Assembly (NCBI GenBank): GCA_003693705.1 | Contig: RBZT01000499.1 | Coordinates: forward strand, 124,001 to 188,000 | From: Polymyxa betae | Taxonomy: Eukaryota; Endomyxa; Phytomyxea; Plasmodiophorida; Plasmodiophoridae | Direction: 5' to 3' | Length of the DNA: 64,000 bases | Shown: positions 1 through 64,000 of the stretch, piece after piece | Layout: the number at the start of each line of letters is the position of its first letter | Position numbering within the stretch: the stretch's first letter is position 1 | The notes under the pieces: model-generated | What the model was told of the DNA's origin: nothing | Database searches by the model: none | What the model saw: the letters and a program-made list of their open reading frames with translations, nothing else | Translations under genes and position numbers: made by a program

Positions 1-2614
1 CAACTTGTATCGTTTTCACATTTTAAACTTCTATATAGCTTCTGCCATCTTCGATAAACAAGTGGTACCGATTCACCATGATACAGTAACATCGGAGTCA
101 ATACCGAGTAAGCATCTAGCGTCATTGAGCTAGAATTTTGCTGCTTTCGTAGAAACCTATTTATCACTGATCAGACGGACGAAAAGCGATGCGATTGACA
201 CCACATACAAAACAAGCGCTTCAAGTGCAGAATTAAGTGATTGCAGACGTTCTGATGGATTATCAATACCGTGCAGGGAGGTCGAAGGACCGACTGATCG
301 AAAATGAGCAGATGAGAACTGAAAAGCGCCCGTCTTGTAATTCAGTAGTAAATCGCGAAGACGTGTTTTGGAATGTTCGATTGAGTTCTAAATCTTTTCA
401 AAACGGATTTAGCCGATTACTGATAACAGCCGCGTACCTTGCTTTCATTTGAAGATAAATCTGCAACATCACATTCAGAAATGCCCTTCATCAGAGCATC
501 ATTTCCGCTAGCAAAGGCCATGGAGAATTCTTCAGCTGATTTTCTTACCCTGCATAAGAATATCATTAGGATCGTTTCTGATATCGCATCGCTGCATCGA
601 CCTATCCATTGGACTCGAATAAACTTGCACGCATGGATCAAAGGTTTCGCCATCTCTTGTGATCTCTTCATCAATATATCTCCGAATCTGCATCCCCAAG
701 CTCCTGGATTGCTGAACTCCAGCCTCCGTTATCTGTCCGCCCCATTTGCAAACGATTAATACAGCATCCTCTATATCTCCAATGAAAATCCATTCCGAAT
801 AACTTTTGACGGTAGGGCACAATACGTTTGTCGTCCTGTCGAATACGAATATTAGTCTCAAAGATATCGCTAGCAAGAAGAGCAGATAGACGTCTGAGTG
901 CAATCAGATGCTTCTCGTTGGTGATGTTATTCCGGCTGAGAACAGAACTAACAGCTGCAGAAAGAGCGGCCTTATCAGAGGGCGTCTGCAGGAAAACATC
1001 AGACAGAATTCCGCCCTATGTGTTATAACATGCCTTGAATTTTCCGATTGGGAGGAGATCAAGGATCTCCTGTTCAGTGGAAATAACTTTGATTTTCTGC
1101 TTCGGGCTGCGATCTGCATGCCTAAATACTCCCATGATACCAATCAGCCTTCGAGCAGAGCCTATATATGGAGCTCCTGTGTATGGGTCCTACAACCATA
1201 ACAATCTGCCAGCGGTTTTAACGCCAAATGAAAACTGACCACTTTCGCTTGAGGACACGACCTCGATATCTGACGAAGGATTCTCGCACATCTATCGTAA
1301 TACAGCGAGTTTCCTTTAACGAAAGACCACCCATTAACCTAAGCATAAAGCGCTTAGATCTGATAAAAAGCCAGATATCAACCAACATCGATAACGAACG
1401 AATGGTTTCCATTTCTGAGAATATCCAGGCCGCAAACCACTTGCTTGAAACATTTGGTGACCAATGCAGCGAACTGTGTCTCTTCAGGCGTGAGACGTTC
1501 CGTTTGACGACGTTCTCTACCGAAACGGTTACGTTCGACAATACCGTCGACCGTGGGCGACTTTCTTGATTCGCTGTGAGCATAGGATCTGGAGACAATT
1601 CTCTTTCAAAAATCGCATAACCAAAATGCAATCGGATGCAACATTACGTGCCAACTGCAAAAACTTTAATGTCTCTTCCGGTTTCAACGAACTTCTCGTA
1701 GATATACGATCCAGTTCTACGAACCGAATTATGCGGGCAGAATTCCGACGATCTGTAAATGTTCAGAAGATTGAGGCAAGCTGGAAGTTTAGAAACGGAC
1801 CTGTTTTTCACTTTTCTGAAAAGTCGTCGACATCCGCCTCCGTCTGCAACCCGTGTCATTGTTTAGTTTACAATGTTTGCCATACAAACCTGGATAATAA
1901 AGATAAATGTTGTGGTCGTCGCCCGAAACGGGTTTCTCAACGAACGGCTTGTACATTGGCTTTCCATCAATAACAATACGATCATCATACTCCTCCAGAA
2001 TCTGTTTGGATTCATTCTTCTCATCCCTGAATTGGGAAATCTGTCATCATCATGTTTTGAGGATTCGTATGCCAACCTGTTCATAACCAGGTACTCGGGA
2101 AGAGGAATATTGCTGTCTTTTAGCAGTTTATATACCTTTAACGATTATCAATTAATTGCAATGTATTGTGAGCTACCATTAGTGTCATTACGAGCCGTCT
2201 ATCCATTAAGATATATTGTAGATGAAGGTCATTGATTAGATACGGTTTCGGTTCTAATTCTGAATACGAAATGGCTTTATCCAAAGGGAATCTATGCGAA
2301 TAGAAAGCGATTAAGACTTGGACCCGTGGCCATTGCTCAATCGGCAAATCCAGAATCATTTTCTGGTCGAAGACTATGATCTCTACATCACCATACGTTC
2401 GTAGACGATCCAGAAGATCATGCATAGGTTGAGATAGGGCCTTCTTGGCCATAGCACAGACACCGATGACGACCATGATGATGGTGTCGGTATATAAGCA
2501 ATATGAAGTAGCTAAAGGGCAATTATGCGTCTCTACATCAGACCGGGATTCATAGCGACTCGATTTCATTGCCATCAAACAAGCGGCAATCGTTAGACCA
2601 AACAGTATAAGCAT
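1..2614 (-). CDS. VIP1: PPIP5K / VIP1 inositol pyrophosphate kinase (3' end outside window)
   Basis: Bifunctional diphosphoinositol polyphosphate kinase/phosphatase that makes and degrades inositol pyrophosphates. The N-terminal block reads [11 protein letters not shown] followed by [14 protein letters not shown]. The ATP-grasp kinase follows, with [31 protein letters not shown] and, across an intron, [20 protein letters not shown]. The histidine-phosphatase half starts with [11 protein letters not shown] near 1110, so its catalytic Arg-His is kept, and continues with [11 protein letters not shown] near 750. A further block, [17 protein letters not shown], lies at about 20-100, so the gene runs off the left edge. 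Many introns of about 50 nt interrupt it. The start is uncertain: the first ATG is at 2614, but family similarity begins at the ATG at 2476. Confidence 0.93.
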
Positions 2615-2833
2615 TATGCTTAATTCATTGCTTCAATAGCACATCTGTCTGCTGATTCTTATAAAAGTTAGTGCTATTACTCCTGAAGATGGAGCTCGAT
2701 GACAATCTCTAATGTGGCAGATGGTGAGAAGCAGATATTGCAAGGTGTATACAGATCTAACGAGAAACCAATATTCGTGTTTTGTTTCAAACAGCATTAC
2801 GGCGATTAATAATTGTTGATGCAGTTTTATTGT

Positions 2834-4198
2834 TTAATAAGGGTACCTTTGGTTGGGGAATGGATTCTGCCAAGTTTCTGATCCATATTCTAACCTGGGT
2901 TCTAATGGTGCCTGAAGGTATTGGTCGTAGCGATATCCAGCGCCCTGGTAAGGAGGACGAATACCACTGCCTTCATAATATGGCGGAATTTCACTATAAG
3001 GGCCGCTTGGCAGTTCACCCGGCTGTCCTGAAGGAATCCTGGCCCCTGGGTATGGCGGCCGAATTTCTGATCGAGGCCTTCCCGAGTTATGTCCAGGAGG
3101 GGGACGACGAGTTCGCGGCTGAGGAGGACCTGCAGCTCGACGTGGCGGTTTCGTCTTCTTCTTGGCATTTCGTTCTTCCTCATCGTCCGAGTAATAGACG
3201 ATATCGGGATTCTCCTCGTCATGTTGATGTGAGGCATCAGTTCCTTTAGTATCCAACGCCGACATCTTCAAGTACTGGCAGAGTTCCTCGATGGCGAATA
3301 CCAGCGTTCCTGGAGCGATTTGTTCTAGAGGAATGCCATGATCATCACGTAGACGAACTAGATAGAATGGGCAATCAACCGGACCAATGATGTCGTCGAT
3401 CCAGCCGAGCGGGTTTCGGTCGCCAAGAGCCAGAGCGCTGCCAAGATCAACTGTAGGACTGCCCTCGTTAGCCTTAATCACCATGACGCCTTCAACAAAA
3501 GAGGAAATCATCCCGACAGCGTATAGTTTAGCATTCGCTGATAACAGCATGGTTCGTCGATCGGGAATCTCGACAGAAGCCGGATCAATCTCATTCTTGG
3601 TTCTTGGGGCTTCATCATCGTCAACAGATAACAAAACACCACCCTTCTTCTTCGGGTCGGCAATTAACCTGTCCAGGTCTTCTCGTGTTATCATCCCATC
3701 CTCATCGCTGTCGTCGTCGCTATCGTCGTCGGATTCGTCCAGACACGGATCAGAATCGGTCTCGACTTCAGCATCAGAGCTCGAAGAATTGGCACTGTCT
3801 GATTCGTTTCGATCGTTGACAGGAGGTTGGGTTAAAGCTTCTGTACCGGCTGATGCCTCAACAGCTTCGACATCGCCTGCGATATTGCTAGCGATGGGTT
3901 GCCCTGTCTCTGCCATCTCGGCTGACGAAGTCAAATCGATAACCGGAGTCTCGATACAAGTTGGTTCTTGGCCGCCAGAACTGGGCGGCTCTGGAATCTC
4001 GATATCGCCCGTATTCAACATTTCCACAGGCAATTCTTTCGTCTCTAACAAGATAAGGTTAATTTCAAAGGACGTGGATTGCACAAGACCAGTACCCGAT
4101 GGAGCTGCCGGAGCTACCGACTCTAAATCGTCAACCGATATCCTGAGATTTAGATCTGCATCCGCCGTGGTACTCATTGGCTGAATTGGGATCTGCAT
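2834..4198 (-). CDS. NAF1: H/ACA snoRNP assembly factor NAF1
   Basis: NAF1 is a nuclear assembly chaperone that loads dyskerin onto nascent H/ACA RNAs and is later replaced by GAR1. This is a single-exon gene of 454 codons from the ATG at 4198 (a second ATG lies at 4177). The N-terminal half is acidic and low-complexity. The GAR1-like beta-barrel core includes ISSFVEGVMVIKA, LGWIDDIIGPVDCPFYLVRL and GTLVFAIEELCQYL. It is followed by the family signature KGTDASHQHDEENP and YYSDDEEE, then a basic stretch. The C-terminus is a Pro/Gly/Tyr/Arg-rich tail, a common low-complexity region in the family. The gene is divergent from TAF7. The long open frame on the opposite strand is a shadow. Confidence 0.9.
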   Translation of the reverse strand: MQIPIQPMSTTADADLNLRISVDDLESVAPAAPSGTGLVQSTSFEINLILLETKELPVEMLNTGDIEIPEPPSSGGQEPTCIETPVIDLTSSAEMAETGQPIASNIAGDVEAVEASAGTEALTQPPVNDRNESDSANSSSSDAEVETDSDPCLDESDDDSDDDSDEDGMITREDLDRLIADPKKKGGVLLSVDDDEAPRTKNEIDPASVEIPDRRTMLLSANAKLYAVGMISSFVEGVMVIKANEGSPTVDLGSALALGDRNPLGWIDDIIGPVDCPFYLVRLRDDHGIPLEQIAPGTLVFAIEELCQYLKMSALDTKGTDASHQHDEENPDIVYYSDDEEERNAKKKTKPPRRAAGPPQPRTRRPPPGHNSGRPRSEIRPPYPGARIPSGQPGELPSGPYSEIPPYYEGSGIRPPYQGAGYRYDQYLQAPLEPRLEYGSETWQNPFPNQRYPY

Positions 4199-4983
4199 AT
4201 GGAAAGCAGATCTGAAATGAGATTCTCACGGATCTTTATTCCATCATGGCGATCTCAAAAAACTGCGCTTGTCACGGTCAAATGACACATCGCAGTTTTT
4301 TTTCAGAATTTCAGAATAATCGTTGTGTTCGTTCCTCTTTTTGGTTCGATTCTGATGATTTGATTCACAAAGCAAATCCATCTGATACATCGATCATAAA
4401 CTCAGACTCTCAGAAAATATTAATTATGCTTTATAGACGATATGGTACGCCTGATGTTATTAGATCCTTCGCTTGCGTGATAGGACAAACTGATTATCAG
4501 CATACTCGAGTGTATTTACAAGTTATAGGCTATAGCAATATGTCTTAAGCAGTATCGCTAAATGGACCAATACGATACTGTATCAGGTTCGACGCCTATA
4601 AGCAAGTGGCATTTTAGCTTAATAAAAATGATCAACATCCGGCATTAACTTGAAGAATCGCAACGCAACGATGATATAAATTAATACAACAAATTGCATC
4701 TCCTTCAGCTATTTAAACCGAAAAATCACTGAAGTTGTCCAGAAGTTGGGATCAAATTTTGAATCCGAATCAGGTCGGTAATCGGTGTTTACCCAGGGAT
4801 CCAGAACCAGTGAGCAAAAGATCTCGACTATAGGACTGGCCCCGATTGATCCTGGCTATCAATTCCGAGATTCGTTGAAGGGCATTATTCAATCTCACTC
4901 CTCGATGCAGACCTCATAGAGCCAATATAACAATAGCCGTCGGTCGCATTTCTCTCTATTGACGTTATCATTAAGCGGCCTTC
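4199..4983. other. Divergent intergenic region, NAF1 / TAF7
   Basis: This 785-bp stretch separates the start of NAF1 from the start of TAF7 and should hold both promoters. A 100-codon open frame on the plus strand (4246-4548) has no recognisable motif, and its composition looks non-coding. I see no RNA gene or repeat. Confidence 0.6.
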
Positions 4984-6649
4984 ATGGAGACAACGGCTCC
5001 AGCTCGGGTGCCTCCATCGCCACGGCCCGATTTACATCCCAGTCTGGATGGCGGTGCTGCCACCAAATCAAAGATTGAGCAGCAAATCGTGCTAAGGCTG
5101 CCAGAGCGCCTAGCCGCAGAAGTTCGTAAACGAATCGCCGATCAATCGCTGACAAATGCCTCGATTTCAATCCATCCCATCGGTCTGATTCTTTTTATTA
5201 TGTTGCCTCTCTCAATTGTTTCAGATGACAGAAATGTCATTTTCCGAGTCGAAGGGATGGGCGATTACCCTGGTACATTGGGTTAGTAAACAATGGCTGG
5301 GCTTGTCAGCAATCTAATGCGATATGAAGTTGATCTTCCCTGTATAATCGAATCATTGAAGACATGGGATGGTGCTGCCTATTATAAAAGCGCTGACGTT
5401 TGTCAGGTCGGTCGATGCATTTTAGTTGATTTCGCTTGTATTAATATCATCTCATAGATGCTGATTGTAAGGGAGATTGGAGACTCGGAAGCCCCTCCGA
5501 TTGAATACCCTTCTGGTCTCGCACCACCAACTGCGCATATTCGGGAACGAAGGTTTCGCAAGCCTCAAGTAAGTCTGATTTTTTGATCAAACTTGATCCG
5601 GATGGATTAACGTAACATATCGCAGTTCTCGAAAGAAGAAATTCAGCAGGCGGAAAGTCATTTGTGGAATATTCTCCAAGGACAGCCACAGATACATTAC
5701 GAACTTATCGAAGAAGAAGTGGAAATCGACGAAGAAGCTGCAGAAGAAGAGGAAGGTTTGTGTGGTTTTATTCGAAACTGTTTCGTTGAAATCTTGGCTG
5801 CAGAGTTTGAGTCTGGCGACGAATGGGAAGAGGAGGAGGAAGAAGACGATTCCAAGTACAGAACGACTTCAATTACAGGAAATACTGGCTCGGTTCTGAG
5901 AGGTACTCCGTTGAGCGAACCTCGAGAGACACCAATGAGCGCCCTTCAATTCGCTCCTGGTCACGACATGATGTCACCAGGAAGATTCGCTGGTCCGTTC
6001 TTCAGTCTGAAGTTCTCTGTCCTTATTGGTTAACCGTTGTCTTCCAGTTCCAAGTACCGGTCCTCATATGAGGCAGTCAACGCCAACGATGTTTCCTTCT
6101 TCTGCGATGTCATCGATTGCCCCTGGTCCGACACCGGAAGCATCTCCATTCGGAAGGCCGATTTCTACACCAGGATTCGTACGGCAGCCCTCAACTCCTG
6201 CCTCGGAGATCCCGACACCACAGCCTTCACCTGCGCCACAAGCTCCATTTTCTTATCCAAAGCCTTTCGCCCAACCACCACCGCTCCCGCCTTCTACTTC
6301 TATTGCACATCCGACTCCTATGGAGATCGTTACCGAATCGCCCACTCCTGCTGTTCCTGAAGGAGTTCCGCCAGAAGCGGGGTCTGAGCCCCATTCAGCT
6401 GAAACGTCTGTTATGGCAACTGAAGAAACTGCTGACTTGGACAAAGAGAAGTCTGCTCTTAGGCAACGACTCGAATCGGAAATCGTCGAGCTGCAAGCTC
6501 GTATTGAGGACCTTTCTGCAAAATCGCAGACTACCAATAAGATCCTTAAGAAACGATTTACAAAGAATTTGGAGGAAGCTCAGCTCGCACTTGAGCAGAA
6601 GAAAGCCGAGCTTGCTGCTCTGTTTCTGGACGGTTTAGGTTCAAATTAA
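4984..6649 (+). CDS. TAF7: TFIID subunit TAF7
   Basis: TAF7 is a subunit of general transcription factor TFIID that binds TAF1 and restrains its acetyltransferase. The TAFII55 N-terminal domain is clear: KIEQQIVLRLPERLAAEVRK, then after splicing RVEGMGDYPGTLVDLPCIIE, SLKTWDGAAYYKSADVCQ, and RERRFRKPQFSKEEIQQAE. An acidic Glu-rich block, a Pro/Ser/Thr-rich linker and a C-terminal coiled coil (about 6430-6640) complete it, as in other TAF7 proteins. At least five short introns are needed. The first (5183-5224, 42 nt) is a multiple of three and stop-free, and is recognised only because homologues lack it. The second intron ends at ATATGAAG near 5330; this choice restores the conserved LVDLPC. 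The 3' end lies 59 bp from that of the convergent oxidase gene. Confidence 0.93.
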
Positions 6650-6708
6650 TTATTTGAGAATTGTATAAAGTAATATTCTGTGAATGTACAAATATATCGG
6701 ACATTTGC

Positions 6709-8185
6709 TTAGGATATTGGCGATAATTTAAACAATTGGGAAAGAAACTGATTGAGGAATCTTCCAGACGGATCGAGGCTCTGCCTGAGTTGTTCAAAAT
6801 CCCTCCAACGAGGTAAAAGATCACGGGGATTCCATGTGGCTAGACAGAAATGTTTCCCGAAATGAGGGATACCATGATGCGGAAGCAGCGCTCGCTGTAG
6901 ACTTTCCATTATTTCCATGGAGCCTTTCGCCCAGGTTCCATCATGAGCCAGATACACCAAGAATCCAATATAACAAACGGGCCCGATACTAGATGGAGAC
7001 AGCCACGCTTTGGATTGTGCAGTGCAGCGAAATATGAACGGATAATGGAGTGACGATGTCCCATGTTTGGCTAGCCATTCAATCAGCGCATTTAAAGCGC
7101 CAGGCAACTGATCGATGGGAATCGCAATTTCACAATTGATCTGTGGGACTGGAATCCCTTTACAAACGATTTCATGAAGAAAACCTTTCTGATCAACCGT
7201 ATTCCTGAAACGCTCAATAGTGGCAAACTGGTTCCCTATAAGGCCGGGATCCTTCGTGTGATCTGCCATCTTTTCACTTAGCATGTCGATGGTCGCATTC
7301 AAAGTCGAATCGGCATTAGACCGAACCTGGTCGCCATCGTCTTCGTCAACTTTCCAGACATGAACCAAATTCGTATCCGGGTACCTTTCAGAAACGTGTT
7401 AACGAGATGACGAGTTTAAAATATCGAACATACCACCAGGCTTTACAAAACTCGCTTTCACGATTCCAGCTAACCCAATTCGCAGCGAACGTCTCGTATG
7501 AAACATTCAGCTTTCTACAGATAAACGACCGCAATGGGACTGTTTTGATCGTAACTGAAACAATAACGCCAAGGACGCCCAGCGATGCAATATAAGCTCC
7601 AAATTCAGCATGAGTTTCGTCAATGTTGAGTTCAGTGCCATCAGCCCGAATAATACGAAGTGATTGGACCATATCACTTAACGTACTCTGATACATTCCC
7701 TGGCCATGTGTTGCTGTACTAATAGCTCCAGCTATAGTCTGAATACCAATAACACCAGGAGAGACCGGCATCATAAGGCCATGAGCGGATAACGTCTGGA
7801 TGACGCTGTCAACAGGTGTACCAGCCCCAAATCGAGCAGTCCCTGCTTGTGCATCGAGAAATTCTAGGCCGTTGAAATTCTCCATATCAATCAGGACAGC
7901 ATCGTCATTGTTGGCATCAATGGACGCAATCGCTTCGAAGGATAGCCCCGATCCAACAACCTTGATTTGTCGATGCGAGCCTTCTCTTAAAAGATCAATA
8001 ATTTCTTTGATACAGGAGGGACGAATTATTTGTGCCTTCCTGGCTATGCTGGTTAATCCACACCAATTCATACGCACGGGATTGGTAACTGGACTAACAC
8101 CATTGACACCAACAGGTGGATACAAGTCTTCCTCGAACTGAGGTGGCTCTACCAGAAGCTTACGATTGCAGACACTTGCCGACAT
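6709..8185 (-). CDS. FAD-linked sugar-1,4-lactone oxidase (gulonolactone / arabinonolactone oxidase type)
   Basis: Two exons join near 7388-7431 to give a VAO-type flavoenzyme that oxidises an aldonolactone, the last step of ascorbate or erythroascorbate synthesis. The FAD-binding domain carries KVVGSGLSFEAIAS, SPGVIGIQTIAGAISTATHG and ASLGVLGVIVSVT. The C-terminal ALO domain ends with IPHFGKHF and a DPSGRFLN motif, typical of the family. The position that is His in covalently flavinylated oxidases (GxGHS) is Leu here (GSGLS), as in plant galactonolactone dehydrogenase. FAD is therefore probably held non-covalently and electron-acceptor use may differ. The start is the ATG at 8185; no signal peptide or clear membrane span is seen. 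Exact substrate cannot be deduced. Confidence 0.88.
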
Positions 8186-8493
8186 TTGCAACCGGAAATC
8201 ACAATGAGTTCAACTTTGAAAGTGGCCAGTTTCTAGAAGCGACCATACAGTAAGTGCATCACAACTAAGTAGCTTTAGACGTGACTCATCAGAAACATTA
8301 ACAACTGCGTCATTGCGCAAACTGGATTAGTGTTCAGTCAGTCCAACTGCAGAGCAATAGCGTTATGGGTCCAGAATTTTACCTGATGATATCTATTGTA
8401 AATTAGTAACACAGTGACAAGGGCTGCTCTCCCATGGATGCAGAACTTCCTAGCGTAACGTAAATCCTGGCATTGTGGCTGTTGTGTTGAGCT
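8186..8493. other. Intergenic, upstream of the lactone oxidase
   Basis: A 308-bp gap between the oxidase start and the TRM5 stop, both on the minus strand. It should contain the oxidase promoter and the TRM5 3' UTR. No further coding or RNA signal is visible. Confidence 0.55.
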
Positions 8494-10058
8494 TTATTGG
8501 GAAGATTCTGTACATTGGCGTTTGGAGGGAGGTTCGTTCAGCGAACCGGCCGCTAATGGCACCCTGAATGTCAGACAGTACATGTCTTTCTTTGGCGCAA
8601 CTGCTCGCACCCTGATTTGTGATGAAATAAGCTACGACACGAGAAACAAGGCTTTAAAGCATACCAGTGGAATGATGGGTTGGAGATATGGCAGCCTAAA
8701 GCAGACTCTGCCTTCTATCAAACGACTTAGCAGTATGTCTAAAATTACTAACAAAATACCGAAAGTATATCGCTCTCTTTGTTCTCGGCAGCAGAGAAAC
8801 AATAAACATGAACGAGAGGGCGCCTTTCATTTTCTTCATATGCGCCCTGGAAAATATCTAAGACCTTAATCAGATACACAGATTGAACAAAATTATGATG
8901 AAGATAACCTAAAAACTCCAAGGCAATGGCTGGCAGATTCATGACGATGCAATCGAATTCTGGAACTTCACCAGACCTCTGCTTTTTCCTAGAGATGCGA
9001 AAGAATTCTCGAGCGTCTTCATTGCTCGGGATAATTTTACCATCTAGAAAGAGATCAGTCTTTGATTCACACCTATCCATCAGAGCATTACCGAGATCGT
9101 TTAATTTGATATTCTCGCGGAGATAATTGATGGAATTGGGGTTCAGATCGTTCGCGTAAACAGTACATGAATGACGCTTGGCAGCTGGAATGGCAAACGG
9201 ACCAACGCCGCAGAACAAATCACCGATAACTTGTCCAGGTGAAAACGATTTTGCAATGCGAAGGTGTTCAGTCTGAAGTCGCGAGTTCCAGTAAACCTTA
9301 AGCAATATCACAATAAGCGAGACGTTCAACACTATCCAGGCATATGGTGCTGAGCAAACCTCGCCGAAATTGAACCTGTACCGACATCCATGTTCAACGA
9401 TCTCAGTATTCAGATCTTCGATACCGCCGATAATTTCCATTTGAAACACGCGAAATTCATTCGAGATTGAGCCGACCTTGTTTACTACCGTTTTGATATT
9501 GGAAAATTTCTGTTCAAAAAAAAACACGATGAGTTGAAAGGTTGCTGTAAACAAGGTGCTTACGTCCAAGAGGATCTGAGCGATAATGTGTTTGTAAGGC
9601 AGCTGGCGATCACGCAGGTTAACATGAGCAATATGGCCAATCGTTTCATAAGCCGACACAATACAGGATTCAGGCAAGATCTCTTTCATAACTTGATCTA
9701 AAATGACGGTCAACACTCGAATCCGAACGATAAAGTTTATATAAAGTTTACCAGCAGAAAGCATGTCATAATTAAGTTTCAGCTCATATGTGGTTTCAGC
9801 AGCGTCATGGTCTTTAATGAAACACTGAATCGCTTCTGGCAGCTCGGAAGACGATTGCAATCCCTCTTTCAGAAGAATTAATCGATTGGCAGTGTCATTT
9901 GGATCTTTAGCAACGGTCAAAACTTTAGGGCGATCTATCAGGAAAGGCTTCAACGAGTCGTTGGTAAGAAACTGGCGACAGCTTCGGTTCGGAACTCGAA
10001 GTGCCAACAGTCGAATGGTTTTATCAAAAGCCGATTTTTCAAATGTAATCTGTGTCAT
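8494..10058 (-). CDS. TRM5: tRNA (guanine37-N1)-methyltransferase
   Basis: TRM5 transfers a methyl group from SAM to G37 next to the anticodon, preventing frameshifting. The SAM-binding core reads SFSPGQVIGDLFCGVGPFAI, then ANDLNPNSINYLRENIKLN and VMNLPAIALEFL. Upstream, IKTVVNKVG is a TRM5 signature. Three introns (9698-9751, 9510-9563, 9297-9359; 54, 54 and 63 nt) are multiples of three and free of stops, so they read through in frame, but homologues lack these residues. The downstream exon 8494-8580 encodes VRAVAPKKDMYCLTF, the conserved TRM5 C-terminus. The splice that reaches it from about 8760 is not fully resolved. The start is the ATG at 10058. Confidence 0.93.
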
Positions 10059-10243
10059 ATATGACAACGACGGCAATAATGCCCTGACAAGCCTCGACCG
10101 AAACAGACTTGGAGATGATTAATTGCAAAAGCAGGAAAACAAATGACCTCTGTTTTGACATTTTTGCGCAATTATTTTAAAAGCTTCGCAAAAACTTCGA
10201 AAAAGCCCCAAAAGATTTCGAGAAATCGGTAATAAAATATAAA

Positions 10244-10264
10244 ACCCGGATTCTGCATCCGGGT
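10244..10264. other. Perfect 7-bp stem-loop
   Basis: ACCCGGA, a 7-nt loop, then TCCGGGT form a GC-rich hairpin in otherwise AT-rich DNA. It lies about 80 nt past the stop of the gene ending at 10346 and upstream of TRM5. It could be an RNA 3'-end element or a protein-binding site; there is no direct evidence for either. Confidence 0.4.
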
Positions 10265-10345
10265 CGATGGTCGAACTTCCAATTCTGATTCAGCTATGAT
10301 ATTTTATCGTATTTTTCGGAAAGCAAAGAAAAAGTGGAGGCTTGT

Positions 10346-11446
10346 CTATAACACGTTGCGATTTGATTTTAAGACTCCTGGCAGGAGACTATTCGCATAC
10401 ATAACCGGAGAGATATCAGCGTCGCGCTCGAAAATTAAACGTTCCCAGAACTGGTGCAGATGCTTGATGCGTCGGTCCCATTCCGGATGATTGGCGATGT
10501 CGATGGCGCACTGAACACCAATGGTCAGGCCCATTTCTCGGAACATGAGCCGCCCTCGAGAGCCGCGCTCGAATCGCCCTGCTTTGAATAAACCCTCGAT
10601 GCAAGCTAAGCTGTCGCTTGCGACATTAGCGCTCCACTCTTCTTTTGGGAACCACGTGCTTAACCAAAGCGCTTCTCCAAGATCCAACTCGTCATCGCTG
10701 TTAAATGTGCAAAACTTTCGCCCAACAACATTTTCCAAATCGTGAATTGCTTGCTGCGAAAAAATCAATAATTTTACTGTCCATATCTCCTAATTTACCT
10801 GTAGAACCATTTTGTTTGTGCTGCGTTCCAGCAGAAGCTTGTATGTGACCAAAGTGTCTAACGGATCCAAATGGCCTTGGGAACGAACCATCGGGGCCGT
10901 TAGATCGACGTTCATCTTCCACCAAAGTCGCGGCCCTCCCGGTCCTGCAGATAGGAATCGCGGATGGATGGTCTCGGCAAGCTCAATAGCCCATCGATTG
11001 TATAGCTCGTCTTCCCGTGCAATTGACATTCGATTCAAAGCGAACATCCATTTCGTTAAATAGTGCAGATATTGCCCGTCGTCATTCTGATCTTCTTTGC
11101 CTATTCGAAGCCCGCCAAGTAATGGATGATCGCTGGTAGCCCTCCCCAGGCGAATATTCTGGTTCCGATATCGCCCAAGAGTATCATGAACGTCAGTAAT
11201 CAGTGCATCGGCACAATCTAAAAGCTGCCTGTCTTTCTTGTCACTTTGGTAGTATAAAGACAGGAAAGAGCATATGCCATAGGCGTCTGTCCATAGATAA
11301 CGTCTACTTCGACCAGAGAATGCTTTAGGAACCCACCCTGGGTCTCTAAAGGCTCCATAAACCTCCTTCAAAATTGATTCGACCTGTTGAGAGACCATAC
11401 TTGCTATCAAACAACGGAACAGTTCTTGGGCTGTGCGGTAATTCAT
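10346..11446 (-). CDS. Conserved hypothetical protein, six-hairpin / alpha-alpha toroid-like
   Basis: Two exons joined across a 45-nt intron (10754-10798) encode about 350 residues. Motifs include LWTDAYGICSFLSLYY, GRATSDHPLLGGLRIGK, DDGQYLHYLTKWMFALNR, and ELAETIHPRF with a following Trp-rich stretch. This pattern of paired helices with aromatic-rich loops recalls uncharacterised fungal and bacterial proteins with a six-hairpin glycosidase-like fold; I recall no proven activity. The distribution of Asp, Asn, Trp and His residues would fit a carbohydrate-active site, but that is inference. An in-frame stop lies directly before the ATG at 11446, fixing the start unless an upstream exon exists. 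It begins only 54 bp after the RPN8 stop on the same strand. Confidence 0.75.
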
Positions 11447-11500
11447 CCGTTAATCGTGAACATGAGCCCCAAGAAATTTGGTCGAATGTCATTAAAACAT

Positions 11501-12734
11501 TTATTTTTTACCATTCTGCTTATCAGCTGATTTGACAGCATCGTTCTTTGACGCTTCTCCCTCCTTAGGGGAGCCTTCTTCTTTTTTATCGGAGTTGGTC
11601 TCTTTCTTATCTTTATTTTTGGATTCACCCGCTTCTTTATTCCGAAGCTTGTTGTTAATCAGGTCATGTAAAGCTAAGATTGCACGGATCATCGACGACA
11701 GATAAACAACCTAGAAACAGATTTAGAAATTGGGAACTGTCGGAAGTTCTTAAACCAACCATCATCTGATCATTGCTCTTGACAGCGAATGCCTTAACAA
11801 GATCTTCAACACGTAGATTGGGGGATAGATTGAAGATGTCCTGTATATGGTACAAAATCTGGGGGTTGGCAGGAAGCTTACCATTAACAACATGCTGAAG
11901 GTACACAGCCATCTCCTTCATATGCTTCTCTAAGCACTTCAGAGAATTCTCTGCAAGGATTCAAAGTTCAACTGATGATTAATTGCCAAAACAGAAGGAT
12001 ACTTTTGTGTGCGACTTGACTAGCGAGGGTGCTGACAGTCGTATCACGAATATCTCTCAAAAGATGTTCTACTCCGACTTCTTCAGCTTCAAGGGCACCA
12101 ATTTCAGAAGGAATATGAACGAATGTTTGCCGATTTTCGCTTCGCTTCTCAGCTTTCAAAACCTTAGCTAAAGGTATCTTTGGAAAATAATTGCAAACCT
12201 GCAGATTCGATAGCACAATACGCTTTGGTGGGAATTCCAAGATCGTCTTGAGGGTTCACATCAATTATGACGAGAACCGGGTTAGGGGTGTACTTTCGGA
12301 ACAGCTCGTTTATCTCCAGGTCAGCAGGGCGAATCTTCGGGCCAGTGCTGTACCACCCAACGACCTTCTCTCGAGCTAAACTCATGTTGGTAATTTACCA
12401 AAAATAATACGCTCCATTAGCACCATTGACTTTTCTGAACATTGTGTACATGTTTTCATGATAGCAGTGATCAAGAAACCAGACATTCGGGTCTTTAGGA
12501 TCCTCTTCAAAGGGCACCGCATAAGTATTAGTGATGTCCACCTTTCCCTTCGAATGTGTACCAAGAAGGACTCCAACAACACGTTTTCCCGAATCTAGAT
12601 ATAGAGCTTGTTTAGTCGGACCAGGGATACAGGCCAGCTTACTCACCTTGCGCAACACGGTTGTAATGATCAACAGTCGAAAGCAACACAAGCGGGTGCA
12701 CAATTACAATTTCGGGCAGAGTGATTGGCGCCAT
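11501..12734 (-). CDS. RPN8: 26S proteasome lid subunit Rpn8 / PSMD7
   Basis: Rpn8 is the MPN-domain partner of the deubiquitinase Rpn11 in the proteasome lid. Exon 1 starts with [20 protein letters not shown]; a GTGAGT intron follows, then [20 protein letters not shown] and [20 protein letters not shown]. The next exon has [20 protein letters not shown] and [20 protein letters not shown]. The C-terminal helices and LHDLINNKL precede a Lys/Glu-rich tail typical of the family. The His-x-His of catalytic JAMM enzymes is absent, as expected for Rpn8. Start is the ATG at 12734. At least five exons are needed. Confidence 0.95.
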
Positions 12735-12893
12735 AATCGTGATAAGCACGAGTCTAATCGTTTTATAAAAGACGGCGAATTCGTTAGGAAAAGAGGCAAC
12801 GACAGGATAAAGGGCTGCGCATCAGACATAAACTCTTCAGATTGAAAAATGTAACATTACAAGCAATCTGTTTATGAAAAGTTTCCTTGGTTT

Positions 12894-14328
12894 TTACATC
12901 ATATCGTTTTGTGCTCGATAAAAGGCATCAATTAGCGGCCCCACTGAGTACTCGTCGACGTCACTTGAAGAAATGTCAGGAAATGTAAAAGGCGAAAACT
13001 GGTCCTTACAGGTTTGGTACGCCCAACACCCCAGTGCGGATTAGCGTGTCCTCATCAACATCGACGCTGTGAATCGACAGCAAACCCAGCTTCAGAAGCA
13101 ATAAGTGCACATCATATTCTGTCTGGTTGCGGAAATGGGGAAGGTTTGGCTGTTGTCCGGTTCTGGGCATTAAAGGAATTTTACCTTGAAATGGATTAGC
13201 TATGGCCCTGTTGCTGATGAAACTAAGAAGCCATAACATCGGCTCCATCGCAATCGACCAGTATGGTCCGAATTGAAACCTTCTCATCAACTCGTTGACA
13301 GCGAATGGATTATGTATTGTTGGGACGTCATTGGAACCCCAGTTATACCCACCATACCATTCTTCTATCAGCTTGTCAACACCCTCTCTGCTCTCCTGAA
13401 GTCTTTCTTGTAACAGATTGAATCTCTTCCCGAACGAAGCGTGGATGTCTTCATTTGTATATCCAACAAGCGCCAATGCAGCTTCATCAAATGTTAAGTC
13501 ACTGATGTATCCAGGAATTTTCACATTGCCAATTCCCATATACATCTGAAATCTTATCTGGTCATCTTGAGCTTCAATCTCCTCAAAGAAATCATTAAGA
13601 ACTTTGGAGTTTGTTTGGATTCCTGAATCTTTCACTTCAGACTGGTCCATAAATAGTGTTTCAGAAACTGGAGCATCGACTTCGTCAACAAGGATCACGA
13701 CTTTTCCACTAGATGATAGCTTGGCCGCACTGCTAATCAAATCTCGCGTGGCTATTTTAACGGAATCCTTCGATACACAATCAGAAATTCCTAGCTGGGC
13801 AGCCATCGTCACCAATGTATTTCTCAGATTCGACTCAAAGTCGCGTCGTCGCGCTATGGCGCTCATATTAAAATGAAGCACAGCATGGCGCTCGTTGTTC
13901 CAGTCCCATTTGTCTGCTATAGCCAACCGGCGTCCGACAGTCCCATCAAACAGTTCTTTTTCACCACTGAATAGAGAAGCTAACGTTGTCATCGTCATTG
14001 TTTTGCCAAACCTTGGAGGACGACATAGGAGAAACTTTCGCTCCATTGCTAATATACGTTGTAGCTCAGCAGTCTTGTCCACCAGGTTGAATCCTTGTTT
14101 TTGCATCAAAGAGAACGTCGATATTTGTGATGAAACAGAAGATTCTGTCAACGGCCCTAACGGTAATTGTTGAAGAAACCCTCGGTGCTGATTCCTTGGT
14201 TGGAATTTTCCAAGAAAACGTCGAGTTGACATCGTAGTAAGCGTGCAAGTCGTGAAGCCGTATGAAGCACTATTGAAGTATGGCCGATCAAATTCATCGA
14301 AAGACTCCTGTATTTGTATCGACCCCAT
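12894..14328 (-). CDS. AAA-ATPase-like domain protein (PF09820 type)
   Basis: This gene belongs to a P-loop family known from bacteria and scattered protists and chytrids, usually N-terminal to a PD-(D/E)XK nuclease-like domain. Visible features: FNLVDKTAELQRIL, a Walker A region RPPRFGKTMTMTTLASLFSG, Walker B VVILVDEVDAPV, MYMGIGNVKIPG, LVGYTNEDI, EEWYGGYNWG and IHNPFAVNEL. A 46-nt intron near 12971-13016 leads to a last exon ending VPNLDVDEYSVGPLIDAFYR and a stop at 12894. The protein therefore ends where the nuclease-like domain would begin. The start at 14328 leaves a basic, Arg-rich N-terminus of about 70 residues that could be a targeting sequence. Function is unknown. Confidence 0.85.
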
Positions 14329-14534
14329 GGTCGCTATTATAAGCCGTAACAGTTAACAGAATATCAAATCGCCTTCGGTATTTCCAGAACTGGTTTGGTT
14401 CTCCATCATTTGTCAAAATGGTGGACATTCCGAAATTGATACAAGGAACGTACACGTCCTTCTTATAGTTGAGTGTGATCATGCGATCGTACTATCCCGC
14501 TCAAGTTGCATCAAATTCTGTAAGCTGGCTCTAA

Positions 14535-16789
14535 ATGGAACCAGCGTCAGATTCGAACAAAAACATTGCAGGCATTCAAGCCACAATTGTTCCACCAGAA
14601 CCGTTACCGCCGCCAACTTCATACCCGCCTCTGAAATCGTCTCCTGCCTTTCTTCTAGCATCGAAGAGATGGAAACGGATAGGCAGCAGGAAGATGACAG
14701 GCCTTCAACGAGGCTGCATAACCCGGATACTTCTGGGAATTTGTTCTTGCCAGTGGTCTGCTCAACTAAGTTACGAGAAGAGAAGATCGCTGAGCGATGC
14801 AGATGCAGTTCTGCGCCAATATACCCTGCAAATGACACTTCTTTCATTTATTAGTACAGGGCTGGTAGTTGTGCACAAGTCAGTGCCATTATGAATCTTG
14901 CAAATCCCTGAACAGCTGACATCAGTTATCAGTGATATCTGCTTCGACCATGAGACCTTGGTCTTCTATGACACCACCGACAATTGTAAATGGGGGTTGA
15001 TGGGGTGTATACAAGCTAACCCCATGGTATATAGGTCCCCTTGGAGCGAAACTGCTCTGGCTAAATCTATTCGTCAGTCTTCTATTTGGTGCGGCGCCTC
15101 TCATGTGTCATCTAATGATTTTTCTGTTATCTCATTTAACATAGTTCATCGCCTGAAGATGTATTATCATTGCCGAAGTTACATTCAGGTATGGAGAGGC
15201 AGTTGTGAAGGCAATTGGTGAGATGAATCTGCAGATGAAAGAATGGCATCTGGCGACTCGATGGAACGCCTTCACTGAATCAGGGTTGATTTACTTCTTC
15301 TTGTTCGAGTTAATCATTGCAGTGTGGTGAGCCCTGGTTCAGCGATCATTTCATGTCGCTTCTGATGCGAGACGTAGGCAGCCGGTTCCAGGTTTCCAAT
15401 ATATATTCGGGTTAGGTCACATGGTCAGGCTCGAGTTGCAGCCGAATATGAGAATTAACGATGGCCTCATAGGTCGTTATCACTTTAATGGTGCTTCGGC
15501 TCTATCTTATCGTGAGACTGCTTCGAGATTTCTCTCCCGCCCATATTCATCGACGAAGAATCAAAACTGAGTTAGTCTAGATGATTTGATTGATTTATAT
15601 GCTGAATGAGCTGCGTTCAAGATTTGAAACCGAGAATAAAGGATTTCGTGCCGACATCCGAGTCGATACTGTATTGAAGACCCATTTCTATTCCCACACG
15701 CAGCTAACGATTTTTGGGGTTTTCTTTGTGATGGTGATAAGTATGGCTTATGTCATTTACATTCTAGAAAGGTCGTCTATAATCGGCCTCAAAAATCCTA
15801 TCGTTTCCCAAAAATATGGTTTCAGGCAATTCTGGGTGTCACCTATTACTGGCCTGCCGATTCTGGGATCGCAATGGATAATATTGCCTGTATCCGAGAA
15901 AGCGATGTATTCGAAGACGGTCTTAGTTGACTACACGAACTGCATGTGGTTTGTCACTGTAACAGGTTAGATCATTGTCCCAAATAGAGTAATCACTCAT
16001 CATGCAATTTGTTAGCGACAACTGTCGGTTATGGAGACATAACGGTAGGCATAATCTAAGCATAATGACGATAAGATTTGTTCTGATGCAATGTGTAGCC
16101 TCAGAGTGGCCCGGCTCGGATAGCGGCAATGACTGCAGCAATTAGTGGAATCATCACGACTTCGCTATTGGTATCGGTGCTAACGAACCGTTTAGCACCG
16201 ACATCGTTTCAGCAATACGTCATCGATTATCTGAATCGTTCAGCGATTAGACGAAGGAAACGAGAAGTTGCTGCCGTGATAATTCAAACATGGTGGAAAA
16301 TGATGACGGCCAACGAAGTAAAAAGGCCCCGGCAGACGTCCATCGAAAGAAGAAAATCGGTCGTTTTAGTAAATGGTTCGTGCATTTTTAGAATGTTCAT
16401 TGTAACTACTGACAGATTTTGCAGTTATTTTAAGCAATCTGACGAGATATCATTCGGCACTGATAGAATTCGAATCGCTTAAGTCTCGAGAAGCGCAAAT
16501 GAAGACCAGTGGTGCTCAGGATGTAACAGAATTTCAAGGTCTGACCAGGGCAATTTTATCGGAACAGCTGGAGATGAAAAGGACAATTCGGGAGATGCAA
16601 GAAGTGATTCACCGCATGTCACGGGCTTTGGAGACATCGGGTGCAATTCGCGGTGCAGACGAAGTCCAAGCAATCTCCATCCCGGCCAATAAAGATGACA
16701 ATACGCTCAGGAATCGCAAGCCCAGCAGCAGTTCTAGCATCTATAGCGACGAACAGCAAGAATCGTATTTATTCTCCAAAAAATTGTGA
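14535..16789 (+). CDS. SK-type (KCNN-like) calcium-activated potassium channel
   Basis: A six-transmembrane potassium channel resembling animal small-conductance Ca2+-activated channels. Seen in order: YEKRRSLSDADAVL before S1; MKEWHLATRWNAF leading to the S3 segment IYFFLFELIIAV; S4 as TLMVLRLYLIVRLLRD; S5 IFGVFFVMVISMAYVIYI; and the selectivity filter TTVGYGDIT across a splice at about 16011. S6 is SGIITTSLLVSVLTNRL. The C-terminus has an IQ-like calmodulin-binding stretch AAVIIQTWWKMM, then a coiled coil ending at 16789. Many short introns are required and not every boundary is settled, mainly between S3 and S5. The start ATG at 14535 lies 206 bp from the divergent AAA-like gene. Confidence 0.85.
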
Positions 16790-17295
16790 ATAACATTTAG
16801 ATCGTCGATTTCCTGAAGTATTCAGCGCCAAATTCGCACATTTATTTAAAAATTGTTGAATAGTCGATTCGAAAGTTTAGAGGTTCTCCGGCGTCTGTGT
16901 TTGAACCGGCAGTTTGAGGACCGAAATGGGTGAACAGGTTGAAGTCATGATGACGCCTGTATCATACAAGCCACAGCACAGGCACGGCCAATAGTGCAAA
17001 ACTCCGTAGGTTGTATCCAATGAGCCACGCAGCAGTAGAATGTTCTAAGTTTAGTTTGAGTAAGTGAAGTTTCGGCGACATCACAGTGTGGAGGAAGGCC
17101 AAGACACCCCCCTTGAAAGATTCGTATTCCAACCAAGCCGTTCTACTGTTAAGTATACCATACATACATGGCACAAGCAGAACAAGCCTAGCAGTCAGAC
17201 ACTGGACGAAGCCGTAACGCCGCAACAATCAGCTTCGAGATTCCAACGCTGCTAGAGGCTACCAAGATTAGCTAGGTCATTGATTAGAACCACAG
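16790..17295. other. Intergenic, no supported gene
   Basis: About 500 bp between the channel stop and the next short gene. Open frames on both strands lack motifs, and the longest minus-strand frame (16962-17228) lacks an ATG at its start. It should hold the promoter of the gene at 17296. Confidence 0.5.
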
Positions 17296-17469
17296 ATGTC
17301 GGTCGCTGCTGTTGAACATTCTCTTACCAAGCCTGGTCATGAAGGGCGACATGTTCATTTCGATCTGAGCAAGAACAGAATTATCATTGTTCACCCGAAT
17401 CGGGAAGAGAGAAAGGAACTTCGCAGAGCTGCAAGAGAAGAGAGGAAATCTAAGAAAAAACGCCATTAG
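17296..17469 (+). CDS. 57-aa basic protein with RVxF-like motif, paralogue 1
   Basis: An intronless frame from ATG at 17296 to TAG at 17469. The protein begins MSVAAVEHSL, carries RHVHFDLSKNRIIIVHPNR in the middle, and ends in a highly basic KELRRAAREERKSKKKRH tail. It is recognised as real because a second gene of identical length at 56653-56826 matches it at about 37 of 57 residues, with the central block best conserved. HVHF followed six residues later by a hydrophobic run resembles the RVxF-(x)n-hydrophobic docking motif of protein phosphatase 1 partners. That role is inference. The tail suggests nuclear or nucleolar localisation or RNA binding. It falls below usual ORF-length cut-offs. 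Confidence 0.7.
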   Translation: MSVAAVEHSLTKPGHEGRHVHFDLSKNRIIIVHPNREERKELRRAAREERKSKKKRH

Positions 17470-17842
17470 CGTTTCTATTATGATGTCTATATATAGTATT
17501 TATTTGTTGCAAATCGTTTCCTGCGATGAGTTCTTCAGCAGAAACGCGACTCTACAGCTCTGGAATTTTATGTTTTTTTTTGTTTTCTTCGGTTCTCAAT
17601 ATCTTTTCCTTGTTTTCTGCATATATGCAATTACATATCTATTACTGAAAAGACATACCAAATGCCAATCAGAAGGCCTGCCATGGGCGCGGCCTGAAGC
17701 CGAAAAGCCTCTGGTTGAGCTTCGCGCTTAAATCCTGAGATAGAGTCTGGGGCGCTGCCGCTGCCAGTGGCAGCTGAGGCTGCCCAGCCAGCTCTTCGTT
17801 GCAATTTCACACTTAACTTGTGCTACTGGCCCATTGGTGACA
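17470..17842. other. Intergenic
   Basis: About 370 bp holding the 3' end of the 57-aa gene and presumably the promoter of the next gene. Composition shifts from T-rich (near 17560-17650) to GC-rich (17680-17800). No motif is recognised. Confidence 0.5.
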
Positions 17843-18202
17843 ATGTCAGTTCAGATGCAGTTGGAGTCGTCTCGAAATCTCACAACCGATGACTTCATCA
17901 CGACAGACCTGAAGAAGACGCCCGCGCTAGCCAGCTGTGAGAACGAGATTGCAGACTTGCAAAAGGTGAAAAAACGAAAGCGAGGACGACGCCGGCCGCT
18001 GGCTGATATCCAGAATAAGCCTGAGGGGCATCAATTAGAGGGGCATCAGCCAGATGGTCAGAGGCAGACAAAGCGAGCTCGCGTCGAAAATGTGAAGCTC
18101 ATCGATTCCATCGTACATTTGAAAGATGGTACATGCACTGCTGCAGAGAATGTACAAAGGCATCAGTTTAATTTGACAATAACTTGGTCTGCAAAGGACT
18201 GA
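17843..18202 (+). CDS. Hypothetical small basic protein with a D-box-like degron
   Basis: An ATG at 17843 opens a 119-residue frame with no recognised domain. It contains a basic, NLS-like cluster KKRKRGRRRP running into PLADIQN. RRPLADIQN fits the anaphase-promoting-complex destruction box RxxLxxIxN exactly. A second basic patch, QTKRARVENVK, follows, separated by a short EGHQ/DGHQ-type repeat. The C-terminal 35 residues are not basic. Possible roles include a cell-cycle-regulated nuclear protein, but this rests on short motifs only. It is convergent with the transporter gene that ends at 18313. It could be part of a longer spliced gene or, less likely, a chance open frame. Confidence 0.5.
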   Translation: MSVQMQLESSRNLTTDDFITTDLKKTPALASCENEIADLQKVKKRKRGRRRPLADIQNKPEGHQLEGHQPDGQRQTKRARVENVKLIDSIVHLKDGTCTAAENVQRHQFNLTITWSAKD

Positions 18203-18312
18203 AGAATATATTTGAATGCTACAGAAGGGAGGGTCGGCGGCAGAATCTTAATGACAAGCTAACCCTGAATAGTTTCCTGTGCAAATTGATATTTATATAA
18301 TGATTGGATATT

Positions 18313-19631
18313 TCAGCATTTGGTTGTGGAAGACGAGAATGGTTTCCTGATAGTTCTGGATGGAAACCAGATCTTGGTGAGAGAATATGCAAACACGCTA
18401 ACAATAGCAATAACACTTCCAATATAACCCCATACGTTGACCGGATTTCGAAACACGATCAGAGCAGCACCAATAACGAAGACACGCTTGAATGTACTTC
18501 CGATAGCTATCGATCAGATAAGCGTTGGAAAAAAAGACCACGATATCCCAAACCATGAGTAACAGGAGAGACGGCGTCTAAAGCCAAGAAAGCCACTTCA
18601 TTATACAGATAGTATGATAGACCGCTGGCGATCAGATTACCCCAGACATAAACATGTCCTTGCTTCAGTAATCCATTATTGAAATTGTCCAGAAATACTG
18701 CCCCTTCGGAAGCGGCAAATAGAACCGCACAGAAGATAGAAGATAGAATGGTTAATACATAATCTAAGAGAAATCAACAAAAAGGCCCAAATCACAGCTA
18801 GGCTTACATAGATTCTGTGCTTGCAGCTTCCTTTCGCTTGGGATACTTTTCAGAGCTTCTTTGGAAAATGTACCACGAAGCGATGCGCTAAGAGATGATA
18901 GAAGGGCCAGATTTAAGGCCAGAGCGTTAAAGTCCATCTGAAGCATAACGTCAATAAACATCCAGTTGACAATTTGATTCATGATACCTCAGCAACCGAT
19001 GCGACCGCTACACCGATGCAGACCATAGCTAAGGTTAGATAGACCTGCCAGGCGTAGACCTGTCCAAGAACAAACACAGACAGGACGGCAGTAAATACAG
19101 GCTCGGATGCCCTAACAGATCGGTAAATGCAAGCGGGTCGGCCAGGGCAACCTTCACTTACTTGATGATATGGGTGAAGGAGACGGCTCCTAAACCCATG
19201 CTTCCGACACCTCCCAAATGGGTCCCAGAATGGCATAGCGACATGAAACTCAGCGATCTGAAAAGGCGCCATTCGAATATGGATGGAGGTTGCCGAATTC
19301 CTGACAACCAGATGATAACGATTACAGGAACACCAGCAAACATTTGGAATGTGGCTAAGAACATTGGTAGATCTAATGCCTGATGGGCTTTCTTATTGCA
19401 GACATTATAAACAACCTGAAATGAAGATATTACAATCACGAGTCGGGTAATAGAGATCGCACATACGCTTAAGGTAAACCATATCAAAAAGTATGACAGA
19501 ATTTTGGCGTTCTGTAGAGTTAGGGCGGCATCTATTCGGGATGATAGGCTGCGGCGTGGTCGGGCGGCGGCATTGCCAGGACGGTCATTCGGTTTAATAG
19601 GCCCGATTGGAATAGCAGCGTGACCGGACAT
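18313..19631 (-). CDS. Triose-phosphate translocator-type (TPT/DMT) membrane transporter
   Basis: A drug/metabolite-superfamily transporter closest in motif to plastid phosphate translocators, which exchange triose-phosphate, PEP or sugar-phosphates for phosphate. Motifs: YNVCNKKAHQALDLP, AVSFTHIIKASEPVFTAVLS, VAVASVAEVSFN, YYLYNEVAFLALDAVSPVTH, and after a 47-nt intron AIGSTFKRVFVIGAALIVF and VFAYSLTKI. The Lys and Arg in FKRVFVI match the anion-binding residues of TPT. About ten hydrophobic segments are expected. The N-terminus (from ATG 19631) is about 45 residues of Ala/Arg/Ser/Pro-rich sequence without an obvious signal peptide. Cellular membrane and substrate are unknown; Golgi or ER sugar-phosphate transport is an alternative. 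Confidence 0.9.
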
Positions 19632-20222
19632 GATGACAGATTACGATATGGAAAGGGGATGCAAACAACGCGAACGACGCAGACAAAATTGAATGAGAGG
19701 ACTTGACCCACAGATTAATTCGTCATCGCCGACGCCGGTATGGGATCATATCCATGCCGGTCACCCCAATATGTCGCCTTGTTCCCGTGTCTAGCGCCAG
19801 CGAACCATTCAACTGCGCAGTTTATTCGAAGGAGCCGCGTTATACCGGTCCATCCGGGACTGGGACAGTAGGTACAGTACTGCACTCGTCTGCCATGCCA
19901 GACCTTACGCCATCGCAAACGATGTTTCAAAATTCTGGTGAATGCATGAAGCTGGGAATCGTTAGCTAAACACAGCCCTATTCTGGCTGGATGCAAGTTC
20001 TGGTTCTTTAAGACCTACATCCAGCTCTAAAGGGCAAAGTACATACATTTGAAAAAAGAAGGGCTTAACGCCATGCTTATGCAATGTACATAAATCCCCA
20101 ACACACATTTGATGAATCTCATTCATCGAAATTAATGAGAGCTTAACCTCAAAGATGCCGATCATTATTGTATTGAACAAGGAAGGTATTGACAAACAAA
20201 TTCTCATTGAGATGTATGATAA
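19632..20222. other. Intergenic, no supported gene
   Basis: Nearly 600 bp between the transporter start and the stop of the secreted-protein gene. Open frames of 80-95 codons on both strands overlap one another, have no motif and mostly no ATG at their limit. I regard them as chance. The transporter promoter should be here. Confidence 0.5.
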
Positions 20223-20705
20223 TCAGTTGCGAATGGAAACTGGGGTTGACCGCTGCCATACAGTAGTAGCCTATATAGACTAAATAATGCAATATAAATT
20301 CATGAGCCAATTCATTACCTGCAAATCAGAAGTACACCAGATCAAATTGAAATTAGAAGGAGCACTTTCGTCTACGTTAAGAACGCCGACAAAATCCCAG
20401 ATTCGTGTTGGCTTTCCGCTTTCGACCTCTAACAACTGTTTTAGTCCACAGATTTCGTAAGAGTCTCAGGGTTGCCAACCATTACGAGACTGCTGGACGG
20501 TCAGAGAAACAGAGACTCCTGGAACCTGATCTGAATCGCAGAGCTCAAGATTTACATGACGTCCTGCGATCGAGAAGAAGATCGAATTGTTCTTGGATAG
20601 CGGATCCACAACAGCTGGAACCTGAACATCTTTGAATGGGTCTGATGCTCCTAGAGCGCTGCTCAAGAGCCAGGTCGTGATGACGGATACGAACAAATAT
20701 CTCAT
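20223..20705 (-). CDS. Small secreted protein, unknown
   Basis: ATG at 20705 begins a clear signal peptide, MRYLFVSVITTWLLSSALGA, probably cleaved after Ala-Leu-Gly-Ala. My model has three exons: 20480-20705, 20319-20428 and 20223-20270, giving about 127 residues. The mature part contains FFSIAGRHVNLELCDSDQ, VSLTVQQSR, RIWDFVGVLNVDES and NLIWCTSD. The alternation of hydrophobic and polar residues suggests a beta-rich fold. I recognise no family. The last exon is the weakest part; another frame through 20200-20270 (YYCMAAVNPSFH) is also open and could be the true continuation. Extracellular or lumenal location is inferred from the signal peptide. Confidence 0.45.
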
Positions 20706-20828
20706 GATAATATCTGGTGAAATTTGCAGCACGTGCCAGTTAACTTGATCAGATTTTTCACTGACAAAGTTTAGCCCTGAATAACCACCTCGCTGTTTGC
20801 GCAAACATGGTCATCTTCAGGCGACCCC

Positions 20829-21588
20829 ATGAGATTGCTGGCGCCTTGGAAAAATTATGCCTGGCGGTTTCTGCCACCAGCGACAACCATCGGCCGACGA
20901 TGGATGGCTAGATCGACGAGATACCAGATGATCGGCACTACCAAGCAGGTACCGAATGCCTCCCAGACTACTGCTCGCAAAGACCCAGTCGATGCCGCTT
21001 TTCGTCGTCTGCAAACAGCAGGGATTTTGCCGTTCGTGGACGAGGCGATATCTCATTGGAAGGAGCAAAAGGTATCATTATGATATAGTGGAGGCCAAGC
21101 AGTGACCCTTTTGTCTGTTTAAGAGATATGATGGGCAGAAAGCCGCTGTCCCTTCTGAAATATTCGAATCTTGGAGAGGACAGGTTGCATTGGGATTTGC
21201 CGATTTCCTGGAGAGGTGCGATGATCTGAAGGGGTTCGACAATGATTCGATGACGGTCGTCTTGGAACAATTAATGGTGGAGAAGCTCCTGTGTTTGACC
21301 AACGATATCGTATCGTTTCTTTGTCCCTCGGTGCCGGAAGTTGGTTTTCAGCATGTCATTGATGGCCACGAATTACAGTTAGTTGAGCGAAGATTATCGA
21401 TGCACCAATCAGGAAGTCTGCTTTTAACAATGCTCTGGAAATCTATCCATGAACCTGATTCATATGCTGAAACGGAGACTAGACTATCGAGGGATGATGT
21501 TGTATGGCCTGGGACCCTGCAAGAGCTTAGACAATGCCTGGTTAACAACAAATTAATTTCTGAATACAGAGCGCCAGCCTCGAAGTAA
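20829..21588 (+). CDS. Orphan protein with mitochondrial-like presequence, paralogue 1
   Basis: The start MRLLAPWKNYAWRFLPPATT and the following Arg/Thr/Ser-rich, acid-poor stretch look like a mitochondrial presequence. The first exon ends at KEQK; a 52-nt intron with stops follows, then the rest ends at 21588. Conserved blocks shared with the gene at 34862-35665 are LxxxGIxPxxxxAIxxW, a CP-(S/G)-(V/A)-P-x-(V/I)-G-(F/V)-QH segment, a Leu-Trp-Lys motif, and VWPGTLQEL (VMWAGTLDEL in the partner). The fold appears helical with a central beta part. I recognise no known family; divergent mitochondrial ribosomal or assembly factors are possible. A second splice around 21190-21222 cannot be excluded. 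Confidence 0.7.
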
Positions 21589-21764
21589 TTTTCCATTTCT
21601 CTTCGTTAACGACTAAATCAGAAAACTGAGAAGCGCACCAAGGAATCCATAAAGCGCTTGTCTTGGAAACAAATATACAACCTTTAAACAGTATGTTTAT
21701 AACGAAATTCAGGACTAGGCAGGCAGTGAGTATGTGCCGCGCCTTCCAGAAACGATTAAATATA

Positions 21765-22107
21765 TCAATATGGGGCATCGGAATCGGATTCCGGGTCGGA
21801 ACAATTGTTGTCGATTACAGCCTTGAACACGCCAATGATGATTCTTTGAATTTGAAATGTTTGCCTTTCAACATGAGTTGATGCTTCTTCAATCCTCGAA
21901 AGCTGATCGTTGAGGCTTGGATCCTGCAGCAGCACGTCGCAGCGCTTCAGCAGGGTATGACAGCACATTCCTGTGATGATTACGTAAAGATTTTGGACAA
22001 AGTTACACATTATGCATACTCAAATCGTGCAAGGTCTGCCCCTTTCTCGATGGCAATTCAGTAATGCACTGAAACGGCCTCGTCAATGCTGTGTCTTGTA
22101 GATCCAT
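21765..22107 (-). CDS. Possible small helical protein
   Basis: Two exons joined by a GTATGC...CACAG intron (about 47 nt) give 97 residues: MDLQDTALTRPFQC at the start, then HTLLKRCDVLLQDPSLNDQL, HVERQTFQIQRIIIGVFKAVI and an acidic C-terminus ending SDPESDSDAPY. Heptad-like hydrophobic spacing suggests a coiled-coil subunit of the size found in BLOC/BORC-type complexes, but no specific family is recognised. The stop lies 176 bp from the stop of the convergent upstream gene. Coding status rests on the clean splice and amphipathic pattern only. Confidence 0.4.
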
Positions 22108-22414
22108 TGCAGCAAGAGACCAGCAAGTCACCGACGACGACAAAACATACCCAACGATAAGAGACTGCAAACAAGAGGTGACCCATTCTGCAGGCAACAG
22201 CCGAGACAAGGCAAGATCAGAGACTGCGAAGCTAATGAAGCCTCTTGGAGAGAAGAGAGAGCGCAAGTGGCCACAATTTTGAAATCAGATAAGGACCCTC
22301 TGCGAAGGCGGGGAAAACCAATAACTTTGCAACATCTTTCTAAACCAACTCCGTTTCTGTATTGAACACATTTTAAGCCTTATGTGGGCATTCTGTTAGA
22401 TCTATATGCAGAGT
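22108..22414. other. Intergenic
   Basis: About 300 bp between the small helical gene and the end of the decayed MDR copy, both on the minus strand. No motif or RNA gene is seen. Confidence 0.5.
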
Positions 22415-23638
22415 TTACATTGATGGAGTTGGGATAGGCGCCGCCAGCTTCAGAACACATTTGCCTTCGTTCTGGCCAGTGAATAACGACATGATGGCGT
22501 CTATCCAGCTATCAAGGCCGTTGAATTCGGTAACTTTATAGGTGATTTGCTGCTGATGAATCCGATCGCTAATCTATGTCTAGCTTTACCCCTTTCTGCT
22601 GCATAGTCGAGCATCACGAAACCCTTAATGCTTGCTCTCTTGACAAGAAGCATCATATAATTTGCGGGACCTTTCATCTCCTTGGAATTATATTACCCGA
22701 GCACCAAACGCTAAATTTGATAATGCAGCATCCAGTGCATCACCGCCTACATTATCAAAGAACACATTGATGCCTACAATTATCAATACTTGTAAATATA
22801 CCATTACTGGAAAAATATTCAGTTGTTTCCATTTGGACAAAGTTGTTGAATCCTCTTTGACAGCGAACCCGATGCTTTATAATTGATAGCCCCATCGAAT
22901 TTAAGATCGTTGACTAAATAACTGCATTTCTCATCGGATCCAGCAATTCCAATAACACAGCAACTCATGAGTTTGGCTATCTGTCCTACTACAGACCCCG
23001 TCGCCCCTGCTGCTGCTGAAATGAGCTACGGTATCTCCCGGTTGAGGTTTCCCTATCTTCAAAAACCCTGAACAGAGATTGCTGAAAATGAGTACGATTA
23101 GAACCCGTATGCATACCAAAATACGCAGTGAGGCCAGTAGTTCCAAGAACGTTCAGCCAAGCATTGATCGGTAGTCCAAGTGAGGGATCCACTTTCTCGA
23201 GACCTTTCGGATTTCGTAAACAGCATATTCTTGAAGACCAAAGGTTCCAATCACAAAATCTGATTTGTTGTAGCCTTTCACAGTGGAATGAATAATCTGC
23301 CCAATACCCAACGCCCTCATGACCTGTTTGCACAAAAAAGCTTGTTCGTATGCACAAGAATTAATGATATGTGTTTGCATACCTCTCCAATACCAACAGG
23401 TGGCAAATACGATTTGCCAGATTTCATCCATCCTCGCATCGCAGGATCAATAGAAACAGAAAGAACTTTGATAAGCAAGCTCTCCCCTTTCAGCTCAGGT
23501 ATTTCAACCTAACTCGAAAAGTTTGCAAGCTAGACATCAGCCGAGCTCGATGGTTACCGTCTCCAGCCGGAAATCATCCCAAGTCGGCAATCCATTTGGT
23601 CGCTTTATTAGAACGATTCGGCGATTAACGAGAACCAT
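22415..23638 (-). pseudogene. Decayed MDR-type NADP-dependent reductase (prostaglandin reductase-like), tandem copy
   Basis: This copy parallels the intact gene at 23984-25252: NRRIVLIKRPNGLP, ELKGESLLIKVLSVSIDPAM, the VLGTTGLTAYFG motif, KIGKPQPGDT, SAAAGATGSVVGQIAKL, INVFFDNVGGDALDAAL and a C-terminus ending at 22415. It carries three lesions. An extra base near 23026 breaks the frame just before the glycine-rich NADP motif. The splice donor after CPNG (22828-22829) is GA where the intact copy has GT. The conserved VLCGAISQ segment is deleted near 22688-22696, again shifting the frame. A single sequencing error could explain the first lesion but not all three. Remaining exons still read well, so inactivation is probably recent. 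Confidence 0.75.
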
Positions 23639-23983
23639 TCCGGGGTTGGCAGTCTGCAATCAGCAGAAAATGGATGATCGATTATAGAATATACAAGTCG
23701 GTATTATGAAAGGAACGAGAGACGGCTATACCTAAATGAGAGGAAATGGGGTGGTGGGCTTACTAAGGAACAGTACTGTTAGGATGGTGATGGGTGGTGA
23801 ACAGCAGGCGGGCTGCGGCGTCAGATTACAACCGAAGATCGGGTTGGTCGGTGTGGTCTTGTGAGCCACATTGATAAGGATGAAAGGTGAATAAGATTTC
23901 TCTTTCTCGGCTTTCAGAAATCACGCAATGCTACAGGGCAGCAGCAGGAATCCGATGAGACTTTGGATCAAATCATGAGAGGC
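23639..23983. other. Spacer between tandem MDR copies
   Basis: A 345-bp spacer between the intact copy's stop and the decayed copy's start. It contains GGTCGGTGTGGTC-type G/T-rich stretches but no gene. It presumably held the promoter of the decayed copy. Confidence 0.5.
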
Positions 23984-25252
23984 CTAGTTAGCCTCCGGTA
24001 CTATTCTCAGGATACATCGTCCAATATTTCGACCTTCGAATATGGAGTTTAGCGCCTCGACAAAGCATCCGAGTCCACTGAACTCTGAATGCCGATATTT
24101 GATGGATCCGTTACGGATCCATTGTATCAACTGCTTACGAGCTTCTTCATAAAACTCCTCGAAATCTTCACACTTGAAACCTGGTGATAGTCAAATGTTA
24201 TTGATCAGATCCTTCAGAAGACAAACCTTCTAATCTGCTGCACTGATAGAGGAGTTGGAGATAGTTGCAAGGACCTTCAACATGATCCGAATTATACTGC
24301 GAAATGGCACCACAGAGGACAACGCGCCCATGACGTCCAAGGTTGGCTAATGCGGCATCCAAGATCTCACCACCGACATTGTCGAGATATACATTGACCC
24401 CTTCAATCCCTATCAGTTATTATATGAAGAATTCCGGTCAAAGTACCATCTGGACAAAGAGAGTCGATTTCCTCATCAAGGATGCAGCCATCTGCTTTGT
24501 AATTAATGGCTTCGTCGAATTTCAGTTCGTGTTTTAGATAATCGCATTTCTCATCAGATCCAGTGATGCCGATTACTTTGCATCCTTTCAGCTTAGCAAT
24601 TTGCCCTGCAACTGAGCCGACGGCTCCGGCGGCAGCCGATATCAGCACCAACTCCCCGCGTTTAGGCCGTCCGATTTTCAGAAGGCCTGAAGATTGTTGA
24701 GATCCTTGAAATGCAACGTATAGAAGCGAACCAAAATATGCTGTTAGGCCAGCAATTCCAAGAACGCTGATCCAACACTCAGGAGGAAAATCCAAACTAT
24801 TATCAATTCTCTCGACACCAAACGCATTACGAATAACAGCGACTTCCTGCAAGCCCAGGATACCAGCAACCAGGTCTCCTTCTGAAAACCCTTTAACTGT
24901 TGAGCAGGTTATTCTGCCAACTCCATAAGCCTTCAGGACCTACAGCAACGTTATAATAATTTGAAAACCGAATCGAGTGTTTACAGGTCCTAGAAGGGCG
25001 GAATCTGCATATTCGCCTTCCCGCAGCATGACGCGAAGAGCGGCATCGATCGATATGCACAGAACATTAACAGTAATAGCAGGTCCTGTCGGTTCTATAA
25101 TATCCACCTGGAGCCCAATAAACTTCCTTTGAAAAAGTTCAATCGCAGCGTACTTCTTCCAGACGGAAATTCTTGTGAGAAGGCAATCCCCGAGGCTGGC
25201 TAACCAGTACGATTCGGCGATTTCTGTACCGGCCCATAAATTGGTCGCTCAT
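23984..25252 (-). CDS. MDR-type NADP-dependent alkenal/one reductase (PTGR1 / CurA-like)
   Basis: A zinc-free medium-chain reductase that reduces activated double bonds with NADPH, as in prostaglandin/leukotriene reductases and plant alkenal reductases. From ATG 25252: RNRRIVLVSQPRGLPSHKNF, GPAITVNVLCISIDAALRVM, AYGVGRITCSTVKGFSEGD, GIAGLTAYFG, LLKIGRPKRGELV, the nucleotide motif ISAAAGAVGSVAGQIAKL, VIGITGSDEKCDYL, VNVYLDNVGGEILDAALAN, and HGRVVLCGAISQYN. The C-terminus is GRNIGRCILRIVPEAN. Introns are about 45-50 nt. One of 45 nt inside AYFG-LLKIG is a stop-free multiple of three. All three sites damaged in the neighbouring copy are intact here. Confidence 0.9.
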
Positions 25253-25566
25253 AAAGCGATAAACACAGAGGAATGGGATCTGTATACCAGAATTGGAGCA
25301 TTACCAGAATGAACGGCCACGAACATATCGTGATTATCGAATTGCCTATTCAATTGACTTCAAAACCAATGAATCGGTCGTTTGCGCACCATGACGCCAT
25401 CGCCCGCAGCTCCCTAATACTGTCTCAAATGGGCAGAGAACTGACAGAGTCAATACGGCTGCATTGCAAGAATTTTAAGCTAGCCTAATTGTCAAAGCTC
25501 GGTTAATAGTCAAACAATACGATATGTTATTTAATGAAGAAATTTTACAATCATATGAGGACGGAT
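25253..25566. other. Intergenic
   Basis: About 310 bp between the reductase start and the TFIIS stop, both minus strand. A 71-codon plus-strand open frame overlaps it but has no motif. The reductase promoter is expected here. Confidence 0.5.
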
Positions 25567-26763
25567 TCACATCCTCCAACGATTACCACAATGCACACAT
25601 GTAATAAAGGTCGTCATAGGTTCATCAGCACTGCGTGTCTGCATCTGATAGAATGTGGTTTCTGATTTCTTACAGCGACCACATTTGAACATATCTGTGG
25701 CACCCATTCCTTTATTCTATAATCACAACATTTCAATAGAGAATAAACAAACTCGAAACAACAAACCAGGTCTGATCTCATCTCTTGTTTCGATTCTTGT
25801 TGACGATCTGCTCTCGACGCCTTCAGCTCTCTGCTGGCCATATCCTAATTCAAACATTCAGTAAATAGGCAACCAGTGGCACGAACAAGATCTACTTTGG
25901 AATCCATTCGAGCCAGCTCGCCTGGATTGATTTTCCCTTTGCAGATATCGGTAGCGAAATCGGGATTAGATTTGTCCTTCAAATTGAACATAATGGCTCG
26001 AAACTGATTCTTATACCCCTTCTGAGTATTTCCGAAATGACTAAACAGACCATCCTCGATTTGAACAGACACAAACATTCGATCATCTTCGCCTGCAATC
26101 CATAATTAATTCTGATACACATTTCCAACAGTCTGTGATTACTCGGAAGACCCAACAGACATCCAGCCAGCATTGACCTGATCTTATCTCGAACAGCATC
26201 GCCTGTCTTTACTTCATTAGCGCTTAGCTCTAAACGCAAACCAATATCAGAAGAGTTTTAAACAGCAAACGATCGCTTAATCATTACTAGATGCAGATGG
26301 CATTTTGGGCGTTATTGGCTCTGATCTGGGAGATTGAACGGCACTCGACGATGGCGACGCCGGCGCGCTAACCCCATCGGCAGACCCCGGGTGGTCTTTA
26401 GCCCTCAAATTGCTAACAAGGTTCTTCCATGACTTCACTAGCGATAAAGCCAGTGTTCGGATCTGTAAATTACCATGTTTTCTAAGGCGGCCGACTGTCA
26501 CACCTATGCCAGTTTGCTGGACGAAAGTCAGCAATAGATTCCGGGTTGGAGAAAAGACGAATTTGCTGCTATCCAGCAGTACTGGTTATGATATGAAATA
26601 AGTCATTATTAAAAATATAACGAACTTTCAGGGCGTCCAACTCCATGGTCTGTTTGCTCAGCAGTGTCAAAGTGGCCAGCGTCTCCTTATCGTTCGAGTC
26701 GAAAATGGCTGCAGCTAGCTCGCATTGCAGCTTGCCGATATCGGATTCTATATCTGTGGTCAT
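25567..26763 (-). CDS. TCEA: Transcription elongation factor TFIIS
   Basis: TFIIS rescues backtracked RNA polymerase II by stimulating transcript cleavage. The N-terminal LW domain starts [16 protein letters not shown] (ATG 26763) and, across an intron, continues [19 protein letters not shown] and [14 protein letters not shown] Ser/Pro-rich linker follows. The central polymerase-binding domain includes [32 protein letters not shown] and [11 protein letters not shown]. The C-terminal zinc ribbon has [20 protein letters not shown] then EP, followed by [12 protein letters not shown], keeping both Cys pairs and the catalytic acidic hairpin (Asp-Glu). The stop is at 25567. Introns are short; the exact acceptor of the first one (about 26520-26570) is uncertain. 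Confidence 0.92.
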
Positions 26764-27805
26764 TGCGCCCGGTTATTGTCGGCGACAGATCGAAACCAGA
26801 TGCCGAACGAAGCGCGAATCTAACAGGACGAATGATCGAATCTGAAAGAGCAAATCTCCGTAGTCGCGCAGTATTTCCATCTCAAGAAAATTCATTTGGT
26901 TCTGTCTCTTCGATCTGGGAGAAAGTGCGTGGGCATTTGCACATTCCAGTGGCGCACATTTTACTTTTGGCACAGACAGTCAATCTGTCGGATGTACCTT
27001 ACCAGTGATATCCCTCATATAAGCCGGCAACGAATGAAACCAACGAATGCAAAGTTCTGCACAGGCTCTGTGCGATCAGTTTTCATTCTTTTATACGATG
27101 ACATTCCTCCACATAAGATCCGTTTTTTTTTTCAGTCTGTGTCATTAGATTAAACCATAGAACGAAGCAATTATCTTACAAAGTTTGCAAAGTTTATGGG
27201 GTATCAGATCTTATATATAACATCTGGATTTGATGATTACATGCAACACTTTAAAGAAGACAAAACTGTCTGTAAATCTCTGCTTGTTTACATCATAACT
27301 TCGTCTTATACTGCAAAGGGAAACGGCCAAATCCGCACTTCATCTGAAATCACATAAAACTCGAGTTGACTTCAATGCGTGCTTTCTGTTTTAATGGCAA
27401 CCGTTAGATAAAGAGTTATTCGACATCGCTGGAATTGTCTGAGTTGAAAAGATTCCAAACAACATTAATATGATATTGCAAATACAACTCGAGGTTCTTC
27501 AGGTGTAGTTCTAGATGACCAGCATCTTTTCAATGAAATAGCTGGGAGCTACGAAGTTTACGAGTTATTATGTTATTAAATGACGATAACAGGAAGTGGA
27601 TGCCAGCGACTGTGATAAGAGTCTTAGGGTTTAGGGTTTTGATGCTTCTATGGTGCTGTCCATTGCGGATTTGGCTCTGGAAGACACATGTCGTCTGTCT
27701 CATTGGATGATTTACTCTTTCAAGCGAAGCTCGCCGAACATGCCGAGCGGTGACCGGAATTTAGGCGCTTTGGCTGCGATCTGATGCTAGTTTAGATATG
27801 ATGAA
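26764..27805. other. Long intergenic region between TFIIS and 14-3-3 (divergent)
   Basis: About 1.04 kb between two divergently transcribed genes, so it should hold both promoters. The 27150-27600 part is AT-rich and featureless. A 66-codon minus-strand frame (26773-26973) begins at GTG, not ATG, and has no family match. A telomere-like repeat lies at 27624-27640. Confidence 0.6.
27624..27640 (+). promoter_or_regulatory. Telo-box (TTTAGGG-type) upstream of 14-3-3
   Basis: TTAGGGTTTAGGGTTTT gives two telomere-like units about 165-180 bp before the 14-3-3 ATG, G-rich strand sense to the gene. Plant-type telo-boxes act in promoters of growth-related genes; function here is inferred from position and from similar sites at 33484 and 41355. 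Confidence 0.5.
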
Positions 27806-28796
27806 ATGGCCGATATTATGAAGCGTCTTGTGCTTAGCAAGGTTGAGCCGTTGAACGACGAGGAACGGGCCATCTTTGCCATCGCGTTCAAGAATGTAAG
27901 CGGTGAACGGCGTGCTGCTTGGAGGAAGATCTATTCGATTGAAAGACAGGAGACGGATCGTCTGGATTCATCTGGGCAGACAATGGGTGATGGTGATAAA
28001 GATCAACAGCAACCATCAATGCATAGATTAGCTCTTATTCGACAGTATAAATCGCATATTGAGAATGAATTAACATTCATATGTACTCAGGTCGGTGATT
28101 TGATGTCATTCGATTGTCTGTAAATCCATTTCATCAGGTTCTGAATATTCTCTATGATCATCTAATCCCACTCGAAGATCCGAACTTACATCTGCTGTTA
28201 AAGTCGGCCATGTCTCAGCAGGTCTCAATCAGTGTCAGTTCGCTGGCTTCAATCGAAGAGGCTGACAAGACCACCGAAACCGTTGTCACTCAAGTTCGTC
28301 GAAAGTTTCAAGGCAAATCTCACAACAATGTTCACTGTTCTTTTAGGTGCTTACAGACCCGTCGAAAGCTTCCGAACCTGGCAAGGTGTCAAATAAAGAA
28401 TCACTCGTGTTCTGGTACAAGATGGCGGGCGATTACAGACGTTTCCTGACCGAATTCCTAACGGATGGTTCCGAGATGAGAGACAAAGAGATGCAGAAGG
28501 CGCTGGAGGCGTACGTAATCGCCGCATCCATCGCCAAGGCGTATCTGCCTCCAAGCCATCCAATTAGGCTCGGTCTAGCTCTGAACTTTTCAGTGTTCTA
28601 TTACGAGATCTTGCAGATGAGGACATTGGCCTGTCGCCTGGCTGAGAACTCATTCAATGAGGCTGTCGCTGATATAGACCAGCTTGATGAGAAACTGTAT
28701 CAGGATTCATTGCTGGTAATGCAGCTATTGAAGGATAATCTCAAGAACTGGACCGCTGCTGATCAGGATCAATCCGATTCTGATGTTGTTCGATAA
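27806..28796 (+). CDS. 14-3-3 protein
   Basis: A phosphoserine/threonine-binding dimeric adaptor. Exon 1 from ATG 27806 has LSKVEPLNDEERAIFAIAFK and NVSGERRAAWRKIYSIERQE, then YKSHIENELTFICTQ. Further exons give VLNILYDHLIPLEDPN, WYKMAGDYRRFLTEF, PSHPIRLGLALNFSVFYYEI and DSLLVMQLLKDNLKNWTAAD. Lys and Arg of the phosphopeptide groove (AFKNV, ERRAAWR) are present. The usual Arg-Tyr pair in GDYYRYL is Arg-Phe here (GDYRRFL), losing one hydroxyl contact. About 45 extra Ser/Thr/Val-rich residues sit between helices C and D, partly from an exon bounded by a 53-nt intron (28294-28346). It is a divergent member but looks functional. Confidence 0.92.
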
Positions 28797-29032
28797 ATAT
28801 CATGTTCGATGCTCCTACTTTAATTTCAGTCGTTTCCTTGCAGCGGGGCTATCTCGCTCTTTCTATTAAGGTCATAATACTACATATCTGGTTGCTAGTA
28901 GAAATGAGCTCTCAACCCCGAAGTTGGCACTAATTCAATCATAATGCATACTCAATCGGCTAAAAATGAAACAGGAATAGATTATTTACTATGTATCAGT
29001 GGATAAATATAAATAAGTTAATACAATGAAGT

Positions 29033-32000
29033 TCAGAATTTGCCCTCGAAGATTCTAGCGATACGTTCGTATCTCTTCCTCTCCTCAGTAGATCCTACTA
29101 AACGGCCCATTTGCGGTCTCGGTTTTGGAGGAAGAGGTGGAAGGCCGACTGTTGTTCTTGGAGACAGATCACGAGCAGATCTTCTTGACATGCGGATTCC
29201 AGAGTCAACATCATCACCATCTGATTGATATGAAATAGAATCTGATACATGACCAGGTGAAGACTCTCGAGATGTAACCGGACTGGTCGAGTACGACAGA
29301 TTCACACGACGCCGTAATAACGAGCTGGATTTGACAGGGCTTGTTGAACACGACCTAACTACTGAGGTATTGTCGCATGCAGAGACATCATTGAGACCAA
29401 CAGATTCAAACGGTGTCTCATAGTCTGATGACGAGTGAATCACATCGCCATCATTTTGGACTTGAGTCGTGATAAGAAGCTCGGCGTTACTGGGATCTGG
29501 AAGCACACGGATTGGGGACAAAGCCACTTCGCGGACGTTAGGAGCAACTTCTTGCTGCGACTTCCATTCAGACTTTGGTGATGATATTGGAGGTCCCAAC
29601 TTCGAGTCTGTAGGTGATTGGTCTTCATGTGTTGGAAAGGTGAGAATCTGATCATCGAGGTCGGATTCATCGGCTGATGCGGTATCGTGAGAGTTTCCAA
29701 TCATCTGATCTGGTTGGTTGGCGAGAAGGACGCTTTCAGTTTCTGATGAGTTATCAGACCCTTGTTGATCGCCGACCACATTGTTTTCATTTGGCTTCAT
29801 GTGAACAATTTCCGGATTAGTATGAAGTTCAGGCGTATTCTGAAGGTCGTAATGGCTATCATCTTGAGCAATGGAGGCATCAACGTTGATGGAATTCTGC
29901 GGTAATAGATCATTTTCGACTTCATCTAAGCCATGACCATCATAATCTGATTCAGAAATGGAAACTGCCTGGTCGTGTTCAAGAGGTATCGAGTCTGCCT
30001 GTTCCTCATCCGGAACAGGCGCACCTTCCGCTATCATATCACCTTCAATTTCAGGCACTTCGTTTTGGCGATAAATCGGCGGCTTAGGTGGCAAATCGAT
30101 ATTCGAAATCACGACGTCTATAATGTCCCTCTCGAAAGCATCAACGGACGCCTCCCGATCAGAAACTCGTGAATGTTCCAGTACAATAGTGTGCGCATCA
30201 TCCATCGTATCCATAATATTGATCAATATTCGAGTAGGTGACGGCAGCCTAATTGGAGATGAAGCCGCTCTTTTCGGTGAGCGAACAGGTCTGCCTGGAG
30301 ATTTAACAGGTGAAGAAGGAGCTCTGCCTGGGGATTTAACAGGTGAAGCAGCTCTGCCTGGAGATTTAGCAGGTGAAGAAGGAGCTCTGCCTGGAGATTT
30401 AACAGGAGAAGCAGGAGATCTGGTTGACGATTCCGTAGGCAACGAAGAGCGCTTACCTGGTGATCTAGATGTCGCTGAAACCTCAATTGGATTATCTGCA
30501 GATGACGGCGGTCCTATTGTGGGTGATGCATCTCTGTTATCTTCAGATGACAGTGGTCTTATTGTGAGTGATGCATCTCTATCTGGTTGAGGTAAAGGCC
30601 CGGAAGGTATCCGAATGGATGACGGTTTGGTCATTGTTGGATTTGGGGTGAATATCATTGCAGATCGGAGTCTTGTTCCAGCTCGATCATATTCACTATT
30701 CGTTGGCAGTGATTGTGATTGGAAATTCTCCAATCGAGTTTTAACCTTGTCGAGCTCTTTCATTTTCAAACTGAGATCTTGTATGGTTGCAGATGGACGT
30801 CTATATGAGTTCTTAATATCACCGATTTCTTTCAATTTCAGGTTGACATCCTCCATCGTCACGTTTGGGTCAGTATAACTGGTCGGTGTATATGAGAAAT
30901 CCTGTACTGGGGCATAGTCCAGATCGGAGAGAAAAGTCGATGCAGAAAAGCGAAACGAATCCGGCGTAATTGGATCCATTTGTGTAGCATCAGAAATGGA
31001 GCGTTCAGGAGGTGGTTCGAAATCGGGCTGTGGTTCACGAATAGCTGCTATGGGCATCTCTAATTGAGCTTCACAAAGTGCCGATAACATAATCTCATTA
31101 GGAAGGATCTTCACTAACAGATGACCGATACATTGATTGGAATCACTGATGATATCGAGCCATTCTAGAATGCCGTTTTCTGCTGTCGCAACAGTTAACT
31201 TTCGAAGAGAGAACCTGGCTCGGCCTAAGCAATAATCCAGCTTAGGCTCATCATTCGATCGATAATGTAACGAAAATAAGAGAGTCTTCTGCAAGAGTTC
31301 TATCGGGGTCGGAAGGGCCTGAACCATTACTGAATACAAGCGAAGAAATGACGATGTGATAAATTTAAACCTTGGAATTTAGTCGTACACGAGATTTCCA
31401 GTTGGGATGGCTACAGCCTGGAATAAGGTGTGTTGTACTAAGTCCAGATTGATGTGGTGATGAAGGTAGCGGATCGAAGGCGAACTTCACATATAGAGAT
31501 CCGGTAAAGAGATTCGGATCACTCAGATTAGCGGCTTGTTGACATTCAATGGTAAGACAGCTTTCTTCTAACGAAGGAACCAACTCAGAGTTATTGAAGT
31601 CGTGTTTCGCCATAGATTCCAATTGATCGCGATCTCGACTAATCGATATGGAACTGTGAGTTTCATAACGATGAGGGGATCCATCGTCGTGTCGGCGACC
31701 AACAGATTCTGGAGACATGGAAGAGCTTCTGGCATTGTCTCCAACAATATCAAACTTTGATTCACGAACGGGCTCAACCATCAGATCAGAGGTATTATCA
31801 GCATCTTTGTGCCTTTTAGATATCGGATCAATATTGCCGGGAAGACGTTTCCGGCATAAAAATCCACGAACAACCCGCTGAATGGGAACAGCAGCACGCC
31901 ATAGCTCGCCCAGAAACGACATCTGAGAGAGCGATCCCAAGGCCAGCATAACCGATAATCGACCAACAGTTTGATTGGAAATCACATCACGAGCTTCTAT

Positions 32001-33404
32001 GTCGCCACTGAACCCGCAGAGTCTCAGAGCTGCGAATACATCGCCACCGGACGCTTCCTTACAAAACCCGCCCTGATTCAAAGATGGCAGGATGCGATCC
32101 AGCCGAATCTTGGCGATACCAAGCAGGCGGGAATGCTGGTCCTCCCGGGGTCGTGGGGACGAACACGTCCAGAATTCCAGGACTAACAGAGATGTCTTGA
32201 GATGATCGTAGAATTGCTGTGAGTACAGACGCGGGATCTGTCCGAGATGATCAAACGACGGACACCATCTATCAGATGATGGGACAGTACGATGGCGGGT
32301 CTGACCCGGGAACGCCTGGTACGATACAAACAGGTACCGCTGGCGCTGTGGCAACGGCAACGTCACGACCGCCGACCGAATACCGACCTGAACGATCACG
32401 AGATCACCAGGTCGTGCAGCCAGCTCAGGGAGGTCGTCGATCGGGGCGGGTATGTCGATGGGCTCGGGGGCGGGTTCAGGGGCAACCTGAACCACGCCTT
32501 GAGCGATTCGTGGCGTGGGTGGCCGGTCGTACTGGACCGCATCCGCAGCGTCGGATGAAGGTTCGAGTTGGCGTCCCTCATCACGGAGCAGCAGCTCGAA
32601 TTTCAACGTGCATCGATGTTGTCGATTTCGGCTAATCAGCTCGGTCTCGCGTCCGATGCTGCCCTGACCGGAATCCAGCAGACGGTACAGCGATAGGAAC
32701 CCGGACATACTGGCCCATTTTGGTTTCGATGGCAGCTGGCCTTCACATTCACATTTCACCGTGAACTGAATGTAATTGTCTTGAGCTTCAAATATCGATT
32801 TCGGCAAAGTCAACGAGAATGCCTCGTCGATCTGGAACAGACATTTGGATTGAAAAAATTTCGGTGAAAGTGAGGAGACAGCTGAGCCTCGAATGTTCTT
32901 CTGATTCGGTATGGTGAAGGAAACATTCACTGTTGGGCGTGATGATGCGAATGGAAATCTTCGATCAAAGACGATCTGGGAAAGCGTCAGACGAGCGGCG
33001 ATCATCGGTTGTTCGAGGCCCCCGATATCAATCAGTGCCTGTCGAGCATCGTCTTGGGCTTGACGAATCTCCTGCAGCGATTGTCGCTTTCGTTGGCGAG
33101 CTACGGCGACTGCATCGGCGCCTTCCTGATCGAAGAACAGATTCGCAAAAAGAACTTCGGGGTCGGTGGCACCATCGGGAACGTTCCCGAGTACGTCCAA
33201 CTCCAGGGTCGTACTGGAGCCAGGTCGATTGCAGTCGCCCAGGTCCATGCTGGACGCCAGATCCATGCGATCACGTAGGAGACGGCCTCGGGCGATCAGG
33301 CGCGAGATTTCGTCGTCATGGTCGTCGTCCTGATCCGGCTGACCGGGAACCAACGAATCCTTGCTACGTCGTCGTGTCCTTTTCAGGACCGAGGCCGACT
33401 CCAT
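29033..33404 (-). CDS. C2CD3: C2CD3-like centriolar C2-domain protein
   Basis: Two large exons joined by a 52-nt intron (31319-31370) encode about 1,430 residues. C2CD3 promotes centriole elongation and distal appendage assembly. Three C2-like regions are visible: around VNVSFTIPNQKN to KFELLLRDEG; the segment LLVLEFWTCSSPRPRED, LLGIAKIRLDRILP, then TVGRLSVMLALGSLSQM, which parallels a C2CD3 C2 domain closely; and LTIECQQAANLSDPN through WLDIISDSNQCIGHLLVKI. An IQ motif (VPIQRVVRGFLCRKR) lies between the second and third. The C-terminal half is acidic and Ser/Pro-rich, with a tandem SPxKSPGRA repeat. The start is the ATG at 33404. The C2CD3 name is likely but not certain. Confidence 0.75.
30286..30425 (-). 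repeat. In-gene tandem repeat encoding SP(V/A)KSPGRA units
   Basis: Four imperfect direct copies of a unit containing CTGCCTGGAGATTTA (plus-strand view) encode KSPGRA-type peptides in the disordered tail of the C2CD3-like protein. Each unit carries SP sites suited to proline-directed kinases. Confidence 0.7.
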
Positions 33405-33483
33405 AATCGCATAGTGCAGGACACGACGAGCAACAATGAGAGTGGCGGACCTCCCATCTACAGGCAACTGCCGTCATACTTAC

Positions 33484-33507
33484 ACCCTAAACCCTAAAAC
33501 CCTAAAT
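33484..33507 (-). promoter_or_regulatory. Three-unit telo-box upstream of the C2CD3-like gene
   Basis: Three CCCTAAA-type units lie about 80 bp before the C2CD3-like ATG. Read in the gene's direction they are TTTAGGG/TTTTAGGG units, the same relative orientation as at the 14-3-3 promoter. The site also sits just past the stop region of the F-box gene on the same strand. Confidence 0.55.
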
Positions 33508-33595
33508 CTTGCTGACTATGGCCATTCAGTTACCTACGACGATGGACTGCTCCGAGTGAGAAAATGAAACCACGACAGTCTGAATTAATGATGTA

Positions 33596-34642
33596 TTATC
33601 GTTTTCGGAGTCGGCGGTTCCATCGCTGAGGGTCTCTATTATTGCCGCTTTGAATATCTCCAATTAGTGCAGCCTCAATGGCGATAATCAAAATTTTCCC
33701 CAAATCGCGGGTTTTATCGGATCCGGATGAAAACTGGTGATCTGCATTTTCCCAACGATCTGTGTCTTCGACATACCTTGAAAAGCGATCATCTCCTCGA
33801 TAAGCGAATAAGCATCGTTCTAAGGTGAATAGGGCTAATGTTTGTGAAGGTGAGATTGATCGAATACATTTCCAGGAATCCTGATTATAAACATATACTT
33901 GATCTGATAATGAATCTAGATCGACGTCTGTATATCCTCCAGCTATCACCAAACTGTTCTCCCATACTGTAAAGGCCATTGATTCACATTGAATCGGTGC
34001 GTCATCAGCCTGCTTCCATTCATTTCTCACAAGATCGTATTTGTCAACGTTAGCAGTTGGCGGAGATGGTTCTCCTTCTTCATCGTCATATACACAACAG
34101 CCACCACAGACAGCAATCGTTTGATGAATACGACCAGCTGCACCATTGATATGAAGTTGAGGCATGCGGCCACACTTACGCCAAACTCCTAATTTTCTTG
34201 AGTATATGAGCATAGATTCCGGTCCAACAATGCATAATTCTTCATTGTTTAATGGCATGCATGCGATTACATGGGATATCTGAGAAGGAATAACCACCAT
34301 TCTTCTCCAGCTCTGAGATTTAGGCTGAAACTGATATATAACATTAGACCGATCAGCACAAACGCAAACAACAATAAGATGCCGATTAAAGATTGCAACA
34401 GAGCGTGCTGATAGCATGGACTTTCTTACAGGAGGTAAACTACAGCGTCGTTGGAGAAATGGATCAATAATTGAGACGTTGATTTGTTCAGAGCTGTCAA
34501 TCTTCACTAAAACCGGCCGCTGGCGCCATTTGTGCACAGCGGCATGCATGAATCGTTGAGCAACCAACGCCAGCCGGATGGCATCTCTTGTTGTCAGAAA
34601 CGAGATGGCCTTGGTCAATATGGGGTCTGAAAGTCGATCCAT
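33596..34642 (-). CDS. F-box / kelch-repeat protein
   Basis: A single-exon, 348-residue protein. Residues 1-45 form an F-box-like segment: DPILTKAISFLTTRDAIRLA then LVAQRFMHAA. F-box proteins recruit substrates to SCF ubiquitin ligases. The rest shows kelch-like beta-propeller blades: SVAIFNRHLIVVC with WRRM; LCIVGPESMLIYSRKLGVWR; AVCGGCCVYDDEEGE with VDKYDLVRNEWKQ; and NSLVIAGGYTDVDL with VYVYNQDSWKCI. The doublet Gly-Gly and the Trp spacing fit kelch repeats, though two blades are degenerate. The start ATG is at 34642. The C-terminus is basic. It faces the mitochondrial-type orphan gene divergently, 219 bp away. The substrate is unknown. Confidence 0.8.
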   Translation of the reverse strand: MDRLSDPILTKAISFLTTRDAIRLALVAQRFMHAAVHKWRQRPVLVKIDSSEQINVSIIDPFLQRRCSLPPVRKSMLSARSVAIFNRHLIVVCVCADRSNVIYQFQPKSQSWRRMVVIPSQISHVIACMPLNNEELCIVGPESMLIYSRKLGVWRKCGRMPQLHINGAAGRIHQTIAVCGGCCVYDDEEGEPSPPTANVDKYDLVRNEWKQADDAPIQCESMAFTVWENSLVIAGGYTDVDLDSLSDQVYVYNQDSWKCIRSISPSQTLALFTLERCLFAYRGDDRFSRYVEDTDRWENADHQFSSGSDKTRDLGKILIIAIEAALIGDIQSGNNRDPQRWNRRLRKR

Positions 34643-34861
34643 GATACTGGCGTGACATTAGAACATTGAGGGTGAACTGCAACTACCCTTTAAATAATGA
34701 GACAGCTGACACAGGAAGGCACGGCCTCTGCAAACCACTTTGGCGCTTCTGTCGAATTCTCTCGCTCATACCATTTGCGAGAAAATGACAAAACGTCGGA
34801 TTTTTTCCAACATTTTTTTAGCTGAATTTTGTTGCGCCACGTTTCATTTGCTTGGAGCGTC

Positions 34862-35665
34862 ATGTTGAGATCGATCTCAAGGTTAGTTCAAGCTCAAAGA
34901 TGCTATTTAGGTCGACAAGCGACATGTTTATTTGCGTCGCATCGTCTGGTTCATAACAAAGTCGGACCATCCACAGCTGTATCTGCTACAATCCCGAGAA
35001 CATCAGCAACTGTCCAACCGCTGGAATCTGCTTCTGAGAATGCTATGTGCATAACCGATGATGACTACAACGAAGCCATGCAGAATCTGAAATCGATCGG
35101 TGTAGATCCTGTTCTTAACTCGGCTTTGCAAAAATGGTCCAAGCTGGAATCCCATGGCAAGCCTTATATCCGACCAGAGATTCTTAACGAATGGAAAAAG
35201 AGTGTAGTTTTTGAGTGAGTTTACATATATCAAAAGACGTCTGTTCAGGTCCAGCTGTCTCTTAGGTTTGTAAATCGGCTTTGTGATGCAAAATTTGTCG
35301 AAAGGACGAAAACGAGCGAGTCGCTATCTATAGAAATCGATAAGATCTTGGTGACATCTGCATTGGCACTATCTACATCTGAAGACGAATGTGTGACAAT
35401 TCTATGCCCTGGTGCTCCTCATATTGGAGTCCAGCATGAAGCTGATGGAATCAAATACACGCTACAGCATCGCGCCTTTTGCAAGAACAAAGAAGGCAAT
35501 TATTGCCTAAAATTAATCTGGAAGGGTCATGATGAGAAAAGAACTCTATACGAAAGCAATGCTGAATTGGATAGTAATAATGTAATGTGGGCAGGCACGC
35601 TTGACGAACTTTTCAATATGGCCGACTTCGGTGACTTCGAATCTGATCAGAACTCTGCGGTATAA
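34862..35665 (+). CDS. Orphan protein with mitochondrial presequence, paralogue 2
   Basis: ATG at 34862 begins MLRSISRLVQAQRCYLGRQA, a textbook amphipathic, Arg-rich, acid-free presequence. The first exon ends near VVFE at about 35216 and the second resumes at about 35266 with RFVNRLCDAKFVERTK. Shared blocks with the gene at 20829 include LKSIGVDPVLNSALQKW, PEILNEWK, ILCPGAPHIGVQHEADG, CLKLIWKGHDE and NNVMWAGTLDELF. Length and exon phase are also similar. Together they define a two-member family with probable mitochondrial location and unknown function. The pair lies about 14 kb apart on the same strand. Confidence 0.75.
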
Positions 35666-35900
35666 ATACGTTGGACAAGATCACTGTTCGATACCCATGG
35701 CCAGTTTAATCCATGTATATTGTCTTACAAATAACTTAATCAGAAATATTGTTCAACATGATCGTTGTGAATGCTGTATTAATTAAAGGGGTCCAGGATA
35801 AACAATGACGCTAACAACCAATTCAATGATAACCTGTTTCATACTTAACTGTTCTCTATTAATGATAATGCTACATTCAAACCACGAGGATGTTCTATCT

Positions 35901-37814
35901 TCATTGAAACGCGCAATACCCTGGTCTGATGGGAGATGCATTGATACCCATGCTTACTAACCGGCATCTATGTAAATCTAGCCGATCTGCCAAGCTACTT
36001 CGTAATCCGCTATCATTCACGAGTTCTCGTTGACTCCATAAACGTTCAGCAGCTGTTCGAAATCAGAAGCCACCAACTCTGTTAAATTCAGTCTGTACCA
36101 GCACTGGCCCTTGGCCATATTCTTGAGATGGCATTTGTCTGATCAACTTTCTCTCCCCACATGCAGCTATGCCCGCCTAGTACCCGTTGTTTGGCATCTT
36201 CATCTGCATCGAAATCCAGCGGATCGCAGTTATACCTATTTAATAATCAGCATCAGCATGATGCGGGAAGGTTCGAGATTACATTTCGGGCCAGTCAGTC
36301 GCGAGATGATCCAAATACCAACAGCTGCTTAGCAAAGCACGGCGACCCGAGCGTGTGACATGAGCGACACCGTCCTTATTGTACCAAATGTCCACTATGG
36401 TGCTGGGATCCATAGGTAGATCGCTGTCAAATACCTGAAACAAATCATGACGAACTGTGTTTTTCGGCACGAAGAGCGATTGACCTCTTGCCAGACAATG
36501 GCCGTTATGTTCAATTTTGTGTTAGTCAAATCTTCCAGAAAAATTTGGTAATCGGCCAGAAGCTCTTTGGCATCTGTAATTCCATTCTGATGCATATAGT
36601 CTCGGATTTCTTCATCGCCCTGCAAGCAGTCGGTATCAACTTCGTCACCACCAAGATGTATCATGTCCGACACGTCAAAAACATCCACCGCTTCCTTTAT
36701 AAGAATCAGCCTAGGTTTGTAAGTTTCGATGGGACGAAATCGTTTTACCTGTAAGAGCGTCGTCATGAGTTGGCGGGTCTCCGGTTTCACCGGATTGATC
36801 ATGTACTGATTAGCTGGAGCCACATCGGGGCAATGGGCCAGCACTTCAGGATAACCAACCCCGAACGACGCCGAATGCCCAGGAGTGTCAAACTCGGGAA
36901 TGATTCGAATTCCTCTCAATAAAGCCAGCTGCGCTATATGGCGGACTGCAATGCTCATTCGTTGATAACAAGTCATGTACTGTTCAAACTCGTTACCATC
37001 TTCAGGTGAATATGTCATTCGAGGTGAGAATGCGGCCTGGACCAGTTGGACGTTCGTTTGCGATTGGAAAGGGAAGCTTTGGTCGTCCGAAACATGCCAG
37101 TGCAGAACATTCAATTTATCCATTTCCTGTCCAGAACATTCAGCCAAAAACGAGGCGAAATCCAACGATATGCACCATGCCATCAAGGATCGTCTCAATA
37201 ACGCTAATCGGCAAGAAATGTCGGGCAGTATCGATCATCAGGCCCCGGAACGGGAATGCTGGTCCATCGTCGATGGTGCCGCATCGGATGAAAAACTGGC
37301 GCTTGTGATCATGTCCAACTTGTTGAATCAGCTGCGAGAAAGTCTGCAATGCTCTCAGAACACCAAAAACAGTCGATGATCGAATTTGAACGCCGTGTCC
37401 GGGAGTGATCTCTATGTGATAATCCTCTCGTGTATATAAATCCATGACAATGGATGAGCTTTCAATCGAGACATGAATTTGTGAAGTCTGTCCAGCTATA
37501 TTACTCGGAGCCGCTGGGCTAGTTGGTCGGGCAGCTGCTATAGCCGGAATATTATTCTTATATCGTTGCTCTGCTTTCGAAAGAACGTCGCGGACCGGAT
37601 TCCAATCTGACTCGAAGATAATCTCCAGGTTTTCCGGTTGGAATCGCCAATACGCCTCGGGATCGGCATACTGAACCGAGGTTGGACGCGGCCAGACCGG
37701 ATCGCTCGGCAGATGGTGGCCATCGTCTGAAGTCGGTTGACGAAGGAGAAACAACGCCCCGGATAAAGGAATGAGGAGACGGACAAGAAAGGAGCTCAGA
37801 GCAGCGTCCACCAT
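35901..37814 (-). CDS. GH20 beta-N-acetylhexosaminidase
   Basis: Removes terminal GlcNAc/GalNAc from chitooligosaccharides or glycans. ATG 37814 starts an N-terminal hydrophobic segment (LLIPLSGALFLL), a signal peptide or anchor. The GH20 N-domain includes YHIEITPGHGVQIRSSTVFG and LRALQTFSQL. The catalytic barrel has FRGLMIDTARHFLPISVIE, LHWHVSDDQSFP, IRIIPEFDTPGHSASFG, and the acid-base motif DMIHLGGDEVDTDCL with the Asp-Glu pair. Later exons give GGHSCMWGEKVDQTN and AAERLWSQRELV, ending GINASPIRPGYC. All expected active-site elements are present and introns are short. It is divergent from the chitin-deacetylase-like gene at 38855, suggesting both act on chitin-type polymers. Confidence 0.93.
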
Positions 37815-38854
37815 TGCAAGATGGTTCTGGTGTTACTCACTCGCGCAACCATCGCGACGTGTAAGCAAAGTGATGTATAGTGGTGACACGTTGTGACGAA
37901 AGTCGCCTGTTCGCCGTCGCTCAGAGCGAGAGACTGCCGACTGCGAGACTGTGAAGTCGTGACCGTGCCCAGCAGCGGAGAACGACGTCCAGGAGCACGT
38001 CGCGAAGGATGCTTGTATACTGAGTTTCAAATCCGACTGCAGCTTCAAATATATGCTGGATTAGAGTTTTGAGCCATTCTCTTTGTATGCAACAACGGCA
38101 TCAGCAATTGGCCCGCATAACGGCTCAAATTCGGAGCAAGTGCAATTTTGGCTGCCAGTGATTGGTTTGGTTCGGGTTGGCTTCGAAAAACGATTCAAAA
38201 GTGTTTTGAATTTGATTGCGCCGGTGAAAACTTACAGATTTGTGATATTGTCCGAAGAGCAGCTATCGCATATCATCTGAGACCCAAAGTTACTAATCGT
38301 CAATTGATTATTAGCAGTGAGAATGAAATATCGTGGTACAATATCTATGAGAACATGTGTTGCTGTTTATGACGATAGCTATACTATAATCAAAGACAAT
38401 ATCTTTGATGTTTATGTGCGAAAATATATCCTCTCTGAATATGATGGAATAGACTTTAAAATAGTACGGTTATATTGTTGAACGTACAATGCGAAAAAAA
38501 AGGTCAAGACAGCAAGCTTTGGCTTGCCCGAACAACACATCAGAAAAAGAAATCAAACGACCAGTTGCGGAATCTGCTTGAAGGTCCCAGAAAACAGCGA
38601 AAACGTATCTGCAGTGGTCGATGGAAGAGCTGTTAAGTGGTTCCAAATAAGAGGTAATGAGCCTAATTATCTGTATCAAAAACAGAGTATGCCCACTCAG
38701 CATCGGTCGAAGATCTTATGGTTGACCCCATCAAGAAGTTGGTTGTTCACCGACTTGCATTTCTAAAAGGCACAATCCAGTCCAGAGCTTGCAGGCGTTC
38801 GTATATTTGAGTCAGCGTTGTCGGTGAATTAGTCGGTGACGCGTGCCATCCAGT
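37815..38854. other. Divergent region between hexosaminidase and deacetylase; possible unrecognised gene
   Basis: About 1.04 kb. The two chitin-related promoters should be at its ends. A plus-strand start at about 38087 (MQQRHQQLARITAQIRSKCN), a possible intron, and an exon reading CFEFDCAGENLQICDIVRRA then AIAYHLRPK look protein-like, and a basic frame RKKRSRQQALACPNNT lies near 38490. I cannot join these into a convincing gene or name a family. Nothing else stands out. Confidence 0.35.
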
Positions 38855-40618
38855 ATGCTGGACTGCAAAGGCACGGGCAGTAGCTGGTCGTACACTCTCA
38901 GCAGAGATGCATCCCAGGGCCAGAAAGGTTTTGCAACCCAAATTGAAACCATGCTGAGATCTCCGAATCAGCGCTCGTTAGCGATCAAGATCACGTTAGC
39001 AGTCATCGTGGCTGCGGCCGTGGCCGTTGGCGTCTACTTCATTGTCAAAGCTGCCCAGAACAATTCGAATTCGAGTGCCACGACAACGTCGGGCAATGGC
39101 AGCGGTTCACACTATGTGCATCCATTTGTCTGTTGGTAATGGTTGATTTTAGGAGAAGGTTCAGGACGCACGAACGGGGTGACCGGCCCGCCGGCCGTCT
39201 CTCCGACCAACACAGGAACGGCGCCGCCGGTCGGTTTAGCGACCGGACGCGAGACAAACTTCAAGGCGGCGGAGTCGGGGGCATGCAGGGCCGATAATTG
39301 CAAGCTTCCCGATTGCTTTTGTGCTGGAACATCAATACCAGGAGGGCTGACTCGCGAACAGACACCGCAGTTCATCATGCTGACATTCGACGATTACCTA
39401 TCCGAGACCATCTGGACCGGTCTCATAGAAGATCTGATCCACAAGACAACAGCGAGAGATGCCACCGGCTGTGGGCCTCGTTTAACATTCTATCTTCAGA
39501 ACGACCTGGTCCGTACTGGCTCCTGGGCTTGCATATCCCGTTGACTGACAGTTTGCCTTTGCAGACGGATTATTACCTGGCAGATAACGCTTATGCTGCA
39601 GGATCTGAGGTTACCACAATAGGATGACGCATGTGTGAAGATTACTCAATCTGCTATAGATCGCCATCCATACGATTGATCATCGAAACCCATCGGCATT
39701 CTCTGCTGATGAGTGGGCCAAAACAATGTACGGGTCAGTAAAGTATACAGCAGCGGCCACGTCGATTCCAGAAGGCGCTATGGTCGGCGGTCGGGCGCCC
39801 TGGCTTATATACAGCGACAACATGCTCGCGGGCGATTACAAGGGAGGCTTCCTGTATGATTCGTCAATTGTGGAGCGACACGATTCGTTGCGGCCGCACA
39901 ACTCGTACGTCGATATGACAACCAAAGTCGGACAATGGCTATGGCCGTACACTCTGGACTTCGGTATTCAACAGATTGTAAGCTGAAGCATCTGCTAGCC
40001 TGGTCGTAAAACTTCACTAACAATGGTGATAGTGCCCTTGGGGAGCTACATGCCCGAAGAACGCATACCCAGGTAAGTCTTAGAGGACTATGGGACAGCA
40101 TATCAAAGCTGGTTTGTTTGAAAGGATTCTGGGAAGTGCCAATGTGCGTCAGCGTCGACTTCCGAAATCCGAATGGATACGCCGCAGAGATGGACCCCGA
40201 TAAAACCGGAGATGATCTCTACAATCTGCTAGCCGATAACTTTGACAGCAGGTAAAAAAAAAACAGGAATTTCACAACCGTCCTGGTTACAATTTAGATG
40301 TTCAGATATCAGGGCAATCGGGCGCCCTATGGGGTCTTTTTACACGCCGTCTCATGGCTGAAAACGGATGCCTCTCGAGTGGCAACTTTACAGAGATTCT
40401 TTGCTTATGCAGCCAGCCATCCAGGTGTTGTATTTGCCACACCATCGCAGATTATTCGATGGATGAGAGACCCGAAACCCATCGACCAGCTGGGTTCGCT
40501 GTCATTCTTGTCCTGCCCAACCAGAACGGAGGCATTCTGTGGCGGAAAGACGCCAAACACATGCACATTTAACCAGGTAACGAGTTTCCTGGAGGTAAAA
40601 TGTGAGCGGATTCGGTGA
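38855..40618 (+). CDS. Membrane-anchored polysaccharide (chitin) deacetylase-like protein, CE4
   Basis: Resembles animal chitin deacetylase domains that de-N-acetylate chitin. The N-terminus (ATG 38855) has a short cytoplasmic part then a transmembrane anchor IKITLAVIVAAAVAVGVYFI, giving a type II topology. A Thr/Pro/Gly-rich stalk leads to a Cys-rich segment (CRADNCKLPDCFCAG). The deacetylase domain has IMLTFDDYLSETIW (motif 1, metal/base Asp pair), a TFYLQND strand, an H-x-x-x-H segment HTIDHRNPSAF across a splice (motif 2), GGRAPWL (motif 3), FLYDSSIV, and VPMCVSVDFRNPNGY. The C-terminal part includes GVFLHAVSWL. Motif order and residues are consistent with activity, though divergent. Several short introns are needed. 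Confidence 0.85.
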
Positions 40619-40846
40619 CGGTGCGTTTAGGGATCGTATAAACAATGTCAACAATGCCCTGCTCAATATCCAACTATCAATAACGCCGCTTCGCCGCCAT
40701 AACTTGGTGCTTGAAAAGGGGGTGGTTTTAGAGACTCATCATTGTAAATATGCCTGACTCAATACACTCGGATCAACTTCTTTACCGCACAAAAAGCAAG
40801 TGATGTCCGATTGCAGGCGACAACGGTCGATAGACAGAAATTAACA

Positions 40847-41326
40847 TTAAGCATTACTTGACTGCAAATATTTGCAGCGGTCGATGGCTGATTTTTGTGC
40901 CCAAGCTAAATCTCGAAGTAACTTGGACAGCTGCTCTGAATCCGTGACAAGTTCATTTTCTGGGCTGGAGTTTATCCCCTCATGAATGCCTATATCTGAA
41001 GCAACTTCGCCACGAGCATTTTCTTCAGATTCATGAATCGTAGAAGGTTCCAAAGTCTCATCACAGTGACTATCAACAATACTGACGCATGAATCCGAGT
41101 TTAGCGTCTCCTTTTCTTGAGCAGGACAATCATCTTTCCTCCAAACTGGATATGCTGGCCGATAGGTCAGCGGCCAAGCAATCCGGTTGGGATCGTCCCC
41201 TAACTGTTCAGCGATCTGCTGGAACAAAGCCCGAGTGTGGACAACGATTCGCCGCCGGGCTTGGTGTCGTCTAAAGGCTGTTTGTATGGCAAGTGCAGCA
41301 CGGTTTCTGTCTGGCATGATGGCCAT
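40847..41326 (-). CDS. Small IQ-motif protein
   Basis: A single-exon, 159-residue protein from ATG 41326. The N-terminus carries an IQ calmodulin-binding motif, AALAIQTAFRRHQARRR. The middle is acidic and low-complexity. The C-terminal helix LLRDLAWAQKSAIDRCKYLQ resembles the end of IQCC-like proteins, many of which are ciliary or centrosomal, but similarity is short. It is divergent from the uL22m gene, sharing an upstream region with two telo-box cores. Confidence 0.6.
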   Translation of the reverse strand: MAIMPDRNRAALAIQTAFRRHQARRRIVVHTRALFQQIAEQLGDDPNRIAWPLTYRPAYPVWRKDDCPAQEKETLNSDSCVSIVDSHCDETLEPSTIHESEENARGEVASDIGIHEGINSSPENELVTDSEQLSKLLRDLAWAQKSAIDRCKYLQSSNA

Positions 41327-41354
41327 CTCTTAATCTTATAGTGACATCTCAAGC

Positions 41355-41444
41355 TAGGGTTTGTTGTCTGTTCCTTATCACTGGACAATGCGGCCTCCGG
41401 TTGCAAATAAAACAGGCCACACTACATGATTGGGACTAGGGTTT
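41355..41444. promoter_or_regulatory. Pair of TAGGGTTT telo-box cores in the IQ-protein / uL22m promoter
   Basis: TAGGGTTT occurs at 41355-41362 and 41437-41444, 82 bp apart, between two divergent genes. In plants such boxes are common upstream of ribosomal-protein genes; the downstream gene here is a mitochondrial ribosomal protein. Regulatory role is inferred. Confidence 0.4.
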
Positions 41445-41668
41445 CAAACGAGGGTCCCCTCACAGATTGCCATTGCTATTGTGAGAGCCCCAGTATATAG
41501 CAGTTATTACATGGTCGAATAATGAAAGTCGTTGATAACCTCCATCGCCTGGGTGGGCCTCATGTTGAGCAATGAGGTGTGGTGTCGCTGTGCACCACGG
41601 AGATGGGAGAGGCCGTTCGGGATACCCTTGCTTGTGCCATTATCATCTTGCCTTGACAATCGTCCATC

Positions 41669-42339
41669 ATGTTCTCGTTTGGGTCGGCTCTGTATCAAAG
41701 GGTCAGCTGCCCGATGTCGGCTGTATCAAGATCCATTCCTTCCCTAATCCGGTCATTTTCAAATCAGCTGGCCCTTTCCACACATAAGATTGCTGTCGCT
41801 CATCACAGGAATATCAGAATCAGCCCGAAGAAGCTCAATGATGTATATTACTTGAACGTATTTTCTCCTTATTCAATAATGCATGTATTTACAGATAGTT
41901 CGAATTGTTCGTGGATTATCGGCTCAAGAAGCCATTATCCAAATGCGATTGAATGAGAAAAGAAAGTCAATATTCGTCCAGAAGTGCATTGAAAACGCTG
42001 TCAACAACGCAGTGAATAATTTCGGGATGAAAAAGGATCGTCTCGTCGTCAAAGAAGCTGTCATTGGCAAAGGAGTTTATACAAGAATGATCCAAATTCA
42101 CGGCAGAGGTTGCCTTCACGTCTTTTTAACTGTCAAATTTGTTCATTTTCAGTTCAGGGAGAACTGGAGAGCTCATACGTCGTCGATCTCATCTGACCAT
42201 TAAGGTTGGAGAGCAGCCTTACAGTGAACACGAACACAAGATTGGCAAATATGGACCAACTATTAAGAAAGTATCGATGCGCAATACGCGAATGCAGCAG
42301 CAGCGACAACAACAACAGCAGCAGCAGCAGCAGCAATGA
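41669..42339 (+). CDS. MRPL22: Mitochondrial ribosomal protein uL22
   Basis: Large-subunit protein lining the nascent-peptide tunnel. ATG 41669 gives a presequence MFSFGSALYQRVSCPMSAVS then RSIPSLIRSFSNQ, with a likely matrix-protease site. The uL22 fold follows: HRNIRISPKKLND, then after an intron IVRIVRGLSAQEAIIQMRLN, CIENAVNNAVNNFGMKKDRL, EAVIGKGVYTRMIQIHGRG, and after a second intron SGRTGELIRRRSHLTIKVGE. The C-terminus extends past the normal end into a Gln-rich run encoded by CAG/CAA repeats. The 3' end lies 55 bp from that of PRPF6 (convergent). Confidence 0.88.
42294..42336 (+). repeat. CAG/CAA microsatellite encoding poly-Gln
   Basis: A near-pure run of CAG and CAA codons at the end of uL22m, interrupted by one CGA. 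Such tracts are length-variable. Confidence 0.8.
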
Positions 42340-42394
42340 AAAACATGGCGACGAGTAATAATTTACAGGTAACAATACATTTAATTAAAGGTGA

Positions 42395-45300
42395 TTACTG
42401 TAATCCATCTGGAAGCTGGTCGGCGAGATTCTTGCAGATATCTTGCGCTTGTAGTCGCTCGTTTCCAATCGCTTTCGAAACCTTGCGAAACGTCATGCAA
42501 TCGCTCTCATTCTGTTCATAATCCATACCTGGCTCCAGCGCTCTCCATGACGAGGGTCGGCTTCAGCACAGCGTTGAAGGATTAGCTCGCTCTCATCGGA
42601 AAAGTACTACCAATAACAATTCAGCAGTCGGCTTACTAGCACAAACGGCTTTCAAACCTGTTTGGCGAATCTGTAATAGAAGGCCCAAGCATCACCATTA
42701 TCTGGATCGGCAGTCACTGCTCTTTCGAACCAATTCTTCGCTTTCTTAATTTTACGATCCTGCCAGAACAACCTAATGAACGCTTTCAACAAAAGCAAAT
42801 TGAGCTGGCAAGAAATCGACCTTGAAACAGCAACGAAAACAGCCGAGCTGTCGCTGCATTTTTTCAATGCGTCGTAACTCTTCGCCCTTCGTTTCGGTCG
42901 TGGTTCCATCTCGATTGCATACGCCCACAAAATTCCAGAATTAGGGCATTCTCTATCGGTTTGGTGAATCTCAACGAATGGCAAACAATGATGTAGTTAC
43001 TGCAAAGCTTTGGCCATAAGCTTAGTAGCAGGTTGACGTTGAAGTTCGCCGTTCCCAGCACCCGCCCTCTCCTCCATGCGAACTGCTTCTAACCACAACA
43101 GATCGTTTTTCGGGAGACGTTGCCTTGCCGTCTCCAGATCCGCCCTAGCAGGTACAATGTCAAACAATCCATATGGGTACATGCTTATCGTACCTGGCTT
43201 TTGCAACGCTAATAGTATCAGCATCAAGTCGTGCAGTGATAATCCAGAGCTGGATGGAGTCTGGGCAATGTTTCAACGCATCTCGACATGATTGATGAGC
43301 GGCTTCGATATCGCCAGCTCGCGTTTGATTCTGAATTAGCATCACCCAAAGCTTCCAGAAGTCCGGATAAGCCTCCAAACCCTACAGACATTGAGTGGAT
43401 TTCCAGGTCGCATAATAACTAGAGCAACAAACCTGAAGAACCATTTCGCGCTCAGATTTGGAGTCGCCGATTTCTCGCTCCAGTTTCGCAGACTTCATCC
43501 ATACGCGAGCCCCTGGGGCTCGGGCTCTGCAAGGAAATAAATTGGACACGTAAATCGGAAAATCCCCGAAAAATATGTTTCTCAAGTTATGAAAAGAGAT
43601 AAATTGCACAACAACGCCGGCGATGAACATAATCGTACCGTGCCCTTGCCAGAAGAGCTCTGGCTCTTTCGTGCTCACCGATTTCGCTCTCCATCTTAAC
43701 AGCAGCCAGCCAGATATCCTCTGTGTTCGGATTCGATTCAAAAGCCCTATCAAGCATCTTCATCAAACAAAGTCAGCCATAACACCAGGGCACAGACTTG
43801 GTCAAAGTTTCTCGGGCAGCCTGGATATCACCTGCCATCCACTGCTCTTTTGCAGACATCAGCCATAGCACCTATTAAGAGCTTTAGGATTCGGCAACAG
43901 AAACGATGAGACATGGCAGACCTCGGCTTCAGGGCAATGAGTGACAGCATCTCGAAGGACGCTCATGAGGGTTTCATGCGTTCCATGATGCTTCTCAAGC
44001 TGTGCGGCATCCCACCATAAAGACACCTATTCCATCTGTAAGACCGAACCCAAAAGTAGTGCAATTCAAGACGATTAACCTTGGTCGGGAACGCCAGTAA
44101 CGTCTGTGCCATGATAGCTCGGGCAGTGACCACAGATCCGGCAGCGAGCTTGGCGGCTGCATCCGCCGTCCATGTAGCACGTCGATCTTGAGGTTCGATA
44201 CCGATGCCAAGTGTAGCACGAACAATGGCCTGATCGTAAATTCAGAATACGTAAAAAGGTAGTGAGGAGAAAGAGTGACCTGGCAGGTTAAATGGGAGCC
44301 GCTGCGTTCGGCATTCTCAGCTTCGGTCAGCCATTGTTCACGATCGATGATCACGTTCTGGGCGGCCAAAGACGCGACGGCCTTTTGAATAATCGCATCG
44401 ATTCGGTCGTACGCTCCATGGGCTTCCTCTATAAAAAAAGTGTCACAGAACAACAAACCGAAAACAAACATCGGGTTTACCGAGCTGTGCAGCCGTAATC
44501 CAGATTGAGGGATCCGTTGGAATCGCTTTTCGAGCTCGATTCAACACCTTTTTAGCATTTTCATACGACTCTGAATAAATGATAAACCTTCGAGTTTGTC
44601 AGATAACCGGGGATCGCTCACCTAGTCGTGCTAGAGCCAGCCACATCTCAACCGATTGAGGAACGCATTCGACGGCGAACGCCAACAGAACTCGAGCGGA
44701 TTCTGGATCTTCCAGCTCAATCGCCGCTTTCCATAATCGAACAGAGCTGAACAGACGAACTAAGAAACAACGATTTCGAAGATTCCGGCGATGAGGATGT
44801 ACTTGGGGACGAATTCAAGGGCACGACGCAGGACGGCACGTTTAGATTTATCGTCCTCTTCGAGCTTGACAGCCTGTATCCAGATCTTGACAGAGGTCGG
44901 GACAGCAGCTACAGCCCGGGCCAAAATGGCTCGCGACTCTTTCGGTGGATGTAGACGGGCGGCTTCCAGCCAGACATCCTGACTGTCGCTACAAGCTTCA
45001 CATCCTGATAACGATTAAATACTGGCGAATCAAATCGCTTGTAAACAAAAAAAACGAAGATTTTGATCGAAAAAATCGCTATATATCTCTTAGCAAAAAC
45101 AATCGAGAAATTGATATTCAAACCTTTCATGATGAGTTTTCTGGCGACCGAGATCTTGCCGGCAGCTTCTTCTAAGCGTGCCGCAGCGATCCACCCGGGA
45201 GGATGTTTCGGGTTCGTCGTGATGACTAAAATAATCGGATCAGCGTCCGACAGACAGTTGCAGCATATTATCAACCTGATTTCAGCAGCGTTCGCGCCTT

Positions 45301-46490
45301 CTTCACATCGCTGACTTCAGCGTCGTTCATAACCGTCACACTCCTCAAATCGGTGAGGAATTCACGCGGGTTGACGACCGTCTGTCCTGTTACCGAATCC
45401 GACATCTTATCCAGATGGATACCTGCAGACAATCAGAGCTGATGACCACCGCCCCCAAACAGGCGTTCTGACCCAGGACTTTATAACGGGCCTCGCCCAG
45501 CTTGGTGAGGTCGGATGGTGCCGGCGTCTGCGATAGCGGCGTCGCCATTCCGTCCAACGTGACGTCAATCGAATTCGTTCTCTGCGTTGAGGCGATCGAT
45601 GATGCGATCACGCTATCAGGAACCGGCGTGAAAATTTCGGTTCGTCCACTTCCAGATCTGAACACAGGTTTAGCAGCTGGAAAAAACGAAATCTGGAAAC
45701 AGTCATTGTCAGTGAGAATCATCGAACCGTTTGTTTCGTTTCGAGAGATCTGCAGGCTCAGGGATATTTAGCCACTCTTCCTCGCTGAGCGAGGCCAGTT
45801 GCCGCTTCAGATCGGAGAACTGTTCCTGGATTTTTGGTCGGGTCTTCTGTCGCTCAGCATCTTCCTCTTGGGCGCGTCGTGCTTTGTAGGCAGCACGACG
45901 TTCCTCCATTCTGAAACCCATCGTCAATCGACAGCGCTCAAAACAAGCCCCAAAAAGGACGAACCCCGCAATCAGTTAACAAAGTGGATACATGAAATTG
46001 CTCAATAAAAGAAATACCAAAGCTATGTGATGATCACATCGACAAAGACAAATAAAAAACTACAGTTTTGCAAAAACGCAGAGAAATGATTAATAAGCAA
46101 GCGAATGACCTTTTATCTACAGATTCGTAGATGTTATCAGCTTCTCTATCTTCTGCATCATAGGGCGTTGATGCATCAAACAGCGACCCTCCATATCCAC
46201 TAAAGGCGTCATAATTCGATTCGCTGAGGTCCTCTTCGCGAACTTGGGGCGCCAGACCCGACATGCTCAGGGCGGCAGCCGTCGCTCCTCGCTGAGCTGC
46301 ATAACGATCTTCACGGGTGGCGACAGCCTTCGCCGGACCGATATCCGATCGCCTACGATCGTCAGCGAAGCCGATGGTGGCAGCTTCAGCCTTACGTTGT
46401 GAAACCAACAGCACCTCGACCGATGCCTGCTACATAGCCGGGCGGGGGAGCGCCAAAGCTCTTTGTCGGCGGTCGCGATGTCGTCGACAT
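42395..46490 (-). CDS. PRPF6: Pre-mRNA splicing factor PRPF6 / Prp6 (U4/U6.U5 tri-snRNP)
   Basis: Bridges U5 and U4/U6 snRNPs through HAT/TPR helical repeats. ATG 46490 starts [20 protein letters not shown] then [19 protein letters not shown], the PRP1 N-terminal signature. Then come [32 protein letters not shown], and [20 protein letters not shown] then EEWLNIPE. Downstream exons carry repeated helical pairs such as [35 protein letters not shown]-like, and [20 protein letters not shown]. The C-terminus reads [25 protein letters not shown] and stops at 42395. At least a dozen introns of about 45-60 nt break it up, consistent with a roughly 930-residue protein. Confidence 0.95.
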
Positions 46491-46872
46491 TGGCGCCAAC
46501 GAAGATACGCAATGAGAGAAATTTCAATCCGATTTCCGTAGACGGCAAGTATAACATCTTATAGCAAGTTTCCCTGCAATTTTGAACAATCAATAGGCCG
46601 AAGACGATTGTAAAAGGTTTTATTGAAAAGTGTGTCATTGGATTCTGGTGAGTTTTCGTTCAGGGGCGTATCTCGTACTGACCGATGATAAAGGTAAGCC
46701 CTGGCAAATAAGAAAGTCTTTGAAGGATTTTTTTGGGAGCGGGCTTACTATCTTAGCCAACTATTAATCAAAAGGAAACGATTCCAGATGTGATTGAGAT
46801 GTGGCCTCCTGCTGCCATGCAAGGCCCCTATAGATGGTCTGTCATATTGCGTAGTGAGCTGGTTATAGAAGG
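46491..46872. other. Divergent intergenic region, PRPF6 / aldo-keto reductase
   Basis: About 380 bp between divergent starts; promoters of both genes are expected. Open frames here are short and motif-free. I see no RNA gene. Confidence 0.55.
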
Positions 46873-48059
46873 ATGCAGATCCCATTGATCGGATTTGGAA
46901 CATATCAGGTTGTCAGCTGTGTCATCTTCATGAAACTATGGTGAATTGTTGTCTGTGTAGTTGTCCGGTCAGGTTTGTTATGATGCTGTTCTCACTGCTC
47001 TACGGGTTGGGTATCGGCACATTGATACTGCTGCAAACTGTAAGATGATCAAGTTGATGCTTTAACTAACATTGATCATTCATTAATCATACGAAATCTT
47101 TCCACGATTTCATGGACGTTTTGATATACGTTTTATTTGGAGTTTTTGATTGGTTGCAACATTGCCTTAAACTTTCTCAGATCGGAATGAAGACATTGTA
47201 GCACGTGCGATCGAAGACAGCGGAATTCCCAGAAGCGAGATTTATCTGGTTTCTAAACTACAGCCTCGTGATGCCTCATCAACTGAATCTGCATACAATG
47301 CAGCTCTGCAGTCATTATCACGTCTTCGAACTGATTATCTTGATTTGTAGGGGCTCTCTTCAACAATTGTTTTTGCACATCAGTTTAGAACTCGTTTTCA
47401 GATATTTAATCCATTGGCCAGCATGCGCTGGAATAAACTTGCAATCGCCAGAACAGAAATTAGTTCGTCTGCAATCCTGGCGTGCTCTGGAACGTTTGCA
47501 TTCTGAAGGCAAAGCGAGAGCCATTGGCGTTAGGTTAGCGATTCGTTGCACGGATCTTTGAACAATTCTGAAGCGGTTTTGCAGTAATTTTTTAGAAAGG
47601 CACCTTGCAGGCATACTGGACGAATGCCAGATTGCACCCAGCGTGAATCAATTCGAATTTCACCCGTTGCTTGTTGATCACGAATTGGTCTCTTTCTGCG
47701 CCTCAAACGGCATACAAATCGAATCGTATTCTCCAATCGCGCAGGTTAACAACTGCCCAGTGAATCATTTCGAATTATTATCTAAAATGTGGTTGTTGCA
47801 GGCGGACCCGGCTCTTTTGAAACATGCAGACATGAAGCGAATTGGCAAAGTCCATAATAAGACCCCTGCTCAAATCGCACTGCGATGGATTGTACAGCAG
47901 AAAATCGTGGCCATACCCAGAAGTTCTAATCCAGAACGAATTAAAGAAAATTTTGAAATTTCCGACTTTGAGCTGAGCCCAGACGAGATGGATACAATTA
48001 GTCGCATCCATCAAGTAACCACCAAAAGGATTTGCTGGGATCCCAACACAGTTGCTTAA
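46873..48059 (+). CDS. Aldo-keto reductase
   Basis: NADPH-dependent reductase of carbonyl compounds with a TIM-barrel fold. ATG 46873 gives MQIPLIGFGTYQ; after an intron LSGQVCYDAVLTALRVGYRH then IDTAANYRNEDIVARAI. Next come IYLVSKLQPRDASSTESAYN, LIHWPACAGINL, SWRALERLHSEGKARAIGV, PSVNQFEFHPLL, IESYSPIAQ and PAQIALRWIVQQKIVAIPRS then SNPERIKENFEI. The catalytic tetrad is complete: Asp in HIDTA, Tyr in NYRN, Lys in VSKLQ, His in IHWPA. The cofactor loop IPRSSNPERI suggests NADPH. The substrate is not predictable. The start is unambiguous; introns are short. Confidence 0.93.
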
Positions 48060-48112
48060 TGAGCAATCTTTGTGAATTTTCCATGTTTTTTATATTAAAC
48101 TCACTTGCTAAA

Positions 48113-51100
48113 CTACCTGCAGATTTTTGCTAGCAGCTCGTCGATTTTATGGGTGAATGATGCCCGGTCGGTTCCCAGCAATTTCCGCTTTAACTCGCGA
48201 ATTGACGGACCAGAGCTGGCATCTCGAGTGCGCTTCTTGGCTTGTGTTGGTGATCGAACTCCTCGTTCAGAAATGTCATTGCTAACCGGCAACAATGGCA
48301 TTGATGTCATTTTCTCGATCGACAGTGGAGGAACATTCCTGCAAAGAAGCAGCTGAAGCCCTCGCGAGAACAACTTTAGTAGCAAAGAATCGATTCGGCT
48401 GTTAACAATAACAACTACAAGTCCAGCTACGTCAGCACCTATTAACAAAAAGCACATTACTATAACATCACACATTATAGAAATGCGCCAACCTTCAACA
48501 AATGCCTGCTGCATGCGGGAGACAACAGGCTGTGAAGCAACAATACCCTGGAAGTTGTCTCTTACATAAGTGGTTAGAAAACCAATATGGTCCTCGATAG
48601 ATTCAGATGGAAGCTCTATTTCGGGAAGAATATGACTCTTGATTATAGATTTGGATTCTTGAAGTTGTTCGGACCCGGAATCGGGAATACCTGCAAAATG
48701 AGGACCAAAATCCAACCAACAGGAAAACAAACACACCTTGAGTCCAAATTGATTGCGCAATGTCAAACAATGCCTTGTTGAATACTGAAATCATCGCATT
48801 CGGATGGATTTGGAGAGAAACGATTTCTTTAGACCGTAACTGGATCACGTTCTCGAGCGAAACGAATGAGGAAGTCGATTCATGGATTTTGTTAAGCAAA
48901 AACCATTGTACACCTGATGGAGCTTACACTTCAGAAGCCTCTTTAGTTAAACTTACTTACTTTCAACAAGCAAATTAGCGATCGTAGATTCTGAAGAAAC
49001 ATGGACGAATGACAATCGTTCTTCAAACAAAGGAGGTAATTTAGACCGGAAAATTTCTTCAAAGGTCGGATCCGGCGAATTTCCAGAGTACAGCACAAGA
49101 ACAGGAACCTGAAAAACATCACTGAAAACCTCCTATCTCACCAAGTGCTGACTCACATTTGGCTCCAATTCATTAAGCGCACGAAGACGCAACAGCTCAA
49201 AATTCGTAAGTGGCTGAGATATATCCTGATAGGAAGCAAAGAACAAAATGCCCTGAATTGGCTGCTCGGAAAATTTACCAACGGTTCTAATTAACCTTAG
49301 CTCAAGATTGAACGCACCGTATAAGGGGCACTACAACCAGAAGATGAACATTACAATCGAGAAGCAAAAAGCCAGTCCACCTTCATATCGAAGCTTGGTT
49401 TATCATCCAGTGAAAGCAATTTTAGAGCAGCATTGCAAATTTTGAAATCAGCATACGGTCGGTTTTGAACTGACAAATATTAAAACAGCGAAGAGCACCG
49501 AAAAAAGTGCCATACCGGCATCCGAATACCGAAGTGTAGGAACAGAAACAGCAACACGTAAACGAACATTGGAGCGGGGCCGGTTTCGATCGCTGTTAAC
49601 CCGCTCAACAAGAAGTTGCATGAATGAGGGCTTCTGTTCTGGTGGAGGCAGAGCACGACGAATGGGATGGGCAACTGGAGTGATGGGTCTGCAAACCAAA
49701 TCATTAGCATTGGACTAGAAAAAGATGAGAAACTTGTACCTTGAGCGAGCCAGTCGCTTAAATTGCCTAATGCGAGCGCCTTCCCGATTCCATTTGCGGA
49801 ACCAAATGTGCTTCCTGAAAAGTGATGCGATCATATCAGCTCTTTGTCGATTCCATGTGCGGCTTCTCCATCGGTTTAGCCAGATATGGGTGAGAAAGAG
49901 ACGAGCAACTTTAGATAGCGCTGTCAAGTAAGCCTTTTGCTCAGAAAACTTTAAAGAAACTCATCAGCTGCCAAAGAAGAAGTAACATACAATATCACCT
50001 TTCGTTGAGCATTTTGTAGCTGTTTCCGACGCTTTTCATCTGCACGATTATTTCGAAGAGATTTGGCAAAATCGCGCCATGCCCTTAAGAATAACGATTT
50101 CTTCTCTAGTAGATCATTAATATTTTGATACAGCAATATAAATAACAAAATACTTATGGAGAATTTGCCACCGAATTCAACACAAAGCAGTTCAAGTTTC
50201 TTCAGGTGCAGCTGCAAGGCCTCTTCTTTCTGTTTGATAGCGAGCTGTTTCTGTCGCTAACTTCGGATTTAGAAGTCCAAATAGACAGAATGCATTCGCC
50301 CGACCTCTTCCTCAACTCGATTTCTCTCTTGGTGTTCGCGCTGAGCTCTAAGGTTTTCCTGATGTTCTTTAGCTTTAAAGTCCGGAGCAGTTCGTTGTTG
50401 GGTAACTGCAGTTGAAGCAGTTAAATCGCCCATTATAACCGCTTTCCTGGAAGGTTGTGGAGGCCCAATAAGAACTCGAGATCTGGTTGAACTTTAGTAT
50501 ATCGAAATCAAGCAACAAACCGCAATCATACCTCATCCATTCCACTTTAACATCCTCTTCCATTGGGGATGCGGTTTTAACCATTTCATTATTAACCACA
50601 GTGATACCATGAACTTCACAAAAGTGAAGTGCCTCAGGCAAGTCGTCGAACGCCAAAATCTCGATCTAGGACCGAAATTAGTACAGTAGGTAATCAAGAG
50701 ACAGAAAACCTACAAGAGACTGAAGTGGAAATGTCGATTGAACGGGTCCCATTCCATGGTATATAATCCGCAATGCTCGACTTCGAAATCCCCAGAGAAA
50801 TCCATGTACACAGCATTTCTGAAGATACGTTGCGCTAAGCCATAGTTTAGGCAAAGACAATAATATAAAGCCAGCATACCGAGAATTCAAGACACCAAAA
50901 AACCTGGAATAATTTAGACCTCTGAAACTCGCCATTAATTCACGAGCGACCTAAGCGCAACTGGTTTTCAAGAGCCGTCAAAATAACTAAAAAGCATACG
51001 CAAATAAGCGGTGAAGATCGAATATGAGCAGGCAGGTTCATCAGACGATCATTCAACTTATTAGTATCCCTCATATTGAGAAGTATCTGATACGAATAAA

Positions 51101-53122
51101 ACTCGGCTTCGCTTGGCGTTGCGATACCATTTTTCAAGCGAAGATCTTTGTAATAGTGATTCAGGGAAGTTATCGTGTGTGATACTTGCTGCAAATTCTG
51201 GAACTTTTGGAAGTCATCTTCCTTTTCTTCGCAGCTAGACGACAATGAGATTTCTATAGTACACTTCAAGGAGATGATAGCCTACAGTTCGTGATGCGAA
51301 AGAATGAAATATCTTGCAATCTGCTCATGTACAGTGGCGGCCAAAGTCTCAGCCTAAACTTGTTTAGCACCCCAAAAGGGACATTCCATGAACCATGCAG
51401 ACCTGATCTTGCAAAGCGAAATCTTTACGAACCGCTCGAAATCGATCTGTTACTGCTTAGAAAATACAGAAGAAGCCAGAGCACGGTGTTACCTCGAAGG
51501 AAGTTGTAGACATCTAATGGAGGTACTAAGTTGCTGTCCAAAACATGGTTAAACAGGTACTCGACGGTCTTTGCCAAAACTACTGGAGGACGAATCTGCA
51601 ATATGAGTTGAGAGTAATGAGGATCAAAAGAATTGGTTCGTACTTCAGATGGGGTTGCTGCGTGCATTCCGGCAGCAGAACGCTGATACTTTTTTACCAT
51701 CTTTCCGGGATCGGCACGTCGAGTCGATCGCAAATTACCGGAATCATCTTGAACACTTTCCAAAATATGGACATCCTGTATTCCGTTAGCATGTAGAGGC
51801 TGATAGAGAAGTTTGCACCATTTCAATATCACGTTTGCGTATTTCTTCTTCAGAGCACATTGTCATCAATGTCCCAACGATGCAAGCAGAGCCTGAGGCA
51901 AATTCGGGCTCCTCTTCGTCAATCAATTCGTCCGATAAAGATACAATTGGGGTAGTTTGTGTGGACTAGAAGCAAACCTCAGTGAAGTAGATTTAAAATG
52001 AAACTAAATTACTCACTGATTCTGGCGGGATGAAACTGGAACCACGAAATCGTCTAGAGCGAGCCGTAATAAGAGCTTCATCTGAAAGAAAATAAGCGGA
52101 AGTAAAGATAATCAGAAGCAATACCAGATGGTGCCTCAGAGTCGATTTCCTCTTTAGGAGAAGCAGGTGGCACAGGCTGAATAATTACTCATTAGCAGAT
52201 ATAAGGCGTAAGCAATGTAACAACTTCGACGATTTTAACAGTTTGTGCTGCTCCATGAATAGAACTCGCATTGAAGGTGACAGTGGCAGGATGAGTGGGA
52301 GACGCCTTCCTCGTGAACAATCCCTCCATTGGTGGTGAAGGCACAGGTGGAAAAGATTCGATTTTGGTCTCAGCAGGCACCGAGTTGTGGCCATCAGCAC
52401 TTTTCGTATCGTGCAGGAACTTGCAGGATTCGCCTTTGAGGCAAGCGCCGGCCAGGAAATATCGGCAGATGGCTTTAGGTCGAGCCTCGTGATTTGCAGT
52501 TGCTTTCGACCGAGACTCAGAATTTGCCCCAAAGACAAACTTTGGTGGCCCATCAACATGAGCAGACGGCGGAATTTCATGCAGAAAAGGGCAGCTTTCT
52601 CCATTCCTACAGGACCCTTTTTGGAAAAATGTACAATAACTGCGAGAAGGAGCAGAGGCTGAGGGAACCGGTTCGGAAGGTTTCATAGCTGCCGGCCTCA
52701 CAAATTCAGCAAATACGGATTCTGGAGGCTCTCTCCCAGCATCGTGTCCTGATAAAGCTGGAGGGTTTGAGGGACTCGTAAATTGAGGAAATGCCAGCGT
52801 TTGAAGACCAGGAAAACTCGAAGCGCTGGTTGAGAGTGAAGATGCAAACCCAAAACCAGTCTGGGATGTCGTCATGTTAGGGGCAGCGAAATTATTGGAC
52901 GAAAAACCTCCAAAAGGATTCGAAGCAGGTTTAAAAGCATCGGCCATGGAATTGCCGGATAATGGCGCGAATTGACCAAACGCTGGCAGTTTCGAATCAT
53001 TCATGGCTGTCCTACAAAGCCCAATGGAAAGGCGATAGCATGATTTTATAGGTTTCTTACTGTGAGAAAGAAGAGCTTTGCTGTTGCTGCTGTTGCTGTG
53101 CGTTTTCGAAGGCTGGAAACAT
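48113..53122 (-). CDS. SAC3: SAC3/GANP-family mRNA export scaffold with CCCH fingers and FG repeats
   Basis: SAC3/GANP is the TREX-2 scaffold linking transcription to mRNA export at nuclear pores. ATG 53122 gives MFPAFENA and a poly-Gln run; a short intron leads to MNDSKLPAFGQFAPL and an FG-rich region (PFGG, GFGFASS). Two CCCH zinc fingers follow, YCTFFQKGSCRNGESCPFLH and CRYFLAGACLKGESCKFLH, both C-x7-C-x5-C-x3-H. The SAC3 domain includes CIVGTLMTMCSEEEIRKRD, ADPGKMVKKYQRSAAG, RPPVVLAKTVEYLFNHVLD, and EAEFYSYQILLNMRDTNKL. GANP-like LPEALHFCEVHGITVVN and Arg/Lys-rich helices follow. The C-terminus has IRELKRKLLG before the stop at 48113. Many introns; internal boundaries are partly unresolved. 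Confidence 0.88.
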
Positions 53123-53715
53123 GATGGCTAAGTAATTCAACAAAACCAGAGCATTCTAGAGACTCGGGACCAAGCCAAGCCAAGCGACACAGACCAAGGC
53201 CAGTGTCTTCTTGAGGCTGAAGCAAGATTGGTCTGCAGCACCTGATTGGAGAAGAGTGGACTGGATACCCTCAGCACGGAGCTCCGTAGTCCCGCTTACA
53301 ATCACGAATTCAATTATGAGGTCAATCGGCGTTGGGGCTGGTTTGGGCTCTTTGCAGTCAATTCCATGGATCACCATCTACAAGGCTATTATTGAGCACA
53401 AAACACAATTGACTTAAGGACAATGCAAATCGAATGTTGGCAATTTAGTGATTTGCTTCGAGTTGAACTTTTCAACTGAGACTTCAGCTGCGGCTTGAGC
53501 TCAAGATGTAACTGATAGACTATCTATATTAGATATGCAGGTTGCAACTGAAGCACAACAAGGCGACATTTGACAAAGTGATTGAGTTTTGCTTTCTTAG
53601 CTCTATCCTATTGTTTGCTCTCAGCAATTCAACATTCATTGAGATTTAGGAGCAAACAGCTGAGCAGCTAATTCTCGGCACATGAACGTTGTCGAGAGAT
53701 GTACATTTATCAATT
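53123..53715. other. Intergenic between SAC3 and ARL6
   Basis: About 590 bp, both flanking genes on the minus strand. Overlapping open frames of about 70 codons on both strands (53156-53417) have no motif. The SAC3 promoter and ARL6 3' UTR should be here. No RNA gene is recognised. Confidence 0.5.
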
Positions 53716-54393
53716 ATCATCGTACCAGTTTTTGATCAAGCCATGCAATACCGTCTTGCAGCCCTTCACCTGTTAGCGAATTACTAGGACTATAGCAGGA
53801 TCTAAGTGAAAACACTCATAATTAACCGATTTGTCGTACGTGATTGTCCATGGGCGATCCGTAACCTGGTCCAATTTCAGGAGTTTCGACATTTCTGGAG
53901 CCGTCAATGCGTCAGGCAAGTCGATTTTATTTGCAAAGATCAGCAACGGTATCGGTTTTAAAGCAATATCTGGAATGCACGATTCAATGTTCGCCACTTA
54001 AAACGATTTGCCCAGTACCTTTATGACTTAGAAGCGCCTTAAGCTCGTCTTCCACGACACACATTCTGACGGTATCAGCCGAATCTATTACGAATATAAC
54101 TGCTTGCGCGTCTTGATAATAGTGCTCCCAAAGGTTTCTATATCGCCCTTGTCCTGACATATCGAACATAGTAAAATTGGTTGTGCCATGTCTGAAATTC
54201 TCAACTTGGAAACCCACAGTTGCTTGGGTCTCAGCTACCTGAAATGTGGTGTCATTATTGAAAATAAAGATGTTGCTAACTGAACTTTATCCTTTGCTGG
54301 TTTCAAATAGTTGATAATTGTGGATTTCCCGCTGTTATCGAGCCCAACAACAAGAACACGACATTTTTTTGTGCCTGAGAATATGCCACCCAT
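53716..54393 (-). CDS. ARL6: Ciliary small GTPase ARL6 / BBS3
   Basis: Recruits the BBSome coat to ciliary membranes in its GTP form. ATG 54393 gives [20 protein letters not shown] then [12 protein letters not shown]; Gly-2 allows myristoylation-type or amphipathic membrane binding, and GLDNSGKST is the P-loop. Later exons have [20 protein letters not shown] (switch II), [31 protein letters not shown] (G4 NKxD) and a C-terminal [20 protein letters not shown]. The string [16 protein letters not shown] is diagnostic for ARL6 rather than other ARF-like GTPases. Its start is 118 bp from the chosen start of divergent IFT54. Confidence 0.95.
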
Positions 54394-54511
54394 CAGGGTA
54401 AGCCGTAAAAGATTTAGAAATGGAAATGGACTGGGACTGACACTTTCTCAGTCTTATGAGCTTCGTGTCACATTGTTGAGCCTCCGATCTGGTGAGCAAT
54501 TCCAAGAAATC
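54394..54511. promoter_or_regulatory. Putative bidirectional promoter, ARL6 / IFT54
   Basis: Only 118 bp separate the ARL6 ATG from the likely IFT54 ATG at 54512. It contains no obvious RFX X-box. If the upstream in-frame ATG at 54383 were used instead, the two coding regions would overlap head to head by 11 bp. Confidence 0.5.
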
Positions 54512-56610
54512 ATGTCGCTCGACGATATGGTCGAAAAGACATCTACGCTGATCAGTTCGGTGATTCAGAAGCCCAAGATGACCCCAAAGTTACTTGCCAA
54601 ACCGCCATTTCGCTTCTTACACGACATCTTTATTGGAGTTACGAAGGCGACTGGGTTAGGCGAGGGCTTGTTTGAAGGCGATCTTCTCGATTCATCCAAG
54701 TTCCAAGACAACAAAGAAGCCAAAATGCTTTTCTTGAAGAGGTGGATTGACTTTGTCAGTGTTTCAGCCGGGGAATTGCTCCAAGCTGACCCAAGAAAAA
54801 TCATATCGGGGCTGGACGTCGAAAATACGAATTTGATGCTGCAAGCTTTCGCATTGCTTGCCGTTCGGGTTCGCGATGGCCTAGTATCCAATGCTGAACT
54901 TACCAACCGGTTCCTCGGCACCTCACCAGAAACATCAGCTGTTCAGCCAGGCTCCAATTTGATACGTCAACAGGAGCCGGTCGTCCAGAGCGCTCCTTCA
55001 CAGCCAGCATCACTAGGGTCTTCAATCGCATCGCATATGGATGACGCTAGTAATCCAATCCAACAAGGGACAAAGGCAATGGAGAGAAACCCTACGGATG
55101 CCAAAGTGACAGAAAGTATAACCGACAATGAAGTGGCAAAAGTGACGGAGAGGAAACCTATTACCAGTGATGACGTATCGTTGTCAACTCCTCCAAGTCT
55201 CTCTCGCCCAACCTCATTAACAAATGACAATTCATCAAGCGACAAATCATTCGTGGGGGTCACCCAACAGAAACTGGGAGCTATCATCACCCGACCGACC
55301 CTGAAAGCTGAACTGCTACAACGCCCGCCGCTTCGATTTCTTCAGGATGTTGTCAGAGAGGTTCATGCGGCTACAGGATGCCTGGGTAACAACTTCCAGC
55401 CCGAGGAATTGACTAAGAAGTTAGAAAAGGACGAGAAAGCAGCATTTTTGGAGAAACTGGTCGCGTTCATATCGTCAACGAGTGGAGTCGGGCTGAATAT
55501 CAATATCAAAAAAGTTCTTGCTGGACAGGATCCTGAAAGGACAAACGAACTTTTGCAGCTCCTTGCTGATATCGCCAGACAACACATGCTCAGGACCTCT
55601 GAGGTTGCTCCAAAATCATCAGCTGAATTTGAACTGAAACCTGCTCAAGCTAAAACAGATACTGATCGCTTATCGAAAACAAAGAACACCACGAAGGAGA
55701 CGCCGATAGAACAGGGAAAATCGATGAACAGTGGGCTCGATGACAAACCCATTAAACGCACTGCTTCAGAAGCCAAAATCGCACCCAAAAGAACAGATCT
55801 TCAAAACTCAAAACAGTAGACTTCTTTTTGGAATGTGTTTGAATACGGCTGAACCATTGTAGGTCATATCAAGAACAGGTATCCAGAACTTTGGATTTGC
55901 CTTTTTTGTCGAATGAGAAAACAGCAGTGGCAGGTGCTGCCCCTCCCAAAATCCAAGAATTCGCCAAGACGGATTCTAAGGTGGAAGAGTCAATCTCGGT
56001 TCCTAGCGGAATAATTTTAGAAGGCGAAGAAGCGAAAGACGATATCGATGATCAAGAAGATGAAGACGAAGATGCCAATGCTAGAGCTGATTTAGCAACC
56101 ACTCCTGGAACCGTAGAAGATGAAAAAAAGCACGGGCGTCTGGTACGAGATATTCTGAAGCAACAGGAGAAGTCAGCTGCCCTCAACGATATTCATGAGG
56201 GCCAGGCTTCAGCGGCTGAACGATCAGCTGGAATTAAGCTCGGCCGTATTGGCGGTAAAGACCGGCGAAGCAGTTATTCTCAACAAATGATCGACCACCT
56301 GAGAGAGAACATCCAGAAAGTATGTCAGAGTGTGAATCCGTTGGGCAAATGTATCGATTTCGTAGACGAGGACTTAGAACTGATGCGCCTTGAACTTGAT
56401 AAATGGAGACAGGAGCAAGTTGTTCAGAAAGCCAAATTGGAGAAAGAGCAAAAGGCTTCTGTCGAGTTCCTTCTGCCGCTAGAGAATGATCTGCAGAAGA
56501 TCGAGAAGCAAATTGCTGAGGCCAGGATTCGCACACAAAAGCTTCGAGGAAATATCATTCGAAATGATGACCAGCTTAAAATGTTACTAGAAAGGCAGAT
56601 AAAGGCTTAA
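54512..56610 (+). CDS. IFT54: Intraflagellar transport protein IFT54 (TRAF3IP1) with duplicated N-terminal domain
   Basis: IFT-B subunit that links kinesin and tubulin cargo. From ATG 54512 (MSLDDMVEKTSTLISSVIQK), the CH-like domain has LLAKPPFRFLHDIFIGVTKA, SVSAGELLQADPRKIISGLD and VENTNLMLQAFALLA. A Ser/Thr-rich linker leads to a second copy at about 55260-55610: ITRPTLKAELLQRPPLRFLQ, VREVHAATGC, INIKKVLAGQDPERTNELLQ then LLADIA. A 45-nt intron (about 55828-55872) joins the C-terminal part, with the acidic segment, DEKKHGRLVRDILKQQ, NIQKVCQSVNPLGKCIDFVD and the terminal coiled coil KLRGNIIRNDDQLKMLLER. Known IFT54 proteins have one N-terminal domain, so the duplication is unusual. Confidence 0.92.
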
Positions 56611-56652
56611 ATGGATGGAAATATATTTAATAGAAAATGTATAGAGAATATG

Positions 56653-56826
56653 TTAACGTCGCTTTTTCTTATCTTTTCTCTGTTGTCTTAACGATCTGCG
56701 AAGCTCTTTTCTCTCTTGCCGATTAGGATAGACGATGAAAACTCTATTCTTGGTTAGATCGAAATGGACATGACGTTCAGTGTGCCTGGGCTCTCCGACA
56801 ATCTGTTCAACAGCAGCCAGCGACAT
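56653..56826 (-). CDS. 57-aa basic protein with RVxF-like motif, paralogue 2
   Basis: ATG at 56826 to TAA ending at 56653, no intron. The protein starts MSLAAVEQIVGEP, carries RHVHFDLTKNRVFIVYPNR and ends KELRRSLRQQRKDKKKRR. It is the same length as the gene at 17296-17469 and matches it at about 37 of 57 positions, including all of RHVHFDL and KELRR. Strong conservation of the centre and tail between paralogues far apart in the window supports purifying selection. The centre resembles a PP1 RVxF-type docking motif. Convergent with IFT54, whose stop is 42 bp away. Confidence 0.7.
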   Translation of the reverse strand: MSLAAVEQIVGEPRHTERHVHFDLTKNRVFIVYPNRQERKELRRSLRQQRKDKKKRR

Positions 56827-57547
56827 GAGAGCGTAGCGGCGACAAACGCTGAGTCGATCCGGCTAATTTGGATACTCTGGAAGAGCGGTCACAGGTGTGG
56901 TAGAGACGATCACCAAGATACGCTTAACTATCTCATGTAAAGTAGGGAGAGTAGGTGAGGGTACAATTCAATCTATCGGTATTGATTACTGGAGCCCATG
57001 CCTGCCACTGGACTTGCAACACTGTCGGCGAAATTCAACGTCACACTGGGCCTAGTCTAAATTTAGACTAAGGTGCACTTTGTTTCTGGCTCTCTAATCC
57101 AACAATCCCTCAGGGAAAGCCTGTCAATCTTCTGGAAGCATGGAATTCAACCCTGCTGCTATTTCTCTGCCTTGGAGATATTCAAACGCGTACAGTTCTG
57201 TTTTTGTTTGACAGGAACGATTTTGTTGCTGTATCATGTAAAATGAGAGGTTTCATCAATCATTCTTACTAGTCGCAAAGATGATGGTGCATTTTGCTGA
57301 CAAGGTGACATCTCTCTGTTCGCAATTCGCAACATCGAAAAAAACATCCTCTATTCAAATTGTAGACAATTAAGCCATTGGATAAATGGCAATTCCTAGA
57401 ACTCTATACATATGTAACTAACGTCAGAGATAGTAAGTGAATGCGACCTTGGAGGCTTGGACTGAAATAAATGACCCGGAAGGCTGTAAAGACAAGTAGA
57501 GGGACAGACATTTACTCTGAAGATGCCTTTATAAATAGTTATTGTGG
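56827..57547. other. Intergenic with an 18-bp palindrome
   Basis: About 720 bp between the 57-aa gene and the ING stop, both minus strand. No coding frame is convincing. It contains the perfect palindrome at 57053-57070 and should hold the promoter of the 57-aa gene. Confidence 0.5.
57053..57070. repeat. Perfect 18-bp palindrome
   Basis: TAGTCTAAATTTAGACTA is its own reverse complement over all 18 bases. It lies about 230 bp upstream of the 57-aa gene start and could bind a dimeric regulator, or be chance in AT-rich DNA. Confidence 0.5.
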
Positions 57548-58533
57548 TTAAAGCTGCTTCTCATTCCTCCGCCGCTCTGTACATATCCTGCAATACCAGA
57601 CGCCATTCGGCGTCTCAGAAATTCCAGCGCATTTGAAATGCCACCACTTCCATTCGTATCAGCATCCGTAACCCTTAAAGCAATCCTTTCCATACCTGAA
57701 TAGGGCATAGCTCATCGTCGCAGGCCACCATTTGCCCGTACGAAGCTTGTTTACAATAACAATATGTCTGCTCGGATAAGGCTGGACCCGACGCTCGACT
57801 TTTCGGCTCATCCGCTGTGAATCATACATAAGCATGGAGCAACTTTGGGGCAGGACTTCTTACAAATTTGGTGGCGGGGTGAAGGTGGCACCGAAACAAG
57901 CGGCAGGGGCGACTGGACCATCGGGGATGATCGATCAATCGATAAACGATGCGACCTGGTTGGGATCCCGATATTCTGTGCCATATAATCTTCAAAATCA
58001 TCATCACGAGTATACGGGCCTATTTCTCTCTCAAATCGCTGCATATCCACGTCAATTCTAGTTAAATGACTCCTGGCCTACAGAATCAGGCATCCAACGC
58101 AGCAAAAAGGCGGAACACCTTACAATTTTATGGCTTTCTTTGGCAATAATCAGCTTTTCGTCAAGAAGCTTGATGCATTTGCGTTCCTAAAGAACAATTA
58201 TAAAAATCGGTAATGACGTTTTTTTCTGAGCGAACCAGTCGTCGTAATTTTCTTAAGGCGTTAACATCGAAAGGTTTCGCCCCCTTTTTAGAGTCGGAAT
58301 CGGATTTCAGTACGAGATTTTGTTGTTGCTTTATTTCCTCTCGAAGTTCTAATAAAAAAATCACAAAAAAAACAACAAACCATATCGACAAAATTACGTT
58401 CAGCATGAGCGTCCAGCTGATAGAGCAGCTGCATGTTTCGCTGCAAATCGACCGGCAGGAATTTTAGACCGTCAAGGATGTTTTCAAGATAGGTGCCTTC
58501 GGAGGCGGTCGCCGCCGGGGCCGATACGATCAT
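57548..58533 (-). CDS. ING-family PHD-finger chromatin protein
   Basis: ING proteins read H3K4me3 within histone acetyltransferase or deacetylase complexes. ATG 58533 precedes the ING N-terminal helix YLENILDGLKFLPVDLQRNM then QLLYQLDAHAE; further exons carry helical LRKLRRLVRSEKNVITDFY and EKLIIAKESHKIV. A Ser/Pro-rich linker le leads to the PHD finger EQTYCYCKQASYGQMVACDD then ELCPI, and across an intron EWKWWHFKCAGISETPNGVW then YCRICTERR, giving the C4HC3 pattern. The Tyr and Trp of the methyl-lysine cage are present. The end is a basic tail RRRNEKQL, a possible phosphoinositide-binding region. Introns are short. Confidence 0.92.
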
Positions 58534-58835
58534 GCCGTCTGCTGAAGTCGGATAGATGACAGACACCTGGGAGAGGAGGGTCGTCGACCGATTACCGCAG
58601 CCCGTCAACTCACCAAAGACAGAACTCTGGCGCACTTTAAACTTTCTTTAAGCTTTTTGCGCACTTTAAATTCCGATCATCTGATCATGTCGCGCTTAAT
58701 GAAAAAATGCGATTGCATGCTTGCGATACCACATTTTCAAGTTAATTCAGACGAAGCGACCCAACAACAACAAACTTCGAAAAGGAGGAAAACAATAGGA
58801 ATATTGATGGAATTTAATAGAGGCGATGGTGATGA
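58534..58835. other. Intergenic, ING / RBBP4
   Basis: About 300 bp between the ING start and RBBP4 stop, same strand. No additional gene seen; the ING promoter is expected here. Confidence 0.5.
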
Positions 58836-61152
<2,317 letters not shown>

Positions 61153-61430
61153 ATGGTCTCACTCGGATCGAAGCCTGGAGCTGTTACTGTCCTTGCAGCA
61201 TGTGTAGGCAGTGTTGCGGTCTCTTATTTTCTTATGAACACTGTCAGTCCTCGTGGTATGTTTTAGAATTGAGCCATTGTCTGTCTTTCACTCAGTTTTG
61301 CGGCTGTGCAGTTAACACTCCCCGTACCGAATCGCCTGAATGGAAAGAGGCTGAACTCTTGTATCGACTTCGTCAGAACCAGAACCCGATCTTCGGATAT
61401 GCATCTCAAGCAGTAAAGAGCGAGCACTAA
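61153..61430 (+). CDS. Small single-span membrane protein
   Basis: ATG 61153 encodes MVSLGSKPGAVTVLAACVGS then VAVSYFLMNTVSPR, one hydrophobic span; an intron of about 55 nt (GTATGT...TGCAG) joins VNTPRTESPEWKEAELLYRL then RQNQNPIFGYASQ, an amphipathic, charged C-terminus. The protein has about 70 residues. Size and topology fit small inner-mitochondrial-membrane or ER proteins such as respiratory-complex accessory subunits, but I recognise no family. The clean splice and the matching open frames support coding. Convergent with the CNH-VPS9 gene. Confidence 0.6.
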
Positions 61431-61500
61431 ATGTTTGTCATCAAACTATAACGACTTGCTGTTCAAAATACATTTCTACGCTCTTGATAAGTTTATTATT

Positions 61501-64000
61501 TCATGTACTATTACTAGTGTTTGTACTCCAAACGTGTTGGGTAGTTATCGCCCTTTCTTCTAGGACTGTATTAATGGCTTCAGCGCTCAACGATTGCATT
61601 TGAATGTCGTTGCATTGCCTAGCTTCAAACAAATTGCTGATATGTTCCAGACAAATCGACATGGTTGTCAGAACGTACCCTTGAAAACATTATATGTTTG
61701 ATGCACAAACCCTTTTTCTCACATACCTATATGTCCTCTTGATTCTGCCGGGGAGATAAGCGCAGACATAAACGAGAGATAACTGTGAAGCCTCTCTACG
61801 CCAGATTGAATTACAATGAAAACCAGTATTGGAATGTATTCATCAGCAGTGAGTTCAACGACACCACAATTATCCTGTTTCTACTGTTTCAAAAAAGCGT
61901 AACCAGTAAGCACATCTTGAGATCATACCCCGGCATCTTGGATAGTTTTGTAGATCGTCTTGCTAAGATTTTCACTTAGCAATTCAAACATTGCAAATGG
62001 CGATCTGAGCAAAGGTAATGTCCGCAAAAGCGAAAAAGAACTCTTGAAAAAGTTTACAGGATCTTCAATCTGAACAGTTCAGCGTTTTGATCAGTGTGAC
62101 ACCTCAACCACTAACCTTGATACTGCTCCCAAGCTGGACCAAAGTCATATTCTTTAGCTTCTCATATGAATCAGAGAGCTTTAGGTCGTCATCGGTAAGC
62201 TGAAGACACGTTTCATCGTTAGAACTCAATGTTTATCATTTTGTGCATGCTTGACATACCTTTGAATTGAATTGCCCCATTAAAGAGTCGAAAATGTTGC
62301 CAGAGAACACTGCAAAACTGATCCATAAAGTCACTAAATGCTGATGCCTCTCATTTAACTGGATCTCGTTGGCGAGAAAGTCATCAAAAATGCATCCAGC
62401 AAAATCGTCTTCAGACAAGTACATTAGTCAATGACCTTCATCTCAAATGCTCTCTTACCTATAAACATCCTTATTTGGCGGCAAAAAGACACAGGATCCT
62501 CTGCTGTCAAGTCAGGCTGACTCCCAGTAAAAGCGGATATCGATTGGGCATAAGGGTGCGTCGAATTTGAAGCTAGAGAATTGTTGAAGAAGTTTTGCAT
62601 ATGCAATTCTCTTTCAACTCCATCGCTCTTGGCAACTTTATCCAGGAAGAAAACATCTCTAAACGCAATGGTCAATTCCTGTTACTTAAGGTTCATTAAT
62701 TCGGTTGTACCTCTGAAGCACTTCATTGGAAATCCGACGCAAGACAAACACAGCTTCAGAATTACCGGCAACAATGACTTCCGACGTGGCTAAAAGAATA
62801 GATATATTTACAAGATCAATGCGTCCAATGGGGTGCGAGATGTCGTCAATGGTAAAGACACCGATATGATCGCGAAATGATACAAACAGTAAACTGTCTT
62901 GAACACAAAGCGCTATCGGTGTTCTACACGACCCGTATTGAAGGATTCTCATCAGTACATAACAAAAAATATATATACCTATATTCACCCCAGTTTACTC
63001 TTGAATGGATGTTAATTCCTGAACATTGGAATAAAAATTGAGCAACGAAATAGGAATGCACCCATACCGTCAGGTCGAAAAGAAAAAGATAATGCGTTAG
63101 TACTACTGGATAATATGGTATGTGCCGAGTTGACGCTCACATTGAATGCAGGACCGGATTCAAACAGCCTAAATAAACTGTCAACAGAAAGCTTCGATAA
63201 ACTGTTATCTGAAAGACTACAAGCCCACCAGAGAGAGTTAACATGACCCGAATCCACATCGACCAGAGTGAACTCCCTGTCGAATCCGACGCAAAGTTTT
63301 CCACAGATCCAAGAGAGTGACACTGGAGCACCAGGAACAAAGAGCGCTTTTTTCTCAACAGAAAGTCAGCATTGACTTTTGAACTTCCTGCTGACACTAA
63401 CTGAGGACCGAAAGGTTTTGGAAGCGTTATCAAATTCGCAAAACGTCAGCTGCTTTCTGGTGGCCGTGATGATTTCGACTGACCCAAAAACCGGCCGGGT
63501 AATAAATCTGACGGCGTTGCTGACAAGGACCCCGTTCTCCTGGACAGGAACGACACCGATATGGCCGAACGATGCCAGCGAGAATACATGAATGACTCCC
63601 TCTAGAGAATTGTGAGCCAAGTTAGGGAGCGGCCATGATGACTATACCACTCAGTGCCAAAATGACATGGACTGACTCGAGTACAGTCAATTGTGTTACA
63701 GGGCCCTGCCTCCTTCCAATTGCGCTGAGACATCCTCCAGATTTCAACAAACCATATTCAATCTGTATGAACGAGTTCTTTAGCCACGGGTGAGAAGCCT
63801 GGGGAATGCAGACCTTGTGGCACATAATCTGACCTGATCGAGTCCCGAGCAGGACAAGACCGCTGGTCGCCGCCGTTGATGTCACTTGGGTCTGCTTCGG
63901 TAGGACCTGACGGCTGGTCGCCATCCAGGCTCTGTGATCCTGATCTGGCGTCATGGCCAGAAATGGTCTCGCGGCCAAACTAATGGTGCAGGGTTCAGGT
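61501..64000 (-). CDS. CNH-domain protein (Vps39/TGFBRAP1-type) with C-terminal VPS9 Rab5-GEF domain
   Basis: The N-terminal two thirds form a citron-homology beta-propeller like Vps39/TGFBRAP1: GLVLLGTRSGQIMCHKV, GPVTQLTVLESVHVILALS, EGVIHVFSLASFGHIGVVPV, TATRKQLTFCEF, LSWICGKLCVGFDREFTLVD, and VFVLRRISNEVLQR. Splicing continues in frame through DVFFLDKVAKSDGVERELHM, DDFAGCIFDDFLANE and LTDDDLKLSDSYEKLKNMTL to a helical segment and the VPS9 core: ELTADEYIPILVFIVIQSGV then ERLHSYLSFMSALISPAESR and YVLTTMSICLEHISNL. VPS9 domains activate Rab5-type GTPases. The frame is open to the right edge, so the start may be near 63954 or outside. No stop or internal start separates the two halves. Confidence 0.8.

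What the first reader, a model, noticed from the sequence alone, without database searches (positions are those of the whole stretch)
61501..64000. A CNH beta-propeller fused to a VPS9 Rab5-GEF domain
The sequence gives one continuous, spliceable frame from a Vps39/TGFBRAP1-type CNH domain into a VPS9 domain (ADEYIPILVFIVIQSG and following). Established knowledge: CNH domains of this type occur in the HOPS/CORVET tethers (Vps39, Vps3/TGFBRAP1), which bind Rab7 and Rab5; VPS9 domains are the exchange factors for Rab5. I do not recognise this combination. Inference: the protein may both activate and bind a Rab5-like GTPase, coupling activation to tethering on endosomes.
Basis: partly seen in the sequence, partly recalled or inferred. 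Interest (0 to 1): 0.75.

Follow-up and report, generated by a model that had tools for sequence, protein, structure and literature searches.

The report
CNH propeller joined to VPS9 domain
A root parasite of sugar beet (probably Polymyxa betae) appears to have one gene that joins a CNH propeller, a kind also found in endosome tethers, to a VPS9 domain, the part of other proteins that switches on the endosome protein Rab5; I found no earlier report of this pairing, and what it does is untested.

Summary
An 11-exon minus-strand gene, window 63954 to 61501 (656 aa, ten GT..AG introns of 31-60 nt), scores over the Pfam cut-offs for CNH (42.1 bits) and VPS9 (52.5 bits). An outside gene model supports the join: BVRB_035060, filed under Beta vulgaris on a 677-bp contig, is an exact substring (residues 287-442) and crosses the two introns between the domains. 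That record and the 45% GC point to Polymyxa betae. The VPS9 part keeps the residues aligned to Rabex-5 D313, P317, Y354, T357 (numbering recalled), so a Rab5-type exchange factor is likely. The 'tethering' inference is not supported: no Vps39_1 or zf-Vps39_C match, and published passages place complex assembly in the C-terminal half of Vps3 and modelled Rab contact on Vps39's solenoid. The genome has a separate Vps39-type gene, so this is an extra protein. A Vps39-type CNH is compatible, not proven. Three paper searches and a Vps9 survey gave no CNH-VPS9 protein; distribution across eukaryotes could not be tested. Likely role: CNH as targeting module of a Rab5 exchange factor.

The parts
61501..63954 (-). 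whole gene, CNH-VPS9 protein, 656 aa, 11 exons
   Evidence: spliced model (first version); Pfam CNH and VPS9 both over cut-off
63213..63708 (-). stretch matched by Pfam CNH (residues 83-216, two introns inside); the propeller as a whole probably spans residues 1 to about 352 (63954 to about 62725; inference)
   Evidence: 42.1 bits against cut-off 26; coordinates
62659..62710 (-). intron 5 (52 nt, GTACAACC..GCGTTTAG), the main join between the CNH and VPS9 parts; unspliced, the CNH frame would end at a stop inside it (62686-62688)
   Evidence: same splice used in P0001
62409..62458 (-). intron 6 (50 nt, GTAAGAGA..GTCTGAAG)
   Evidence: same splice used in P0001
62353..62922 (-). stretch that corresponds to the outside gene model BVRB_035060 (P0001, residues 287-442): end of the CNH part, linker, start of the region before VPS9
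61630..62033 (-). VPS9 domain (residues 514-614, two introns inside)
   Evidence: 52.5 bits against cut-off 27; the genome-wide family search also finds it
61830..61844 (-). DEYIP, residues 559-563: D559 and P563 aligned to Rabex-5 D313 and P317
   Evidence: alignment; positions; Rabex-5 numbering recalled
61666..61677 (-). YVLT, residues 599-602: Y599 and T602 aligned to Rabex-5 Y354 and T357
   Evidence: alignment; positions; Rabex-5 numbering recalled

Best explanation
One gene encodes a Rab5-family guanine nucleotide exchange factor. The C-terminal VPS9 domain opens the nucleotide pocket of a Rab5-like GTPase; the N-terminal CNH propeller is a protein-binding targeting module that places this activity on a particular endosomal membrane or partner. 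Shown: the fusion in a spliced model, the domain matches, the aligned exchange-site residues, Rab5-like genes and a separate Vps39-type gene in the same genome. Inferred: exchange activity, choice of Rab5, targeting by the propeller. It is not expected to be a HOPS/CORVET subunit or a tether by itself.
For: Pfam CNH and VPS9 in one spliced protein, both over cut-off. P0001, an outside gene model, crosses the two junction introns and is identical over its 156 aa. The final RefBeet-1.1 set kept genes with 1-100% expression evidence (PMC4556409, Table 8 passage), so P0001 probably had some transcript support (inference). D, P, Y and T of the exchange site aligned; the D559 and P563 columns are invariant in the 5-row alignment, the Y599 and T602 columns are not. 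Rab5-like genes: C1:88059-88683 in three pieces of 83, 71 and 56% identity, C330:32148-32790 in three pieces of 62, 64 and 45%, among 35 matches in all. Separate Vps39-type gene with CNH and Vps39_1; two other VPS9 loci. CORVET without both N-terminal propellers of Vps3 and Vps8 localises poorly (PMC3688683 passages), a precedent for a targeting role.
Against: No activity, partner or location data. The VPS9 domain is divergent (14, 22, 22 and 17% identity to four other VPS9 rows) and there is no DUF5601 helical-bundle match. Aligned catalytic residues do not prove activity. The CNH subfamily is unresolved. The introns of P0001 may be pure prediction. In the Vps3/Vps8 work one propeller alone could be lost without effect.
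Confidence: 0.62

Rival explanations
1. Two neighbouring genes: a short CNH protein ending at the stop inside intron 5 and a VPS9 protein starting just downstream.
For: Intron 5 contains an in-frame stop, so without splicing the CNH frame ends there. Genes lie close: about 70 nt between this gene's stop and the end of the convergent neighbouring frame.
Against: P0001 crosses introns 5 and 6 as one coding sequence. Exon 6 (62658-62459) reads on in frame towards the VPS9 part. A CNH protein of about 366 aa with nothing after it would be odd (inference).
Confidence: 0.07
2. The VPS9 part no longer exchanges nucleotide, or only binds Rab5, and the protein acts as a scaffold.
For: Divergent sequence, 14-22% identity to four other VPS9 rows; phmmer match of the whole protein to Rabex-5 only at E 0.037.
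Against: All four aligned exchange-site residues are retained; Pfam VPS9 52.5 bits.
Confidence: 0.15
3. A Rab5 exchange factor that also works as a tether or CORVET/HOPS-linked subunit, as the first reader proposed (the propeller binds active Rab5, giving feedback).
For: The CNH part aligns with the Vps39 propeller 7ZTY (query 85-209 to chain 112-240, E 0.23); the own Vps39-type protein aligns to the same part (65-197 to 107-239, E 9.3e-6). Loss of the propeller reduced Vps21 binding of Vps8 and Vps3 (PMC3688683 passage).
Against: No Vps39_1 or zf-Vps39_C match up to E 1. CORVET assembly needs the C-terminal parts of Vps3/Vps8, and the Vps8 propeller alone showed no specific Vps21 interaction (PMC3688683); Vps3 is anchored to the core through its C-terminal helix (PMC11187117 passage); the modelled Ypt7 contact lies on Vps39's solenoid (PMC9592082). 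A Vps39-type gene exists separately, and a second one and a Vps8 probably do (all below cut-off).
Confidence: 0.13
4. Assembly chimera that joined two unrelated loci.
For: How the held assembly was made is unknown; the published Polymyxa betae draft is from Illumina reads (PMC6328671) and is another version.
Against: A contig filed under sugar beet encodes the same 156 aa across the join; its introns could not be compared at the DNA level.
Confidence: 0.03

Closest known systems
Rabex-5 and plant VPS9A, with yeast Vps9 (Rab5 exchange factors)
   Same: VPS9 domain; D, P, Y, T of the exchange site aligned with Rabex-5
   Different: CNH propeller in place of the zinc finger or CUE domain named for this group in PMC6032885; no DUF5601 match
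Alsin (ALS2): RCC1-type N-terminal propeller recalled; DH/PH, MORN and VPS9 from PMC6032885 passages
   Same: a propeller N-terminal to a C-terminal VPS9 domain, so the general plan has a precedent
   Different: CNH rather than RCC1 propeller; no DH, PH or MORN match
Vps39 / TGFBRAP1 (Vps3)
   Same: N-terminal CNH propeller, the Pfam domain shared with the own Vps39-type protein
   Different: no Vps39_1 and no zf-Vps39_C match; VPS9 takes that place
Vps9 proteins with kelch and other extra domains in individual taxa (PMC6032885, section 2.7)
   Same: lineage-specific domain gain; kelch is another propeller-forming repeat (recalled)
   Different: CNH is not named there; 'CNH' occurs 0 times in the main text; its Table S1 was not seen

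Membership tests
VPS9-domain proteins | VPS9 domain over curated cut-off | tested here: met
   52.5 bits, cut-off 27
VPS9-domain proteins | exchange-site residues (Rabex-5 D313, P317, Y354, T357; numbering recalled) | tested here: met
   D559, P563, Y599, T602
VPS9-domain proteins | helical bundle before VPS9 | tested here: inconclusive
   no DUF5601 match; helices suggested by eye only
VPS9-domain proteins | exchange activity on Rab5-family GTPases | not testable with these tools
   Rab5-like genes exist
CNH-domain proteins | CNH domain over curated cut-off | tested here: met
   42.1 bits, cut-off 26, residues 83-216, profile positions 30-162 of 255
Vps39/TGFBRAP1 (HOPS/CORVET) | CNH of the Vps39 type | tested here: inconclusive
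   7ZTY E 0.23 against MRCK-1 E 0.014; local score against own Vps39 62, reached by 0 of 300 shuffles, but global score 11.0, reached by 146 of 300
Vps39/TGFBRAP1 (HOPS/CORVET) | Vps39_1 / alpha-solenoid after the propeller | tested here: not met
   no match up to E 1; the same kind of scan finds Vps39_1 in the own Vps39-type protein
Vps39/TGFBRAP1 (HOPS/CORVET) | zf-Vps39_C at the C-terminus | tested here: not met
   no match up to E 1; yeast Vps3 also lacks a C-terminal RING (PMC11187117 passage), so this feature alone would not exclude a Vps3-like protein
Alsin | DH/PH and MORN before VPS9 | tested here: not met
   no match up to E 1

The most novel reading that the evidence does not exclude
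A phytomyxid (or wider rhizarian) Rab5 exchange factor that took over a tether-type CNH propeller after duplication of a Vps39/Vps3-like gene, so that Rab5 is activated exactly where the HOPS/CORVET-type propeller docks: a built-in coupling of activation to the tethering site.
Probability: 0.2. Interest if true: 0.6.

Novelty: new variant of a known kind. Interest (0 to 1): 0.42.

Why it matters
If real in vivo, this is a domain pairing that links two ends of the endosomal Rab pathway, the activator and a propeller of the kind found in tethers, probably in a rhizarian parasite. It offers a natural test of what a CNH propeller binds on its own, since no solenoid is detected behind it. It would also add to the lineage-specific extra domains of Vps9 proteins listed in a 2018 survey (PMC6032885, section 2.7).

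Tried and rejected
Protein database searches: the full-length query found none at E <= 0.001 among 7996 scored candidates; its length window leaves out P0001, which is 156 aa. The VPS9 region found none at E <= 10 among 336 candidates. The 5-row profile A1 found 1 of 7990, P0001. These searches need shared exact 5-residue words, so they speak against close relatives in that database only.

The CNH family search of the own genome gave 0 matches at E 0.001 and at E 10; it also missed the two CNH genes that I read there, so it is uninformative (short exons). Of the 2 Vps39_1 matches, C464 (23.5 bits, just over cut-off 22, 3 stops inside) I took for chance because I saw no Vps39-like frame there. 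Both zf-Vps39_C matches and both Vps8 matches of the genome searches are under the cut-offs. The C383 gene (zf-Vps39_C 23.5 bits, cut-off 24.7; another frame of it TPR_Vps41 22.2, cut-off 27) looks to me like a second Vps39/TGFBRAP1-type gene, but its hand-joined N-terminal part gave no CNH match and no PDB Vps39 match; left as probable. Vps8: 21.8 bits, cut-off 27; probable. NCBIfam gave nothing for the CNH part. The global alignment to own Vps39 was no better than shuffles.

Paper searches on the pairing: VPS9 + CNH domain 0 papers; VPS9 domain + TGFBRAP1 + domain architecture 0; at least three of CNH, VPS9, Rab GEF, domain fusion, Rhizaria 1 paper, the 2018 survey, with CNH 0 times. VPS9 domain + beta-propeller + Rab5 gave 7 papers, of which I saw the listing only; a wider search gave 423, of which 25 were listed. 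A phytomyxid phagocytosis paper has 0 occurrences of Rab5, VPS9, HOPS or CORVET (PMC10953367, find). The library lacks most subscription papers, and no tool here could query domain-architecture databases such as InterPro.

Full report
WHAT IS THERE. On the minus strand, window 63954 to 61501, an 11-exon model gives a 656-aa protein. All ten introns are GT..AG and 31-60 nt long. The start is the first ATG of its frame, and the stop lies 70 nt from the end of a convergent frame. I set the introns by hand from open frames and splice signals, guided also by single-exon scans and by remembered Vps39 and VPS9 patterns; in the first version intron 9 ended at an earlier AG and the protein stopped at residue 549. 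The spliced protein matches Pfam VPS9 with 52.5 bits (residues 514-614) and CNH with 42.1 bits (residues 83-216), both over the curated cut-offs. Single exons score lower. Weakest points of the model: the 40-nt exon 4 with its 31-nt intron, and the 5' end.

IS IT ONE GENE. The third protein search found one sequence, P0001: 'hypothetical protein BVRB_035060, partial [Beta vulgaris subsp. vulgaris]', 156 aa on a 677-bp contig, 100% identical. It is an exact substring of my model, residues 287-442. Passages of PMC4556409 (passages only) say that the 27,421 genes of the RefBeet-1.1 set are those with 1-100% expression evidence, without transposable-element homology. That BVRB_035060 belongs to that set, and that its introns themselves had read support, is my inference. 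It covers 2 of the 10 introns. As a record from another project it also speaks against a misassembly.

WHICH ORGANISM. Polymyxa betae fits: its published draft is 27.1 Mb in 1,001 contigs with 45.1% GC (PMC6328671, first of two parts of the text). The window has 45.3% GC and the held genome 24,426,232 bases in 541 contigs, so the held assembly is not that version. An 18S check did not complete in 8 attempts (see Tried and rejected). The assignment is likely, not proven.

THE VPS9 PART. D559, P563, Y599 and T602 align to ADDFLP and GYYFT of Rabex-5, that is D313, P317, Y354, T357 by recalled numbering. In a 5-row alignment the D559 and P563 columns are invariant and those of Y599 and T602 are not; identity to the other four rows is 14, 22, 22 and 17%. 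The genome search gave 4 VPS9 matches at three loci, 4 of 4 over the cut-off, 2 of them one gene: this gene; C525, where a neighbouring frame has a weak RasGAP match (E 0.05, below cut-off), GAPVD1-like; and C457, with a DUF5601 match just below cut-off, Rabex5-like.

THE CNH PART. The best PDB matches of residues 1-350 are the CNH of MRCK-1 (E 0.014) and 7ZTY (E 0.23), which is the Vps39 N-terminal domain of Chaetomium thermophilum. The genome's own Vps39-type gene (C201; CNH and Vps39_1 over cut-off) hits the same part of 7ZTY at E 9.3e-6. A short local alignment of the two own propellers scores 62 and is reached by 0 of 300 shuffles; the global alignment is reached by 146 of 300. So 'CNH' is firm, and 'Vps39/TGFBRAP1 type' is compatible but open.

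HOW IT MAY WORK. Best reading: a Rab5-family exchange factor whose CNH propeller is a targeting module. Passages of PMC3688683 say that CORVET without both propellers of Vps3 and Vps8 assembles but localises poorly, that one propeller can be lost without effect, and that the C-terminal parts are needed for assembly. They also report reduced Vps21 binding without the propeller, and no specific binding by the Vps8 propeller alone. A passage of PMC9592082 says that in the AlphaFold model Ypt7 binds Vps39's solenoid and not its propeller. As this protein shows no Vps39_1 or zf-Vps39_C match, complex assembly by the known route is not expected. Coupling to tethering is therefore not supported, though not excluded. 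A Vps39-type gene, a probable second one on C383 and a probable Vps8 are separate genes, so the protein is an addition and not a replacement.

NOVELTY. Three paper searches found no paper on this pairing; seven papers with 'VPS9 domain' and 'beta-propeller' were seen as a listing only. The 2018 Vps9 survey (PMC6032885: outline, passages and section 2.7 read; Table S1 not seen) lists many extra domains, kelch among them, and has 'CNH' 0 times in its main text. Propeller plus VPS9 has a precedent in Alsin (RCC1 propeller recalled). I rate it a new variant of a known kind. How widespread it is could not be tested: the genome collections at hand are prokaryotic, and the protein search reaches close relatives only.

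Noticed in passing
P0001, 677-bp contig filed under Beta vulgaris: A sugar-beet database record (BVRB_035060) appears to be a contaminant from the organism of this window, probably Polymyxa betae.
   Followed up: partly
window 13006-14352, minus strand: AAA-ATPase_like protein (PF09820, 101.9 bits), a family that I recall as patchy and often spread between distant groups.
   Followed up: no
window 54311-56610, plus strand: IFT54/TRAF3IP1-like frames (MIP-T3 204.6 bits, then MIP-T3_C 109.3 bits); the CH-like MIP-T3 domain matches in two stretches, so it may be duplicated.
   Followed up: no
window 61128-61430, plus strand: Small convergent frame with a below-cut-off COX4 match (22.2 bits, cut-off 26), 70 nt from the CNH-VPS9 stop.
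   Followed up: no
window 36395-37832, minus strand: Glycosyl hydrolase family 20 catalytic domain (119.9 bits in frame 36395-37234); the neighbouring frame to 37832 was not scanned.
   Followed up: no
L013 (G000:C201:34501-39639): Own Vps39-type gene runs off the contig end after Vps39_1; its eight introns as I set them are 50-225 nt, mostly longer than those of the CNH-VPS9 gene.
   Followed up: partly
L007:5612-7343, minus strand: Two very similar frames side by side next to the GAPVD1-like gene; the one scanned has a BTB domain.
   Followed up: no
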